From: Acidobacteriota bacterium | Lineage (GTDB): Bacteria > Acidobacteriota > Terriglobia > Terriglobales > Acidobacteriaceae | Direction of reading: 5' to 3' | Assembly: GCA_019241535.1 (NCBI GenBank) | Contig: JAFAWX010000422.1 | Span: 1-44,439 of the forward strand | Length of the DNA: 44,439 nt | Shown here: in pieces, positions 1-44,439 of the stretch | Layout of the letters: each line of letters opens with the position of its first letter | Position numbering within the stretch: the stretch's first letter is position 1 | Made by a program: the position numbers and the translations under genes | Notes under the pieces: model-generated | Database searches by the model: none | Told to the model about the DNA's origin: nothing | Seen by the model: the letters and a program-made list of their open reading frames with translations, nothing else

Positions 1-353
1 AGAAAAGCAAACCCAGACAGCAAACCGCCAACACTTGAGTCCTTCTCACCTGAACCTCCCGGACCGAGGTAAGCTCCTGTTTAATTTAGATGTAGGTTGA
101 TATGGACAAGTTCGTTACCTTCGAGACCAACCCCGCGCCGCGTTGTAAGCTACTCGGTGGCAAGAGTTTATAGCCGATGCCAGGGCTGCCCGGGAAGCGC
201 TGTCAAATCACTTCTCAATCATAAGGAGGCGTAGATCTCGGGGTGCCGCGGCCGATGGCTTCTTGCCCCGGTTCAACTGCTGCGCTATGAGGGAGTCACT
301 GAAATATCAGGCGGGACGGAGGACGCGAGCGCCGGGCGGGCACAAACGTGCGC
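1..353. other. Left-edge stretch with no supported gene
   Basis: I see no gene here that I can support. An AAGGAGG-like sequence lies near 225-231, but the frames behind it close after about 15 codons or resemble no known family. The stretch lies downstream of the LysW-like gene that ends at 354 on the minus strand. A short inverted repeat (GCAC, AAAC loop, GTGC) lies around 340-352 but has no T-run, so I do not call it a terminator. Confidence 0.4.
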
Positions 354-554
354 TCAGGAATAATCACCGTCTTCGGCTTCTTCCTCTTCCTCCTCTTCGT
401 ATTCCTCTTCCTCATCCACAGGTTTCAGTTCTACGGGGTTTACAGTGGTGACTTCAAAATCCATTCCACATTCAGGGCAGGAGATAACTTCGCCCTCATC
501 TACTTCGTCTTCTTCGACGTCCAAGCTGGTTTCGCACTCCGGGCAATAAAGCAT
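354..554 (-). CDS. LysW-like small acidic zinc-ribbon protein
   Basis: This is a 66-residue protein with two CPEC knuckles at Cys4/Cys7 and Cys26/Cys29, followed by a very acidic tail that is mostly Glu/Asp from about residue 47. Size, zinc ribbon and acidic tail match LysW, the amino-group carrier protein of the alpha-aminoadipate lysine/arginine route. In known LysW proteins the carrier function uses a C-terminal Glu in an EDWGE motif. Here the chain ends in DGDYS, so the carrier role is doubtful and a generic zinc-ribbon protein is equally possible. I chose the internal ATG at 554 over the one at 581 because GGAGG sits five bases before it. No lysX or argX homologue is visible nearby. It is divergent from the M28 peptidase gene. 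Confidence 0.75.
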   Translation of the reverse strand: MLYCPECETSLDVEEDEVDEGEVISCPECGMDFEVTTVNPVELKPVDEEEEYEEEEEEEAEDGDYS

Positions 555-604
555 ATATGCCTCCACGGCCGGCCCCCCCAAGATTCTATGATTGCACCTT
601 GCTA

Positions 605-633
605 TATTTAGTGACTTCGATGGTCAAGGTCAA
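605..633 (-). promoter_or_regulatory. Sigma70-type promoter of the LysW-like gene
   Basis: Read on the minus strand there is TTGACC (633-628), a 17-base spacer and TAAATA (610-605), about 50 bases before the ATG at 554. A second TTGACC is directly adjacent (627-622). The element was identified by eye only. Confidence 0.5.
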
Positions 634-699
634 GTGGCGTTCTCCCCGGCTTCCGCCTCGCGCTCGGCTTCCTGGATCTCGAAGCAAAGAGGCACGGTT

Positions 700-2109
700 G
701 TGAGTTGCCGGCCGAAAAATGTGCGCGCGAAGCGGAGCCGCGGAAGTTTTCTGAAGTCCGGAATTTGCGCCGTCTCGATGCTCCTCTGCGGCTTTACGGC
801 GGCGGAAAATCCTCCTTCCTACGTGGACGCGCAGATTGCAGGCGCGCTGCGGGAAATCTCCGCCGGACAAATCCAGTCCGATATCGAGAAACTGGTAAGC
901 TTCAAGACGCGTTCCACGCTCTCGGCCCAGGACGCCGCCACAATTCGCTCCGGGCGGGGAATCGGCGCGGCTCGCGAATGGATCAAGGGCGAGTTCGAAC
1001 GCTATTCCCGCGATTGCGCGGGATGCCTCGAGGTTAAATCCGACAGCTTCATCCAGCCGGTCGGAGAACGAATCCCCGCACCTACCGAGCTGACGAATAT
1101 CTATGCCGTGCTCAAGGGGAGTAGTAGTGCGGAGTCCAAACGCATCGTGCTTGTCACCGGGCACTACGATTCCCGCAACGGCAACCCTCTCGATGGTTCA
1201 GGCCTTGCACCCGGGGCAAATGACGACGCGAGCGGGACGGCCATCAGCCTTGAATGCGCGCGCACGTTAAGCCGGCTCAGGTTCCCCGCGACTATCATTT
1301 TTCTCACCGTAGCGGGCGAAGAGGAGGGCCTCTACGGCAGCAAGCACTTCGCGGATCTGGCCCGGAAGTCCGGCTGGCAGATCGAGGCCGTCCTGAACAA
1401 CGATATCGTCGGCGGAGACCGTAGTCCCGGGCAGGACAGCAAACGGGTGCGGGTATTTTCGGAAACCCTTCCCGCCCAGGCCGGCGAACCGGACATTCGT
1501 ATGATCCGTGCCCTAGGCGGGGAAAACGACTCGCCTTCCCGCACGCTGGCGCGCTACATTACTTCCGCCGCGCGCCTTTATGGGCTCGAGGTTACCCCTA
1601 TCTTGGAATTCCGCCTCGACCGCTATCTCCGGGGCGGAGACCACATCTCCTTCAATCAAAAAGGCTTTGCCGCGGTACGCTTTACGGAATTCCGGGAAAA
1701 TTTCAACCATCAGCATCAGAACGTGCGCGCGGAGAACGGAATCGAATACGGCGATCTGCCCAAATTTGTCGACTTTGACTACGTGGCCGGGGTGGCGCGC
1801 CTCAACGCCGCCGCGCTCGCTTCGCTCGCGCGGGCACCGGGGCCCCCCGAAAACGTGAAACTCGAGACGAGAGAACTGACGAACGATTCGACCCTCGATT
1901 GGGACCCGCCTGCCGACGACCGAGTTGCCGGCTACGAGGTGCTTTGGCGGGCCACAAGCGCTGCGGACTGGGAGAGTTCGCAGCATGTGAGCGGTAATCT
2001 GACCCGGACGACGGTGCCTTTATCGAAAGACAACGTGATTTTTGCCGTCCAGGCCGTCGATGAGGCGGGCCACGGTAGCCTGCCGGTGATTCCCTCCCCG
2101 CGGCGATGA
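700..2109 (+). CDS. Secreted M28-family zinc aminopeptidase with C-terminal fibronectin type III domain
   Basis: Predicted exported zinc metallopeptidase of 469 residues that would trim peptides outside the cytoplasm. The M28 ligand set is visible: GHYD near residue 154, GANDDASG near 172, AGEEEG near 204, a later Asp in NNDIVGGD, and a His in NHQHQN near 338. After about residue 380 an FN3-like domain follows, starting PPENV and containing the DWDPP and YEVLWR strands. The GTG at 700 is chosen because AGAGG lies seven bases before it. It gives a basic N-terminus, a hydrophobic stretch (ICAVSMLLCGF) and a TAA/E cleavage-like site. The frame is also open upstream to 592, but that sequence does not look like protein. 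The FN3 domain may bind substrate or cell wall. The gene is divergent from the zinc-ribbon gene and followed after about 70 bases by a rhomboid-like gene. Confidence 0.88.
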   Translation: MSCRPKNVRAKRSRGSFLKSGICAVSMLLCGFTAAENPPSYVDAQIAGALREISAGQIQSDIEKLVSFKTRSTLSAQDAATIRSGRGIGAAREWIKGEFERYSRDCAGCLEVKSDSFIQPVGERIPAPTELTNIYAVLKGSSSAESKRIVLVTGHYDSRNGNPLDGSGLAPGANDDASGTAISLECARTLSRLRFPATIIFLTVAGEEEGLYGSKHFADLARKSGWQIEAVLNNDIVGGDRSPGQDSKRVRVFSETLPAQAGEPDIRMIRALGGENDSPSRTLARYITSAARLYGLEVTPILEFRLDRYLRGGDHISFNQKGFAAVRFTEFRENFNHQHQNVRAENGIEYGDLPKFVDFDYVAGVARLNAAALASLARAPGPPENVKLETRELTNDSTLDWDPPADDRVAGYEVLWRATSAADWESSQHVSGNLTRTTVPLSKDNVIFAVQAVDEAGHGSLPVIPSPRR

Positions 2110-2182
2110 ATCCCGCCGCCGCTTGAGGTAATCTGAAAGGTTTCGGATCGAGGTTGGGGCGCTCCCCCGGCCGGTAGCCAGC

Positions 2183-3007
2183 ATGGCGAGAAATACATCC
2201 TTTGAAATGGGACTGCCGCCGTTCCGCGGAGCCGTCCGCGTGCTGCTCCTGGCGAGCGTGGCGATCTACGTCGTCATCCTGCTGCTGATGTCATTTGCTC
2301 CCGGGTTTGGCCGATCGATTCTAGAGCTTGGCATCCTCGACCCAGTGGCTGTCCGCCATGGCTGGCTATGGCAGTTCGTGACTTACCCGTTCATGTATGT
2401 GGATCCGCTCGACTTTGTTCTCTCGCTCGGCGGCATTTACTTCCTGGGCTGGTCGGTCGAAGCCCAGATTGGCTCGAGCGCTTTTTACGGGCTATTTTTC
2501 GGAAGCGTGAGTATTTCCGCCCTGGTCGGCTTTCTGCTCTCCCTTCTGGGCATTGCCGAAGGCACGGCGTTCGGCTCGGGAGCGGCGGCAAATGCGATTC
2601 TCATGGTCTTTTATCTGTTCAATCGCGGCGCTCCCATCATGCTGTTTCCCCTGCCGATGCGTTTTCCCGTCAAATGGCTGGTGCTTTTCACCGCCGGGAT
2701 CGAAACCGCGTACCTGCTGCTTCATCACTTTGCCCTGTTCTACTTCATCCTGCTGCTCGGCCTGGGAGCAGGATACGTCTGGTACTCGCTATTTCTTAAC
2801 CGCCAGGCCTCGATCGGAATTTCTGAGACCTACTACGGGCTGCGCAACTCCTACTATCGCTGGAAGCGGCGGCGGGCAGCACGAAAATTCGAGGTGTACA
2901 TGCGCGGCCACAACCGCAAGGTAAGCTTCGACGAACACGGCAACTACATTCCCCCGGACGATCCGGACAAGAAAAACGGCGGCTCGAAATCAGGCTGGGT
3001 GAACTGA
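2183..3007 (+). CDS. Rhomboid-like multi-spanning membrane protein
   Basis: A 274-residue protein with about six hydrophobic segments between residues 15 and 210 and a basic, hydrophilic cytoplasmic tail (KRRRAARK near 230, then a Pro/Asp/Lys-rich end). The fold order and an FGSGAAAN stretch near residue 133 resemble the rhomboid GxSG active-site loop in transmembrane helix 4, so a nucleophilic Ser may be present. The expected catalytic His in a later helix, usually within HxxG, is not clear: a HH pair near residue 181 lacks the small residues that normally follow. It may be an intramembrane serine protease with a divergent site or an inactive relative. It follows the secreted peptidase gene on the same strand and could share its transcript. 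There is no strong SD before the ATG. Confidence 0.65.
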   Translation: MARNTSFEMGLPPFRGAVRVLLLASVAIYVVILLLMSFAPGFGRSILELGILDPVAVRHGWLWQFVTYPFMYVDPLDFVLSLGGIYFLGWSVEAQIGSSAFYGLFFGSVSISALVGFLLSLLGIAEGTAFGSGAAANAILMVFYLFNRGAPIMLFPLPMRFPVKWLVLFTAGIETAYLLLHHFALFYFILLLGLGAGYVWYSLFLNRQASIGISETYYGLRNSYYRWKRRRAARKFEVYMRGHNRKVSFDEHGNYIPPDDPDKKNGGSKSGWVN

Positions 3008-3071
3008 TTCGGTTCCGCCGCAACGGCAGGTTTCAAAGAGCCCGCCCCGCTTACTGGAAGAGCCCGCTCGC

Positions 3072-5599
<2,528 letters not shown>

Positions 5600-5832
5600 T
5601 CAAAAGCTCCTTTGAAGGTGTCTCAAAACTGGTGGGGGGTTGAGATCACGTTAGTAAAAACCGCCCTCACAAGGCACGAACACACACAGAATGAAGATCT
5701 TAGCGACCTCTAACAAGGTATCAGAGAAGTGCTGCCGGGCGCAATCGATTTGCACCGTCTGTCCTTGCGCGCCGGCTCCCGGGACGGGCCCTTCATCGGG
5801 TGACCGCGCGCCCGCCTCGTTACTACCGTTCA

Positions 5833-5862
5833 TTGCCCCTGGTTCCGGACGCTGCATATAAT
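5833..5862 (+). promoter_or_regulatory. Sigma70-type promoter of the diguanylate cyclase gene
   Basis: TTGCCC at 5833-5838, an 18-base spacer and a perfect TATAAT at 5857-5862 lie 34 bases before the cyclase ATG. The rest of the 5600-5896 gap between divergent metK and this gene shows no ORF I trust. Confidence 0.5.
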
Positions 5863-5896
5863 CGCTACACCGCTGGCCACCAAAGGACGCCTTTTG

Positions 5897-6949
5897 ATGC
5901 CCCACGCGACAGGAGCGGAGTCAGTCCGCCCGGCCAAAGAACTCTACATCTTTCATGATGTTGCCAAGGCCCTGACCTCCTCGCTCGACCTCGACGCGAT
6001 TCTCAAGACCATCATGGAAAAGATGGCGGAGCACTTTCGCCCCGACACCTGGTCCCTGCTGATGGTTGATGAGGAGAAGAACGAGCTCTATTTTGCCATC
6101 GCCGTGGGCACCGCCTCGGAGGCCTTGAAGCAGATTCGCCTCAAAGTTGGCGAGGGCATTGCCGGGCACGTCGCCAAATACGGAGAGAAGCTGATTGTGC
6201 CTGATGTGCGCTCGGACCAGCGCTTCGCGAAACGCATCGACGAGCTCACCCAGTGGGAGACGCAGTCGATCATCTGCGTTCCCCTACGCTCCAAATTACG
6301 GGTCCTCGGGGTCATTCAGTTGGTGAACGTCGACATGATGACGTTTGGCCACGAGGAGGAGTTCTTTCTTCAGGCGCTGTGCGATTATGCCGCTATCGCC
6401 ATAGAAAACGCGCGTGCCGTCGAGAAAATTCAGGAGCTCACGATCACCGACGACTGCACCGGCCTCTACAACGCCCGCCACCTGCATAAGACGCTTGAGG
6501 CGGAGGTCTACCGCTCGGCGCGCTTCGGCTATGAATTCTCCGTGCTTTTCATCGACCTCGACCATTTCAAGCAGGTCAATGACACCCACGGCCACCTCAT
6601 CGGAAGTAAGCTCCTGGCCGAAATGGGGTACATGATCAAGGCCCAGCTCCGCCTGATCGATTTTGCCTTCCGCTACGGGGGAGACGAATTCGTGGTGGTC
6701 TTGCCGCAGACCGGCAAAGACGCCGCCCTGGTCGTAGCCCGGCGCCTGCGCGATACCTTGCGCAAGATTATCTTCTGCAAGGAAGAGGCATTGAACCTGA
6801 ATGTGCGCGCTTCGATCGGGGTGGCAACCTATCCCCATGACGCCAAGGCACCGCACGACATCATCCGGCAGGCGGACGAGATGATGTACGTGGTGAAGAA
6901 TACGACTCGCGACAGCATCGGAGTCGCACAGCGCGGGATCGAGGAATAG
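5897..6949 (+). CDS. GAF-GGDEF diguanylate cyclase
   Basis: Predicted cytosolic sensor enzyme that makes cyclic di-GMP from two GTP. The first ~165 residues form a GAF domain, with segments such as VGEGIAGHVAKYGE and ICVPLR. The GGDEF domain spans about residues 185-345 and has an intact YGGDEF active site near 260-265. RLID just upstream matches the RxxD inhibitory site for product feedback, so the enzyme is probably active and self-limiting. There is no membrane segment or signal peptide. A TTG lies one codon before the ATG at 5897; I prefer the ATG, with AAAGGA nine bases upstream. The gene converges on pyrH. The GAF ligand cannot be told from sequence. Confidence 0.93.
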   Translation: MPHATGAESVRPAKELYIFHDVAKALTSSLDLDAILKTIMEKMAEHFRPDTWSLLMVDEEKNELYFAIAVGTASEALKQIRLKVGEGIAGHVAKYGEKLIVPDVRSDQRFAKRIDELTQWETQSIICVPLRSKLRVLGVIQLVNVDMMTFGHEEEFFLQALCDYAAIAIENARAVEKIQELTITDDCTGLYNARHLHKTLEAEVYRSARFGYEFSVLFIDLDHFKQVNDTHGHLIGSKLLAEMGYMIKAQLRLIDFAFRYGGDEFVVVLPQTGKDAALVVARRLRDTLRKIIFCKEEALNLNVRASIGVATYPHDAKAPHDIIRQADEMMYVVKNTTRDSIGVAQRGIEE

Positions 6950-7001
6950 CCGGGGCGCCCCCAAATCTGATCCACGGTACCGCCGCTCGCGTATTCAGGC
7001 T

Positions 7002-7718
7002 TTAGGCACTCACCAGCGAACCGATCTTCTCGCCACTTACAACCTTGGCGATATTTCCCCGCTGATTCAGATTGAAGATGACAATGGGGAGGTTATTGTC
7101 CTTGCAGAGCGAGATGGCGGTCGAATCCATGACCTTCAGTCCGCGCTTAAGTATCTCCATATAGGTGATCTCGGTGAACTTCTGGGCGTCTTTCACCAGC
7201 ATGGGGTCGGCATCGTAGATGCCGTCGACTTTGGTTGCCTTCAGTATGGCCTCGGCTTTGATCTCCATGGCGCGCAGGGAAGCTGCGGTATCGGTCGAAA
7301 AATAGGGATTGCCGGTGCCGCCGGCAAAGATAACGATACGGCCTTTTTCCAGGTGGCGGATGGCGCGTCGGCGGATAAAGGGCTCGGCCACCTGGTTCAT
7401 TTCTATGGCCGACTGCACGCGGGTGTGGATGCCCTGCTTTTCCAGCGCGTCCTGCAGGGCAAGGGCATTGATGACGGTGGCCAGCATGCCCATGTGGTCG
7501 GCCGAAACCCGGTCCATATCACGGGCCTGCTCGGCCACGCCGCGGAAGAAGTTTCCTCCGCCGACCACGATGGCAATCTGCACGCCCAGCGAGTGAACGT
7601 CTCCAAGTTCGGCTGCGATTTCGTGAATGCGGGATGAGTCAACTCCGAAGCCTTGGCTGGCGGCCAGGGCCTCGCCCGAGAGTTTCAACAGGACGCGTTT
7701 GAAGATCGGTTCGGCCAT
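7002..7718 (-). CDS. pyrH: Uridylate kinase (UMP kinase)
   Basis: Phosphorylates UMP to UDP in pyrimidine nucleotide synthesis. It belongs to the amino-acid-kinase fold, not to the eukaryotic UMP/CMP kinases. The 238-residue protein has LLKLSGEAL at the N-terminus, [11 protein letters not shown], a [15 protein letters not shown] helix, [16 protein letters not shown] and a [10 protein letters not shown] loop, all typical of bacterial PyrH. It is the last gene of the rplM-rpsI-rpsB-tsf-pyrH series, with 33 bases between tsf and pyrH. The usual next gene, frr, is absent; the convergent cyclase gene follows instead. Confidence 0.97.
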
Positions 7719-7751
7719 GTCCTCCGCCGTATAAAAACGCGAGCGTCTGGC

Positions 7752-8402
7752 TTACTCGGCTCTTTGTGGCTTTGAGACAGCTACGGTCTCGCCGGAGTCG
7801 CCCACTTTAAAACGGGCGAAGCGCTTGACCGCGATATTTTCGCCCAACTTGCCGATCTTGGTGGCGATCAGCTGGGATATCGAGAGCGTCTGGTCCTTTA
7901 TGAAGGGCTGTTCATACAGGCAGACCTCCTCGTAAAACTTGCTCATCTTGCCTTCGACGATTTTTTCAACCACCTGTGGAGGCTTGCCGGTCGCCGCCGC
8001 CTGGGCCCGGTAGATGTCTTTCTCGCGCTCATAGGCCTCGCTGGTGACGTCCTCTTTGCGGATGAATTTAGGGTCGCTGGCGGCTATGTGCATGGCGATA
8101 TCGTGCACCAGCTCCTTGAAGTCGTCGGTACGGGCGACATAGTCGCTTTCGCAGTTGACTTCGACCAGCACGCCGATTTTGCCGCCAGCATGGATGTAGC
8201 TGGCAACGGAGCCTTCGCCTGTGGCGCGCGAGGCTTTCTTGGCGGCCACCGAGACTCCCTTCTTGCGCAGTAGGATGATGGCCTGCTCGAAGTCGCCTTT
8301 GGCTTCGGTCAGCGCCTGCTTGCAATCCATCATCGGCGCCCCGGTCTTTTCCCGGAGCTCTTTCACTTGTGCCGCGGAGATGTTCACGGTGCTTGTGCTC
8401 AT
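7752..8402 (-). CDS. tsf: Translation elongation factor Ts
   Basis: Nucleotide exchange factor that regenerates EF-Tu-GTP. The N-terminal UBA-like region reads VKELREKTGAPMMDCKQAL, followed by the conserved EGSVASYIH and VNCESDYVARTDDF. At 216 residues it is the short form, lacking part of the second core repeat found in the 283-residue E. coli protein. The ATG at 8402 has AGAAG upstream. The gene sits between rpsB and pyrH as in most bacteria, but a 176-base gap separates it from rpsB. Confidence 0.96.
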   Translation of the reverse strand: MSTSTVNISAAQVKELREKTGAPMMDCKQALTEAKGDFEQAIILLRKKGVSVAAKKASRATGEGSVASYIHAGGKIGVLVEVNCESDYVARTDDFKELVHDIAMHIAASDPKFIRKEDVTSEAYEREKDIYRAQAAATGKPPQVVEKIVEGKMSKFYEEVCLYEQPFIKDQTLSISQLIATKIGKLGENIAVKRFARFKVGDSGETVAVSKPQRAE

Positions 8403-8463
8403 AGATCTTCTGGCGTTATCGACCCTGCTTGTTTCGCGCGCCCGGCGCAGTCCACAAATTTCG

Positions 8464-8485
8464 ACCCGCGTTTACGCGCGCGGGT
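8464..8485 (-). other. GC-rich hairpin between rpsB and tsf
   Basis: ACCCGCG and CGCGGGT arms of seven base pairs enclose an eight-base loop in the rpsB-tsf spacer. On the minus strand the hairpin is followed by CGAAATTTG, which is too poor in T for a confident terminator. It could be a partial attenuator or an mRNA-processing site that sets the tsf/pyrH to rpsB ratio. Confidence 0.35.
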
Positions 8486-8578
8486 CCTCTGATTTGAGCT
8501 GACGGAAGCTGGTTCTGGCCCGGACCGCCATTTGCAGCCAGGTTCCCCGCGCACCTTCGCGCCTGCAGGGGGCACCTG

Positions 8579-9493
8579 CTAAAACGTTTGATGCTCGACT
8601 TCCGGCGTCTCGGAGGGAGTTTCTACAGAAGCGGACTTCTTGCGCGTCCCCTGGCCGAGCACCTCTTCCATGCTGATGTCTTCACCGTCGGCCGAGAACT
8701 CGTTGCCGGCTGCGGCCGCAGCTTCGCGGGCGCCTTCAGCCGGCTCTTCCGCGCCAACCTGCCCTGTCTCCGGGACAGCGGCGGCCAGATCCGCCGCCTG
8801 CTTGTCGGTGAGCAGCTGCGTGCCCTCGATGACAGAATCGGCGATTTTCGAAGCGAACAGCCGGATGGCGCGCAGGGCATCGTCGTTGCCGGGGATCACA
8901 TAATCGACTTCCGTGGGATCGCAGTTGGTGTCGACCACGGCAACCACGGGAATGCCCAGCTTGCGGGCTTCGCGCACGGCGATCTGCTCTTTATTTGAAT
9001 CGATGACGAAAATTGCGTCCGGCAGCTTGGTCAAGTTCTTGATGCCGGCCAGATTGGCCTGCAGGTGTTTGCGTTCTCGTTCCAGCTTGATCACTTCTTT
9101 TTTGGGAAGCAGTTCGTAGCGGCCGTCGGTGGCCATGTCGTCGAGTTCTTTCAGGCGCTTGACGGATTTTTGTACCGTCACCCAGTTTGTCAGCAGACCG
9201 CCCAGCCAGCGCTGGTTTACGTAAAAACTGTTGGCCCGCGCCGCCTCTTCGGCAATGGCGTCCTGGGCCTGGCGCTTAGTTCCCACAAAGAGGATGGTTT
9301 TCGCGTCGGCGGAAAGGTCGGCGACGAACTTCGAAGCCTCTTTGAACATCTTGAGGGTCTTTTGCAGATCGATGATATAAATGCCGTTGCGCTCGCCAAA
9401 GATGTATTCCTTCATCTTGGGGTTCCAGCGCTTGGTCTGGTGCCCGAAGTGAACGCCCGCTTCGAGCAACTCCTTCATGGTAATGTTAGCCAA
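8579..9493 (-). CDS. rpsB: 30S ribosomal protein S2
   Basis: Small-subunit ribosomal protein on the platform side of the 30S subunit. It shows the S2 signature [19 protein letters not shown], then IYIIDLQKT, the [11 protein letters not shown] block and [13 protein letters not shown]. At 304 residues it exceeds the usual ~240-260 because of an acidic, Ala/Glu-rich C-terminal tail from about residue 235 that ends VEHQTF. The start at 9493 is TTG, preceded by AAAGGAGG with a short spacer. An ATG five codons later (9478) is less well placed. It is the third gene of the ribosomal operon. Confidence 0.97.
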
Positions 9494-9586
9494 ACAACCT
9501 CCTTTGTAATCTGCATCCTGCTCCGGAGAGCGGGATTGCTTTCCCGCCAGCTACGCCGGCGGGAAGAATTCAAAAACCGGCGGAAC

Positions 9587-9982
9587 TCAACGTTTGCTGA
9601 ACTGAAAGCGCTTTCGCGCTCCCTTTTGTCCGTATTTCTTGCGCTCTTTGGAACGCGAATCGCGGCTGATGAGTCCTTCGCTTTTCAGCTTCTTGCGCAG
9701 GTCGGCATTGAATTCGATCAGCGCGCGCGCAATGCCGAGCTTGACGGCGTCCGCCTGCCCGCTCGTACCCCCGCCCGAGACATTAGCGATTACATTAAAG
9801 CTCGCGGCCGACTCGGTCGACACCAGCGGCTCTTTGGCGCTCGAGCGCTCGGACGGGGTCAGAAAATATTGTTCAAACGGGCGCCCGTTGACCTTGAAGT
9901 CGCCATTTCCGGGGCGCAGAAAAATGCGGGCCACGGCCGTCTTCCGCCTGCCCGTTCCGCAATATTGAACTAAGTCGGCCAT
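9587..9982 (-). CDS. rpsI: 30S ribosomal protein S9
   Basis: Small-subunit protein whose C-terminal tail reaches the P-site tRNA. At 131 residues it has the usual length. The N-terminus shows [15 protein letters not shown], the middle [21 protein letters not shown], and the end the basic [11 protein letters not shown], matching the conserved K-R terminus. The ATG is at 9982, 47 bases after rplM, and the pair order is the one found across bacteria. Confidence 0.97.
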
Positions 9983-10029
9983 TCTCTGCTTTTTCGTTCC
10001 TCGCGTTTGTGAAATCAGACCACGGCCCG

Positions 10030-10461
10030 CTAGGCCAAGGCCCTGGTTTCCGGCTTCTGCGCCTGATGCGGATGCCGATCGCCTTTGTACACTTTGAGCT
10101 TGCTGAACATGTGCCTGCCCAGTTTGGTCTTCGGGAGCATGCGGCGCACGGCATCTTCCACTACCAGTTCGGGCTTGCGAGCAAAGCGCTTGCGAAATTC
10201 CTCGGTGCGCAGTCCTCCGGGGTAGCCGGTATAGTGCTGATAAACCTTCTGCTCCGCCTTCATCCCGGTAATCTTGACCCTGGCGGCGTTAATGACTACG
10301 ACATGATCGCCGGTATCTAAAAAGGGTGTATACCTGGGGTTCTCCTTACCCATCAGTATGCGCGCGACAGCCGACGCCACTCGCCCCAGAGCCTGGCCGG
10401 AGGCATCGATGACGTACCATTTGCGCGTGATTTCCCTCGCTTTGGGGAAATACGTTGACAT
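10030..10461 (-). CDS. rplM: 50S ribosomal protein L13
   Basis: Early-assembling large-subunit protein, 143 residues. Family blocks include [32 protein letters not shown], the [12 protein letters not shown] segment and the [22 protein letters not shown] stretch. The ATG at 10461 is chosen because GGGAG lies six bases before it; the open frame upstream to 10488 lacks such a site. It is the first gene of the rplM-rpsI-rpsB-tsf-pyrH run. A promoter and a structured leader lie directly upstream. Confidence 0.97.
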
Positions 10462-10505
10462 ACTGATCTCCCAGAAAAATGAAACCAAAAGAAGACCGCT
10501 GAGTA

Positions 10506-10535
10506 CCCTGAATTACAGGCGCCGAAGGCGCAGGG
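10506..10535 (-). promoter_or_regulatory. Structured 5' leader of the ribosomal operon
   Basis: Within the roughly 105-base leader between the promoter and rplM, outer arms CCCTG and CAGGG (10506-10510 and 10531-10535) can pair. They enclose a second hairpin, GCGCC/GGCGC with a TTC loop on the transcript strand. Ribosomal-protein leaders, including L13 leaders, often carry autoregulatory binding sites. Whether this one binds L13 or S9 is an inference. Confidence 0.4.
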
Positions 10536-10572
10536 CTACCGGGCGGGCAACCGCAGAACCACCCAAGGCCTT

Positions 10573-10602
10573 ACCATAGACGAGGAAGTGCTTCATTGTC
10601 AA
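10573..10602 (-). promoter_or_regulatory. Sigma70-type promoter of rplM-rpsI-rpsB-tsf-pyrH
   Basis: A perfect TTGACA (minus strand, 10602-10597), an 18-base spacer and TATGGT (10578-10573) lie between fmdB and rplM. This is the best-matching promoter for a ribosomal operon in the window. Confidence 0.65.
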
Positions 10603-10632
10603 CGACGAAGCACAAATCACCTCGTATTCGAA

Positions 10633-10932
10633 TCACTTCTTCTCCGTCTTCGGCGCCGGGTCAGGCTTCGACTTTGTGTCTTTTTTCGCCCCGGAATCCT
10701 CGCCGGCACTGCTCTTTGCGCCGGAATCGGAGGTGCCCGACTGTCCCGCCGGCTTTTGACGGTAGTCGGTCACGTACCAGCCTGAGCCCTTGAACTGCAC
10801 GGCTGGAGCCGAAAGCAGCTGCTCGACCGCGCCCCCGCACTCGGGGCACTTCTTGACCATGGGATCGGAGAAGCGCTGAATGCGTTCAAAGCGGTGACCG
10901 CACTTGCGGCACTGGTATTCGTAAAGCGGCAT
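10633..10932 (-). CDS. FmdB-family zinc-ribbon protein
   Basis: A 99-residue protein whose first ~45 residues are the FmdB/putative regulatory zinc ribbon. It begins MPLYEYQC, with CxxC (Cys8, Cys11) and CPECGG (near 34-37) as metal ligands, and FERIQRFSDP between them. After about residue 55 the chain is low in complexity, rich in Ser, Gly, Lys and Pro, and likely disordered. The biochemical role of the family is not settled; it was named after a regulator-like gene near formamidase. It lies upstream of the ribosomal operon on the same strand but is separated from it by the operon's own promoter. Confidence 0.88.
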   Translation of the reverse strand: MPLYEYQCRKCGHRFERIQRFSDPMVKKCPECGGAVEQLLSAPAVQFKGSGWYVTDYRQKPAGQSGTSDSGAKSSAGEDSGAKKDTKSKPDPAPKTEKK

Positions 10933-11273
10933 GGCAAGAAAAAGAGGCGCACGAACCGCACCCCGGCCTCGAACTCTGCCTCTTGATTCTAGGGGTGGGC
11001 ATCAGGGGAGGTCAATCGAGTTGCAGGCCATCGATGTGCCGCGCAAAACGCGCGCGCCGGCCTGAAAGCGGTTGAAGCTCGCACGAGCGCGAACCCGCGA
11101 GACGGATGGACAAGGCGATGGTTGAACGGCTGCGGTTCTTGCCCGCAACTTTATTGGCATCCTGTGCGGCACAGCCCTCTGGATTTCAAAAACGGGGCCG
11201 CGCTGACTGATGAAAACGTCATCCCCAGAGGCGATTAATAAGTGAATCGCAATGGGTAAATCGGTGTCGATAG
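10933..11273. other. Intergenic stretch without visible gene
   Basis: I find no convincing ORF, RNA or repeat between fmdB and the nucleotidyltransferase gene. The fmdB promoter should lie in the left part, but I cannot pick it out reliably. Confidence 0.4.
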
Positions 11274-11741
11274 CTACTTGCCCGAATCTTCTCTCCGGGA
11301 CAACTGCTTCAATTGCTCCACATCGCCGGTGCGGCCGGTGGCCTGCTTGTTGGCGATTAGAAGATCCAGGGAGATGAAATGAACCGGAATATCGAAGATT
11401 GTGCCCTCCAGGCGTTTTTCCCAGGCGTCCGAAAACTCTATAGCCGTGATCTGGGTGAGAATATCGATGCGAACCGGAGCAACCCCGATCTGATAAGTCA
11501 GATCACGTTCGGTGAACGTTCTCGAAGTGATTTGATCGGATTCGAGGGGAGCTCCGAAGCTCCGAAGTGCTTCAAATACACGCGCTGAATTCTCGGTCGA
11601 ACTTTCGATCCAGATATCGAGATCTTTCGTGTAGTGCGGTTCGGTATATTTCATGACGGCATAACCGCCCACGATCAAGTAGCGCACCTCAAACTCGTTT
11701 AAGAGTCGTAGCAGTTCTTTGTAGTCTGGGCTTTCTGCCAT
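11274..11741 (-). CDS. AbiEii/DUF6036-like nucleotidyltransferase, possible toxin
   Basis: A 155-residue minimal nucleotidyltransferase. The visible fold signature is VGGYAVMKY near residue 24, followed by the metal-binding KDLDIWI (DxD near 40-42) and a third acidic residue in VRIDILT near 95, so the catalytic set looks complete. Proteins of this type include AbiEii-like toxins and stand-alone nucleotidyltransferases encoded beside a short partner. That arrangement is seen here: the 68-residue gene upstream overlaps this start by 53 bases on the same strand. The substrate cannot be told; a nucleotide-transfer toxin acting on tRNA or protein is an inference. Confidence 0.65.
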   Translation of the reverse strand: MAESPDYKELLRLLNEFEVRYLIVGGYAVMKYTEPHYTKDLDIWIESSTENSARVFEALRSFGAPLESDQITSRTFTERDLTYQIGVAPVRIDILTQITAIEFSDAWEKRLEGTIFDIPVHFISLDLLIANKQATGRTGDVEQLKQLSRREDSGK

Positions 11742-11895
11742 TTCTAACTTCCTCGGCTAATTCCACCATTTCCCAGGCTGCGGCAAAAATTGCTTCGTCG
11801 CCCTGTTCTTGCCAGAACTCAATATCGAAGCCGCGGTCGGGAAAGACACCCTTGACCAACCGGGTCTTCCAACTCGAATTACGAGAACTGTGCAT
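11689..11895 (-). CDS. Small partner protein of the nucleotidyltransferase
   Basis: A 68-residue protein with the core FPDRGFDIEFWQEQG, then AIFAAAWEMVELAEEVRNG and a PRLQRTATTLKR end. From memory, short proteins with this FW-QGDEAIFAAAW...RLQR pattern recur in many soil bacteria immediately upstream of nucleotidyltransferase-like genes; no domain name is certain. Its last 17 codons overlap the downstream gene in another frame, so translation is probably coupled and the two proteins probably act together, perhaps as antitoxin and toxin. The start is uncertain because no clear SD precedes the ATG at 11895. Confidence 0.55.
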   Translation of the reverse strand: MHSSRNSSWKTRLVKGVFPDRGFDIEFWQEQGDEAIFAAAWEMVELAEEVRNGRKPRLQRTATTLKRV

Positions 11896-12267
11896 CCTGG
11901 CTCTGCGGTTTTGCCACCATATTCATGATACATTCCGGTGTTTGCTCGTCTGGTTTCTGTTCTCCGACGGCGCGCATCCCCGATCCCCTGACAGGCGCGC
12001 GGATAATTTTTGTCGCCGTAAGAAGAACGATCCGCTCTTGCCGCTCTCTCGCAACGTTCGCCCGCGCGGGCCGTTCGAGCGGGCTCGGGATAGTCTTCAT
12101 GAACCAGCAGGCGCGGGCCGAAACGAAAAATCTTGCTCGACTGCGAAGTCGATTTGCATTAACCGGTTGGTACAGGGGAAACCATCCTCCAAAAAACGAA
12201 ATAAATAAATGCGAAAGAGTGAAGCTCGAAACGTCCTCTGATCTGCCATAGTGCTAAACTCCCGCGT
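11896..12267. other. Intergenic stretch without confident gene
   Basis: The region contains several open frames on both strands, the longest about 118 codons on the plus strand. They lack SD sites and family resemblance and look like chance frames in GC-rich DNA. It should contain the divergent start regions of the nucleotidyltransferase pair and rsmI. Confidence 0.4.
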
Positions 12268-13140
12268 ATGTTCGCGGCCGAGAGTCTGCTACCCGGGCTT
12301 TATCTGGTCGGGACGCCGATCGGGAATCTCGAAGATATCACCGTGCGCGCAATTCGCGTCCTGAAGCAGGCGGATTTGATTGCCTGCGAAGATACCCGCG
12401 AGACCCAAAAGCTGCTGAATCGTTACGCAATTGAAACCCGGACCGTCAGCTACCACGAGCACAACGAGGCGCTAAGGGCGACAGAACTGGTCGAGAAGCT
12501 TTCCCGCGGCATGCGCATTGCCCTGGTAACGGACGCCGGCATGCCGGCCGTTTCTGATCCGGGATTTCGCCTGGTCCGACTGGCACTCGAGCGCAGCCTG
12601 CGGGTGGTGCCGGTGCCTGGCCCTGTGGCCTTTGTGGCTGCCCTGGTTGCAAGTGGCCTGCCGGTCGATTGTTTCGCCTTCCGCGGCTTCCTGCCGCCGC
12701 GCCAGGGCGCCCGCCGCCAGGCGCTTGATGGAATACGCCATTCCCGCCAGACAGAAATCTTCTATGAAGCGCCGCAACGTTTGCGCGAAACCCTAGAAGA
12801 CGCCTTCGCGGTGTTCGGTCCCTATCGAAGCGTTGCCATTGCGCGCGAGCTGACCAAGGTTCATGAAGAGTTCTGGCGCGGTCCGCTGGCCGCCGTGCTC
12901 GAAACGGTCCGAAGGCGCGAGCAGGTGAAAGGAGAAATCACTCTGCTATTCGGACCCGAGGCGGGGTCGACGGCTGCTCTTCCGGGTGTTTCCGTTCGCG
13001 AGCGAGTTGAGGAGATCATGCGGGAGGAGCAACTCGAGGAAAAGGCGGCGCTGAAGAAGGCAGCCAAAGAGCGTGGGGTGTCAAAAAGCGCGATTTACCG
13101 GGAGTTGCAGCTTGAAAAACGGCAGTCCGCGAAAAAATGA
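12268..13140 (+). CDS. rsmI: 16S rRNA (cytidine1402-2'-O)-methyltransferase
   Basis: SAM-dependent enzyme that 2'-O-methylates C1402 in the decoding centre of 16S rRNA. The 290-residue protein shows the tetrapyrrole-methylase fold motifs LYLVGTPIGNLEDIT at the start, ACEDTRETQKLL, LVTDAGMPAVSDPG, VPGPVA, and the EAPQRLRETL and ARELTKVHEE blocks. The C-terminal ~45 residues are charged (EEQLEEKAALKKAAKE, then SKSAIYREL) and look like the helix-turn-helix-like tail common in RsmI. It converges on yqeY with an 11-base gap. Confidence 0.96.
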   Translation: MFAAESLLPGLYLVGTPIGNLEDITVRAIRVLKQADLIACEDTRETQKLLNRYAIETRTVSYHEHNEALRATELVEKLSRGMRIALVTDAGMPAVSDPGFRLVRLALERSLRVVPVPGPVAFVAALVASGLPVDCFAFRGFLPPRQGARRQALDGIRHSRQTEIFYEAPQRLRETLEDAFAVFGPYRSVAIARELTKVHEEFWRGPLAAVLETVRRREQVKGEITLLFGPEAGSTAALPGVSVRERVEEIMREEQLEEKAALKKAAKERGVSKSAIYRELQLEKRQSAKK

Positions 13141-13151
13141 CCGTCCTGCGC

Positions 13152-13610
13152 CTATTTTCCGGCAAGCTCCCGTTTGACCGTCTCGCTTACCACTTTCCCG
13201 TCGACCCGCATGCCCTGGGCGGAGAACCTCGCCATGGCGCTCTTCATTACCGTGCCCATGTCCTTCATTGTGGGAGAACCCATTTCCGCAATCACTGCTC
13301 TTACCCCGGCGCCGATTTCGGCCTCACTCGCCGCCTGCGGCAGATAACCCTCGATGATCGAGATTTCCGCAGCCTCTTTGTCCGCCATATGCTTGCGGCC
13401 GCCTTTGGTGAACTGCTCGACCGATTCCTTGCGCTGCTTGATCAAGGTCGCAAGCACCTGCTGGGCTTCTTTTTCGTCAAGGGGCGCCATTTTGTCGATC
13501 TCCCGATTCTTGAGCGCCGCCTTGACCATGCGCAGCGCGGACAGACGCGCCTCATCGCGCGACTTCATCGCCGTGGTGATGTCTCTCTGGATCTGGTCGA
13601 CAAGCCCCAT
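13152..13610 (-). CDS. GatB/YqeY domain protein
   Basis: A 152-residue protein made entirely of the YqeY domain: an N-terminal helical part with RDEARLSALRMVKAALKN, then IIEGYLPQAASEAEI and a MGTVMKSAMARF block. The same domain forms the tRNA-binding tail of GatB in the tRNA amidotransferase, but as a stand-alone protein its job is unclear. A tRNA-related role is inferred from the family only. It is divergent from the aminotransferase gene at 13720. Confidence 0.9.
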   Translation of the reverse strand: MGLVDQIQRDITTAMKSRDEARLSALRMVKAALKNREIDKMAPLDEKEAQQVLATLIKQRKESVEQFTKGGRKHMADKEAAEISIIEGYLPQAASEAEIGAGVRAVIAEMGSPTMKDMGTVMKSAMARFSAQGMRVDGKVVSETVKRELAGK

Positions 13611-13719
13611 GGGCGAATTATAAGGGGCGTGCGCCTCATCCGTGAAAGCAACCCGATCCGCGATACACTAATGGGTACTTTCCAGCTTCTAACCAAATTC
13701 ATTTATTAGGACTACTTGA

Positions 13720-14922
13720 ATGCTGCCAAAAAATCGTCTTTTTACTCCCGGTCCAACCCCCCTGCTTCCTGCCGCCCAGAACGCCATGGCCGCCTTCACG
13801 GCCCATCATCGTACCGCGGACTTCAAAGCCCTGTTCAGCCGCGTGATCACGGATCTAAGAGATTTCATCGGAACCTCGAATGACGTGCTGGTGATAGCCT
13901 CCTCCGGTACGGGCGTAATGGAAGGCGCGGTGTCGAATCTGACCTCTCCAGGCGACCCGGTGCTGGTCCTGACGGCGGGAAAATTCGGCGAGCGCTGGCG
14001 CGATCTAGCCAGGGCTTTCGGCTGTCGGGTCGAGGTGGTTGACAAGCCCTATGGGGATACTTTTTCCGTCGAGGAAGTCGCCGCAAAGCTTACAAGGGAC
14101 ACGCGTGTCGTCTACCTGCAGGCTACGGAGAGCTCGACGGGCACGCGCCATGACCTAAAGGGCATTGCCGAACTGGTTCGCCGGCGCGCCGACGACGCGC
14201 TCTTGGTCGTCGACGCCATTACCGGTTTGGGGACGACCGAGCTCGATGTGGATGGCTGGGGAATCGACGTGATCATCGGCGGATCGCAGAAAGCCTTGAT
14301 GATTCCGCCGGGCCTCGCCTACTGCGCTCTAAGCGAGCGTGCCTGGAAACGCATGGTGACGGCGACCAATCCCCGCTACTACTTCGATTTTCGCAAGGAG
14401 CGGAAAGCGGCGGCAAAAGGCGAGACGGCGTACACACCTGCGACCTCTCTGGTCGCCGCACTCGGCGCGGCTCTCGATTTTATCCGCCAGCTCGGCAACG
14501 GTGATCTTGCCGCAGGGCGGAAGCTCCTGGTGGATAACGCGGAACTGGCGGCGGAAATGACCCGTGCCGGTGTGGGAGCTCTCGGACTCGAGCTCTTCAG
14601 CGTCAGCCCGGCCGCGGCGCTCACCGCGGTCACCTCTCCTGCGGGCGTGGATTCGGGAAAAATCGTAAAGGAATTTCGTGATCGCTTTTCGGCGGTGGTG
14701 TCGAACGGCCAGGGGGAGATGAAAGGCAAGCTGTTCCGCATTGCCCATATCGGCTATTACGACTACCTCGACACCATCGGGATCCTGGGGGCGCTCGAGC
14801 ACGTTCTGGCGGCGGTGAGCAATCGGCCGGTAGAGTACGGATGCGCGCTGCGCGCAGCCCAGCAGGTATTTCAACGGTCGCGTACCCGGGAACTCGCCGA
14901 GATTGCGGGAGCAAAGAACTGA
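13720..14922 (+). CDS. Class V aminotransferase (alanine-glyoxylate / serine-pyruvate type)
   Basis: PLP-dependent aminotransferase of 400 residues. It begins with LFTPGPTPLLP and a TAHHRTADF segment typical of the alanine-glyoxylate/serine-pyruvate group. VVDAITGLGTTELDVDGWGID supplies the PLP-site Asp, and GSQKALMIPPGLA supplies the Schiff-base Lys near residue 194. The C-terminus extends about 25 residues past the usual end. It is followed 85 bases later by serA and shares its direction, so it probably acts on phosphohydroxypyruvate or serine in the serine pathway, standing in for a classical SerC. That assignment is inference from context; no serC is visible in the window. AGGA lies nine bases before the ATG. 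Confidence 0.88.
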   Translation: MLPKNRLFTPGPTPLLPAAQNAMAAFTAHHRTADFKALFSRVITDLRDFIGTSNDVLVIASSGTGVMEGAVSNLTSPGDPVLVLTAGKFGERWRDLARAFGCRVEVVDKPYGDTFSVEEVAAKLTRDTRVVYLQATESSTGTRHDLKGIAELVRRRADDALLVVDAITGLGTTELDVDGWGIDVIIGGSQKALMIPPGLAYCALSERAWKRMVTATNPRYYFDFRKERKAAAKGETAYTPATSLVAALGAALDFIRQLGNGDLAAGRKLLVDNAELAAEMTRAGVGALGLELFSVSPAAALTAVTSPAGVDSGKIVKEFRDRFSAVVSNGQGEMKGKLFRIAHIGYYDYLDTIGILGALEHVLAAVSNRPVEYGCALRAAQQVFQRSRTRELAEIAGAKN

Positions 14923-15007
14923 CGGTCGTGACTGCTTTCCGAATGACAAATTGACCATGACTGCACCCGAGCTGGCTGTGCCAGCTTCCTCAAGGGGATT
15001 GTTCACC

Positions 15008-16612
15008 ATGAAAATCGTCGTAGCTGAAAAAATGTCCCCGTCTGCGCTTAAGGTCCTGCGTCAGCCGGGCTGGACCGTGATTACCCCCGACCAATTGAAT
15101 GGAACCCTGGTCGAGGAACTTGCGGCGGCCGATGCGCTGCTGGTGCGCTCCGCCGTTCAGGTGGACGCGCGGCTGCTCGCCAATGCCTCCCGGCTCAGGG
15201 TGATTGGTCGTGCCGGTGTGGGTGTCGACAATATTGAGCTCGAGCCGGCAACGCGCAAAGGGATCGCGGTGATGAACACCCCGGGAGCGAATGCCGTGGC
15301 CGTGGCCGAGCACACCATGGGACTGATGTTGTCGATGGCGCGTTTCATCCCTCGCGCCGACCAGCAGATGCACGCCGGCAAATGGGAGAAAAAATCTCTC
15401 CAAGGAACCGAGCTTCGGGGCAAGACTCTGGGCATCGTCGGGCTCGGCAAAATCGGTCTCGAGGTGGCGAAGAGGAGCCGTGCATTTTCGATGGAGATCC
15501 TCGCGCACGATCCTTTTGTCTCGGCCGCCATTGCTAAGGAGAACGGCATCCGCCTGGCGCCGCTCGAAGAGATCTACGCCGCCGCCGATTATCTCACCCT
15601 CCATGTCGGCTTGACCCCGCAAACCGAAAATATGATCAACGCCGAGTCGTTGAAGAAGATGAAGCGCGGGGTGCGCCTGGTTAATTGTGCGCGCGGCGAA
15701 CTGATCGACGAGGCGGCTTTGCGGGCCGCGCTCGAGGAGGGGACGGTCGCCGCCGCGGCGCTCGATGTCTTTGCCGAGGAGCCGCCAAAGCATTCCCCGT
15801 TTGCGAAAATGGACAATGTCGTCCTAACCCCCCATATTGCCGGCTCGACTGCCGAAGCCCAGGAGGCTGTCGGCCAGCAGATCGCGCTCCAAGTGAAGGA
15901 GTACCTCGAGCAGGGCGTGATCCAGAACGCGGTAAACGTGCCCTCGGTCTCCCATGAGGAGTACCTCGCGCTTCAGCCTTATGTCGTGCTGGCCGAGCGG
16001 CTGGGATCTTTCCTGGTGCAGATCAGCGATGACAGTTCGCTGGAGGAAATCTCGATCGGGTACCGGGGGCACATCACGGAATGGAAGACGGAACTGATTC
16101 GCAACGCCGCCGTCAAGGGCATTTTAAACGTTGCCGTCGAGGAAAAAGCCAATCTGGTCAACGCCGCCAGCCTGGCCGCAGAGCGGGGTTTAAGGATAAA
16201 CGAGGAAAGCAAGCCGCGGGCCTCAACCGGCGGTGCCGGCAGCGTGCTCTCGCTTTCGATCCAGACGGAAAATGAAAGACATATGGTGAAGGGCGCGGTC
16301 CTGCGGGAGAACACACCGCGTCTTTTGCATGTCGACGGCATCGATGTGGAGGCTCCGCTCGAGCAGAACCTCATCTATATGCGCAATCAGGACGTGCCCG
16401 GCGTCATCGGAAGGGTGGGCACGATTCTGGGTAAGCATGGAATCAACATCGCTAATTTTTCCCTGGGGCGCCGCGCAGGCGCGCCGTCGCCGGCGCTCGC
16501 GCGGCAGGCCATTGCCGTCGTGCAGGTCGACGGCACGGTGCCCGAGGCCGTAGTCGGCGAACTGCGGAAGGTGCCGGCGATCGAGCAGGCGAAATCCGTT
16601 CGGCTCAACTAG
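15008..16612 (+). CDS. serA: D-3-phosphoglycerate dehydrogenase
   Basis: Catalyses the first step of serine synthesis, NAD-dependent oxidation of 3-phosphoglycerate. The 534-residue protein is the long type. The substrate and NAD-binding domains (about 1-315) contain GRAGVGVDNIE, GIVGLGKIGLEVAKR, NCARGELIDEAAL and LTPHIAGSTAEAQ with the catalytic His. The intervening ASB domain spans about 320-450, and a C-terminal ACT domain starts near IYMRNQDVPGVIGRVGTILG. The ACT domain suggests allosteric control, possibly by serine. I chose the ATG at 15008, with AGGGG about nine bases upstream; upstream open frame to 14903 overlaps the aminotransferase gene. Confidence 0.96.
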   Translation: MKIVVAEKMSPSALKVLRQPGWTVITPDQLNGTLVEELAAADALLVRSAVQVDARLLANASRLRVIGRAGVGVDNIELEPATRKGIAVMNTPGANAVAVAEHTMGLMLSMARFIPRADQQMHAGKWEKKSLQGTELRGKTLGIVGLGKIGLEVAKRSRAFSMEILAHDPFVSAAIAKENGIRLAPLEEIYAAADYLTLHVGLTPQTENMINAESLKKMKRGVRLVNCARGELIDEAALRAALEEGTVAAAALDVFAEEPPKHSPFAKMDNVVLTPHIAGSTAEAQEAVGQQIALQVKEYLEQGVIQNAVNVPSVSHEEYLALQPYVVLAERLGSFLVQISDDSSLEEISIGYRGHITEWKTELIRNAAVKGILNVAVEEKANLVNAASLAAERGLRINEESKPRASTGGAGSVLSLSIQTENERHMVKGAVLRENTPRLLHVDGIDVEAPLEQNLIYMRNQDVPGVIGRVGTILGKHGINIANFSLGRRAGAPSPALARQAIAVVQVDGTVPEAVVGELRKVPAIEQAKSVRLN

Positions 16613-16645
16613 CACCGCGCTTGAATTTGGTGGGAAGAAAAAAGG

Positions 16646-17257
16646 ATGAAAGCGGCTGCGCTGGTCCTTAGCGTCTTGGCACTCACTTCCTGGGCGGGCG
16701 CGCAGGAGGAGCATTTTGCCGTCCGGGTGTCGGCCGCGGGCGTCTTCAACCGTACCGCAAACTCGAACGACGGCACCGTCACCCTGAAACCCACCAGTTC
16801 GCTTGCGTTCGTCGGCGGTCTGCGCTTCCGCTTCACGCCCAGGCAGAGCCTGGAGATCAATATCGGCCGCACCCACAATTCCCAGCTATTTACGGTGGCT
16901 CCCAACACGTTCCGCATTACGACGGGAGTGGCGGAGTATACGGGGGCTTACGTGCTAAGCCCGTTTTCCGGAAAGCGCTGGGAAGCGTTCATTTTCGGCG
17001 GGGCGGGAGCGTTGCGCTTCCGGCCGAATACGACTTACATTGACGGCTTCCAGGCGTCTTTCGGAGCTGCCTCCGAGACCGCGCTGGCTTTTCTCTACGG
17101 GGTTGGAGCCATGTATCAGGTCATCGGACCGCTCGGCCTCCGACTCGAGTATCGCGGACTGATTTATAAGGAGCCGGATTTTAAGATTCCGCGGCTGCTC
17201 ACCGCAGCCCATGGGCACATGGCCGAGCCCGCGCTCGGAATTGTCTTCAGGTTCTGA
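16646..17257 (+). CDS. Secreted outer-membrane beta-barrel protein of unknown role
   Basis: A 203-residue protein with a signal peptide (KAAALVLSVLALTSWAGAQ, cut before EEH). Alternating strands follow, such as LAFVGGLRFRF, SLEINIGRTH, EAFIFGGAGALRF and LGLRLEYRGLIY, and the chain ends in IVFRF. An aromatic terminal residue after alternating hydrophobics is the outer-membrane assembly signal. Length and pattern fit an eight-stranded OmpA/OmpX-like barrel. No function can be assigned. It follows serA by 33 bases, but the roles look unrelated. Confidence 0.75.
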   Translation: MKAAALVLSVLALTSWAGAQEEHFAVRVSAAGVFNRTANSNDGTVTLKPTSSLAFVGGLRFRFTPRQSLEINIGRTHNSQLFTVAPNTFRITTGVAEYTGAYVLSPFSGKRWEAFIFGGAGALRFRPNTTYIDGFQASFGAASETALAFLYGVGAMYQVIGPLGLRLEYRGLIYKEPDFKIPRLLTAAHGHMAEPALGIVFRF

Positions 17258-17266
17258 TTCACGGAT

Positions 17267-18385
17267 TCACGATTCCAGGGCAGCCTTGCGCAGCTTGCGG
17301 GTTTCGGCCAGCAGCGCCATCGAGTGCATCAGGTTCTGCAGAGTAACAATGCCAACCAGTTGCTGGTTTTCAACCACCGGCAGGATGCTCGAGTTCCGGG
17401 CGCTTAGCTTGCGAAAAGCCGAAGCCAGGGTCTCGGACTTTGAGGCCACGTCGAAGATGCGGTTCATCACCGCCTGCACGTAGCCATTGCCTTCGCTGCG
17501 CAGCGTTTGCAGAATCTTCTGCTTCGAGACCACCCCGACCATATCGGCGCCGCGGATGACAGGGAAGTCGTCCTGAAGGCAGTGGACCGCCTTTTCCAGC
17601 GCGTCTTCCAGAGTGTCGGCGGGCGAGAGGATAGTGAAATCGGTCAGCATGATGTCTTCAAGCCGCACCGTCTCGAGCACCGACTGAAAGACGGCGGACC
17701 GGTCCTCCATCTGGGCGGCGATGAACAGGAATGCGCCAATGACAAAAAACCAGGCGTTCCAGACGCCGGCGATGAAGAAGGCGATGGCGAAGCCACGCCC
17801 GATGCTGACTGCCCGCCGCGTCGCACTAACCGGATCCATGCGGCGGCTGAAAACCGCGCGCAGCACCCGTCCGCCATCCATCGGATAGGCGGGCAGCAGA
17901 TTAAACAGGCCCAGCCACAGATTCACCCACACCAGGCTGTGGGGAAGATTTTCCGAGTTGACGTAAGGATCGGTCCAAAGCGGCGATTGCGGCATGGCTA
18001 AGCCGACGGCGAGGGCGGCGAGACCGGCAATGAGAAAGTTCACTACCGGGCCGGCCGTGGCGATACTGACATCCCGCCTCCAGTCAGCAGTCATAGCCGG
18101 CTGGGCCTCGTCAAAGATCGTGATTCCTCCGATGGGGAGAAGCACGATTGCGCGCGGCGTCACTCCGGAGTGCCTGCCGATCAGGGCATGGCCGAGTTCG
18201 TGCACCACGACGGAGGCAAAGATAATAGCCACCAGAACTGTGCCGCGAACCGGATTGCTGACCGCGAGGTGGGGTCCGTGCTGGCTGAGGCCCACAAAGA
18301 CCAGCAGGAACAGGAACGAGACGTGGATCCGGATCTCGACCCCGAAGATCCGGCCGGCAGGAATGGTCCAGTTTCTCATCCTCAT
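17267..18385 (-). CDS. Site-2-type intramembrane metalloprotease with two CBS domains
   Basis: A 372-residue M50-family membrane protease. The zinc motif HELGH sits in a hydrophobic helix near residue 64, and the second ligand lies in LLPAYPMDGGRVL near 175. About six transmembrane segments fill the first 220 residues. Two CBS motifs follow (about 245-300 and 310-365), which in other proteins sense adenine nucleotides. Such S2P-CBS proteins cleave membrane-bound substrates, but the target here is unknown. ATG codons at 18385 and 18379 are both possible. It is convergent with the barrel gene and divergent from rsmD. Confidence 0.9.
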   Translation of the reverse strand: MRMRNWTIPAGRIFGVEIRIHVSFLFLLVFVGLSQHGPHLAVSNPVRGTVLVAIIFASVVVHELGHALIGRHSGVTPRAIVLLPIGGITIFDEAQPAMTADWRRDVSIATAGPVVNFLIAGLAALAVGLAMPQSPLWTDPYVNSENLPHSLVWVNLWLGLFNLLPAYPMDGGRVLRAVFSRRMDPVSATRRAVSIGRGFAIAFFIAGVWNAWFFVIGAFLFIAAQMEDRSAVFQSVLETVRLEDIMLTDFTILSPADTLEDALEKAVHCLQDDFPVIRGADMVGVVSKQKILQTLRSEGNGYVQAVMNRIFDVASKSETLASAFRKLSARNSSILPVVENQQLVGIVTLQNLMHSMALLAETRKLRKAALES

Positions 18386-18492
18386 CAATCTCAGCGTTAC
18401 CCTTCTAATCTTATACCGTTATACGGGCGGCCCGAGTTGCAGCTGCGGGGAAGACGCGTACGGCAACGCAGGTCGAGAATTGCTGGTCTAGA

Positions 18493-19059
18493 GTGAGAGT
18501 CATTGCCGGAAAGTTTCGCAGCAGGCGTTTGCTGTCGCCCGCCGGGGCCGACATCCGTCCCACCTCGGACCGACTGCGCGAGAGCCTGTTTGACATTCTC
18601 GCGGCGGGGACGCCGCCGCTTGCAGGCTCGGTGTGGCTGGACTTGTTTGCCGGAACCGGCGCCGTGGGCATTGAGGCGATCAGCCGCGGCGCGGCCATGG
18701 TTTATTTCGTTGAAGCCCGCCAGTCCGCGGCCGTGCTGGTGGCGGAGAATCTTCGCTCGCTCGGGATCCAGGACGGCTACGAAATCCTCCGACGGCCGAG
18801 CGGGATGGCGATACGGCAACTCGAGCGGCGGCGTATCCGTCCGGATTTTGTTTTTCTCGATCCGCCCTATGGCCTGCACGATGTCTACCGGGAGAGCTTG
18901 GGTGAGCTGGGCGAGTCGGGGCTGGGCGGACGTGCCCTGGTGGTTGCCGAGCACGAAAAGCGATTTGACCCCGGCGACAGGTTTGGAAGACTTCGACGAA
19001 CCAGGAAATTGCTGCAGGGGGACGCGGCCTTGAGTTTTTACCGGCAAGCGGGCGACTGA
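18493..19059 (+). CDS. rsmD: 16S rRNA (guanine966-N2)-methyltransferase RsmD
   Basis: SAM-dependent enzyme that methylates G966 of 16S rRNA in the P-site region. The 188-residue protein starts with GTG and shows RVIAGKFRSRRL, then RPTSDRLRESLFDIL. The SAM-site DLFAGTGAVGIEA follows, and the catalytic DPPYG comes near residue 122. All are diagnostic of RsmD. The neighbour often seen with RsmD, coaD, is not present; an unknown gene converges on it instead. Confidence 0.95.
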   Translation: MRVIAGKFRSRRLLSPAGADIRPTSDRLRESLFDILAAGTPPLAGSVWLDLFAGTGAVGIEAISRGAAMVYFVEARQSAAVLVAENLRSLGIQDGYEILRRPSGMAIRQLERRRIRPDFVFLDPPYGLHDVYRESLGELGESGLGGRALVVAEHEKRFDPGDRFGRLRRTRKLLQGDAALSFYRQAGD

Positions 19060-19063
19060 AGCG

Positions 19064-19615
19064 CTACATCAGCAGCTCAGGCGTGCGTTCGACGATCGGA
19101 TGCTGCAGTTCAGCGAGCTCGTTCTTTACCCGGTTCAGTCCATAGACGCACTGCTCAAAGTGGTCCGAAAGACGCTCGAAGAGTGGGGCCACTTTGGTGT
19201 ATTCGAACCATTCGAACTTGGAGACGATGTAGTAACTCTCTTTGCCAGCTTTCATCCAGTCGACGAAGCTTTCGAGCCGATTACGCCGCAGGCGGAGGTG
19301 GTTGATGCTCTCGGGAAACATCCCGGTAAAAAACAGCGTGTAGTCACCAATGTGTTTGCGAACTTCCCGCTCGCGGTCAAACGACGGGGCGCGGCCGTAA
19401 ATTGGATTTGATTCGAGCAACATCTCACCCACGTCGGTGATCGGCTTGCCCACGGCGTTGCGCAGCTTGAACAGCTGCTCGACATCGCAGAATTCGGTCA
19501 ACAGATGGGCTACGTACCCTACTAGTTCTGGATCGCGAATCCCGATCTCCTCGGCGTAATGACGTCCCACCAGCTCTACAAAGAACTTTTCCAGAGGATG
19601 ATTGTCAGGAATCAT
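19064..19615 (-). CDS. Conserved-looking protein of unknown function
   Basis: A 183-residue, probably cytosolic protein without signal peptide or membrane segment. It is mostly helical and rich in aromatic residues: ELVGRHYAEEIGI near 12, YVAHLLTEFCDVEQLFKL near 33, and a Tyr/Phe/Trp-dense part near 130 (ESYYIVSKFEWFEY). I do not recognise a family. Even amino-acid composition and a good SD (GGGGGGCGG before ATG 19615) argue that it is a real gene. The ATG at 19630 lacks such a site. It converges on rsmD with a four-base gap. Confidence 0.72.
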   Translation of the reverse strand: MIPDNHPLEKFFVELVGRHYAEEIGIRDPELVGYVAHLLTEFCDVEQLFKLRNAVGKPITDVGEMLLESNPIYGRAPSFDREREVRKHIGDYTLFFTGMFPESINHLRLRRNRLESFVDWMKAGKESYYIVSKFEWFEYTKVAPLFERLSDHFEQCVYGLNRVKNELAELQHPIVERTPELLM

Positions 19616-19929
19616 TTGCCGCCCCCCCATTCGCGCTCTGATGCGCCCATTGCGCGATTTCTTAACTCAGCTCACAAGCAAATTCAAGTCACTTTCGTAA
19701 GTCCGAAGCTCGCGTTTGTTACGGTTATTAGAACCCTCATCTTCTTTGAAGGTTTCATTGCCAACATTGTTGGCACACCAGCTATGTTGCTGCCAGTCAC
19801 ACGCGCGTCCGGCAAGTGCAAGTGTCGCCTTGCGATGGAAACACCCGGGGTACAATCAATCCTCTATGAGAGCCGTGCGCCGCCCTGTATTTCGAGCGGT
19901 GGGTTTTTCGGGGAGGAGAAATAAAACCG

Positions 19930-20316
19930 ATGGAAGCCATGAAAATTTCGAGTGGCACAGCATGGGAGCCGGTGGTCGGATATTCGCGGGCGGTGCGGGT
20001 CGGCGCCTACGTGCACGTTTCAGGGACGACGGCTACGGGTCCGGACGGCAGCATTGTCGGCCGTGGCGACGCCTACGAACAGGCCCGTCAGACCCTGAAG
20101 AACATCGCCTCGGCGCTCGAGAAAGCCGGCGCCTCGCTTGAAAATGTCGTGCGCACGCGCATATATGTCACGCGAATTGCGGACTGGGAGAAAGTCGGCA
20201 AGGCGCATGGCGAGGTTTTTGGCGAGATTCGGCCGGCAACCTCGCTCGTCGCCATTAGCGCGCTCGTCTCACCCGACATGATGGTCGAGATCGAAGCCGA
20301 CGCTTTTATCGGTTGA
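19930..20316 (+). CDS. RidA-family (YjgF/YER057c/UK114) protein
   Basis: A 128-residue member of the RidA superfamily. RidA proteins hydrolyse reactive enamine/imine intermediates released by PLP enzymes. Visible features are [52 protein letters not shown] with the Arg that binds the substrate carboxylate near residue 78, and [12 protein letters not shown] before the final Glu-rich strand. It may belong to a RidA subgroup without deaminase activity; sequence alone does not decide. GGAGG lies about a dozen bases before ATG 19930, and a second ATG (19939) is possible. Confidence 0.9.
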
Positions 20317-20548
20317 AGCCTTCAGGCTGTCGTCCGAGATCGGAGCAAATACCAGGCCCCCTGTCATCGAGCTCTGGCAACGGTTCCTGATGTTTCCGCG
20401 CGAGAACGCCGGATGCGCGGAGTTCGTCATCTTTTTAAATCGTGCTACGTTCTATTTCATAATGTGGAACTGCTCGAGCGTTCGGCTCCTCGCGGCGGCA
20501 GATTTTGACCCCCTCCCGCGTACTTGAATTGGCGACTGGGAAGCAAAA

Positions 20549-20569
20549 GAGGCCGGCAGAACCGGCCTC
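20549..20569 (-). terminator. Rho-independent terminator of the HU gene
   Basis: A perfect 8-bp stem (GAGGCCGG/CCGGCCTC) with a five-base loop lies 19 bases after the HU stop codon. On the minus strand it is followed by TTTTGCTT. Confidence 0.8.
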
Positions 20570-20587
20570 GGTCATGATCGCGAAAAT

Positions 20588-20881
20588 CTATTTCTTTGGT
20601 GAGATGGCGTCTTTTGCGGCTTTCGCAACGCGGAACTTTACAACGGTTTTGGCCTTGATCTGAATGGGCTCGCCGGTCTGCGGGTTGCGTCCGACGCGTG
20701 CCTTGCGGTGGGCTTTCACCAAGCGGCCGATGCCGGGAACGACAAACACTCCGTTTTTCTTGGTCTCCTTGATTGCCGTGTCAGCCAAATTCTCAAGAAA
20801 TGTGGCTGCCGTCCGGTTGTTGGCTCCCACCTTTTCCGCGAGGTGACGGACAAGCTGCGTCTTGGTCATGCCTGATGCCAT
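20588..20881 (-). CDS. hup: HU-family DNA-binding protein
   Basis: Small histone-like DNA-bending protein of 97 residues that dimerises and compacts the nucleoid. The N-terminal helices include TKTQLVRHLAEKVG and TAATFLENLADTAIKETKKNG, and the DNA-binding arm contains the signature GRNPQTGEPIQI. The usual GFG turn reads GIG, and the C-terminus ends in the basic AKAAKDAISPKK. The ATG at 20881 has AGGAGG four bases upstream; the frame is open upstream to 21013 but not coding. It is a single-gene unit with its own terminator. Confidence 0.93.
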   Translation of the reverse strand: MASGMTKTQLVRHLAEKVGANNRTAATFLENLADTAIKETKKNGVFVVPGIGRLVKAHRKARVGRNPQTGEPIQIKAKTVVKFRVAKAAKDAISPKK

Positions 20882-21189
20882 GAGTCCTCCTGTTTTAAGA
20901 CTGAGTTTCCCTGCCTGTTGCGGAGCTATCTTAATACCCGTCCCCTGTGGAAAAACAGCGAAAAGCCGCGTTTTATGCGGGTTTTTTAAAGCCACGTGCT
21001 GAAACAGCCGCAAAAACAGCCCTTCTGCGCATTCTCGTGACGTGAATTTTCACTCAGCCGGGGCGAAACTCGGAAACGCTCATGCTCTCGCGGCATCGGC
21101 TAGAAAGCGGTCGGCGCCTAAGTCGCGCGAGACGGCTGATCGCATATGCCCAGCGGCATCGCATGACATAATGAGAGAGGAGAAGCGGT
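20882..21189. other. Divergent control region of HU and the Cys-rich gene
   Basis: This gap holds the HU leader and the start region of the gene at 21190. A/T-rich tracts lie at about 20930-20990, including a small CCGC/GCGG hairpin near 20965-20985. I could not identify clean -35/-10 pairs. Confidence 0.35.
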
Positions 21190-21840
21190 TTGAGCTGTGC
21201 AATCTGCGAGGAGCGCAAGGACAAGCGATTCTGCCCGGCCGTACACGGGCGCATATGCCCGCAATGCTGCGGGGAACAGCGCGAAATCGTTCTCGATTGC
21301 CCCAGCCACTGCCCTTATCTGCGTCAGGCTTATGAACACGAAAGGCCGCGTTCGCTCGATGAGCTCGACCAGGCCGTTCTCTTCCCCGGGGTAGCAATCG
21401 ACAGCCTCTTTCTGCGCGACTACGAGCCACTGATTCTGGGGCTCACTTATTCGGTCGCCAAGAAAGCGAGCGAGAATCTGGCCATGCGGGATGCCGATCT
21501 GATTGCTGTTTTAACCACCCTGGCCAAAAATTATGAGACGCTGGCAAATTCCGGCCTCCATTACGAGTTGCCGATCACGAGCCTGGCGGGGCAGGCGATA
21601 GCCTCGGACATCCAGAAAAGCATTAAGGGATATCGGGAGGCGGAGCGGAACAACCTGGGCTACGTCCGGCTTCGCGACCGCGAGGTCTTCACCGCCCTCG
21701 TCTTCCTGGTGCGCCTGGCCTGGCGGCACACTTCGGGGCGGCCGAAGTCGCGTGCCTTCGTCGATTTTCTTTTGCGGCAGTTCCCGGCTCAAGCTGCTAG
21801 AGGCGGGCAAGAGGAGACCGGCCGCCTGATCGTCCCTTAA
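21190..21840 (+). CDS. Eight-cysteine zinc-finger-like protein of unknown function
   Basis: A 216-residue protein. Its first 45 residues hold eight Cys at 3, 6, 15, 23, 26, 27, 37 and 41 plus His19 and His40, in the pattern CxxC...FCPAxxGRICPxCCGxxRE...DCPxHCPYL. This looks like two structural zinc sites. The remaining ~170 residues are helical and soluble, with no catalytic motif that I recognise. Similar N-termini occur, from memory, in Acidobacteriota and Deltaproteobacteria-like genomes without a known role. The start is TTG at 21190 with GAGGAG about seven bases upstream. It converges on folK with an 11-base gap. Confidence 0.75.
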   Translation: MSCAICEERKDKRFCPAVHGRICPQCCGEQREIVLDCPSHCPYLRQAYEHERPRSLDELDQAVLFPGVAIDSLFLRDYEPLILGLTYSVAKKASENLAMRDADLIAVLTTLAKNYETLANSGLHYELPITSLAGQAIASDIQKSIKGYREAERNNLGYVRLRDREVFTALVFLVRLAWRHTSGRPKSRAFVDFLLRQFPAQAARGGQEETGRLIVP

Positions 21841-21851
21841 GCTGGCGATTA

Positions 21852-22337
21852 TTACCCCGGCCAACGCCTGACGGACTGCCCGGGGGGAAGGGCGTCGCGC
21901 AGCTCCCGTATGGTACGCCGCAGGACCGGATGGCGCGCCTCGGGAGCGATCTCGGCCAGCGCTTCCAGCACGAAACGGCGCTCGTGCAGTCTGGGATGAG
22001 GAACGGTCAGCGATGGCAGATCGATAACCGAGCTGCCGAAGAGCAACACATCAATATCTATGTTGCGCGGTCCACGGCGCTCAGCCCGCTGGCGGCCCAT
22101 GCTGTGCTCGAGATTTAAAACTGCGGAAAGCAGCTGGCGCGGCATCTTTTCCGTTTCGAGCGCGACCACGCAGTTGAGGAACCAGGGCTGCGCCCGAAAG
22201 TCGACGGGTTCGGTCTCGTAAAAAGAGGAGACTGCAACTGGCCGCCCAATTTCCTCGAGCCGGCTGATCGCCGTGCGGAGGCTCGCTTCCCGATCCCCGA
22301 GGTTCGATCCCAGCGATAAATAGGCGATCTTGCGCAC
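21852..22337 (-). CDS. folK: 2-amino-4-hydroxy-6-hydroxymethyldihydropteridine pyrophosphokinase
   Basis: Transfers pyrophosphate from ATP to the pterin precursor in folate synthesis. The 161-residue protein contains AYLSLGSNLGDR at the start, VSSFYETEPVDF, FLNCVVALET, and the signature RRGPRNIDIDVLLFG followed by PHPRLHERRFVLEAL. The start is GTG at 22337. No other folate gene is adjacent. It is divergent from the small gene at 22417. Confidence 0.95.
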   Translation of the reverse strand: MRKIAYLSLGSNLGDREASLRTAISRLEEIGRPVAVSSFYETEPVDFRAQPWFLNCVVALETEKMPRQLLSAVLNLEHSMGRQRAERRGPRNIDIDVLLFGSSVIDLPSLTVPHPRLHERRFVLEALAEIAPEARHPVLRRTIRELRDALPPGQSVRRWPG

Positions 22338-22416
22338 TGCCTAAACCCATTATCCGGTGCCAGAGGAACCTGGCTTGAGACTTGCCGGCACGCTCCTGTG
22401 CCGGGCAGGTTTAAAC

Positions 22417-22653
22417 ATGATACCGATGCTGCCAATCGAGCTCCGAATCGACCGCGCCCGGCGCTTGCTGCGCATGCTCGAACAGGACGCGCCCTTACTT
22501 GCTCTGCGCCTGGCCGCGCTTTCGCCCGAGCACCAGAATTCGGTGAAGAGCTATGCTGACGAACTCGCCGCCTGCACCCGCGCCGAGATCGTCAGATTGA
22601 CGGCAGAGAAGACGTTCACCGAAGCTAACGAACCCGCGCCGGCCGCAGACTAA
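22417..22653 (+). CDS. Small hypothetical helical protein
   Basis: A 78-residue ORF with a hydrophobic-acidic helical pattern (IDRARRLLRMLEQDAPLLALRLAALSPEHQ) and a short Ala/Pro/Glu-rich end. There is no membrane segment and no family that I recognise. CAGG lies seven bases before ATG 22417. The frame is open upstream to 22357, but those 20 codons overlap the folK start region. Composition looks like protein, but this could still be a chance frame. Confidence 0.45.
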   Translation: MIPMLPIELRIDRARRLLRMLEQDAPLLALRLAALSPEHQNSVKSYADELAACTRAEIVRLTAEKTFTEANEPAPAAD

Positions 22654-22743
22654 GAGGCTGCGCCGCCCCGTTTCCCGCCCGATTATCGGTAATCTTTCGT
22701 TGAAGGAACGATGCGAAGAAAAAGGCTCGCGGGCATCGGGGCC

Positions 22744-23649
22744 CTAGAGGACCTGCTCGACGGGCAACTCGGTCGGCATCGAGTCGTGCGTGCTTTCCTC
22801 CTGAAGGGTTGTCTCCTCCCAAAGCGTCTGATCGCGAACCAGACGCGAGACGAGCGCGGTATGCAGGGCGTGGCCGGCGCGGTCGGCGACCACGCGGCCG
22901 AGAATCTGGCGGCCGATCAGGGCCAGATCGCCAATGAGATCAAGAATTTTATGGCGCACAAATTCATCCTGGAAGCGTAGGGGGGGATTCACCAGGCCGT
23001 CGCGCGTGAGGACGACGACGTTGTCAGTCGATGCGCCGCGAATCAGGCCTTGCTGGCGCATGGCCTCGGCTTCGTCGAGAAAACCGAAGGTGCGGGCGGG
23101 GGCAATGGTGGAAACATACTGGCCATCGGTAAGTTCAACGTGGCGGGACTCGCGGCCGATGAGGGGGTGGGGAAAGTTGATCTTGTAGGAGACTGAATAG
23201 CGGTCGGCCGGATAAAGGGCGATAAATTTTTTTCCTTCGTGCAGCTCGATCGCGCGAAGGATGCGAAGGTAGATTCTCGGCCGCCGCTGCCGGCGCAGCC
23301 CGGCCCGGCGAATCAGTTCGACGAAGGGGCGCGCGCTGCCGTCAAGAATGGGCAGTTCCAAGTTGTCGAGCTCTACGATCGCGTTGTCGATTCCCAGCCC
23401 GATGAAGGCGGACAGCAGGTGTTCGGTGGTCGAGATCAGGACGCTTTTTTTCATCAAGCTGGTGGCGTAGCTGACCCGCGCCAGATTGCGGATTCCGGCC
23501 TCGACTTCAAAGCCGTCCAGATCCGTACGGCGGAAGATAATGCCGGTCTTTGCCGGGGCGGGAAGAATGCGCACGCGCACAAACGCACCCGAGTGCAGCC
23601 CCACGCCGCACAGCTCGACCGGCGAACCGATTGTTTGTTCTTGAACCAG
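22744..23649 (-). CDS. lpxC: UDP-3-O-acyl-N-acetylglucosamine deacetylase, non-canonical start
   Basis: Zinc deacetylase for the committed step of lipid A synthesis. The 301-residue frame contains GVGLHSG, GIIFRRTDL, STTEHLLSAFIGLGIDNA with the first zinc His, DEFVRHKILDLIGDLAL with the second His and Asp, and GHALHTALV. The first in-frame GTG (23604) would begin inside GVGLHSG and remove the first strand. The frame continues upstream with VQEQTIGSPVELCG, which matches the normal LpxC N-terminus. It reaches CTG at 23649, with GGGGGA five bases upstream, or ATT at 23655, before a stop. I therefore infer a CTG (or ATT) start. The gene lies near the division cluster but on the opposite strand. 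Confidence 0.93.
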   Translation of the reverse strand: MVQEQTIGSPVELCGVGLHSGAFVRVRILPAPAKTGIIFRRTDLDGFEVEAGIRNLARVSYATSLMKKSVLISTTEHLLSAFIGLGIDNAIVELDNLELPILDGSARPFVELIRRAGLRRQRRPRIYLRILRAIELHEGKKFIALYPADRYSVSYKINFPHPLIGRESRHVELTDGQYVSTIAPARTFGFLDEAEAMRQQGLIRGASTDNVVVLTRDGLVNPPLRFQDEFVRHKILDLIGDLALIGRQILGRVVADRAGHALHTALVSRLVRDQTLWEETTLQEESTHDSMPTELPVEQVL

Positions 23650-23828
23650 AACAATCCCCCGTCCTCAGGTTAACTCTGCGGGACAGGAAGGCGGCTGTGG
23701 CAATTCGGCCACACTCAGGTAGATTGTCACCCCAGAAGAGGCGGCATAACTGTTTGTATCTAAGGAGCTTATATCGCTCAACATGAAGCCGGGTCGCCCC
23801 AGGTTACCTGAATGGTCACCTTCGCCCG

Positions 23829-24629
23829 TCAGTGCCGGCCGACCGTCGCCCGGGGGTCGAACAGGCCGTCGCTGACTCGCTGGTTGTAGTTCGCGGTGGT
23901 AAGAAAAAGTTGTGCCGACATTTCTCCGTTGTACATACGGGTTACATCGAAGGGGGTCATCAATTCCCCGGCACGCCGGTAATTATCGTAAATCTCCTCT
24001 TCGACATTGCGCTGCTTGTCGACCGGGTCACGCCAGCTGAAGCTCTTTTTGACAGGCAGGTGGGTCTCCAAGTCGAAATTGATGGTCACGGCCTCATTCT
24101 GGGCGTTCATGATGGTGACCTGGTCGGTTTCCTTCTGCGCGGCGACCGTCTGTCCGTCATAGAAAAGTGCCGTGCCCGGAGCGTTCAGCCATTGGCGCAA
24201 TACCAGGTCAAGTGAGAAATGGCGGCGCCGCAGATAGGGTTGGAGCTCTTCTTTTTCGTCCAGATTGCGAACGCCTCTAAAAGTAAGCTCGTATCCTTTG
24301 TCGCCGTTAAAGATCTCGACCACGTCGCGTTTCTTGGTGAGCTCGATGCGCTCCTTGTCGGGAAACTTCTTGAATCGCCAGAATAATATTCCCAGGCTGT
24401 TTGGCTGGCCGTGATGAAAGCTGTAACTGCGACCTTCCTGAGTGACATCCTGCCAATTGAGGTAAGCCTTGCCGCCGAGCGCCTGAATGCCCTGTTCGAT
24501 GATTCCCTTCGCCTTAGTGACATTGGCCGCGTCAACCGGCAGGGAAGAGACGTTGCCAGCAGACGAAGAGCTATCCTGGGCGCGGGCCAGGATTGTCAGC
24601 AGCAAACAGGTAAGCAGCCCTTTCATCAT
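23829..24629 (-). CDS. Secreted LolA-like protein of unknown function
   Basis: A 266-residue protein with a signal peptide (KGLLTCLLLTILARA, cut before QDS). The mature part begins with a Ser/Val-rich linker and then KAKGIIEQGIQALGGKAYLNWQDV. Strands such as RVELT-like segments, YELTFRG and TINFDLETHLPVKKSF resemble the half-barrel of outer-membrane lipoprotein-sorting proteins (LolA-like DUFs). A role in periplasmic lipid or lipoprotein handling is inference. Two adjacent ATG codons (24629, 24626) are possible starts. It is divergent from ftsQ. Confidence 0.7.
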   Translation of the reverse strand: MMKGLLTCLLLTILARAQDSSSSAGNVSSLPVDAANVTKAKGIIEQGIQALGGKAYLNWQDVTQEGRSYSFHHGQPNSLGILFWRFKKFPDKERIELTKKRDVVEIFNGDKGYELTFRGVRNLDEKEELQPYLRRRHFSLDLVLRQWLNAPGTALFYDGQTVAAQKETDQVTIMNAQNEAVTINFDLETHLPVKKSFSWRDPVDKQRNVEEEIYDNYRRAGELMTPFDVTRMYNGEMSAQLFLTTANYNQRVSDGLFDPRATVGRH

Positions 24630-24837
24630 CCTGAGTTGATCACCTTCCCCAAATAGTTAGACGCTGAAACGTCGCTATTCCGCTGCTCCAAGCGCCGCCT
24701 GGAGCGCTGAAACTCGCCGGCCGAGCTTAAAGAGAAAACCTCCTGTGCAAAAACCGTGCATTTTTGTCTTCTGTCGCGCGCGGAATAAAGTTATAGTGAA
24801 TCTGCTCAGCGGATTCCTCCCGACAATTCACCTGTTG

Positions 24838-26052
24838 ATGACAAGAAAGGCAAGTGCCGTCATCCAGGAAGAGTTGTATCCCCCGACAGGCGAAGCGGCG
24901 CCGGAGGAGATCGACGACGCGCGCCTGCTCGACCTCGAGGTAGAGAAGGAATCCCCCTTTCTGCGAGCGCAAAAGCGCGTTCCCGCCCGGCGCGCCGCTT
25001 TGCCCAGACGACTGCGTGCGCGAGTGTTCTTGGCGCTCGCCGCCATTGTGTGCTCGGCCCTAATGGCCGCCGCCTGGGCGGCGCTCTATCACTACGGCGA
25101 GCATTCCTGGCGTTTCCGGCTGCAGTCTAGCGACGACATCGAAATGTCTGGCCTGCACAACGTCACCCGGGTGCAGGTGATGGAGGTAATGGGCGGAGAC
25201 ATCGGCCGCAACATCTTTTTCATTCCCCTCGATGAGCGGCAGAAGCAGCTCGAGCAGATTCCCTGGGTGCAGTCGGCGAGCGTGATGCGTTTTGCCCCCA
25301 ACCGCATCAGGATTGAAGTTGAGGAGCGCACACCCGTAGCTTTTGCCCGCGTGGGCTCGAAGATCATGCTGGTCGATTCCGGGGGAGCGCTGATGGAGCT
25401 CACGGCGAAGAAGCGTTACTCGTTCCCCGTCATTGTGGGCATGAGCCTGAGCGAACCGCTCACGACCCGGGAGGCGCGCATGCGCATATTTAACGAGCTC
25501 GTGCGCGAGCTCGACTCGGGTGGCGGCCGATACTCTCAGGACCTCAGCGAAGTCGACCTGTCGGATCCGGAAGACGTAAAGGTGCTCACCAACGATCCCG
25601 AGGGCGAGGTGCTGGTGCATCTCGGGGCCTCGAATTATCTGGACCGCTTCAAGATTTACGTAGCCCACCTGCGGGCATGGCGACAACAGTTTCAGAAGCT
25701 GGAATCGGTCGATCTGCGCTACGAGCGCCAGATCATCGTGAATCCCGATCTGCGGGGCACCGGGCATCTGCCTGCCCTGTCCGCGGCCGCAGCCCGGCGG
25801 GCGATATCGGCAGGAGTCAGCCCGGCGGCAATCGTGGAACGCCAACCGGGCGCCGTGCCGCAGAAGCAGGCGACAGGCCGACACGGCGAAAAGGCCTCCC
25901 CCGCGCGGAGACCGCGCCGCCTCGCACCTCGTTTCCGCAAGCCCCCGCTCGCCGATGAGCGCGCGCCGATTGCGCCGCCGCGGGCTGCCGCCTCGCCAGC
26001 TTCGCCGGCCAAGCCGAGTCCAGCCGTTTTGAAAGGAGCGGTAAGCCGTTAA
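24838..26052 (+). CDS. ftsQ: Cell division protein FtsQ
   Basis: Bitopic divisome protein linking cytosolic and periplasmic division proteins. The 404-residue product has a cytosolic part rich in charged residues, one membrane helix near 62-80 (VFLALAAIVCSALMAAAWAAL), a POTRA domain from about 97 (DIEMSGLHNVTRVQVMEVMGG) and the FtsQ/DivIB domain to about 320. The last ~85 residues are unusually Pro/Ala/Arg-rich and probably disordered, and they overlap no other gene. The start is uncertain: ATG 24838 has no strong SD, and a frame open to 24745 offers GTG codons. The gene is the first of ftsQ-ftsA-ftsZ; the stop lies two bases before the ftsA ATG. Confidence 0.9.
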   Translation: MTRKASAVIQEELYPPTGEAAPEEIDDARLLDLEVEKESPFLRAQKRVPARRAALPRRLRARVFLALAAIVCSALMAAAWAALYHYGEHSWRFRLQSSDDIEMSGLHNVTRVQVMEVMGGDIGRNIFFIPLDERQKQLEQIPWVQSASVMRFAPNRIRIEVEERTPVAFARVGSKIMLVDSGGALMELTAKKRYSFPVIVGMSLSEPLTTREARMRIFNELVRELDSGGGRYSQDLSEVDLSDPEDVKVLTNDPEGEVLVHLGASNYLDRFKIYVAHLRAWRQQFQKLESVDLRYERQIIVNPDLRGTGHLPALSAAAARRAISAGVSPAAIVERQPGAVPQKQATGRHGEKASPARRPRRLAPRFRKPPLADERAPIAPPRAAASPASPAKPSPAVLKGAVSR

Positions 26053-26054
26053 AG

Positions 26055-27272
26055 ATGGCCAAAGCGCCCGCAAATTTCCTGACTGCCATTGACGTGGGAA
26101 GCGCCAAGACCTGTGTGCTGGTGGTCGAGATCACCGAGAACGGCCTGCGCTACCGCGCGCACGGCCTCGCCGATTCGAAGGGCTCGCGCAAAGGCATCAT
26201 CGTGGATCTCGATAAAGCCGTCGGCTCGATTCAGAAGGCGGTCGAACGGGCGGAAGACGGGGCCGGGTTCCCGATAGAGCGCGCCATTCTAGGGGTTGCG
26301 GGCTCTCACGTTAGGGGAATCAATACTCACGGCGGCATGGTCTTCAGCCGTCCGCGTGAGATCGGCCGGGATGAAATCCGCCAGGCCGTCGACAAGGCTC
26401 GCGCCGTACCTCTGCCGCCCGACCGGGAAGTGCTTCATCTGCTGCCGCAGGAGTTCATGCTCGACGATCAGGCGGGCGTGCACGACCCTCTCGGCATGAT
26501 CGCCGCCCGCCTGGAAGTGCGCGTGCACATGATTTCCGCGGCCACCTCGGCCACCCAGAATGTCATCACGGCCGTGAACCGGGCGGGCGTGCACATCGAC
26601 GACACGGTTTTTGAGCCACTGGCCTGTGCCGACTCCGTGCTTCGCGCCGACGAACGCGAGCTGGGCGTCTGCCTGGCGGATGTCGGTGCCGGCTCGACCA
26701 ACGTGCTGGTGATCCAGGAAGGGGCGGCAGCCCATAGCGCCGTACTGCCTATTGGAGGCGACCATTTCACCAGCGACCTGTCGGTCGGCTTGTGCACGCC
26801 AGTCGCCGAGGCGGAGAAGATCAAGAAGCTTTTCGGCAACGCCATCGTTACCTTGATTCCCGAGGGAAACGAGGTCGAAGTGCCCTCGGTGGGCGACCGG
26901 CCGTCGCGCCTGGTGTCGCAGCGCATGGTGGGCGAGATTCTCGAGCCGCGTGCCCGCGAACTGTTCGAGATGCTGCGCGACAACTTGCGCCATGCCGGGA
27001 TGCTCGAGGCTTGCGCCGCGGGGGTCGTCTTCAGCGGTGGCGGAGCTCGCTTGCCGGGATTAATCGACATTGCCGATTCGGTGCTGCGCAAGCCGGTGCG
27101 AATTGCCTGGCCGGTGCCGATCGCCAGGATGCCGTCGGCTCTAGGGGAGCCGGAGTTTGCCACCGTTCTGGGGCTGGTTGCCTACGGCCATCGCGCCCGT
27201 AGCGCGCGCGGCACCGAGGACGACCGCTGGAGTGCGCGGCTGAAAGCCATGCTGGTGGGTAAAGGAGCGTGA
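26055..27272 (+). CDS. ftsA: Cell division protein FtsA
   Basis: Actin-like ATPase that tethers FtsZ to the membrane. The 405-residue protein shows TAIDVGSAKTCVLVVEI (phosphate 1), the SHUR-like 1C domain with GVAGSHVRGINTHGG, CLADVGAGSTNVLV (phosphate 2), GGDHFTSDLSVGL and GVVFSGGGARLPGL (adenosine site). The C-terminus is shorter than in E. coli, and a membrane-targeting amphipathic helix is only weakly visible at LKAMLV. It is tightly packed behind ftsQ and 108 bases before ftsZ. Confidence 0.96.
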   Translation: MAKAPANFLTAIDVGSAKTCVLVVEITENGLRYRAHGLADSKGSRKGIIVDLDKAVGSIQKAVERAEDGAGFPIERAILGVAGSHVRGINTHGGMVFSRPREIGRDEIRQAVDKARAVPLPPDREVLHLLPQEFMLDDQAGVHDPLGMIAARLEVRVHMISAATSATQNVITAVNRAGVHIDDTVFEPLACADSVLRADERELGVCLADVGAGSTNVLVIQEGAAAHSAVLPIGGDHFTSDLSVGLCTPVAEAEKIKKLFGNAIVTLIPEGNEVEVPSVGDRPSRLVSQRMVGEILEPRARELFEMLRDNLRHAGMLEACAAGVVFSGGGARLPGLIDIADSVLRKPVRIAWPVPIARMPSALGEPEFATVLGLVAYGHRARSARGTEDDRWSARLKAMLVGKGA

Positions 27273-27380
27273 AGCAGTTCGCAGCCGCCGGGTCGAGCAG
27301 TGCTCACAGGCACGCTTCACCGGCCGCGGGGAGCGATTTCTGGGCCAGATCGAGTACCGAATCCGAGACGAGGTGAAAAG

Positions 27381-28598
27381 ATGAAGAAGGAAGGCAGTGA
27401 AATACGCATTAACTACACCGACGATTCCCGCAATGATGCGCGTATCAAAGTCATCGGGGTTGGTGGGGGCGGAGGCAACGCGGTTAACCGCATGATCGAA
27501 GCCGGCATGGACGGAATAGAGTTCATCACGGCCAATACCGACCTGCAGGCGCTGCGCCTGTCGCGCGCGCCGGTAAAAATTCAGCTGGGTGTAAAGCTCA
27601 CGAACGGCCTGGGAGCGGGAGCAAACCCGGAAATCGGCCGCAAGGCCGCGCTTGAGGATTCCGACAAGATTATCGAAGCGCTCGAAGGCGCCGATATGGT
27701 GTTTGTGACTACCGGTCTTGGGGGCGGCACCGGCACGGGCGCAGCCCCGATCATTGCCTCCCTGGCGAGCGAGATGGGCGCGCTCACGGTGGCAGTGGTC
27801 ACCAAGCCCTTCGCCTTCGAGGGCAAGCGCCGCATGCAGCAGGCCGAGCGGGGCGTGGCCGAGTTGATGGATTCGGTCGACACCACCATCGTTATCCCCA
27901 ACGAGAAACTACTGGCAGTTGCCCAGGATGCAGGATTTTTCGAGTCTTTCCGCGTTGCCGATGACATCCTGCGCCAGGGCGTGCAGGGGATATCCGACAT
28001 CATCACCATTCCCGGGATCATCAATCGCGACTTTGCCGACGTAAAGGCCATCATGGCGCGCATGGGATACGCGGTGATGGGCACGGCCAGCGCCAACGGT
28101 TCACGGCGGGCGACCGAGGCCGCGCAGAAGGCAATTGCCTCGCCCCTGCTCGAAGCGGGAGCGATCGACGGAGCCCGCGGCATCTTGATCAATATCACCG
28201 GATCGGCCTCCTTGAAGCTGGCCGAAGTCCAGGAGGCCTGCAGCATTATTCAAAGCGCCGCGCATGAAGATGCCAACATCATTTTCGGCGCCGTGCTCGA
28301 TGAGAAGACCAAAGATGCGGTGAAGATTACGGTCATCGCCACTGGCTTCAAGGACGAAGACCGCCCCCGGCGGCGGACGGAGACCGCAGGCTTCACCATT
28401 AGCGCCGAGTCTGACGAGCTTGATAGCGATCCTCCTCCTCCGCCAATGGTCATGGAGGCGCCCCAACCGGCGCCTCCGCCGGCGGCTGCCGAGGCGCCGC
28501 TCTCTCTTGCCAGCATGCGCAGCGCCATGATCGCCAACTTCGAGCAGGCCGATCTGGATGTCCCCGCCTTCCTGAGAAAAAGAGGGGACACCATATAG
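27381..28598 (+). CDS. ftsZ: Cell division protein FtsZ
   Basis: Tubulin-like GTPase that forms the division ring. The 405-residue protein has [28 protein letters not shown], the tubulin signature [10 protein letters not shown], the T7 loop [11 protein letters not shown], and a Pro-rich linker after about residue 325. It ends with the conserved tail [11 protein letters not shown] that docks FtsA and other partners. ATG 27381 is preceded by GAGGTG at good spacing; the open frame back to 27300 is not coding. It is the last of ftsQ-ftsA-ftsZ. Confidence 0.97.
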
Positions 28599-28718
28599 AA
28601 ATCCGCAAGCTTGCTTTCCCGACCGGCGAGCGTCATCGTCATCCGGCGCGACCGGGAATCCCCGGGCTTGTAGAATTCTGTTCACAGGCGCGATTGGACG
28701 TGAGAGAGGAGACCGGCC

Positions 28719-29294
28719 TTGAGAGGCAGTCGGATTTTCGCGATTTCGCTAGTTCTCCTTACCGGCGCCGCCACGGGCCAGAAAAAGGCGGAGCTCTCAG
28801 ACGCCGAGTACACCGCCAAGGCGCTCTCGGCTGCGCCGAAACCCGTGGCTGCGGGCGCGGCCGTGGTTCGGGTGGAGAAAAATGGCGACCAGACGCACGT
28901 TCGCGACGGGACGAACGGCTACACCTGTATGGTCATGACAGCGCCGATGTGCATCGACAACAACGGCGCTGAGTTCTTTGACGCCTTGATGAGGCATCGA
29001 AAACCGCCCGACCGCATCGGGCTTTCCTATATGCTCGCCGGGGATGAGGGGGCGAGCAACACCGATCCTTATGCGGAGCAGAAAACAACCGATAATCACT
29101 GGGTGGTGACCGGGCCGCATATCATGCTGGTCGGCCCGGCGAGCAAGTTGCTGGGCTATCCGGAGAATCCCGATCCCGATCCCAGCCGACCCTACATGAT
29201 GTGGGCGGGGACCCCCTATGAGCACGCCATGATCCCGGTGGCCATGGAGATTAAGCCCACCAGGCCCGCCGCTTCAAAGAAACCGAGCAAGTAG
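28719..29294 (+). CDS. Secreted protein of unknown function
   Basis: A 191-residue protein with a signal peptide (GSRIFAISLVLLTGAATG, cut before QKK). The mature part contains VRVEKNGDQTHVRDGTNGYTCMV, a second Cys in APMCIDNNGAEFFDALM, WVVTGPHIMLVGP and a C-terminal YMMWAGTPYEHAMIPV, then a Lys/Pro-rich tail. The two Cys could form a disulfide. I recognise no named family. The start is TTG at 28719 with GAGGAG eight bases upstream. It follows ftsZ by 120 bases. Confidence 0.75.
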   Translation: MRGSRIFAISLVLLTGAATGQKKAELSDAEYTAKALSAAPKPVAAGAAVVRVEKNGDQTHVRDGTNGYTCMVMTAPMCIDNNGAEFFDALMRHRKPPDRIGLSYMLAGDEGASNTDPYAEQKTTDNHWVVTGPHIMLVGPASKLLGYPENPDPDPSRPYMMWAGTPYEHAMIPVAMEIKPTRPAASKKPSK

Positions 29295-29450
29295 AAGGAG
29301 CAAACGGCCACTCTTACCTGGCATTACCTTGATAGTTACTAGCTGGCGGTTACGAAAGTGAGCGATGCCGGCGGTATCGAGATGCTAAGTTTCTCGATTT
29401 CGGCCACTTGCAACGATGGCTCTGAAGAGGCTGGGAAACTCTCTTTTCCG

Positions 29451-29480
29451 TTGCGCCTGCCGCGTTAACTCTCTTAAGAT
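29451..29480 (+). promoter_or_regulatory. Possible promoter of the transpeptidase gene
   Basis: TTGCGC (29451-29456), an 18-base spacer and TAAGAT (29475-29480) lie about 85 bases before ATG 29564. The -35 match is only partial. Confidence 0.35.
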
Positions 29481-29563
29481 CAGAAAATTGAGGAACTCTC
29501 CGTGATCGGGCAGGGTTTTTGCAACCGGCAATGCCGATCGCAGGACAGGAGCAGGGCGAAGTG

Positions 29564-30775
29564 ATGGCTGAGAGAGCTAGAGTGACCCGCTTATTGGTTT
29601 TCCTTGCTTCGATCGCGCTCCTCCAAACTGCGGTCGCGGCGACGATCAGCACCCGCCCGCTCTCTTCGAACCGCAGTCGGTCGCGCACGGTGACGGAAAA
29701 TCCGCGCGCGCGCCGGCATATAAGGCACTTGGCTCGCAGCCGGGTTGTGCGCGGGCATATCCTCACTTCCCGGAAGCGTCATCATTATTACGAGCGTTTC
29801 TCAACCAGCTCTTATGCCACCGACATCACCGACGGGGATGCGACTGGTGGCGAGGACCCAGTGGTGCGCCAGGCGGCGATTGACGCCCTCGGCAATATGA
29901 ATGGCACGGTGGTAGCCATCGAGCCGACCAGCGGCCGCATACTGGCCATGGTTGATCAGAAGCTCGCGCTCTCAAGCGGCGCACAGCCTTGCTCGACAAT
30001 CAAGGTCGCGGTGGCGCTCGCAGCGTTGCGCGAGGGAATCATCACCAAGGAAACCGAAGTTCGCCTCGGCGGCCGCAGCCACATGAATCTCACGCTCGCA
30101 CTCGCGCACTCGAACAATGCCTATTTTGAGGCGCTGGGGCGCCGCCTGGGGTTTGAGCGCGTCGCTTATTACGCACACCAGTACGGGCTCGGCGAGCTGG
30201 CCGGATATCACATTGCGGGCGAGAAGGCCGGCATCTATCCGCCGGAGGAGATCTCCGCCAGGCTCGGCGGCGTCGGTAAGATGTGCTCGTTTGGCGAAGG
30301 GATTTCGATGACCCCGCTCGAGCTGGGTGCCCTGGTAGCGGCCCTTGCTAACGGCGGCACGCTTTATTACCTGCAGCACCCGACGACCGCCGCGGAAGTC
30401 GCCAATTTTCAGCCCATGGTGAAGCGGCATCTGGATATTGCCGGCCTAATACCGGAAGTTTCCGACGGAATGGCAGGCGCCGTGAACTACGGTACCGCCC
30501 GCAGCCTGCGAGTGAATTTCAACCAGGAAGAGGTACTCGGCAAGACCGGAACCTGCTCCCATGCAGGCACCCGCTTCGGCTGGTTTGCAAGTTATGCCAA
30601 TACCAGCTACGGCAGGGTAGTGGTGGTTGTATTTCTTGAAGGTGGCCGGCCGACGTTTGGCCCCAAGGCGGCCCAGATTGCGGGGCGGATGTACCGCAAT
30701 TTGTACGACCACGATTTCTTTGCCGCACGGCCGGCGGTCACGCCCGACATTCGCACCGCCAGCAGCTCGAACTAA
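29564..30775 (+). CDS. Penicillin-binding transpeptidase-domain protein
   Basis: Predicted peptidoglycan D,D-transpeptidase or related serine enzyme, 403 residues. An N-terminal membrane or signal segment (LLVFLASIALLQTAVAA) is followed by a very basic, Arg/Ser/His-rich region (residues ~30-80) that could bind wall polymers. The penicillin-binding domain then shows all three motifs: STIK with the nucleophilic Ser near residue 144, SNN near 183, and KTGT near 327. It lacks the long dimerisation domain of class B PBPs, so it may be a compact PBP or a relative of class D beta-lactamases. Its place downstream of ftsQAZ suggests septal wall work. Confidence 0.85.
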   Translation: MAERARVTRLLVFLASIALLQTAVAATISTRPLSSNRSRSRTVTENPRARRHIRHLARSRVVRGHILTSRKRHHYYERFSTSSYATDITDGDATGGEDPVVRQAAIDALGNMNGTVVAIEPTSGRILAMVDQKLALSSGAQPCSTIKVAVALAALREGIITKETEVRLGGRSHMNLTLALAHSNNAYFEALGRRLGFERVAYYAHQYGLGELAGYHIAGEKAGIYPPEEISARLGGVGKMCSFGEGISMTPLELGALVAALANGGTLYYLQHPTTAAEVANFQPMVKRHLDIAGLIPEVSDGMAGAVNYGTARSLRVNFNQEEVLGKTGTCSHAGTRFGWFASYANTSYGRVVVVVFLEGGRPTFGPKAAQIAGRMYRNLYDHDFFAARPAVTPDIRTASSSN

Positions 30776-30786
30776 TCAACAAGGCG

Positions 30787-30807
30787 CGTCCTGGGTTTTC
30801 CAGGACG
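30787..30807. terminator. Hairpin at the convergent end of the transpeptidase gene
   Basis: A perfect 8-bp stem (CGTCCTGG/CCAGGACG) with a GTTTT loop lies 11 bases after the transpeptidase stop. The T-run is weak on both strands, so termination efficiency is uncertain. Confidence 0.5.
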
Positions 30808-30836
30808 TAAGCGGGCATGAGTTGGCGTGTGGGAAA

Positions 30837-30863
30837 GTAGGCCGCGAGAGGCGCGCGGCCTAC
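30837..30863 (-). terminator. Terminator-like hairpin of the Gly-rich secreted protein gene
   Basis: A perfect 10-bp stem (GTAGGCCGCG/CGCGGCCTAC) with a seven-base loop, followed on the minus strand by TTTCCC, lies 14 bases after the gene at 30878-31345. Confidence 0.6.
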
Positions 30864-30877
30864 CCCGAGCGTTGCAG

Positions 30878-31345
30878 TTAAGGGGTTGTGACCATCGCGG
30901 TACTCTGCTCCGTGCACTGCCCCATGTGTTTCTTCACCGAGGTGACTGCAAGCTCGTCTATTCCGCCCGTGTCCTTCGACTTTTTCCCAAGCACGCTGAG
31001 GTGCTCGCCGGGCGTCAGCGGCTCGCCCGCCAGCTGGAACGTCTTCTTCCCGCTGTCGGTCTTGAGCGACTTTCCGTCCGGGGCCACGCAGCCGACGACT
31101 TGCGCCTGCGCGTGGCGGCGGTGGAGGGCATAGAAGAGCAATCCGGCTCCGGCCGCGCCGCCCACCGCGGCTCCGATCTTTGCCCCGTTGCCATAGCTGC
31201 GCGAGCCGGGATTGTACGTGCCACCCGACGCGCTTCCCATTCCACCGCCACCGCCTCCGCCATATTGCGCCCATGCCGATCCCGAGATCGCCAGGGCAAC
31301 CGCAACCGCCAGTACCGCCTTCGTTACTCGCCTAGAATTCGTCAT
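30878..31345 (-). CDS. Secreted glycine-rich protein with glycine-zipper segment
   Basis: A 155-residue protein with a signal peptide (VLAVAVALAISGSAWAQ). A Gly/Ser/Tyr-rich linker comes next, with seven consecutive glycines, and then a glycine-zipper-like hydrophobic stretch (IGAAVGGAAGAGLLFYAL) that may insert into a membrane. The C-terminal ~85 residues contain two Cys and strands such as VVGCVAPDGKSL and LSVLGKKSKDTGGIDELAV, which could form a small beta domain. The internal ATG at 31345 has GGAGG upstream; the longer frame to 31462 is not convincing. Function is unknown. It converges on the transpeptidase gene. Confidence 0.75.
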   Translation of the reverse strand: MTNSRRVTKAVLAVAVALAISGSAWAQYGGGGGGGMGSASGGTYNPGSRSYGNGAKIGAAVGGAAGAGLLFYALHRRHAQAQVVGCVAPDGKSLKTDSGKKTFQLAGEPLTPGEHLSVLGKKSKDTGGIDELAVTSVKKHMGQCTEQSTAMVTTP

Positions 31346-31657
31346 TTTGCTTCCTCCACCCTTAGGATTTTCTCTTTGCGACTCAGGAGCCAACAGGCAG
31401 GCCTGGCAATCAAGCTCAGGATTCTGTTTTCTCACTGACTCCGGCGAGCATAACGGTGACAAAGGGGAATGTTGTCAGCGTGCTGTAAAGTGGCAGTCAA
31501 ATTTCAATCAGGAACGTGACGCGGGGTCAAAGCTCGATGCGCGGGCGACGGAAATGAGCGTCCTTGTCGTAATATCGACCAGCGAGTGGAGGAGCTGTGA
31601 AGAATATTCTGGCGTGTCCAGCGATGACGAGTTTCAGAAGGGCGTGTCAGGCTGAGG
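31346..31657. other. Intergenic stretch without visible gene
   Basis: This gap lies between the Gly-rich protein gene and the micro-protein gene, both on the minus strand. Open frames here have no SD or recognisable composition. The promoter of the Gly-rich protein gene is expected here, but I could not place it. Confidence 0.35.
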
Positions 31658-31777
31658 CTAGGCTGATTTCTTCTCGGGCACGGGAAACTGGAGGAGCTTA
31701 CCGCGTTCCTCCGCAGGAATCCATTTCGCAATTTTGCGGAAGTTGTCCGGCACATAGAACTCGATTAGTTTTGCCAC
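31658..31777 (-). CDS. 39-residue micro-protein of the AKLIEFY...KKSA type
   Basis: A short frame starts at GTG 31777 and ends at TAG 31658-31660. It begins VAKLIEFYVP, continues through NFRKIAKWIP and ends FPVPEKKSA. GGGAG lies seven bases before the GTG. From memory, similar 38-40 residue proteins (AKLIEFY, FRK, KW, P, RGK, FP, KKSA) are found in multiple copies in Acidobacteriota genomes, but I cannot confirm this here. It is basic with a Pro/Trp centre and has no membrane segment. Its role is unknown; it would be missed by length cut-offs. Confidence 0.6.
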   Translation of the reverse strand: MAKLIEFYVPDNFRKIAKWIPAEERGKLLQFPVPEKKSA

Positions 31778-32103
31778 ACTACCACTCCCAGCCGCATTGA
31801 CAGCGGATGTGCTCGCCGAGAGTCGGTTTCCTGAGTATCCGCCGACATACCGCGCAACAGCGCATCCACATAGCCCCTGCTCCGTTTCACGGGAAAGCCT
31901 TCACGTCAACCCGCTACATAGTTTGACGCACAATAAATTCCCCGAGATTCATGCTGCTGTTAAGTGTTTGTCAAAGCCTTGTTGTCGGGAGCGCACAAGC
32001 ACAGGCGCTTGGCGGCCGTAGGGATCTGGCGCTGAAGGCTGGCAAGGGGAAGCGAATGGTTGCCGGCCAATGCCTGAACCGAAGTCGAGGAGCCTAGAGC
32101 GGT
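31778..32103. other. Intergenic stretch without visible gene
   Basis: I see no supported gene or repeat between the micro-protein and the ABC ATPase. The permease expected beside a MacB/LolD-type ATPase is not here. Confidence 0.4.
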
Positions 32104-32847
32104 CTATTTTTTGATTTCGTCGCGCTCGACCAAGCCATCCTTTATATGAATGACCCGATGAGCGTACGCGGCGATGTCGTGCTCGTGGGTTACGAGCACG
32201 ATGGTATTGCCCTGGGCGTGGAGACGGTCAAAAAGGGCCATGATCTCATTGCCAGTCTGCGAGTCGAGGTTGCCGGTGGGTTCATCGGCAAGAATAATCG
32301 AAGGACGATTGACCAGGGCACGGGCGATGGCGACACGCTGGCGCTGCCCCCCGGAGAGTTCGTTCGGCCGGTGGTTCATGCGCTCCTCCATCCCGACCGA
32401 GGCCAGGGAGGCCTTGGCACGCTCGGCTCGCTCGGCCGCCGGCACGCCGCCATAGATGAGGGGGAGTTCGACGTTGTGCAGGGAGGTGGCGCGGGCAAGA
32501 AGATTGAAGGTTTGAAAAACAAATCCGATTTCTTTATTCCGGATGCGGGCAAGCTCATCGTCGTCGAGATCGCTCACCAGCTGCCCGTTCAGCCAGTACT
32601 GACCGGCACTGGGGCTGTCGAGGCAGCCGATCAGATTCATCAGCGTGGATTTTCCCGATCCCGACGGACCCATGATGGCGACATATTCATTGCGCCGGAT
32701 TTTCAGATTCACCCCGCGTAAGGCATGTACCTGCTGCTCCGAGCCCATGTCGTAGGTCTTCCACAGATTCTGGGTAGAAATCATCGAGGAATCGGGCGCG
32801 CTCGAGGGCTCCGATTGTGGAATGCTGATTACTTCTGCGGTTGCCAT
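32104..32847 (-). CDS. ABC transporter ATP-binding protein (MacB/LolD type)
   Basis: A 247-residue nucleotide-binding subunit. The Walker A motif GPSGSGKST lies near residue 59, the Q-loop in FVFQTFNLL, the signature [15 protein letters not shown] near 160, Walker [13 protein letters not shown] near 180, and the H-loop Thr-His in [15 protein letters not shown] and the sequence [11 protein letters not shown] are typical of the MacB/LolD/FtsE-like group, which drives lipoprotein release, export or periplasmic mechanotransmission. About 20 extra N-terminal residues rich in Ser/Pro precede the domain. No permease is adjacent, so it is an orphan here. ATG 32847 has GGGAG about nine bases upstream. 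Confidence 0.92.
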
Positions 32848-33263
32848 CGTCGGTTTCTCCCGCTCCCCTTGTAACACCTGACTCCCGGCTCGCTTGGCTT
32901 GGACGGACCAGCGGGGCGTTGGTTATCGTCCGGCGCCCTGGTGCTCGGCTTGAGCCCGCCAGCTTAGATACGAGCGCCTCGGGGTAAAAGTTCGATTCCC
33001 GGGAGGCTGAGCGCGTGCGGCCATGGCGATTATATCTTGTCAGAGTGAGGCCCGGCGGCGGTGGTGGGTGCCTGGGCGGGAACCCGGATCTGCTCCTTGC
33101 AAGCTTTTACAAACCTGGACAACCTTCAACCGCTGGCGGGAATCTCCCCCTGTAGGATGCGCATGAGCTTGCGGGTTACAACCCGGCTCCCTCGCTTGTA
33201 TTCCCCCTTTCAAAGACATAAAATATTGGCACTTGAAGTGTGTCTGAAGGAGCGCTCGGCGAT
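32848..33263. other. Divergent control region of the ABC ATPase and GWxTD genes
   Basis: This 416-base gap holds a promoter for the GWxTD gene (reported separately) and, by position, one for the ABC gene. A GC-rich stretch near 32970-33010 with GTTCGATTC resembles a tRNA T-loop by chance only. I find no convincing ORF. Confidence 0.4.
33196..33224 (+). promoter_or_regulatory. Sigma70-type promoter of the GWxTD gene
   Basis: TTGTAT (33196-33201), a 17-base spacer and TAAAAT (33219-33224) lie 39 bases before ATG 33264. The predicted transcription start near 33231 precedes both candidate start codons. Confidence 0.55.
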
Positions 33264-35012
33264 ATGTTCCGTGCCGCATTACTTGGCCGCATAGTTCCTC
33301 CATTTGTGCTGTGCCTGGCCCTCGCGCTAGGGTCTCCGGCCGGCGCCGATGACAGCAAGCAGAAGCCGGCGTCAGACCAGAGTGCGGCGGACCAGACCAA
33401 AGCCGACCAGGTGCCCGCTCAGACGGGAGATCCGTTGAAGCGGCCGATTTCGGAGAAGCGGAAGAAAGAGAACGCTAAGTCTCTGAAGCGAGAACTCAGC
33501 CGGGAGCACCGCAAGTGGCTCGACGAGGACGTGCGCTGGATCATCACCGACGACGAGCGCAAGGCCTTCATGCAACTCTCAAATGATGAAGAGCGGGATA
33601 AGTTTATCGAGGCGTTCTGGGACCGGCGGAATCCTAATCCCGACAGCGAAGACAACGAATTCAAAGACGAGCACTACCGCCGCATCGAATACGCCAACGA
33701 GCACTACGCCGCGGGAATCCCGGGATGGAAGACTGACCGCGGGCGAATTTACATAATGTATGGTCCGGCCGATGAGGTCGAGTCTCATCCGAGCGGCGGC
33801 AGCTACGAGCGTCCCATGGACGAGGGTGGCGGTGAGACCTCAACGTATCCCTTTGAAGACTGGCGCTACCGGTATCTCGAGGGCATCGGCCAGGAGGTCA
33901 TCATCGAGTTCGTAGACACCTGCATGTGCGGCGAGTACCACATGACCATGGATCGCAGCGAGAAAGACGCGCTGCTGATGGTTCCAAATGCCGGTCTGAC
34001 TCTGTACGAGCAGATGGGGATGGCGCAGAAGTCGCAACGTTTCAATGGCGGCCTTGAACGCCTCGGCCTGGGGCCGGTAGGTTCAACCGATCTTCAGAGC
34101 AAGGAATTTGACCGGCTGGAGCAGTACGCGAAGCTGAACCGCGCACCGGCGGTAAAGTTCAAGGACCTCGAGGAAGTCATCGGTCACAAGATTACCTATA
34201 ATCCCCTGCCTTTTGACGTGCGCACGGACTTTATCAAGATCACCAGTGAAACTGTCCTGGTCCCGGTAACGGTCCAAATTCGCAACCGTGACATCACGTT
34301 CAACAACAAGGAAGGTGTTCAGCACGGGGTGGTGAATATCTTCGGCCGCCTGACAACCCTCTCAGGGAAAGTAGCGCAGACTTTCGAAGATACGGTGGCC
34401 GCCGATGTTCCCGCCGAACTGCTCGCCCGGGAGACCGAGAATAACAAAATCTACTGGAAGGCAGTGCCTCTGCGACCAGGCCGCTACAAGCTCGACGTCG
34501 TGGTCAAAGACGTGAACGGCGACCGCATGGGCACTTTCAGCCGGGGCCTCATCGTACCGGACTTCTCAGAAGAGAAGCTGACGAATTCTTCTCTCATTGT
34601 GGCCGACGACGTCGAGCCGGTGCCGACCAATAGCGTGGGCACGGGCATGTTTGTGATCGGAACGACGAAGGTGCGTCCGCGCGTAGCCTCGGGCGACGGC
34701 AAGCCGGCACTTTTCAAACGTGGGCAGAAAGTTAATTTCTGGATGCAGGTCTATAATCTCAGCGTGGACGAGAAGACCCATAAGCCATCGGCCACCTTTG
34801 AGTACGATATCGTGAATGCCGCCACCAATAAGCCGGTGGTGCATGCCGTGGATTCCTCTGAAAAGATGGGCAACATCGGCGAGCAGGTCACGTTGCAAAA
34901 GGCGGTCGCGGCCCGCAATCTCGATCCCGGCATCTACCGTATTCAGATTAAGGTAAGCGACAACATTTCCAAGCAGACGATCGATCCCTCGGCGACCTTT
35001 GCCGTCGAGTAA
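33264..35012 (+). CDS. GWxTD domain-containing secreted protein
   Basis: A 582-residue exported protein. It has a signal peptide (LGRIVPPFVLCLALALGSPAGA) and a charged, Gln/Lys-rich linker. The GWxTD domain (about 75-250) begins with KWLDEDVRWIITDDERKAF and contains FWDRRNPNP and GRIYIMYGPADEVESH. The remaining ~330 residues hold two or three beta-sandwich-like parts without catalytic motifs. GWxTD proteins are frequent in Acidobacteriota and Bacteroidota; their molecular role is not established. The internal ATG 33264 is preferred over GTG 33240 because AAGGAG falls 11 bases before it. The beta-barrel gene follows after 18 bases, so the two are probably co-transcribed. Confidence 0.9.
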   Translation: MFRAALLGRIVPPFVLCLALALGSPAGADDSKQKPASDQSAADQTKADQVPAQTGDPLKRPISEKRKKENAKSLKRELSREHRKWLDEDVRWIITDDERKAFMQLSNDEERDKFIEAFWDRRNPNPDSEDNEFKDEHYRRIEYANEHYAAGIPGWKTDRGRIYIMYGPADEVESHPSGGSYERPMDEGGGETSTYPFEDWRYRYLEGIGQEVIIEFVDTCMCGEYHMTMDRSEKDALLMVPNAGLTLYEQMGMAQKSQRFNGGLERLGLGPVGSTDLQSKEFDRLEQYAKLNRAPAVKFKDLEEVIGHKITYNPLPFDVRTDFIKITSETVLVPVTVQIRNRDITFNNKEGVQHGVVNIFGRLTTLSGKVAQTFEDTVAADVPAELLARETENNKIYWKAVPLRPGRYKLDVVVKDVNGDRMGTFSRGLIVPDFSEEKLTNSSLIVADDVEPVPTNSVGTGMFVIGTTKVRPRVASGDGKPALFKRGQKVNFWMQVYNLSVDEKTHKPSATFEYDIVNAATNKPVVHAVDSSEKMGNIGEQVTLQKAVAARNLDPGIYRIQIKVSDNISKQTIDPSATFAVE

Positions 35013-35030
35013 CTTCCGAGGTCACTGGAA

Positions 35031-36707
35031 TTGCGAAAGCTCGCGTATTTCGTGATTATCCTGCTGGTCCTGCCGGCCTGGGGACGAGACCATTCCGCGT
35101 CAGTCTCGGGCTACGTGCGCAATCTCGGTGGTGCGCCGCAGATGGGAGCAGCGGTTGAAATCCTCGGCTCGGCTATCGACAATCTTCGGGTCTTCACCGA
35201 CGAGAAAGGCTTCTTTTCCGCCCAGGGGTTGGTTCCCGGCGTATACACAGTCAGGGTTTCTTCGCCTGCATTTCTTCCGACCATCCGCGAGAAAATAGGA
35301 GTACGGGCAGGGGCGAGCGTCGTCCTCAACCTGACTCTAAGCACCATCTTCGATGCCGTTCAGTTTGCTCCCCGCAATAACAATACAGAGGATGACGACT
35401 GGCAGTGGGTTCTGCGTTCAACCGCGAACCGCCCGGTATTGCGAGCGCTCCCCCACGCCTCTTCCACCCCGGTGGCCAAGGCAACAGAGTCTCCGGACCT
35501 GCGCGGCGTGCTCTCCTTTGTGGCGGGCTCCTCATCGACCGGTTTCGGCTCGGCTTCGGACATGAGCACCGGGTTTCTGGTCGAAAAGTCGCTGTTTTCT
35601 GCCGATACCCTGCGCCTGAATGGGGATCTCGGCTATAGCGCGGGGCAGCCGAACGCCGTCGTGCGCACCTCCTACCGCCACCAGATGGGGAATGGATCCA
35701 CGCCTGAGATCGCCTTTACCATGCGGCGGCTTTCCTCTCCAGACCTGGGGTTGCACAATGCCACATTGCAGGCCCTGACGCTTAATACCTCCGACGATTT
35801 GCCTCTGGGAGACGTGCTCGAACTCAAGTTCGGCAGTGAACTCGAGAGCATGCAGTTCATGGGTAAGGTAACGGCTTTTCGTCCCTTCGGCTCGGTCGCC
35901 GCCCACCTATCACCCGATACCGTGGTTGAGTATCGCTATTCGAGTTCCCGGCCCGACCGCCGGGTGGAAAAAGGTTTTGAGTCCGCTCCTGCGGATTTGA
36001 GCGAAACCAATCCGCGCCTCAGTATGGCTGCCTTCGCACCATCGCTTGAAAGAGCGCACCACCAGGAACTGGCGCTCTCGCACCGCGAAGGTCGGACGAG
36101 CATGCAGCTCGCCATGTACAGCGACCGCATTTCAGATCCCGCCCTGACCGGGGTGGGCGAATTCTCGGAAGCAAATGCCGACGTGCTGCCGGATGTCTAC
36201 TCCGGCACATTCACCTACCGGGGCCGTAACTTCGAGACCCGCGGCCTGCGGCTTGTCCTCGAGCGCAAGCTCGCGTCCGATATTGCTGCCACGATTGACT
36301 ACGGCTACGGAGGCGTGCTCGAGCTTGAACGGCCACAGATGAATCTGGCCGATGCCCGCGATTCGAGCGTGGTCCGGTACCATCATGGCCTCTCGGCCAA
36401 GCTCAGCGGCTCGACACCCCATACCAAGACCCACTGGATCGCCTCCTATGGCTGGACGAGCAGCCGGGCCTTGACTCCGGTCGACATGTTCAATGCCTCG
36501 GCCGGGCAGACCGATCCATTTCTCAGCTTCTTCCTGCGCCAGCCGGTCCCAGGCACGGGGGCACTCCCCGGCCATATGGACGTGCTGCTTGAAATCCGCA
36601 ACCTCCTGGCACAGGGCTACGTACCCGTTTTTGACCAGGACGGACGTACGGTTTATCTGGTGCAGTCGGCGCGCGCGGTGCGCGGCGGAGTAGCCTTCAG
36701 TTTCTGA
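35031..36707 (+). CDS. Outer-membrane beta-barrel protein with carboxypeptidase-regulatory-like N-domain
   Basis: A 558-residue exported protein with a signal peptide (KLAYFVIILLVLPAWG). An N-terminal carboxypeptidase-regulatory-like beta-sandwich (about 22-100) includes VSGYVRNLGGAPQMGAAV and VPGVYTVRV. After it, alternating strands to the C-terminus end VAFSF, an outer-membrane assembly signal. There is no TonB plug domain or TonB box that I can see, which separates it from the receptor downstream. It may be a porin-like barrel or carrier for the GWxTD protein encoded 18 bases upstream; that link is inference. The start is TTG 35031 with GAGG about nine bases upstream. Confidence 0.75.
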   Translation: MRKLAYFVIILLVLPAWGRDHSASVSGYVRNLGGAPQMGAAVEILGSAIDNLRVFTDEKGFFSAQGLVPGVYTVRVSSPAFLPTIREKIGVRAGASVVLNLTLSTIFDAVQFAPRNNNTEDDDWQWVLRSTANRPVLRALPHASSTPVAKATESPDLRGVLSFVAGSSSTGFGSASDMSTGFLVEKSLFSADTLRLNGDLGYSAGQPNAVVRTSYRHQMGNGSTPEIAFTMRRLSSPDLGLHNATLQALTLNTSDDLPLGDVLELKFGSELESMQFMGKVTAFRPFGSVAAHLSPDTVVEYRYSSSRPDRRVEKGFESAPADLSETNPRLSMAAFAPSLERAHHQELALSHREGRTSMQLAMYSDRISDPALTGVGEFSEANADVLPDVYSGTFTYRGRNFETRGLRLVLERKLASDIAATIDYGYGGVLELERPQMNLADARDSSVVRYHHGLSAKLSGSTPHTKTHWIASYGWTSSRALTPVDMFNASAGQTDPFLSFFLRQPVPGTGALPGHMDVLLEIRNLLAQGYVPVFDQDGRTVYLVQSARAVRGGVAFSF

Positions 36708-37067
36708 GGTTGGACCCTCCCAGTTCATCTTCTCCGGCTTCTCTTTCAAGCTGCGGGCGCAAGAACTCCATTGGACCTTGAGGCAAGAAAGCCCATGGGC
36801 TGCGACCGCTGGCGGCCATGACTTGATTCCAGGCTTGCGAGGGGAAATCGGTGGTTCAGCCCTGTTGCGGGAGGCCCTCGGTGGCCCCGGCGTTTTTGCC
36901 GCAGTACCTTTTCGCGACATGGTTCCACACCCCTCATTCGTCGCACTTTATCCTTAAATTGCGCGCATGCCCACCAGTTACTTTTTAGGTAGCAGCGGAT
37001 ACGGCGGCTGGAAGGTGCCTGTTTCGCTGCGCTACAATCCACTCATTTCCTGGCTAAAAGAGGCCCC
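36708..37067. other. Intergenic stretch without visible gene
   Basis: I find no confident gene between the barrel gene and the TonB receptor. TACAAT at 37033-37038 could be a -10 element for the receptor gene, but no good -35 accompanies it. AGAGG sits four bases before the receptor ATG. Confidence 0.4.
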
Positions 37068-40000
37068 ATGAACTTGCGCTCGAATCTGGCAGTTGTTTTC
37101 TTGCTCGCTGTAGGCCCTCTGTGGGCGCAAACCTTTCGCGGGACGATTCTCGGAAGCATCACCGATCCCCAGGGTGCGGTCGTCGGTGGCGCGAACGTCG
37201 CCGCGCGCAACATGGAGACCGGACTCGAGCGCAGCACCCAGACCAGCCCCGATGGCAGCTACACAATCACCGAGTTGCCGATCGGCACCTACAAGCTGAC
37301 GGTATCCCAGAGTGGCTTTCAGACCGAGGTCACGACCGGTGTAGCTGTGGATGTGGGTGGTGAGAAGCGGGTCGATGTGGTGCTAAAGCCGGGGCAGGTT
37401 ACAAGTGTGGTGGAGGTCTCAGGCGAGGTGCTTCCCCAGATCGAGACCACCACCGACACGCTCGGGAATACCTTCACCGCAGAGCAGGCGAAAGATCTTC
37501 CCCTGAACGGACGCGATTTTCAGAAGATGATCTTCCTGACGCCCGGCGTGGCTGGCTCGCCCGACGAGATCACCGATTCTCCGGGCTCATTCGGGACTTT
37601 TTCAATGAACGGGGCGCGTGGACGTTCGAACAACTTCCTGCTCGACGGCACCGACATGAATGACGGCTATCGCAATGATCCGGCCATCAATGAGGCGGGG
37701 GTGTTCGGAACCCCGGCCACCATCCTGCCCATCGACGCTATCCAGGAAACCCAGGTGGTATCGAACTTCATGCCGGAGTACGGGCGCAACGCCGGCGCGA
37801 CCGTCAATATCGTCACCAAAAGCGGAACCAACAGCCTGCACGGCACCCTGTTTGAATACTTCCGTAACGACGCCCTGGACGCAAGGAATTACTTCAACTC
37901 TTCGGGCACGCGCGCCCCCTTCCATAACAACCAATTCGGCGGTTCAGTGGGCGGCCCGCTTGTGAAGAACAAAACTTTCTTTTTCCTGGACTACGAAGGC
38001 CAGAGGGAACGTGTGGGGGTAGTGACGCTCGCCTGCGTGCCCGAAGGCAGCGGCCCGGGCGGCGCGCTTAGTCCGGCGGACGCAACCGATCCGGTGATCG
38101 CCGCTTTGATTGCCAACCACAATCCCTGGCCGGCGCCGAACCGGCCCGGCATACACTCGACCAACACTGGCTGCCCGAACGGTCCGAACGCATCTCTGAT
38201 ATCTCCTTCTTATAACAATCTGACCAGCGCCATTGCCAAGATCGACCACAACTTCAACTCCACCAATCTCCTGACCGGCCGCTACTTTATCGGTGACAGT
38301 TCGCAGGCTTTTCCGCTTGCGCTCACGGCCTCCGGCGGGCAGCTTCCGGGCTTCAACACCGTGACCCCGACCCGTGTTCAGCTGGTGGCGCTCTCCTACG
38401 TGCATACCATTGGATCGACAAAAGTGAACGAGATGCGCTACGGCTGGAACCGCTTCGCCGAGGGATTTTTCCCCCAGGATGCGAATTTTGATCCCAGCTC
38501 GATCGGCCTGTGCAACAGTTCGGACCCGACCGCATGCCATTCCTCCGGGCTGCCCATTATCCTGGTGTCGGTAACCCCCAGTGGCAGCAGCAGCTTCTTC
38601 GCCGAGCCCGGCGCCACCTCCGGCGACCCGCGCAGCCGAGTCGACTCCAATAACCAGTTCGTCGACGATTTCTCGTGGAAGCTCAACAAGCACGACCTGA
38701 AGTTCGGTTTTGAGTTCCGGCGCACCAGCGTACAGCAGCGCTTCGACAAATATTCCCGTGGACGCCTCAGGTTTACCGACTTGGCCAGTTTTCTCTCCGG
38801 CACCTTGCACGACGCCTTCCAGTACAGCGGCAATACCCGGCGCCATACCTTTGAAAACAATTACGGGCTCTACTTTCAGGATACCTTTCGCCTGACCCCG
38901 CGTCTGACGCTTAATTACGGGCTGCGATGGGACTATTTCGGCGTGATGGCAGAGAAGAACAATCTTTTCAGCGCGGCTACAAATCTTGATCCGGTTGCTC
39001 AGACCTTCACCCTCACCATGGTGGGTCAGCCCGGCCTCGGCCGCCTCTATGAGCCCGATTACCGCAACTTTGCGCCGCGGGCAAGCATTGCCTGGGACGT
39101 TAGCGGCAAGAGCAAAACCATCGTGCGCGCCGGCTGGGGAATGTTTTACGACGCCTTCTCTCAGGATTTTTTCATCGGCCATCTGCCCTATCCGACTTTT
39201 TTTGATCCCGGTCCGGCATACAATCCCGTCGGGCCGGCGCAGGTTCTGGTGAAAGTAAATACATCGCACAGCATAAGCACGGTGCCGCTTTACGATCCGA
39301 CAACCGGTTGCGTGCAAAAAGAGTGCGACGTCTTCACGGTCGACCGCCATATCCGCATGCCCTACATGGAAAACTACAATCTCAACATTCAGCACCAGAT
39401 CAGCAACAACCTGGCTGTCCAGATTGGATACGTGGGCTCGCAGGGCCACCGCCTGTTCCGCTTCCGGGATCTGAACCAGCCCTCCCAGGCGGCGATCACC
39501 GCCTCTGACATCGCCTTTGCCCAGGCGATTCCCGGGTGCATTCCCAATGGCGGGCCCGGCTGTCTAGAGGGAAACAGCTTCGGCGTTCCGCGCGTATATG
39601 GCGGAATCTTCGGCGACAACAATCCCTTCGCTGCCTATTACCTCATGCAGGAGGAAGCAACCGCCAAATCGAACTATAACGCCCTGCAGGCCAGCCTGAG
39701 GCTGACCAATTGGCGCGGCCTGACTTCGATCGTGAATTACGCTTGGTCGAAGTCGCTCGATACGGCGAGTGACGGCGAGGATTTTGAGAATAACGCCGCC
39801 CAGCCGAATGACAGTACCCGTCCTAACCTCGAGTACGGCCCGTCGAACTTCAACGTGCCCCAGCGCTTCTCCTGGATTTTCGGTTACGACCTGCCAAAAT
39901 TTGGGGCGGGCAAGTTGCGAAACGGATGGGGATTCTCAAGCACAGCTGTCCTGCAGAGCGGCCAGCCGTTTCAGCTGAATTACAACTTCGAAGACGATTT

Positions 40001-40529
40001 CAGCGGCAGTGGCGAAGGAGACGACCGCCCGGATGTGGTCGGCCCGATCGTCTATCACAAGCGTGACCCGAGCAACTACATTCAACTCAGCTCGTTCGCC
40101 ATTCCATGCACGATTACTACTGCGGCCCAGGCCAGCCCCACCGGCCTGGTCGACGACTGTATTCCAGGAACGCGTCATTTCGGCAACCAGCGGCGCAACT
40201 CCCTGGTCGGGCCGACATTCAAGCAGTGGGATTTCGCCGTCTATAAAAATACGGCAATTACCGAGCGAATGAACGTCGAGCTCCGGGCGGAGTTTTTTAA
40301 CATCCTCAACCATCCCAACTTCGCCAACCCGCTGCTGCCGGCTTTTGTGGCCGACCCGGGATCGAACCTTTCAAGCGCCTGCTCTTGCGGCTTTCATTCG
40401 AGCGGCAACCGGGAGGTGGGGAACGGCGGCTATCAGATTGTGGCAACTGGAGATGTCGGCGTGGGCAATCCCTTTCTGGGCGGCGGCGGGCCGCGCGGGA
40501 TTCAGCTGGCGGTTAAGTTCACGTTTTAG
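37068..40529 (+). CDS. Oar-like TonB-dependent receptor
   Basis: A 1153-residue outer-membrane receptor. It has a signal peptide (VVFLLAVGPLWA, cut near QTF) and a carboxypeptidase-regulatory-like domain (about 25-110, GSITDPQGAVVGGANVAARN). The plug domain (about 125-240) includes DLPLNGRDFQKMIFLTPGVAG, FLLDGTDMNDG and EYGRNAGATVNIVTKSGTN. A large barrel follows to the C-terminal QLAVKFTF. This domain order is that of the Oar/acidobacterial receptor expansion, thought to import large ligands such as glycans or peptides with TonB-ExbBD energy. The ligand is unknown. The gene is alone or first of its unit; a PAP2 phosphatase follows 235 bases later. Confidence 0.93.
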   Translation: MNLRSNLAVVFLLAVGPLWAQTFRGTILGSITDPQGAVVGGANVAARNMETGLERSTQTSPDGSYTITELPIGTYKLTVSQSGFQTEVTTGVAVDVGGEKRVDVVLKPGQVTSVVEVSGEVLPQIETTTDTLGNTFTAEQAKDLPLNGRDFQKMIFLTPGVAGSPDEITDSPGSFGTFSMNGARGRSNNFLLDGTDMNDGYRNDPAINEAGVFGTPATILPIDAIQETQVVSNFMPEYGRNAGATVNIVTKSGTNSLHGTLFEYFRNDALDARNYFNSSGTRAPFHNNQFGGSVGGPLVKNKTFFFLDYEGQRERVGVVTLACVPEGSGPGGALSPADATDPVIAALIANHNPWPAPNRPGIHSTNTGCPNGPNASLISPSYNNLTSAIAKIDHNFNSTNLLTGRYFIGDSSQAFPLALTASGGQLPGFNTVTPTRVQLVALSYVHTIGSTKVNEMRYGWNRFAEGFFPQDANFDPSSIGLCNSSDPTACHSSGLPIILVSVTPSGSSSFFAEPGATSGDPRSRVDSNNQFVDDFSWKLNKHDLKFGFEFRRTSVQQRFDKYSRGRLRFTDLASFLSGTLHDAFQYSGNTRRHTFENNYGLYFQDTFRLTPRLTLNYGLRWDYFGVMAEKNNLFSAATNLDPVAQTFTLTMVGQPGLGRLYEPDYRNFAPRASIAWDVSGKSKTIVRAGWGMFYDAFSQDFFIGHLPYPTFFDPGPAYNPVGPAQVLVKVNTSHSISTVPLYDPTTGCVQKECDVFTVDRHIRMPYMENYNLNIQHQISNNLAVQIGYVGSQGHRLFRFRDLNQPSQAAITASDIAFAQAIPGCIPNGGPGCLEGNSFGVPRVYGGIFGDNNPFAAYYLMQEEATAKSNYNALQASLRLTNWRGLTSIVNYAWSKSLDTASDGEDFENNAAQPNDSTRPNLEYGPSNFNVPQRFSWIFGYDLPKFGAGKLRNGWGFSSTAVLQSGQPFQLNYNFEDDFSGSGEGDDRPDVVGPIVYHKRDPSNYIQLSSFAIPCTITTAAQASPTGLVDDCIPGTRHFGNQRRNSLVGPTFKQWDFAVYKNTAITERMNVELRAEFFNILNHPNFANPLLPAFVADPGSNLSSACSCGFHSSGNREVGNGGYQIVATGDVGVGNPFLGGGGPRGIQLAVKFTF

Positions 40530-40764
40530 AACATGTCGGTTCGAATTGCGACAAAGCCGCCAGGGTGAAGAAGGAGAGTAGACTAGGGCTCTCTTGCGGC
40601 TGACCGGTTCGTTCGCATCCTGTCTCAACCAACCGCTGCTCGAGGGCATCGCTGCACCGCCCCCGGTGCTCAAGATCCTAATCAGACCCACCAGGGATCG
40701 GGAAAATACACCCTATGCTCGAACCTTTAAGCGCGGATTGCATCTTACCGGGGCGCCTTCGTAG

Positions 40765-41733
40765 GTGCGCTGGAGCTCTGGCTTGTCTCATTGTGTGAGA
40801 CAGATCTGTACACCATTATTAGCGGCGTTCGTGGTCGCGCTATGCGCGCCCGCCGCTCACGGCCAGATCTCCTTTGCCGCCCAGCCAGTGCTCTCTGACC
40901 GGAGCTTCGCGGCAGGCAGTCTTGTCAACAGCCTGAGCTGGCCGTCTCCCGAGGAAAACGATGGCGCCGGCCACGCTGCACCCGAGCCGCCACAGCCTGC
41001 GCAGGATGAGAGCGGCGGCCTTGTTTCCCGCTCGGTCAAGCGAGGCCTGCAAGATCAAAAACAGCTCTACCTCGCCCCCTTCAAGGCGTCGAATTTCAAA
41101 TGGGACGCATTGGTTCTCGGGGGAACGGCGCTGTTTTTAGCCACCGACCGCCACATTGAGAACAACCTGCCCGGCGGCCACTTCCACCTGTATCAGAACA
41201 CCTCGGACATTGCGATTGGGGGTCTGGCAGGTGCCCTGGCGGGCGTTTGGTTGTATGGCATAAAGACCGAGCATCATCATGCCCGCGAGACCGGAGAACT
41301 TGAACTTGAGGCCCTCGCCGACACTTTCCTTATCTACGCGCCGATGCAGTTGATTGCCGGCCGGCAGCGCCCGGGGGAGGGCAACGGGCATGGAGATTTC
41401 TTGAAGCATCATGCCCTGAACACGTCATTCCCGGGCGGGCATGCCATGTTTACCTGGACTATGGCGACCGTGTTGTCGCATGACTATTCGCAGAAGTGGG
41501 TGCAGGTGGCGGCGTACGGGTCGGCCTTTACCGTGACTCTCACGCGTTTTCTGGCGCGCGATCATTGGGCGTCGGACATGTGGGTGGGGACGGCGCTCGG
41601 AATCGGCATCGGCGCGCACGTATTTCACGCCCATTGCGATCCGGAGCTGAGCCCCAAGTGCCGGCAGCACCACGGGAAAATATTGCCCTTGCTGCATTTG
41701 AGGGGCTCGTCATTCGATCGACTTCAGGAATAG
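40765..41733 (+). CDS. PAP2-superfamily phosphatase
   Basis: A 322-residue exported membrane phosphatase of the PAP2 group, which acts on lipid phosphates such as undecaprenyl pyrophosphate or phosphatidic acid. A signal-like segment (LLAAFVVALCAPAAHG) is followed by a soluble part. The phosphatase motifs then appear: AGRQRP near residue 197, FPGGHAMF near 222, and RFLARDHWASDMWVG near 262. The motif-2 Ser is replaced by Gly (PGGH instead of PSGH), as occurs in several functional family members. GTG 40765 directly follows a stop codon; GTG 40795 is an alternative. The SD is weak. Confidence 0.85.
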   Translation: MRWSSGLSHCVRQICTPLLAAFVVALCAPAAHGQISFAAQPVLSDRSFAAGSLVNSLSWPSPEENDGAGHAAPEPPQPAQDESGGLVSRSVKRGLQDQKQLYLAPFKASNFKWDALVLGGTALFLATDRHIENNLPGGHFHLYQNTSDIAIGGLAGALAGVWLYGIKTEHHHARETGELELEALADTFLIYAPMQLIAGRQRPGEGNGHGDFLKHHALNTSFPGGHAMFTWTMATVLSHDYSQKWVQVAAYGSAFTVTLTRFLARDHWASDMWVGTALGIGIGAHVFHAHCDPELSPKCRQHHGKILPLLHLRGSSFDRLQE

Positions 41734-41909
41734 TAGAGCGTTCGATGATCCACTCGCGGATTCGCCCGGCCCGCAATTCCTCAGCCGGCCGCCGCTAGAA
41801 CGTCCGTTCGAAGACCTGGAGTGGCGGTGAGTTGCTGCGCCGCCAGGCGGGAGTGCCTCTGTGCCGGCGCAAGCATGAACCTGTGTCAGAATCCTTTGCA
41901 TGGTGCAAC

Positions 41910-42781
41910 GTGGACACGATAGGCGCGAACTTCTCCTCCACTGGTCGCATCTTCAGCAGGCAGGAGGCGGGGTTAATGCGCGAGATCACGCAGGACTACG
42001 CCGGATTGGCGGTTACCGAGAGGGCGCGCACGCCCTGCGAACTGTTGGATTGGAACGACCGAATGGGCGATTGATAGACTTCGAATGGCGTCAGCGGCTC
42101 GAATATCTTGATGCGCGAGGATGCTGATGAAGCTTCCGCGCGTGCGCCGCTTGGGATCGCGGGGACCGCGACAGATCCAACTCACCCCAGCCAGTGCGCC
42201 CCAAGCCAGGGTGGAAGGAGGGCGGGGGGAGTTCGACCCTTGGAGTTGCGGGTGGTCGAGAGCCAAGCAGAGAGTCGGCAATGGACGAGCTGATCGAACG
42301 CCATCAGTACCTGAAATACTGCGTACCGGTGGGCGCCAATCTGTGTTACCTGGTGCGTTCCGGAGAGAGAAGGAGTCGTGCTGGCCTGCTTGTTGGTCCT
42401 CACCTGCCTGGCGCGATGCGTGGATCGGCTGGGACGCGGAGCAGCGAGCGCACCATCTGCAGTTGATTGTGAACAACAGTCGTTCCTGGTGCTACCCTGG
42501 GTGCACATCAAAGGACTGGCCAGCAAGATTCTGGCGCACAGTGTGCGCCAGCTCCCCGTTGGCTGGGAGTATTGTCATGGCTACCGACCGTGGTTGCGGG
42601 AAACTTTAATCGATGGGCAAAGGTTTCGTGGGACTTGCTATCGCGCAGCTAACTGGATCCGAGTCGGACAAACCTGGGAGCACACTCATGGGCGAGCGGT
42701 CAAAGAATTTACGTTGATGCGCTGGCGCGCGCCAGCGCCTCTGCGGCAGTTAAGATCGAGGAGAACTACAATGCTGGCTAA
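41910..42781 (+). pseudogene. Decayed DruA-like (DUF4338) gene
   Basis: The remains of one protein can be read across three frames. The order is: frame with REITQDYAGLAVTERA and CELLDW; then RPNGRLIDFEWRQRLEYLDARG; then KLPRVRRLGSRGPRQIQL; then PLELRVVES; then MDELIERHQYLKYCVPVGA and YLVRSGER; then WIGWDAEQRAHHLQLIVNN; then FLVLPWVHIKGLASKIL through WLRETLIDGQRFRGTCY and YRAANWI. The last parts carry the GTCYRAANWIxxGxT hallmark of DUF4338, the domain of the Druantia defence protein DruA and of several IS-associated proteins. About seven frameshifts (near 42050, 42118, 42240, 42283, 42370, 42395 and 42478) make it non-functional. The frame ending TAA 42779-42781 reads VKIEENYNAG. The original start lies near 41899-41910. 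Confidence 0.82.
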
Positions 42782-43409
42782 AAACAGCTCAATCTCAGCG
42801 GAAATTTATTAAATTAAGGTGACTCTGCTCGGCACGCGGCCGCCGATCTGGCGACGCCTATTAGTGCCCGCAAATGTGACGCTGGCGCAATTGCATGACG
42901 TGCTGCAGGTTGCGATGGGATGGCAGGAGTGCCACCTGCACGAATTCACTGCCGGGGGCCGACAGTTCGGGCGACCTGATCCGGAAGACCGATTCATGGG
43001 AATGCCACCGGTCGAAGATGAGCGCAGGGTTCGTCTTTCGAGCGTGTTGAACAGAACTGGCGCGAAAGCCATCTATACGTATGATTTTGGCGACAGTTGG
43101 GAACACAGCATTCTGCTTGAGAAACGCCTGCCAGCTGCTCCCACCATAGCCTACCCGATATGCACGGGCGGCCAGCTTGCATGTCCTCCTGAGGATTGCG
43201 GGAGCATCCCGGGCTTTTACGATCTGCTGGAGGCTCTTCGAGACCCCACACAAGAACAGCACCAAGAACTGCGGGATTGGGTCGGCGACGATTACGATCC
43301 CGAAGAATTCTCCATCGAGGCCGTAAACCGAATACTCACGCGTTTACTTCCGCGCCGAACCAAAACTCCATCCAAGCGGGCGGTGGCCGGTAAAACAACT
43401 ACCATCTAG
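42771..43409 (+). pseudogene. Plasmid pRiA4b ORF-3-like gene with an early in-frame stop
   Basis: The frame from GTG 42819 (196 residues) has every family block: PPIWRRL, LHDVLQVAMGW, HLHEF, YTYDFGDSWEH, and YPICTGGQLACPPEDCGSIPGFYDLL. The family is found on plasmids and near mobile elements and has no firm biochemical role. The natural start appears to be ATG 42771, with AGGAG seven bases upstream. From there the frame reads LAKNSSISAEIY, then TAA at 42810-42812, then IKVTLLG. Other members have YQIKV at this point, so a CAA-to-TAA change best explains it. The downstream frame is intact, so reinitiation at GTG 42819 could still make a nearly full protein. It directly follows the DruA-like remnant. 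Confidence 0.78.
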
Positions 43410-43567
43410 CTGAGGCCGGACACTGTCGATGAATTGGGATGTTGGTCGCGTCAGCGCCGGAGCGGCGTGCCTCTGGGGTTCGCAGAAATTTCGTCCGCCC
43501 GCACGTCGGCCTTGACTTTTGTAATGTTCTTAGAGAGTACAGTTTTCTCGAAAAGGTCCTGACTAGA
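43410..43567. other. Short gap between the pRiA4b ORF-3-like gene and vapC
   Basis: No ORF or hairpin of note lies between these convergent genes. Confidence 0.4.
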
Positions 43568-43960
43568 CTACCAGATTGTTCTCACCAGAGAACTTCGGCG
43601 GATTGTATTGTCTTTTGTCACGAGATTACTTCCCGAGGTTAATGCTGTCGCTCCAATCAGCCGATCAGCGGGATCTGTTGGGTAGGAAGCCCGCGGGAAT
43701 GCAGCCGCCTGCGCAGCAATTTCGACGGTCAAGGGGAGAATCACCACCCCGGCAGTGATCTTCTTCAGAAAAGCTGGCACTGTCCCGCCAGGGTCAATTC
43801 GGCCGTTGGTAGCAAGCCAGCTCAGCTCCCAAAGTGTCACTGCCGCGATCGAGACGCAATCGTTCTTGAGTTCCTTCCGAATCGCGTCCGCCGCAGCTTT
43901 CGAGAGCTGATCTGGACAGGTTCTCAGCCATACCAACACATGGGTGTCGAGAACGATCAC
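43568..43960 (-). CDS. vapC: VapC-type PIN-domain toxin
   Basis: A 130-residue PIN-domain ribonuclease, the toxin of a type II system that in known cases cuts tRNA or rRNA. The acidic metal-binding residues are all visible: Asp5 in LDTHVLVW, Glu45 in TLWELSWL, Asp96 and Asp99 in YPTDPADRLIGATAL, and Asp117 in LVTKDNTI. The toxin is therefore predicted active. The start is GTG 43960, which overlaps the vapB stop TGA by the GTGA arrangement, giving translational coupling. An in-frame upstream extension to 44035 lies inside vapB and is rejected. Confidence 0.92.
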   Translation of the reverse strand: MIVLDTHVLVWLRTCPDQLSKAAADAIRKELKNDCVSIAAVTLWELSWLATNGRIDPGGTVPAFLKKITAGVVILPLTVEIAAQAAAFPRASYPTDPADRLIGATALTSGSNLVTKDNTIRRSSLVRTIW

Positions 43961-44181
43961 GACGCTTCCCACTCGTCTGTAACCGGCGCCTCGATATCTC
44001 CAAGGATCTTCACCGTGCCGGCGAGATCGCCCCACATATTCCTGCCCTCGCGTTCGGCTGGGACTAGCTTCGCCACCGGGTTACCGTGCTTTGTAATCAC
44101 CACGGACTCGCCAGTCTCGTGGACCTTATCCATCAGGGCAAGACACTTGGCCTTAAACTCAGCTGCAGGAACCGTCTTCAT
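43957..44181 (-). CDS. vapB: VapB/Phd-YefM-type antitoxin
   Basis: A 74-residue antitoxin. The N-terminal half (MKTVPAAEFKAKCLALMDKV, then SVVITKHGNPVAKLVP) is the Phd/YefM DNA-binding dimerisation fold. The C-terminal half is acidic and would wrap the toxin. No SD precedes ATG 44181; the promoter's -10 box ends seven bases before it, so the message is probably leaderless. The gene overlaps vapC by four bases. The dimer would be expected to bind the palindrome just upstream and repress its own operon. Confidence 0.9.
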   Translation of the reverse strand: MKTVPAAEFKAKCLALMDKVHETGESVVITKHGNPVAKLVPAEREGRNMWGDLAGTVKILGDIEAPVTDEWEAS

Positions 44182-44187
44182 ATGGTC

Positions 44188-44216
44188 ATTTTATTGTGAC
44201 CACAATAAAAACTCAA
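44188..44216 (-). promoter_or_regulatory. vapBC promoter with embedded palindromic operator
   Basis: On the minus strand TTGAGT (44216-44211), a 17-base spacer and TAAAAT (44193-44188) form a good sigma70 promoter. A perfect inverted repeat with 10-base arms TTTTATTGTG/CACAATAAAA and a two-base centre covers 44189-44210, spanning the spacer and the -10 box. It is the obvious binding site for VapB or the VapBC complex. Confidence 0.75.
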
Positions 44217-44439
44217 GTCTTCGTCACTACAGCGGTTACGGAAAGCGATTCGGGTTGGACAATTCACTATCAGTCGAGATCACTTGCGCTCCGTACCTGA
44301 CCCGGCGCGGCTTAGCCGTCTTTCCGGCTTTCTGTCTTGCGGCGCCCCCGCATTGAGCCAGCGCATGGCAGATGCGGTGGTGGCCGCAGTGGCTACAGAA
44401 CTCATCCAAAATTCACCGCTTCTCTTCCCTTCTAGCATG
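44217..44439. other. Right-edge stretch with no supported gene
   Basis: The remaining bases contain only short frames without SD or family resemblance; a gene entering from the right edge cannot be excluded. Confidence 0.35.

Follow-up and report, generated by a model that had tools for sequence, protein, structure and literature searches.

The window (the whole stretch of 44,439 nucleotides analysed here) contains on its minus strand a real two-gene micro-operon, composed of a 30-codon gene followed by a 39-codon gene, both recognised by homology and dN/dS and named here family A3 and family A2, respectively. The A3 gene (31779..31871) begins with ATG, stops at a TAG (31779-31781) and encodes a zinc-ribbon-like protein, MWMRCCAVCRRILRKPTLGEHIRCQCGWEW, with the pattern CxxC...CxCGW. 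The A2 gene (31658..31777) starts with GTG at 31777, extends over 39 codons to a TAG at 31658-31660 and encodes the micro-protein MAKLIEFYVPDNFRKIAKWIPAEERGKLLQFPVPEKKSA; a single base separates the A3 stop from this GTG. Read from the sequence, a Shine-Dalgarno motif GGGAG (31785..31789, minus strand) lies 7 nt 5' of the GTG and inside the W-E-W codons at the end of A3, a location which suggests that translation of A2 may be coupled to that of A3. An earlier note on this DNA had reported the 39-codon frame with its GTG start and a good Shine-Dalgarno; the frame is exactly where it placed it, on the minus strand, and the Shine-Dalgarno is confirmed. The zinc-ribbon-like partner, upstream and just outside the interval considered there, had been missed, as had a box before the two genes made of a 20-bp direct repeat with an 11-bp period (TTTGACAAACA CTTAACAGC, 31956..31975, minus strand, 84 nt before the A3 start), a repeat inside the A2 protein and fusions between the two families.

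Because 55 ORFs of at least 35 aa overlap the surrounding 4.5 kb, a short ORF is by itself no evidence of a gene, and it is the homologues in relatives that raise the A2 frame above chance level: matches were found in 8 of 40 relatives besides the window's own genome, with E values down to 2e-13. The dN/dS of the copies, which the earlier note had proposed as a check, was computed only on those copies that have 37-41 residues and a terminal A (85 sequences, 30 disjoint pairs) and amounts, pooled, to 0.231 in frame and to 1.42 and 1.28 in the other two frames. A2 codes for protein and is under purifying selection, and it almost certainly belongs to a genuine family. The reading of this locus as a chance ORF, or as a conserved RNA element giving no protein, draws on the shortness of the frame and on the fact that an undescribed RNA would be absent from Rfam (a search of 30700-33300 gave no RNA family match); against frame-specific purifying selection and conserved starts, lengths and stops, we consider its probability negligible. 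The earlier note had also envisaged that homologues might occur only as the tail of a longer protein. In the 38 loci retrieved with a strict peptide pattern the protein begins at the same Met, with upstream in-frame extensions ranging from 1 to 106 codons; since starts and lengths are conserved and these extensions are not, A2 is not such a tail. The idea of a portable KKSA tail attached to other proteins was rejected as well: across 14 genomes, a tail-only search (18 positions and low power, from an alignment with one mistyped row) recovered family members and two zinc-ribbon fusions, and every other match had an E value of 0.05 or worse.

As far as we searched, the A2 family is confined to Acidobacteriota, and its strong matches are confined to the GTDB family of the window. 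In this family, 60 of 398 sampled genomes and 22 of 79 genera have homologues, with 1-7 matches each (threshold E<=1e-4), copy numbers being possibly too low because only the best candidates of each genome were scored. Among 396 genomes sampled over the phylum, strong matches were again restricted to the same GTDB family (G000 and G285), and three weak ones from other families (G040, G123 and G321, E 0.002-0.009) were not counted as members. The 38 loci of the strict peptide pattern, which was run over genome contigs, all come from entries titled Acidobacteriota MAGs, and four assemblies have three or four of them. The statement that this sequence recurs in Acidobacteriota is thus borne out. 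The further proposal of a lineage-wide multi-copy family stands for copy number, 33 of the 60 positive genomes having 2-7 matches (the two of G627 being halves of one copy), and falls for lineage-wide occurrence, given the restriction of strong matches to one GTDB family. Nor does the multi-copy description suit the window's own genome, which has one copy; seven of the eight genomes of its genus (own included) have one match each.

No match to the A2 family was found in Pfam, PHROGs or PDB sequences, and NCBIfam, searched for the window's 39-residue protein only, returned only a match at chance level (E 0.21). The median net charge is +5 (84 sequences), in agreement with the basic micro-protein family previously suggested. 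A2 is a real, unnamed small-protein family which is not described in the family databases searched, and neither of the peptides MAKVIEFY and MWMRSCAVC appears in the collection of papers searched. Since the usual gene finders go down to 90 nt, some A2 copies may be annotated as hypothetical. One family member used as query matched none of 72,556 plasmid or 50,697 phage records, and a scan of viral contigs yielded no confirmed A2 relative; the hypothesis of a phage or plasmid gene was rejected on these results.

In the A2 chain, two copies of the motif (A/G)K[VIL]IEF lie 24 residues apart, and the protein of the window ends in KKSA. This internal repeat beats shuffled sequences at p<=0.05 in 56 of 84 sequences, namely those of the 114 match rows that have 37-41 aa and end in A. 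The last residues are [KR][KR]SA in 68 of these 84 (KKSA 47, RKSA 15, KRSA 6), the invariance of the final A being partly due to the way the set was chosen. A few copies among the 114 rows are broken. Some subgroups keep the N-terminal core MAKLIEF...RGKVIEF with another conserved tail, which resembles STLSRTATP in L161, L166, L170 and L176 (around 4000) and PTWIFPEVDADLSLREG in L171, L177, L178 and L180. The AlphaFold2 model of the 39-residue protein is poor (pLDDT 74, pTM 0.19, no secondary structure) and Foldseek found no PDB fold match with it. We infer that the protein may be a peptide that is bivalent and forms strands, or else one component of an oligomer.

The A3 gene is likewise under purifying selection, with a pooled dN/dS of 0.116 (13 pairs from 29 sequences, among them solo and fused copies) and values of 1.92-1.95 in shifted frames. 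All four Cys, forming the CxxC and CxC pairs, are invariant in the seven aligned rows, decayed copies having lost some of them. Such a set of four conserved Cys is that of a general zinc ribbon or knuckle, and we therefore predict, with good confidence, that the 30-residue protein binds zinc; it is probably a nucleic-acid- or protein-binding protein. Its assignment to Pfam Zn_ribbon_RPAB4 (PF03604) was rejected, as a convincing match is lacking in the members: one of seven sequences matches at E 0.0015 and the other six do not at E<=1. The sole PDB match of the family, a transposase ribbon at E 4.9, is at chance level, and the AlphaFold2 model is poor, with a pLDDT of 56 and a pTM of 0.23. In an order-wide sample, 18 of 249 genomes have A3 matches, all of them from the window's GTDB family (the family make-up of this sample being shown partly). 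Three distant relatives were seen on IMG/VR contigs (L278, 133-225; L279, 3001-3093; L280, 3001-3087; e.g. MWMRCCARCGRLLYKRHLNDRTICMTCGWIW). Solo A3 copies also lie ahead of genes read, by their sequence, as PilZ, STAS, receiver-domain and RlmB-like; those of L260, L261 and L265 are upstream of STAS-like and PilZ-like genes.

The association of the two families was surveyed upstream of 114 distinct A2 match rows, in which the frameshifted L051 is counted twice and two fusions are included (113 copies once merged). A member of the A3 family is present in 28 rows, on the same strand and with its start 267 to 36 nt upstream of A2; we class 17 of these partners as intact (window included), nine as decayed or partial and two as fused. 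The other 86 rows have no recognisable A3 partner, a few being too close to a contig end to be judged. At the genome level, 27 of the 30 genomes with a strong A3 match (E<1e-10) also have an A2 match (E<=1e-4), versus 33 of the 368 others, in a tally which is uncorrected for kinship, in which the G658 match is a fragment, and for which two 398-genome samples are taken as one set because their handles coincide. Moreover, in four loci (L097, L103, L109 and L156) the A3 frame runs on into the second half of the A2 protein, with tails such as RGKLIAFPAPTKKSA that all end in TKKSA. For nine distinct A3 copies a fused tail is absent and no A2 gene follows over the next 1.5 kb; pairing is therefore not obligatory. 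We regard a functional pairing of the two proteins as likely.

The box of the window shows no mismatch to the repeat pattern, which was itself drawn up from these sites, and its held-out score of 20.3 is equalled in 0 of 752 control stretches. With a matrix derived from nine sites, more than 16 bits were obtained in 12 of 111 copies (two others, whose upstream sequence is shorter than 400 nt, being omitted) and in none of 744 control stretches. An A3 partner accompanies eleven of these twelve copies, and L158, the remaining one, seems to be frameshifted; among the 16 intact pairs scanned, nine have the box and seven do not. When the site itself was left out (for L019, L023 and L024, the whole group), all seven micro-operon promoters scored 15.1-27.2, above all 752 controls (maxima 14.3-15.3), with a thin margin for L019 and L163 and with a matrix built from these same loci. 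Genome-wide, in 12 genomes, the pattern is only weakly enriched, with 50 matches (five being micro-operons) versus 27 for the reversed pattern. A scan for promoters and terminators gave nothing convincing. Elsewhere, the box precedes a gene read as a ferritin-like secreted protein (L240, L247 at 1500 and L259 at 768; genomes G453, G549 and G581), which could possibly share a regulon with the micro-operon, and it lies between genes read as serA and a TIG-like lipoprotein in L243, L246 and L248 (around 1500; genomes G002, G003 and G480).

With two direct repeat units and an 11-nt period, the box resembles the sites of OmpR/PhoB-type response regulators and can be proposed as a candidate operator. 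Two 11-nt units also define PHO boxes (PMC4415409), and a control by phosphate starvation (Pho regulon) was considered on the strength of this resemblance. It was rejected after comparison with 15 pstS-family loci from 11 of the 12 genomes, since the pstS promoters carry different repeats; only an OmpR/PhoB-type site is claimed here for this reason. Unlike the box TTTGACAATCA-AATGACAAC, seven of the 15 pstS-family loci have TGTAAC, whereas four loci from the window's genus have repeats of another form, also unlike the micro-operon box. Just before the gene, the best box scores are about 10-12 in four pstS loci and lower in the rest, versus held-out scores of 15-27 for the micro-operons; isolated hits reaching 15.4-16.6 bits are present at other positions of the pstS loci. 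A repeat of the type TTCAC-N6-TGTAAC-N5-T(G/T)TAA(C/T)A precedes pstS in L215, L217, L218, L220, L221, L224 and L225, and in these Acidobacteria the PHO box proper may be this TGTAAC-type repeat.

No neighbour is common to the A2 copies, whose subgroups have their own contexts. Fifty-three of the 113 copies fall into 15 groups sharing at least two neighbour gene families, a pattern suggestive of ancient, scattered paralogues that have stayed where they are, and not of a moving element; the family consists of diverged paralogues spread over different chromosomal contexts. Pfam domains were tallied in the nearest genes (110 of 113 copies) and in genes at a distance above 2.5 kb (89 of 113), both lists including shadow ORFs (as in the window entry) and orthologous neighbours counted repeatedly. 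Receivers were found in 6/110 near versus 5/89 far and sigma-70 region 2 in six near versus three far, and sigma-54 activation domains, found in 5/110 near, are not in the far top 25. A function deduced from neighbours was rejected, as there is no clear excess of regulators near the A2 copies. A tree of 106 rows and 39 columns is largely unresolved; on it, the partner label changes 13 times versus 24.1 in shuffles.

The explanation that we favour, with a probability of about 40%, is that the two micro-proteins interact and are regulated as a pair. The A3 and A2 genes would be co-transcribed from a promoter whose 11-bp repeat is bound by an OmpR/PhoB-type response regulator, and A2 translation would be coupled to A3 translation. 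The A3 protein would be a minimal zinc ribbon folded around a single zinc ion. A2, with little fold of its own, would present two KVIEF strands and a basic KKSA end, which would dock by strand addition, either on the ribbon or on a target common to both proteins. In responses to nutrients or stress, the two together might then serve as a small adaptor with a regulatory role, their target being RNA, DNA, polymerase or a signalling protein; A2 copies without partner would keep the docking function only. This adaptor or regulator mechanism is put forward tentatively. More speculative still, and somewhat doubtful as a whole, is the view of an undescribed regulatory module, in which 30- and 39-residue proteins, encoded one base apart, would form a minimal zinc-dependent complex under response-regulator control and the 39-residue part would be reused alone, at many other loci, as a bivalent strand-docking adaptor, with occasional fusion of the two into a single protein.

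Other arrangements can be imagined for the same genes. The A3 protein could do the work by itself, as a zinc-dependent nucleic-acid-binding protein (a minimal Com- or RPAB4-type ribbon), A2 being independent and merely co-regulated. The solo copies upstream of genes read as PilZ, STAS and receiver-domain proteins and the relatives on three viral contigs are in line with this, but the strong co-occurrence in genomes and the four fusions make it unlikely. The one-base gap and the Shine-Dalgarno inside A3 would equally suit a regulatory leader (uORF) setting the translation of A2, the sole product in that case, and in the L038/L039/L141 group the upstream ORF lacks some Cys while the A2 gene persists. 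Such a leader is quite improbable, however, in view of the low A3 dN/dS and its invariant CxxC/CxCGW, of the solo copies before unrelated genes and of the fusions into one protein. Finally, small adjacent genes, patchy presence in 60 of 398 genomes with up to seven matches each, and decayed and fused copies recall a toxin-antitoxin-like or other selfish two-gene module. Yet A2 mostly stands without partner (86 of 114 rows), its positions are kept across genomes (the 15 groups above), and neither a plasmid or phage match (one query) nor a confirmed A2 relative on viral contigs was obtained, so that we give this reading very little credit. A toxin-antitoxin module in the strict sense was rejected, obligate pairing being contradicted by a partner in 28 of 114 rows only.

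The A2 family is defined, under selection and multi-copy; it has conserved motifs and comes with a partner gene, with fusions and with a promoter element, so that its function is directly testable, in a cultivable relative or by reconstituting two synthetic peptides. Many soils are rich in Acidobacteriota, a phylum whose small proteins have received little study. Considering known systems, the CxxC ... C-x-C-G pattern and the very small, basic ribbon of A3 recall PF03604 Zn_ribbon_RPAB4 (RNA polymerase 7 kDa subunit), from which it differs by its length of only 30 aa, by CxC in place of CxxC in the second half and by its WxW end. The zinc ribbon of phage Mu Com is also a very small basic ribbon with CxxC ... 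C-x-C-G, like the A3 protein. In the GMSC small-protein catalogue, whose main text does not contain the word Acidobacteri- (PMC11364881), most conserved small-protein families are described as having no Pfam domain, and the A2 family resembles this majority in having none.

Follow-up and report, generated by a model that had tools for sequence, protein, structure and literature searches.

The broken frame at one end of this contig raises the question of what kind of gene once stood there, what it belonged to and what its protein may have done. The original prediction described the ruins of a DruA-like (DUF4338) gene spread over three reading frames, and held that a defence or mobile gene had arrived here and was decaying. 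The window analysed is the whole of contig 374 (44,439 nucleotides) of an Acidobacteriota genome assembled in 425 contigs (4.95 Mb). We conclude, with a probability of about 0.92, that it contains the right half of a defunct insertion sequence of the IS66 family, with a druA-like gene and a PRiA4_ORF3 gene as its cargo. The intact relatives of the druA-like gene suggest, more tentatively, an idea about the function of the protein family itself.

The broken druA-like gene

The region was compared with intact relatives, taken from 80 loci found in a scan of bacterial and archaeal genomes, using a purpose-built frameshift-tolerant protein-DNA aligner. Alignment of positions 41700-42830 with the intact protein L063 gave a score of 742. 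None of 100 shuffles scored above 55 and none of 74 other stretches of the contig above 50, and the best single frame reached a score of only 387. The frame-spanning protein is therefore real. More specifically, the forward strand at 41910-42753 matches a DruA-like (DUF4338) protein of about 290 residues across frames, covering residues 2-290 of L063 with 174 of 266 residues identical (about 66%) and without any in-frame stop. The hallmark GTCYRAANWI is present in the relic.

Between six and nine frame shifts are needed to read the gene. Six are robust and the remaining one to three vary with the shift penalty, so that the earlier count of at least seven is fair. The shift sites lie near 42054, 42122, 42235, 42285, 42374-42392, 42481 and 42710-42725, and several codons are also missing by in-frame losses. 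As anticipated, standard gene callers see fragments only. The start of the relic at about 41910 agrees with the original prediction; its 3' end does not, as the druA-like gene stops at about 42753 and the predicted end, 42781, already lies inside the following gene, PRiA4_ORF3.

Family membership was assessed independently of L063 using the Pfam DruA profile (PF14236), which matches the relic in two different frames: at 42378-42809, one frame alone scores 34.7 bits, above the cut-off of 27, and at 42121-42606 a different frame scores 24.1 bits, below it. Together with the full-length match to L063, this result supports the assignment to DUF4338.

The IS66 element around the gene

The proteins closest to the relic are those of loci L063, L065, L068, L066, L064 and L061. 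The tree pairs the relic with the IS66-borne L063 as its sister (support 98/90), the end branch being 0.39 for the relic vs 0.15 for L063. An IS66-type transposase gene lies just upstream of the druA-like gene and on the same strand at seven loci (L063, L064, L065, L066, L068, L069 and L072); the transposase was identified by Pfam in L063 and L066, and by NCBIfam as well in L066. All seven elements share the ends GTATTTGTTTACCG and CGGTAAACAAATAC with at most two mismatches, and three of them (L066, L068 and L072) are flanked by perfect 8-bp target duplications. L066 is organized as tnpC, druA-like (2065-2940), PRiA4_ORF3 and right end, with the PRiA4_ORF3 gene, itself frame-broken, directly after the druA-like gene. 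Neither tnpA nor tnpB was detected in those tnpC elements that are nearest to the relic. More broadly, at 38 of 79 sampled loci of close relatives a co-directional IS66 transposase gene lies no more than 600 bp away; outside Druantia, DUF4338 genes are thus often IS66 cargo. The papers searched described no IS66 element that carries DruA or PRiA4.

At the DNA level, the window aligns with L066 in one unbroken stretch, 41918-43402 (66% identity), which runs up to the tip of the right inverted repeat and therefore identifies the window copy as the right half of an IS66 element that is now dead. The alignment with L063 covers 41833-42673 (67%). Taken together, these alignments outline a remnant at 41833-43402 on the forward strand, comprising possibly the end of tnpC, the druA-like relic, PRiA4_ORF3 and a degraded right inverted repeat. 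This repeat, at 43388-43402 (forward strand), was recognized from the end of the L066 alignment and by comparison with intact ends, and reads CGGTAAAACAACTAC vs CGGTAAACAAATAC in intact elements. The mobile origin proposed earlier is borne out, since the nearest intact relatives reside in IS66 elements. However, the original prediction overlooked PRiA4_ORF3 and the right inverted repeat as parts of the same dead element.

The left side of the element is largely gone. DNA matching the end of tnpC in L063 points, weakly, to a possible tail of about 15 codons with its stop (41833-41878, forward strand), which scores no better than shuffles by protein alignment. An IS66-type DDE transposase (TnpC) is found in L063 and L066 and, apart from this possible tail, is lacking in the window copy, which we therefore call a remnant rather than an element. 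No left inverted repeat was found in 40700-41950, and the 8 bp following the right repeat do not recur in the window, which fits a loss of the left end by deletion. Given these two absences and the weakly supported tnpC tail, the left boundary is provisional.

The ancestor would have been an IS66-family element of about 3 kb with inverted repeats starting GTATTTGTTTACCG and the gene order tnpC (encoding the DDE transposase), druA-like and PRiA4_ORF3, which duplicated 8 bp of target upon insertion. This gene content is modelled on L066, because the sister copy L063 has no PRiA4. A deletion would then have taken the left end and tnpC, thereby rendering the element immobile, and we infer that the druA-like gene subsequently decayed mainly through small deletions.

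PRiA4_ORF3 occupies 42771-43409 on the forward strand and matches its Pfam family (PF07929) over nearly the full length with 216 bits. Its protein is 70.7% identical to that of L066, compared to 57-61% for other IS66 copies (L201-L203) and at most 54.2% for all others. A ribosome-binding-site-like GAGGAG (42758-42763, forward strand) precedes the original start codon at 42771, but the reading frame meets a stop at codon 14 (42810-42812). The frame reopens at a GTG (42819) and continues across the right repeat, its final stop codon lying beyond the element. An IS66 element with five genes at L202:115-4082, in the order tnpA, tnpB, druA-like, tnpC and PRiA4_ORF3, also carries both genes, indicating that druA-like and PRiA4 form a recurrent IS66 cargo pair.

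DruA-like genes were also observed in other settings. About 40 of the 79 close relatives have no adjoining IS66 transposase (for example L077, L079, L081-L088, L095 and L100), and some of these stand alone among ordinary chromosomal genes; L077 and L095 (Geobacter-like) have similar settings. We considered whether such solo genes are one-gene transposons and rejected this, as no terminal repeats clearly above shuffles were found except at L113, where a 23-bp inverted pair made of a short repeated unit surrounds a lone DruA-like gene (L113:2560-3675). At L044:6361-8700 a DruA-like domain is fused to a DDE_Tnp_1 transposase, and at L043:302-3237 a DruA-like gene lies just before a DUF772 transposase; association with transposases is therefore not limited to IS66.

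The scan of seven genus mates revealed neither a DruA gene nor an empty insertion site. The remnant is flanked upstream by a PAP2 gene. In one genus mate (G006) this PAP2 gene is followed by a different neighbour, and another (G004) has a PRiA4 copy elsewhere; in both, the DNA is only about 65% alike. Just downstream of the dead element, the window carries a gene for a PIN-domain (toxin-like) protein on the minus strand (43568-44035). The last stretch of the window, 44274-44439, is found again at contig ends elsewhere in this genome, in C406 (78%) and C418 (98%), so that the contig probably ends in a repeat.

Decay, sequencing error, retention and defence

The druA-like gene could be intact, with the shifts representing errors of sequencing or assembly, in keeping with the lack of in-frame stops in about 266 codons and with the fact that several shifts are single-base events. 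Yet the relic has changes in 9 of the 76 columns that do not vary among close intact relatives (median for these relatives, 1), which argues that the shifts are not just sequencing slips. Counting only sites where seven other genes agree, the changes specific to the relic fall on codon positions 1, 2 and 3 in the numbers 12, 16 and 3, and those of L063 in the numbers 2, 4 and 7 (Fisher p 0.003), so that those of the relic sit on positions 1 and 2. Several whole codons have been lost, the adjoining PRiA4_ORF3 carries a stop and tnpC is missing. We consequently judge an artefact very unlikely, chiefly on account of the substitution excess at conserved sites and the whole-codon losses, and read the gene as having decayed in place, as was originally proposed. 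For one part of the dead element a milder variant, compatible with this explanation, deserves consideration, namely that PRiA4_ORF3 was retained as a working gene, translated from the GTG at 42819 or by re-initiation downstream of the early stop. It shows no frame break in about 636 nt vs 7-11 length changes in about 845 nt of the druA-like gene, and with equal rates such an unbroken frame would have a chance of 0.02 to 0.002 (about 0.01), which hints at retention without proving it. Moreover, the protein deviates at a single one of 26 invariant columns, and dN/dS relative to L066 is about 0.15, although this signal may mostly predate the death of the element. The stop at codon 14, however, separates the well-placed start from the rest of the gene, no clear ribosome-binding site precedes the GTG, and the frame crosses the right repeat to stop beyond the element. 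Retention of PRiA4_ORF3 thus appears rather unlikely to us, if far from negligible.

The defence half of the original prediction fared worse. A transferred and decaying Druantia anti-phage system is suggested by the name of the Pfam family, DruA, and by weak matches of the intact IS-linked relatives to the PADLOC DruA models (E 7e-7 for L063). However, the kin of the relic align only with positions of about 34-228 of the 297 in the Pfam DruA model, about two thirds, whereas long DruA proteins of related genomes span this model in full (2-297). The MZB domain is expected in DruE, the helicase of Druantia. A search for this domain (PF09369), positive in 8 of 14 control genomes, gave no match in the genome carrying the relic at E 0.001, nor does this genome have a second DruA copy. 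The neighbours of the relic are IS66 cargo. With the wrong, short and IS-linked subfamily, IS66 kin and no DruE-type domain, we reject a Druantia remnant as extremely improbable, even more so than a sequencing artefact. Since DUF4338 genes outside Druantia are so often IS66 cargo, a match to the DruA domain is by itself no ground for assigning a gene to phage defence. As a relic, the find is ordinary: a dead insertion sequence.

Apparent relation to phage Mu Mom and comparison with known systems

What the druA-like cargo does in intact elements was addressed using the relatives. In the model predicted for the L066 protein (mean pLDDT 89.6, pTM 0.68), residues of about 103-283 adopt a GNAT-type fold, and DUF4338 has already been termed a GNAT domain in a 2024 paper (PMC10853773). 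Among solved structures, the top match of this model is phage Mu Mom (Foldseek E 6e-6), and VIA-align 2 superimposes the two with a Z of 14.8 and an rmsd of 3.5 over 164 residues, the next match having a Z of 12.9. In terms of sequence, 37 of 51 IS-linked relatives match Pfam Mom (PF25680) at E<=1, the best at 6.4e-5; the two relatives with scores shown reach 14.2 and 13.2 bits, below the cut-off of 27.1 bits. Two long DruA proteins gave no Pfam Mom match. A profile-profile comparison using hhalign against nine phage Mom-like proteins yielded a probability of 96.1 (E 3.2e-9), and the Mom residues H48, R101, G146, Y149, A151, N153 and G158 align with positions at which all 51 relatives agree, the pairing of R101 being read by eye in a loosely aligned region. 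A sequence search of the PDB with the DruA-like profile returned nothing meaningful; the link to Mom came from comparing structures and profiles. Taken together, the profile-profile match and the fold argue for common ancestry, and the IS-linked DruA-like proteins appear to be GNAT-fold proteins distantly related to phage Mu Mom. None of the papers searched mentions DruA together with Mom.

Mom modifies adenines in Mu DNA. Judging from fold and motifs only, the intact druA-like protein probably modifies DNA in a Mom-like manner, protecting or marking its element. In its wider form, we hold the idea to be possible though not likely: the DruA-like proteins carried by insertion sequences, IS66 and others, would be Mom-type base-modifying enzymes that shield or mark transposon DNA, with DruA of Druantia as a diverged member. 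Mom-like DNA modification offers a concrete and testable idea for the function of DruA-like proteins. The relic should do nothing, because the position matching H48 of Mom no longer holds the histidine, a frame shift falls in the codon that corresponds to R101 and a GRGR stretch is lost.

Compared to known systems, the related elements resemble the IS66 family (tnpC-type; PF03050, NF033517) in gene order, ends and 8-bp duplications, and the right repeat survives in the window copy. They differ from it in carrying two extra genes, druA-like and PRiA4_ORF3; those nearest the relic showed no tnpA or tnpB, and the window copy further lacks tnpC and the left end. The window gene departs from the PRiA4_ORF3 family in being IS66 cargo with an early stop. 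With DruA of Druantia (PF14236), the relic and its kin have the DUF4338 domain in common, whereas the IS-linked form has about 290 residues, matches the model in part and occurs without druE or a defence context. The intact relatives share with phage Mu Mom (PF25680) the GNAT-type fold, the HY and GxxYxAxN-xxxxG motifs and a significant profile match; unlike Mom, the IS-linked proteins have about 100 additional N-terminal residues and stay under the Pfam Mom cut-off, and the relic is broken. If the proposed function holds, the parallel would extend further, as Mom shields or marks the DNA of a transposing phage in the way that the DruA-like cargo would for its transposon.
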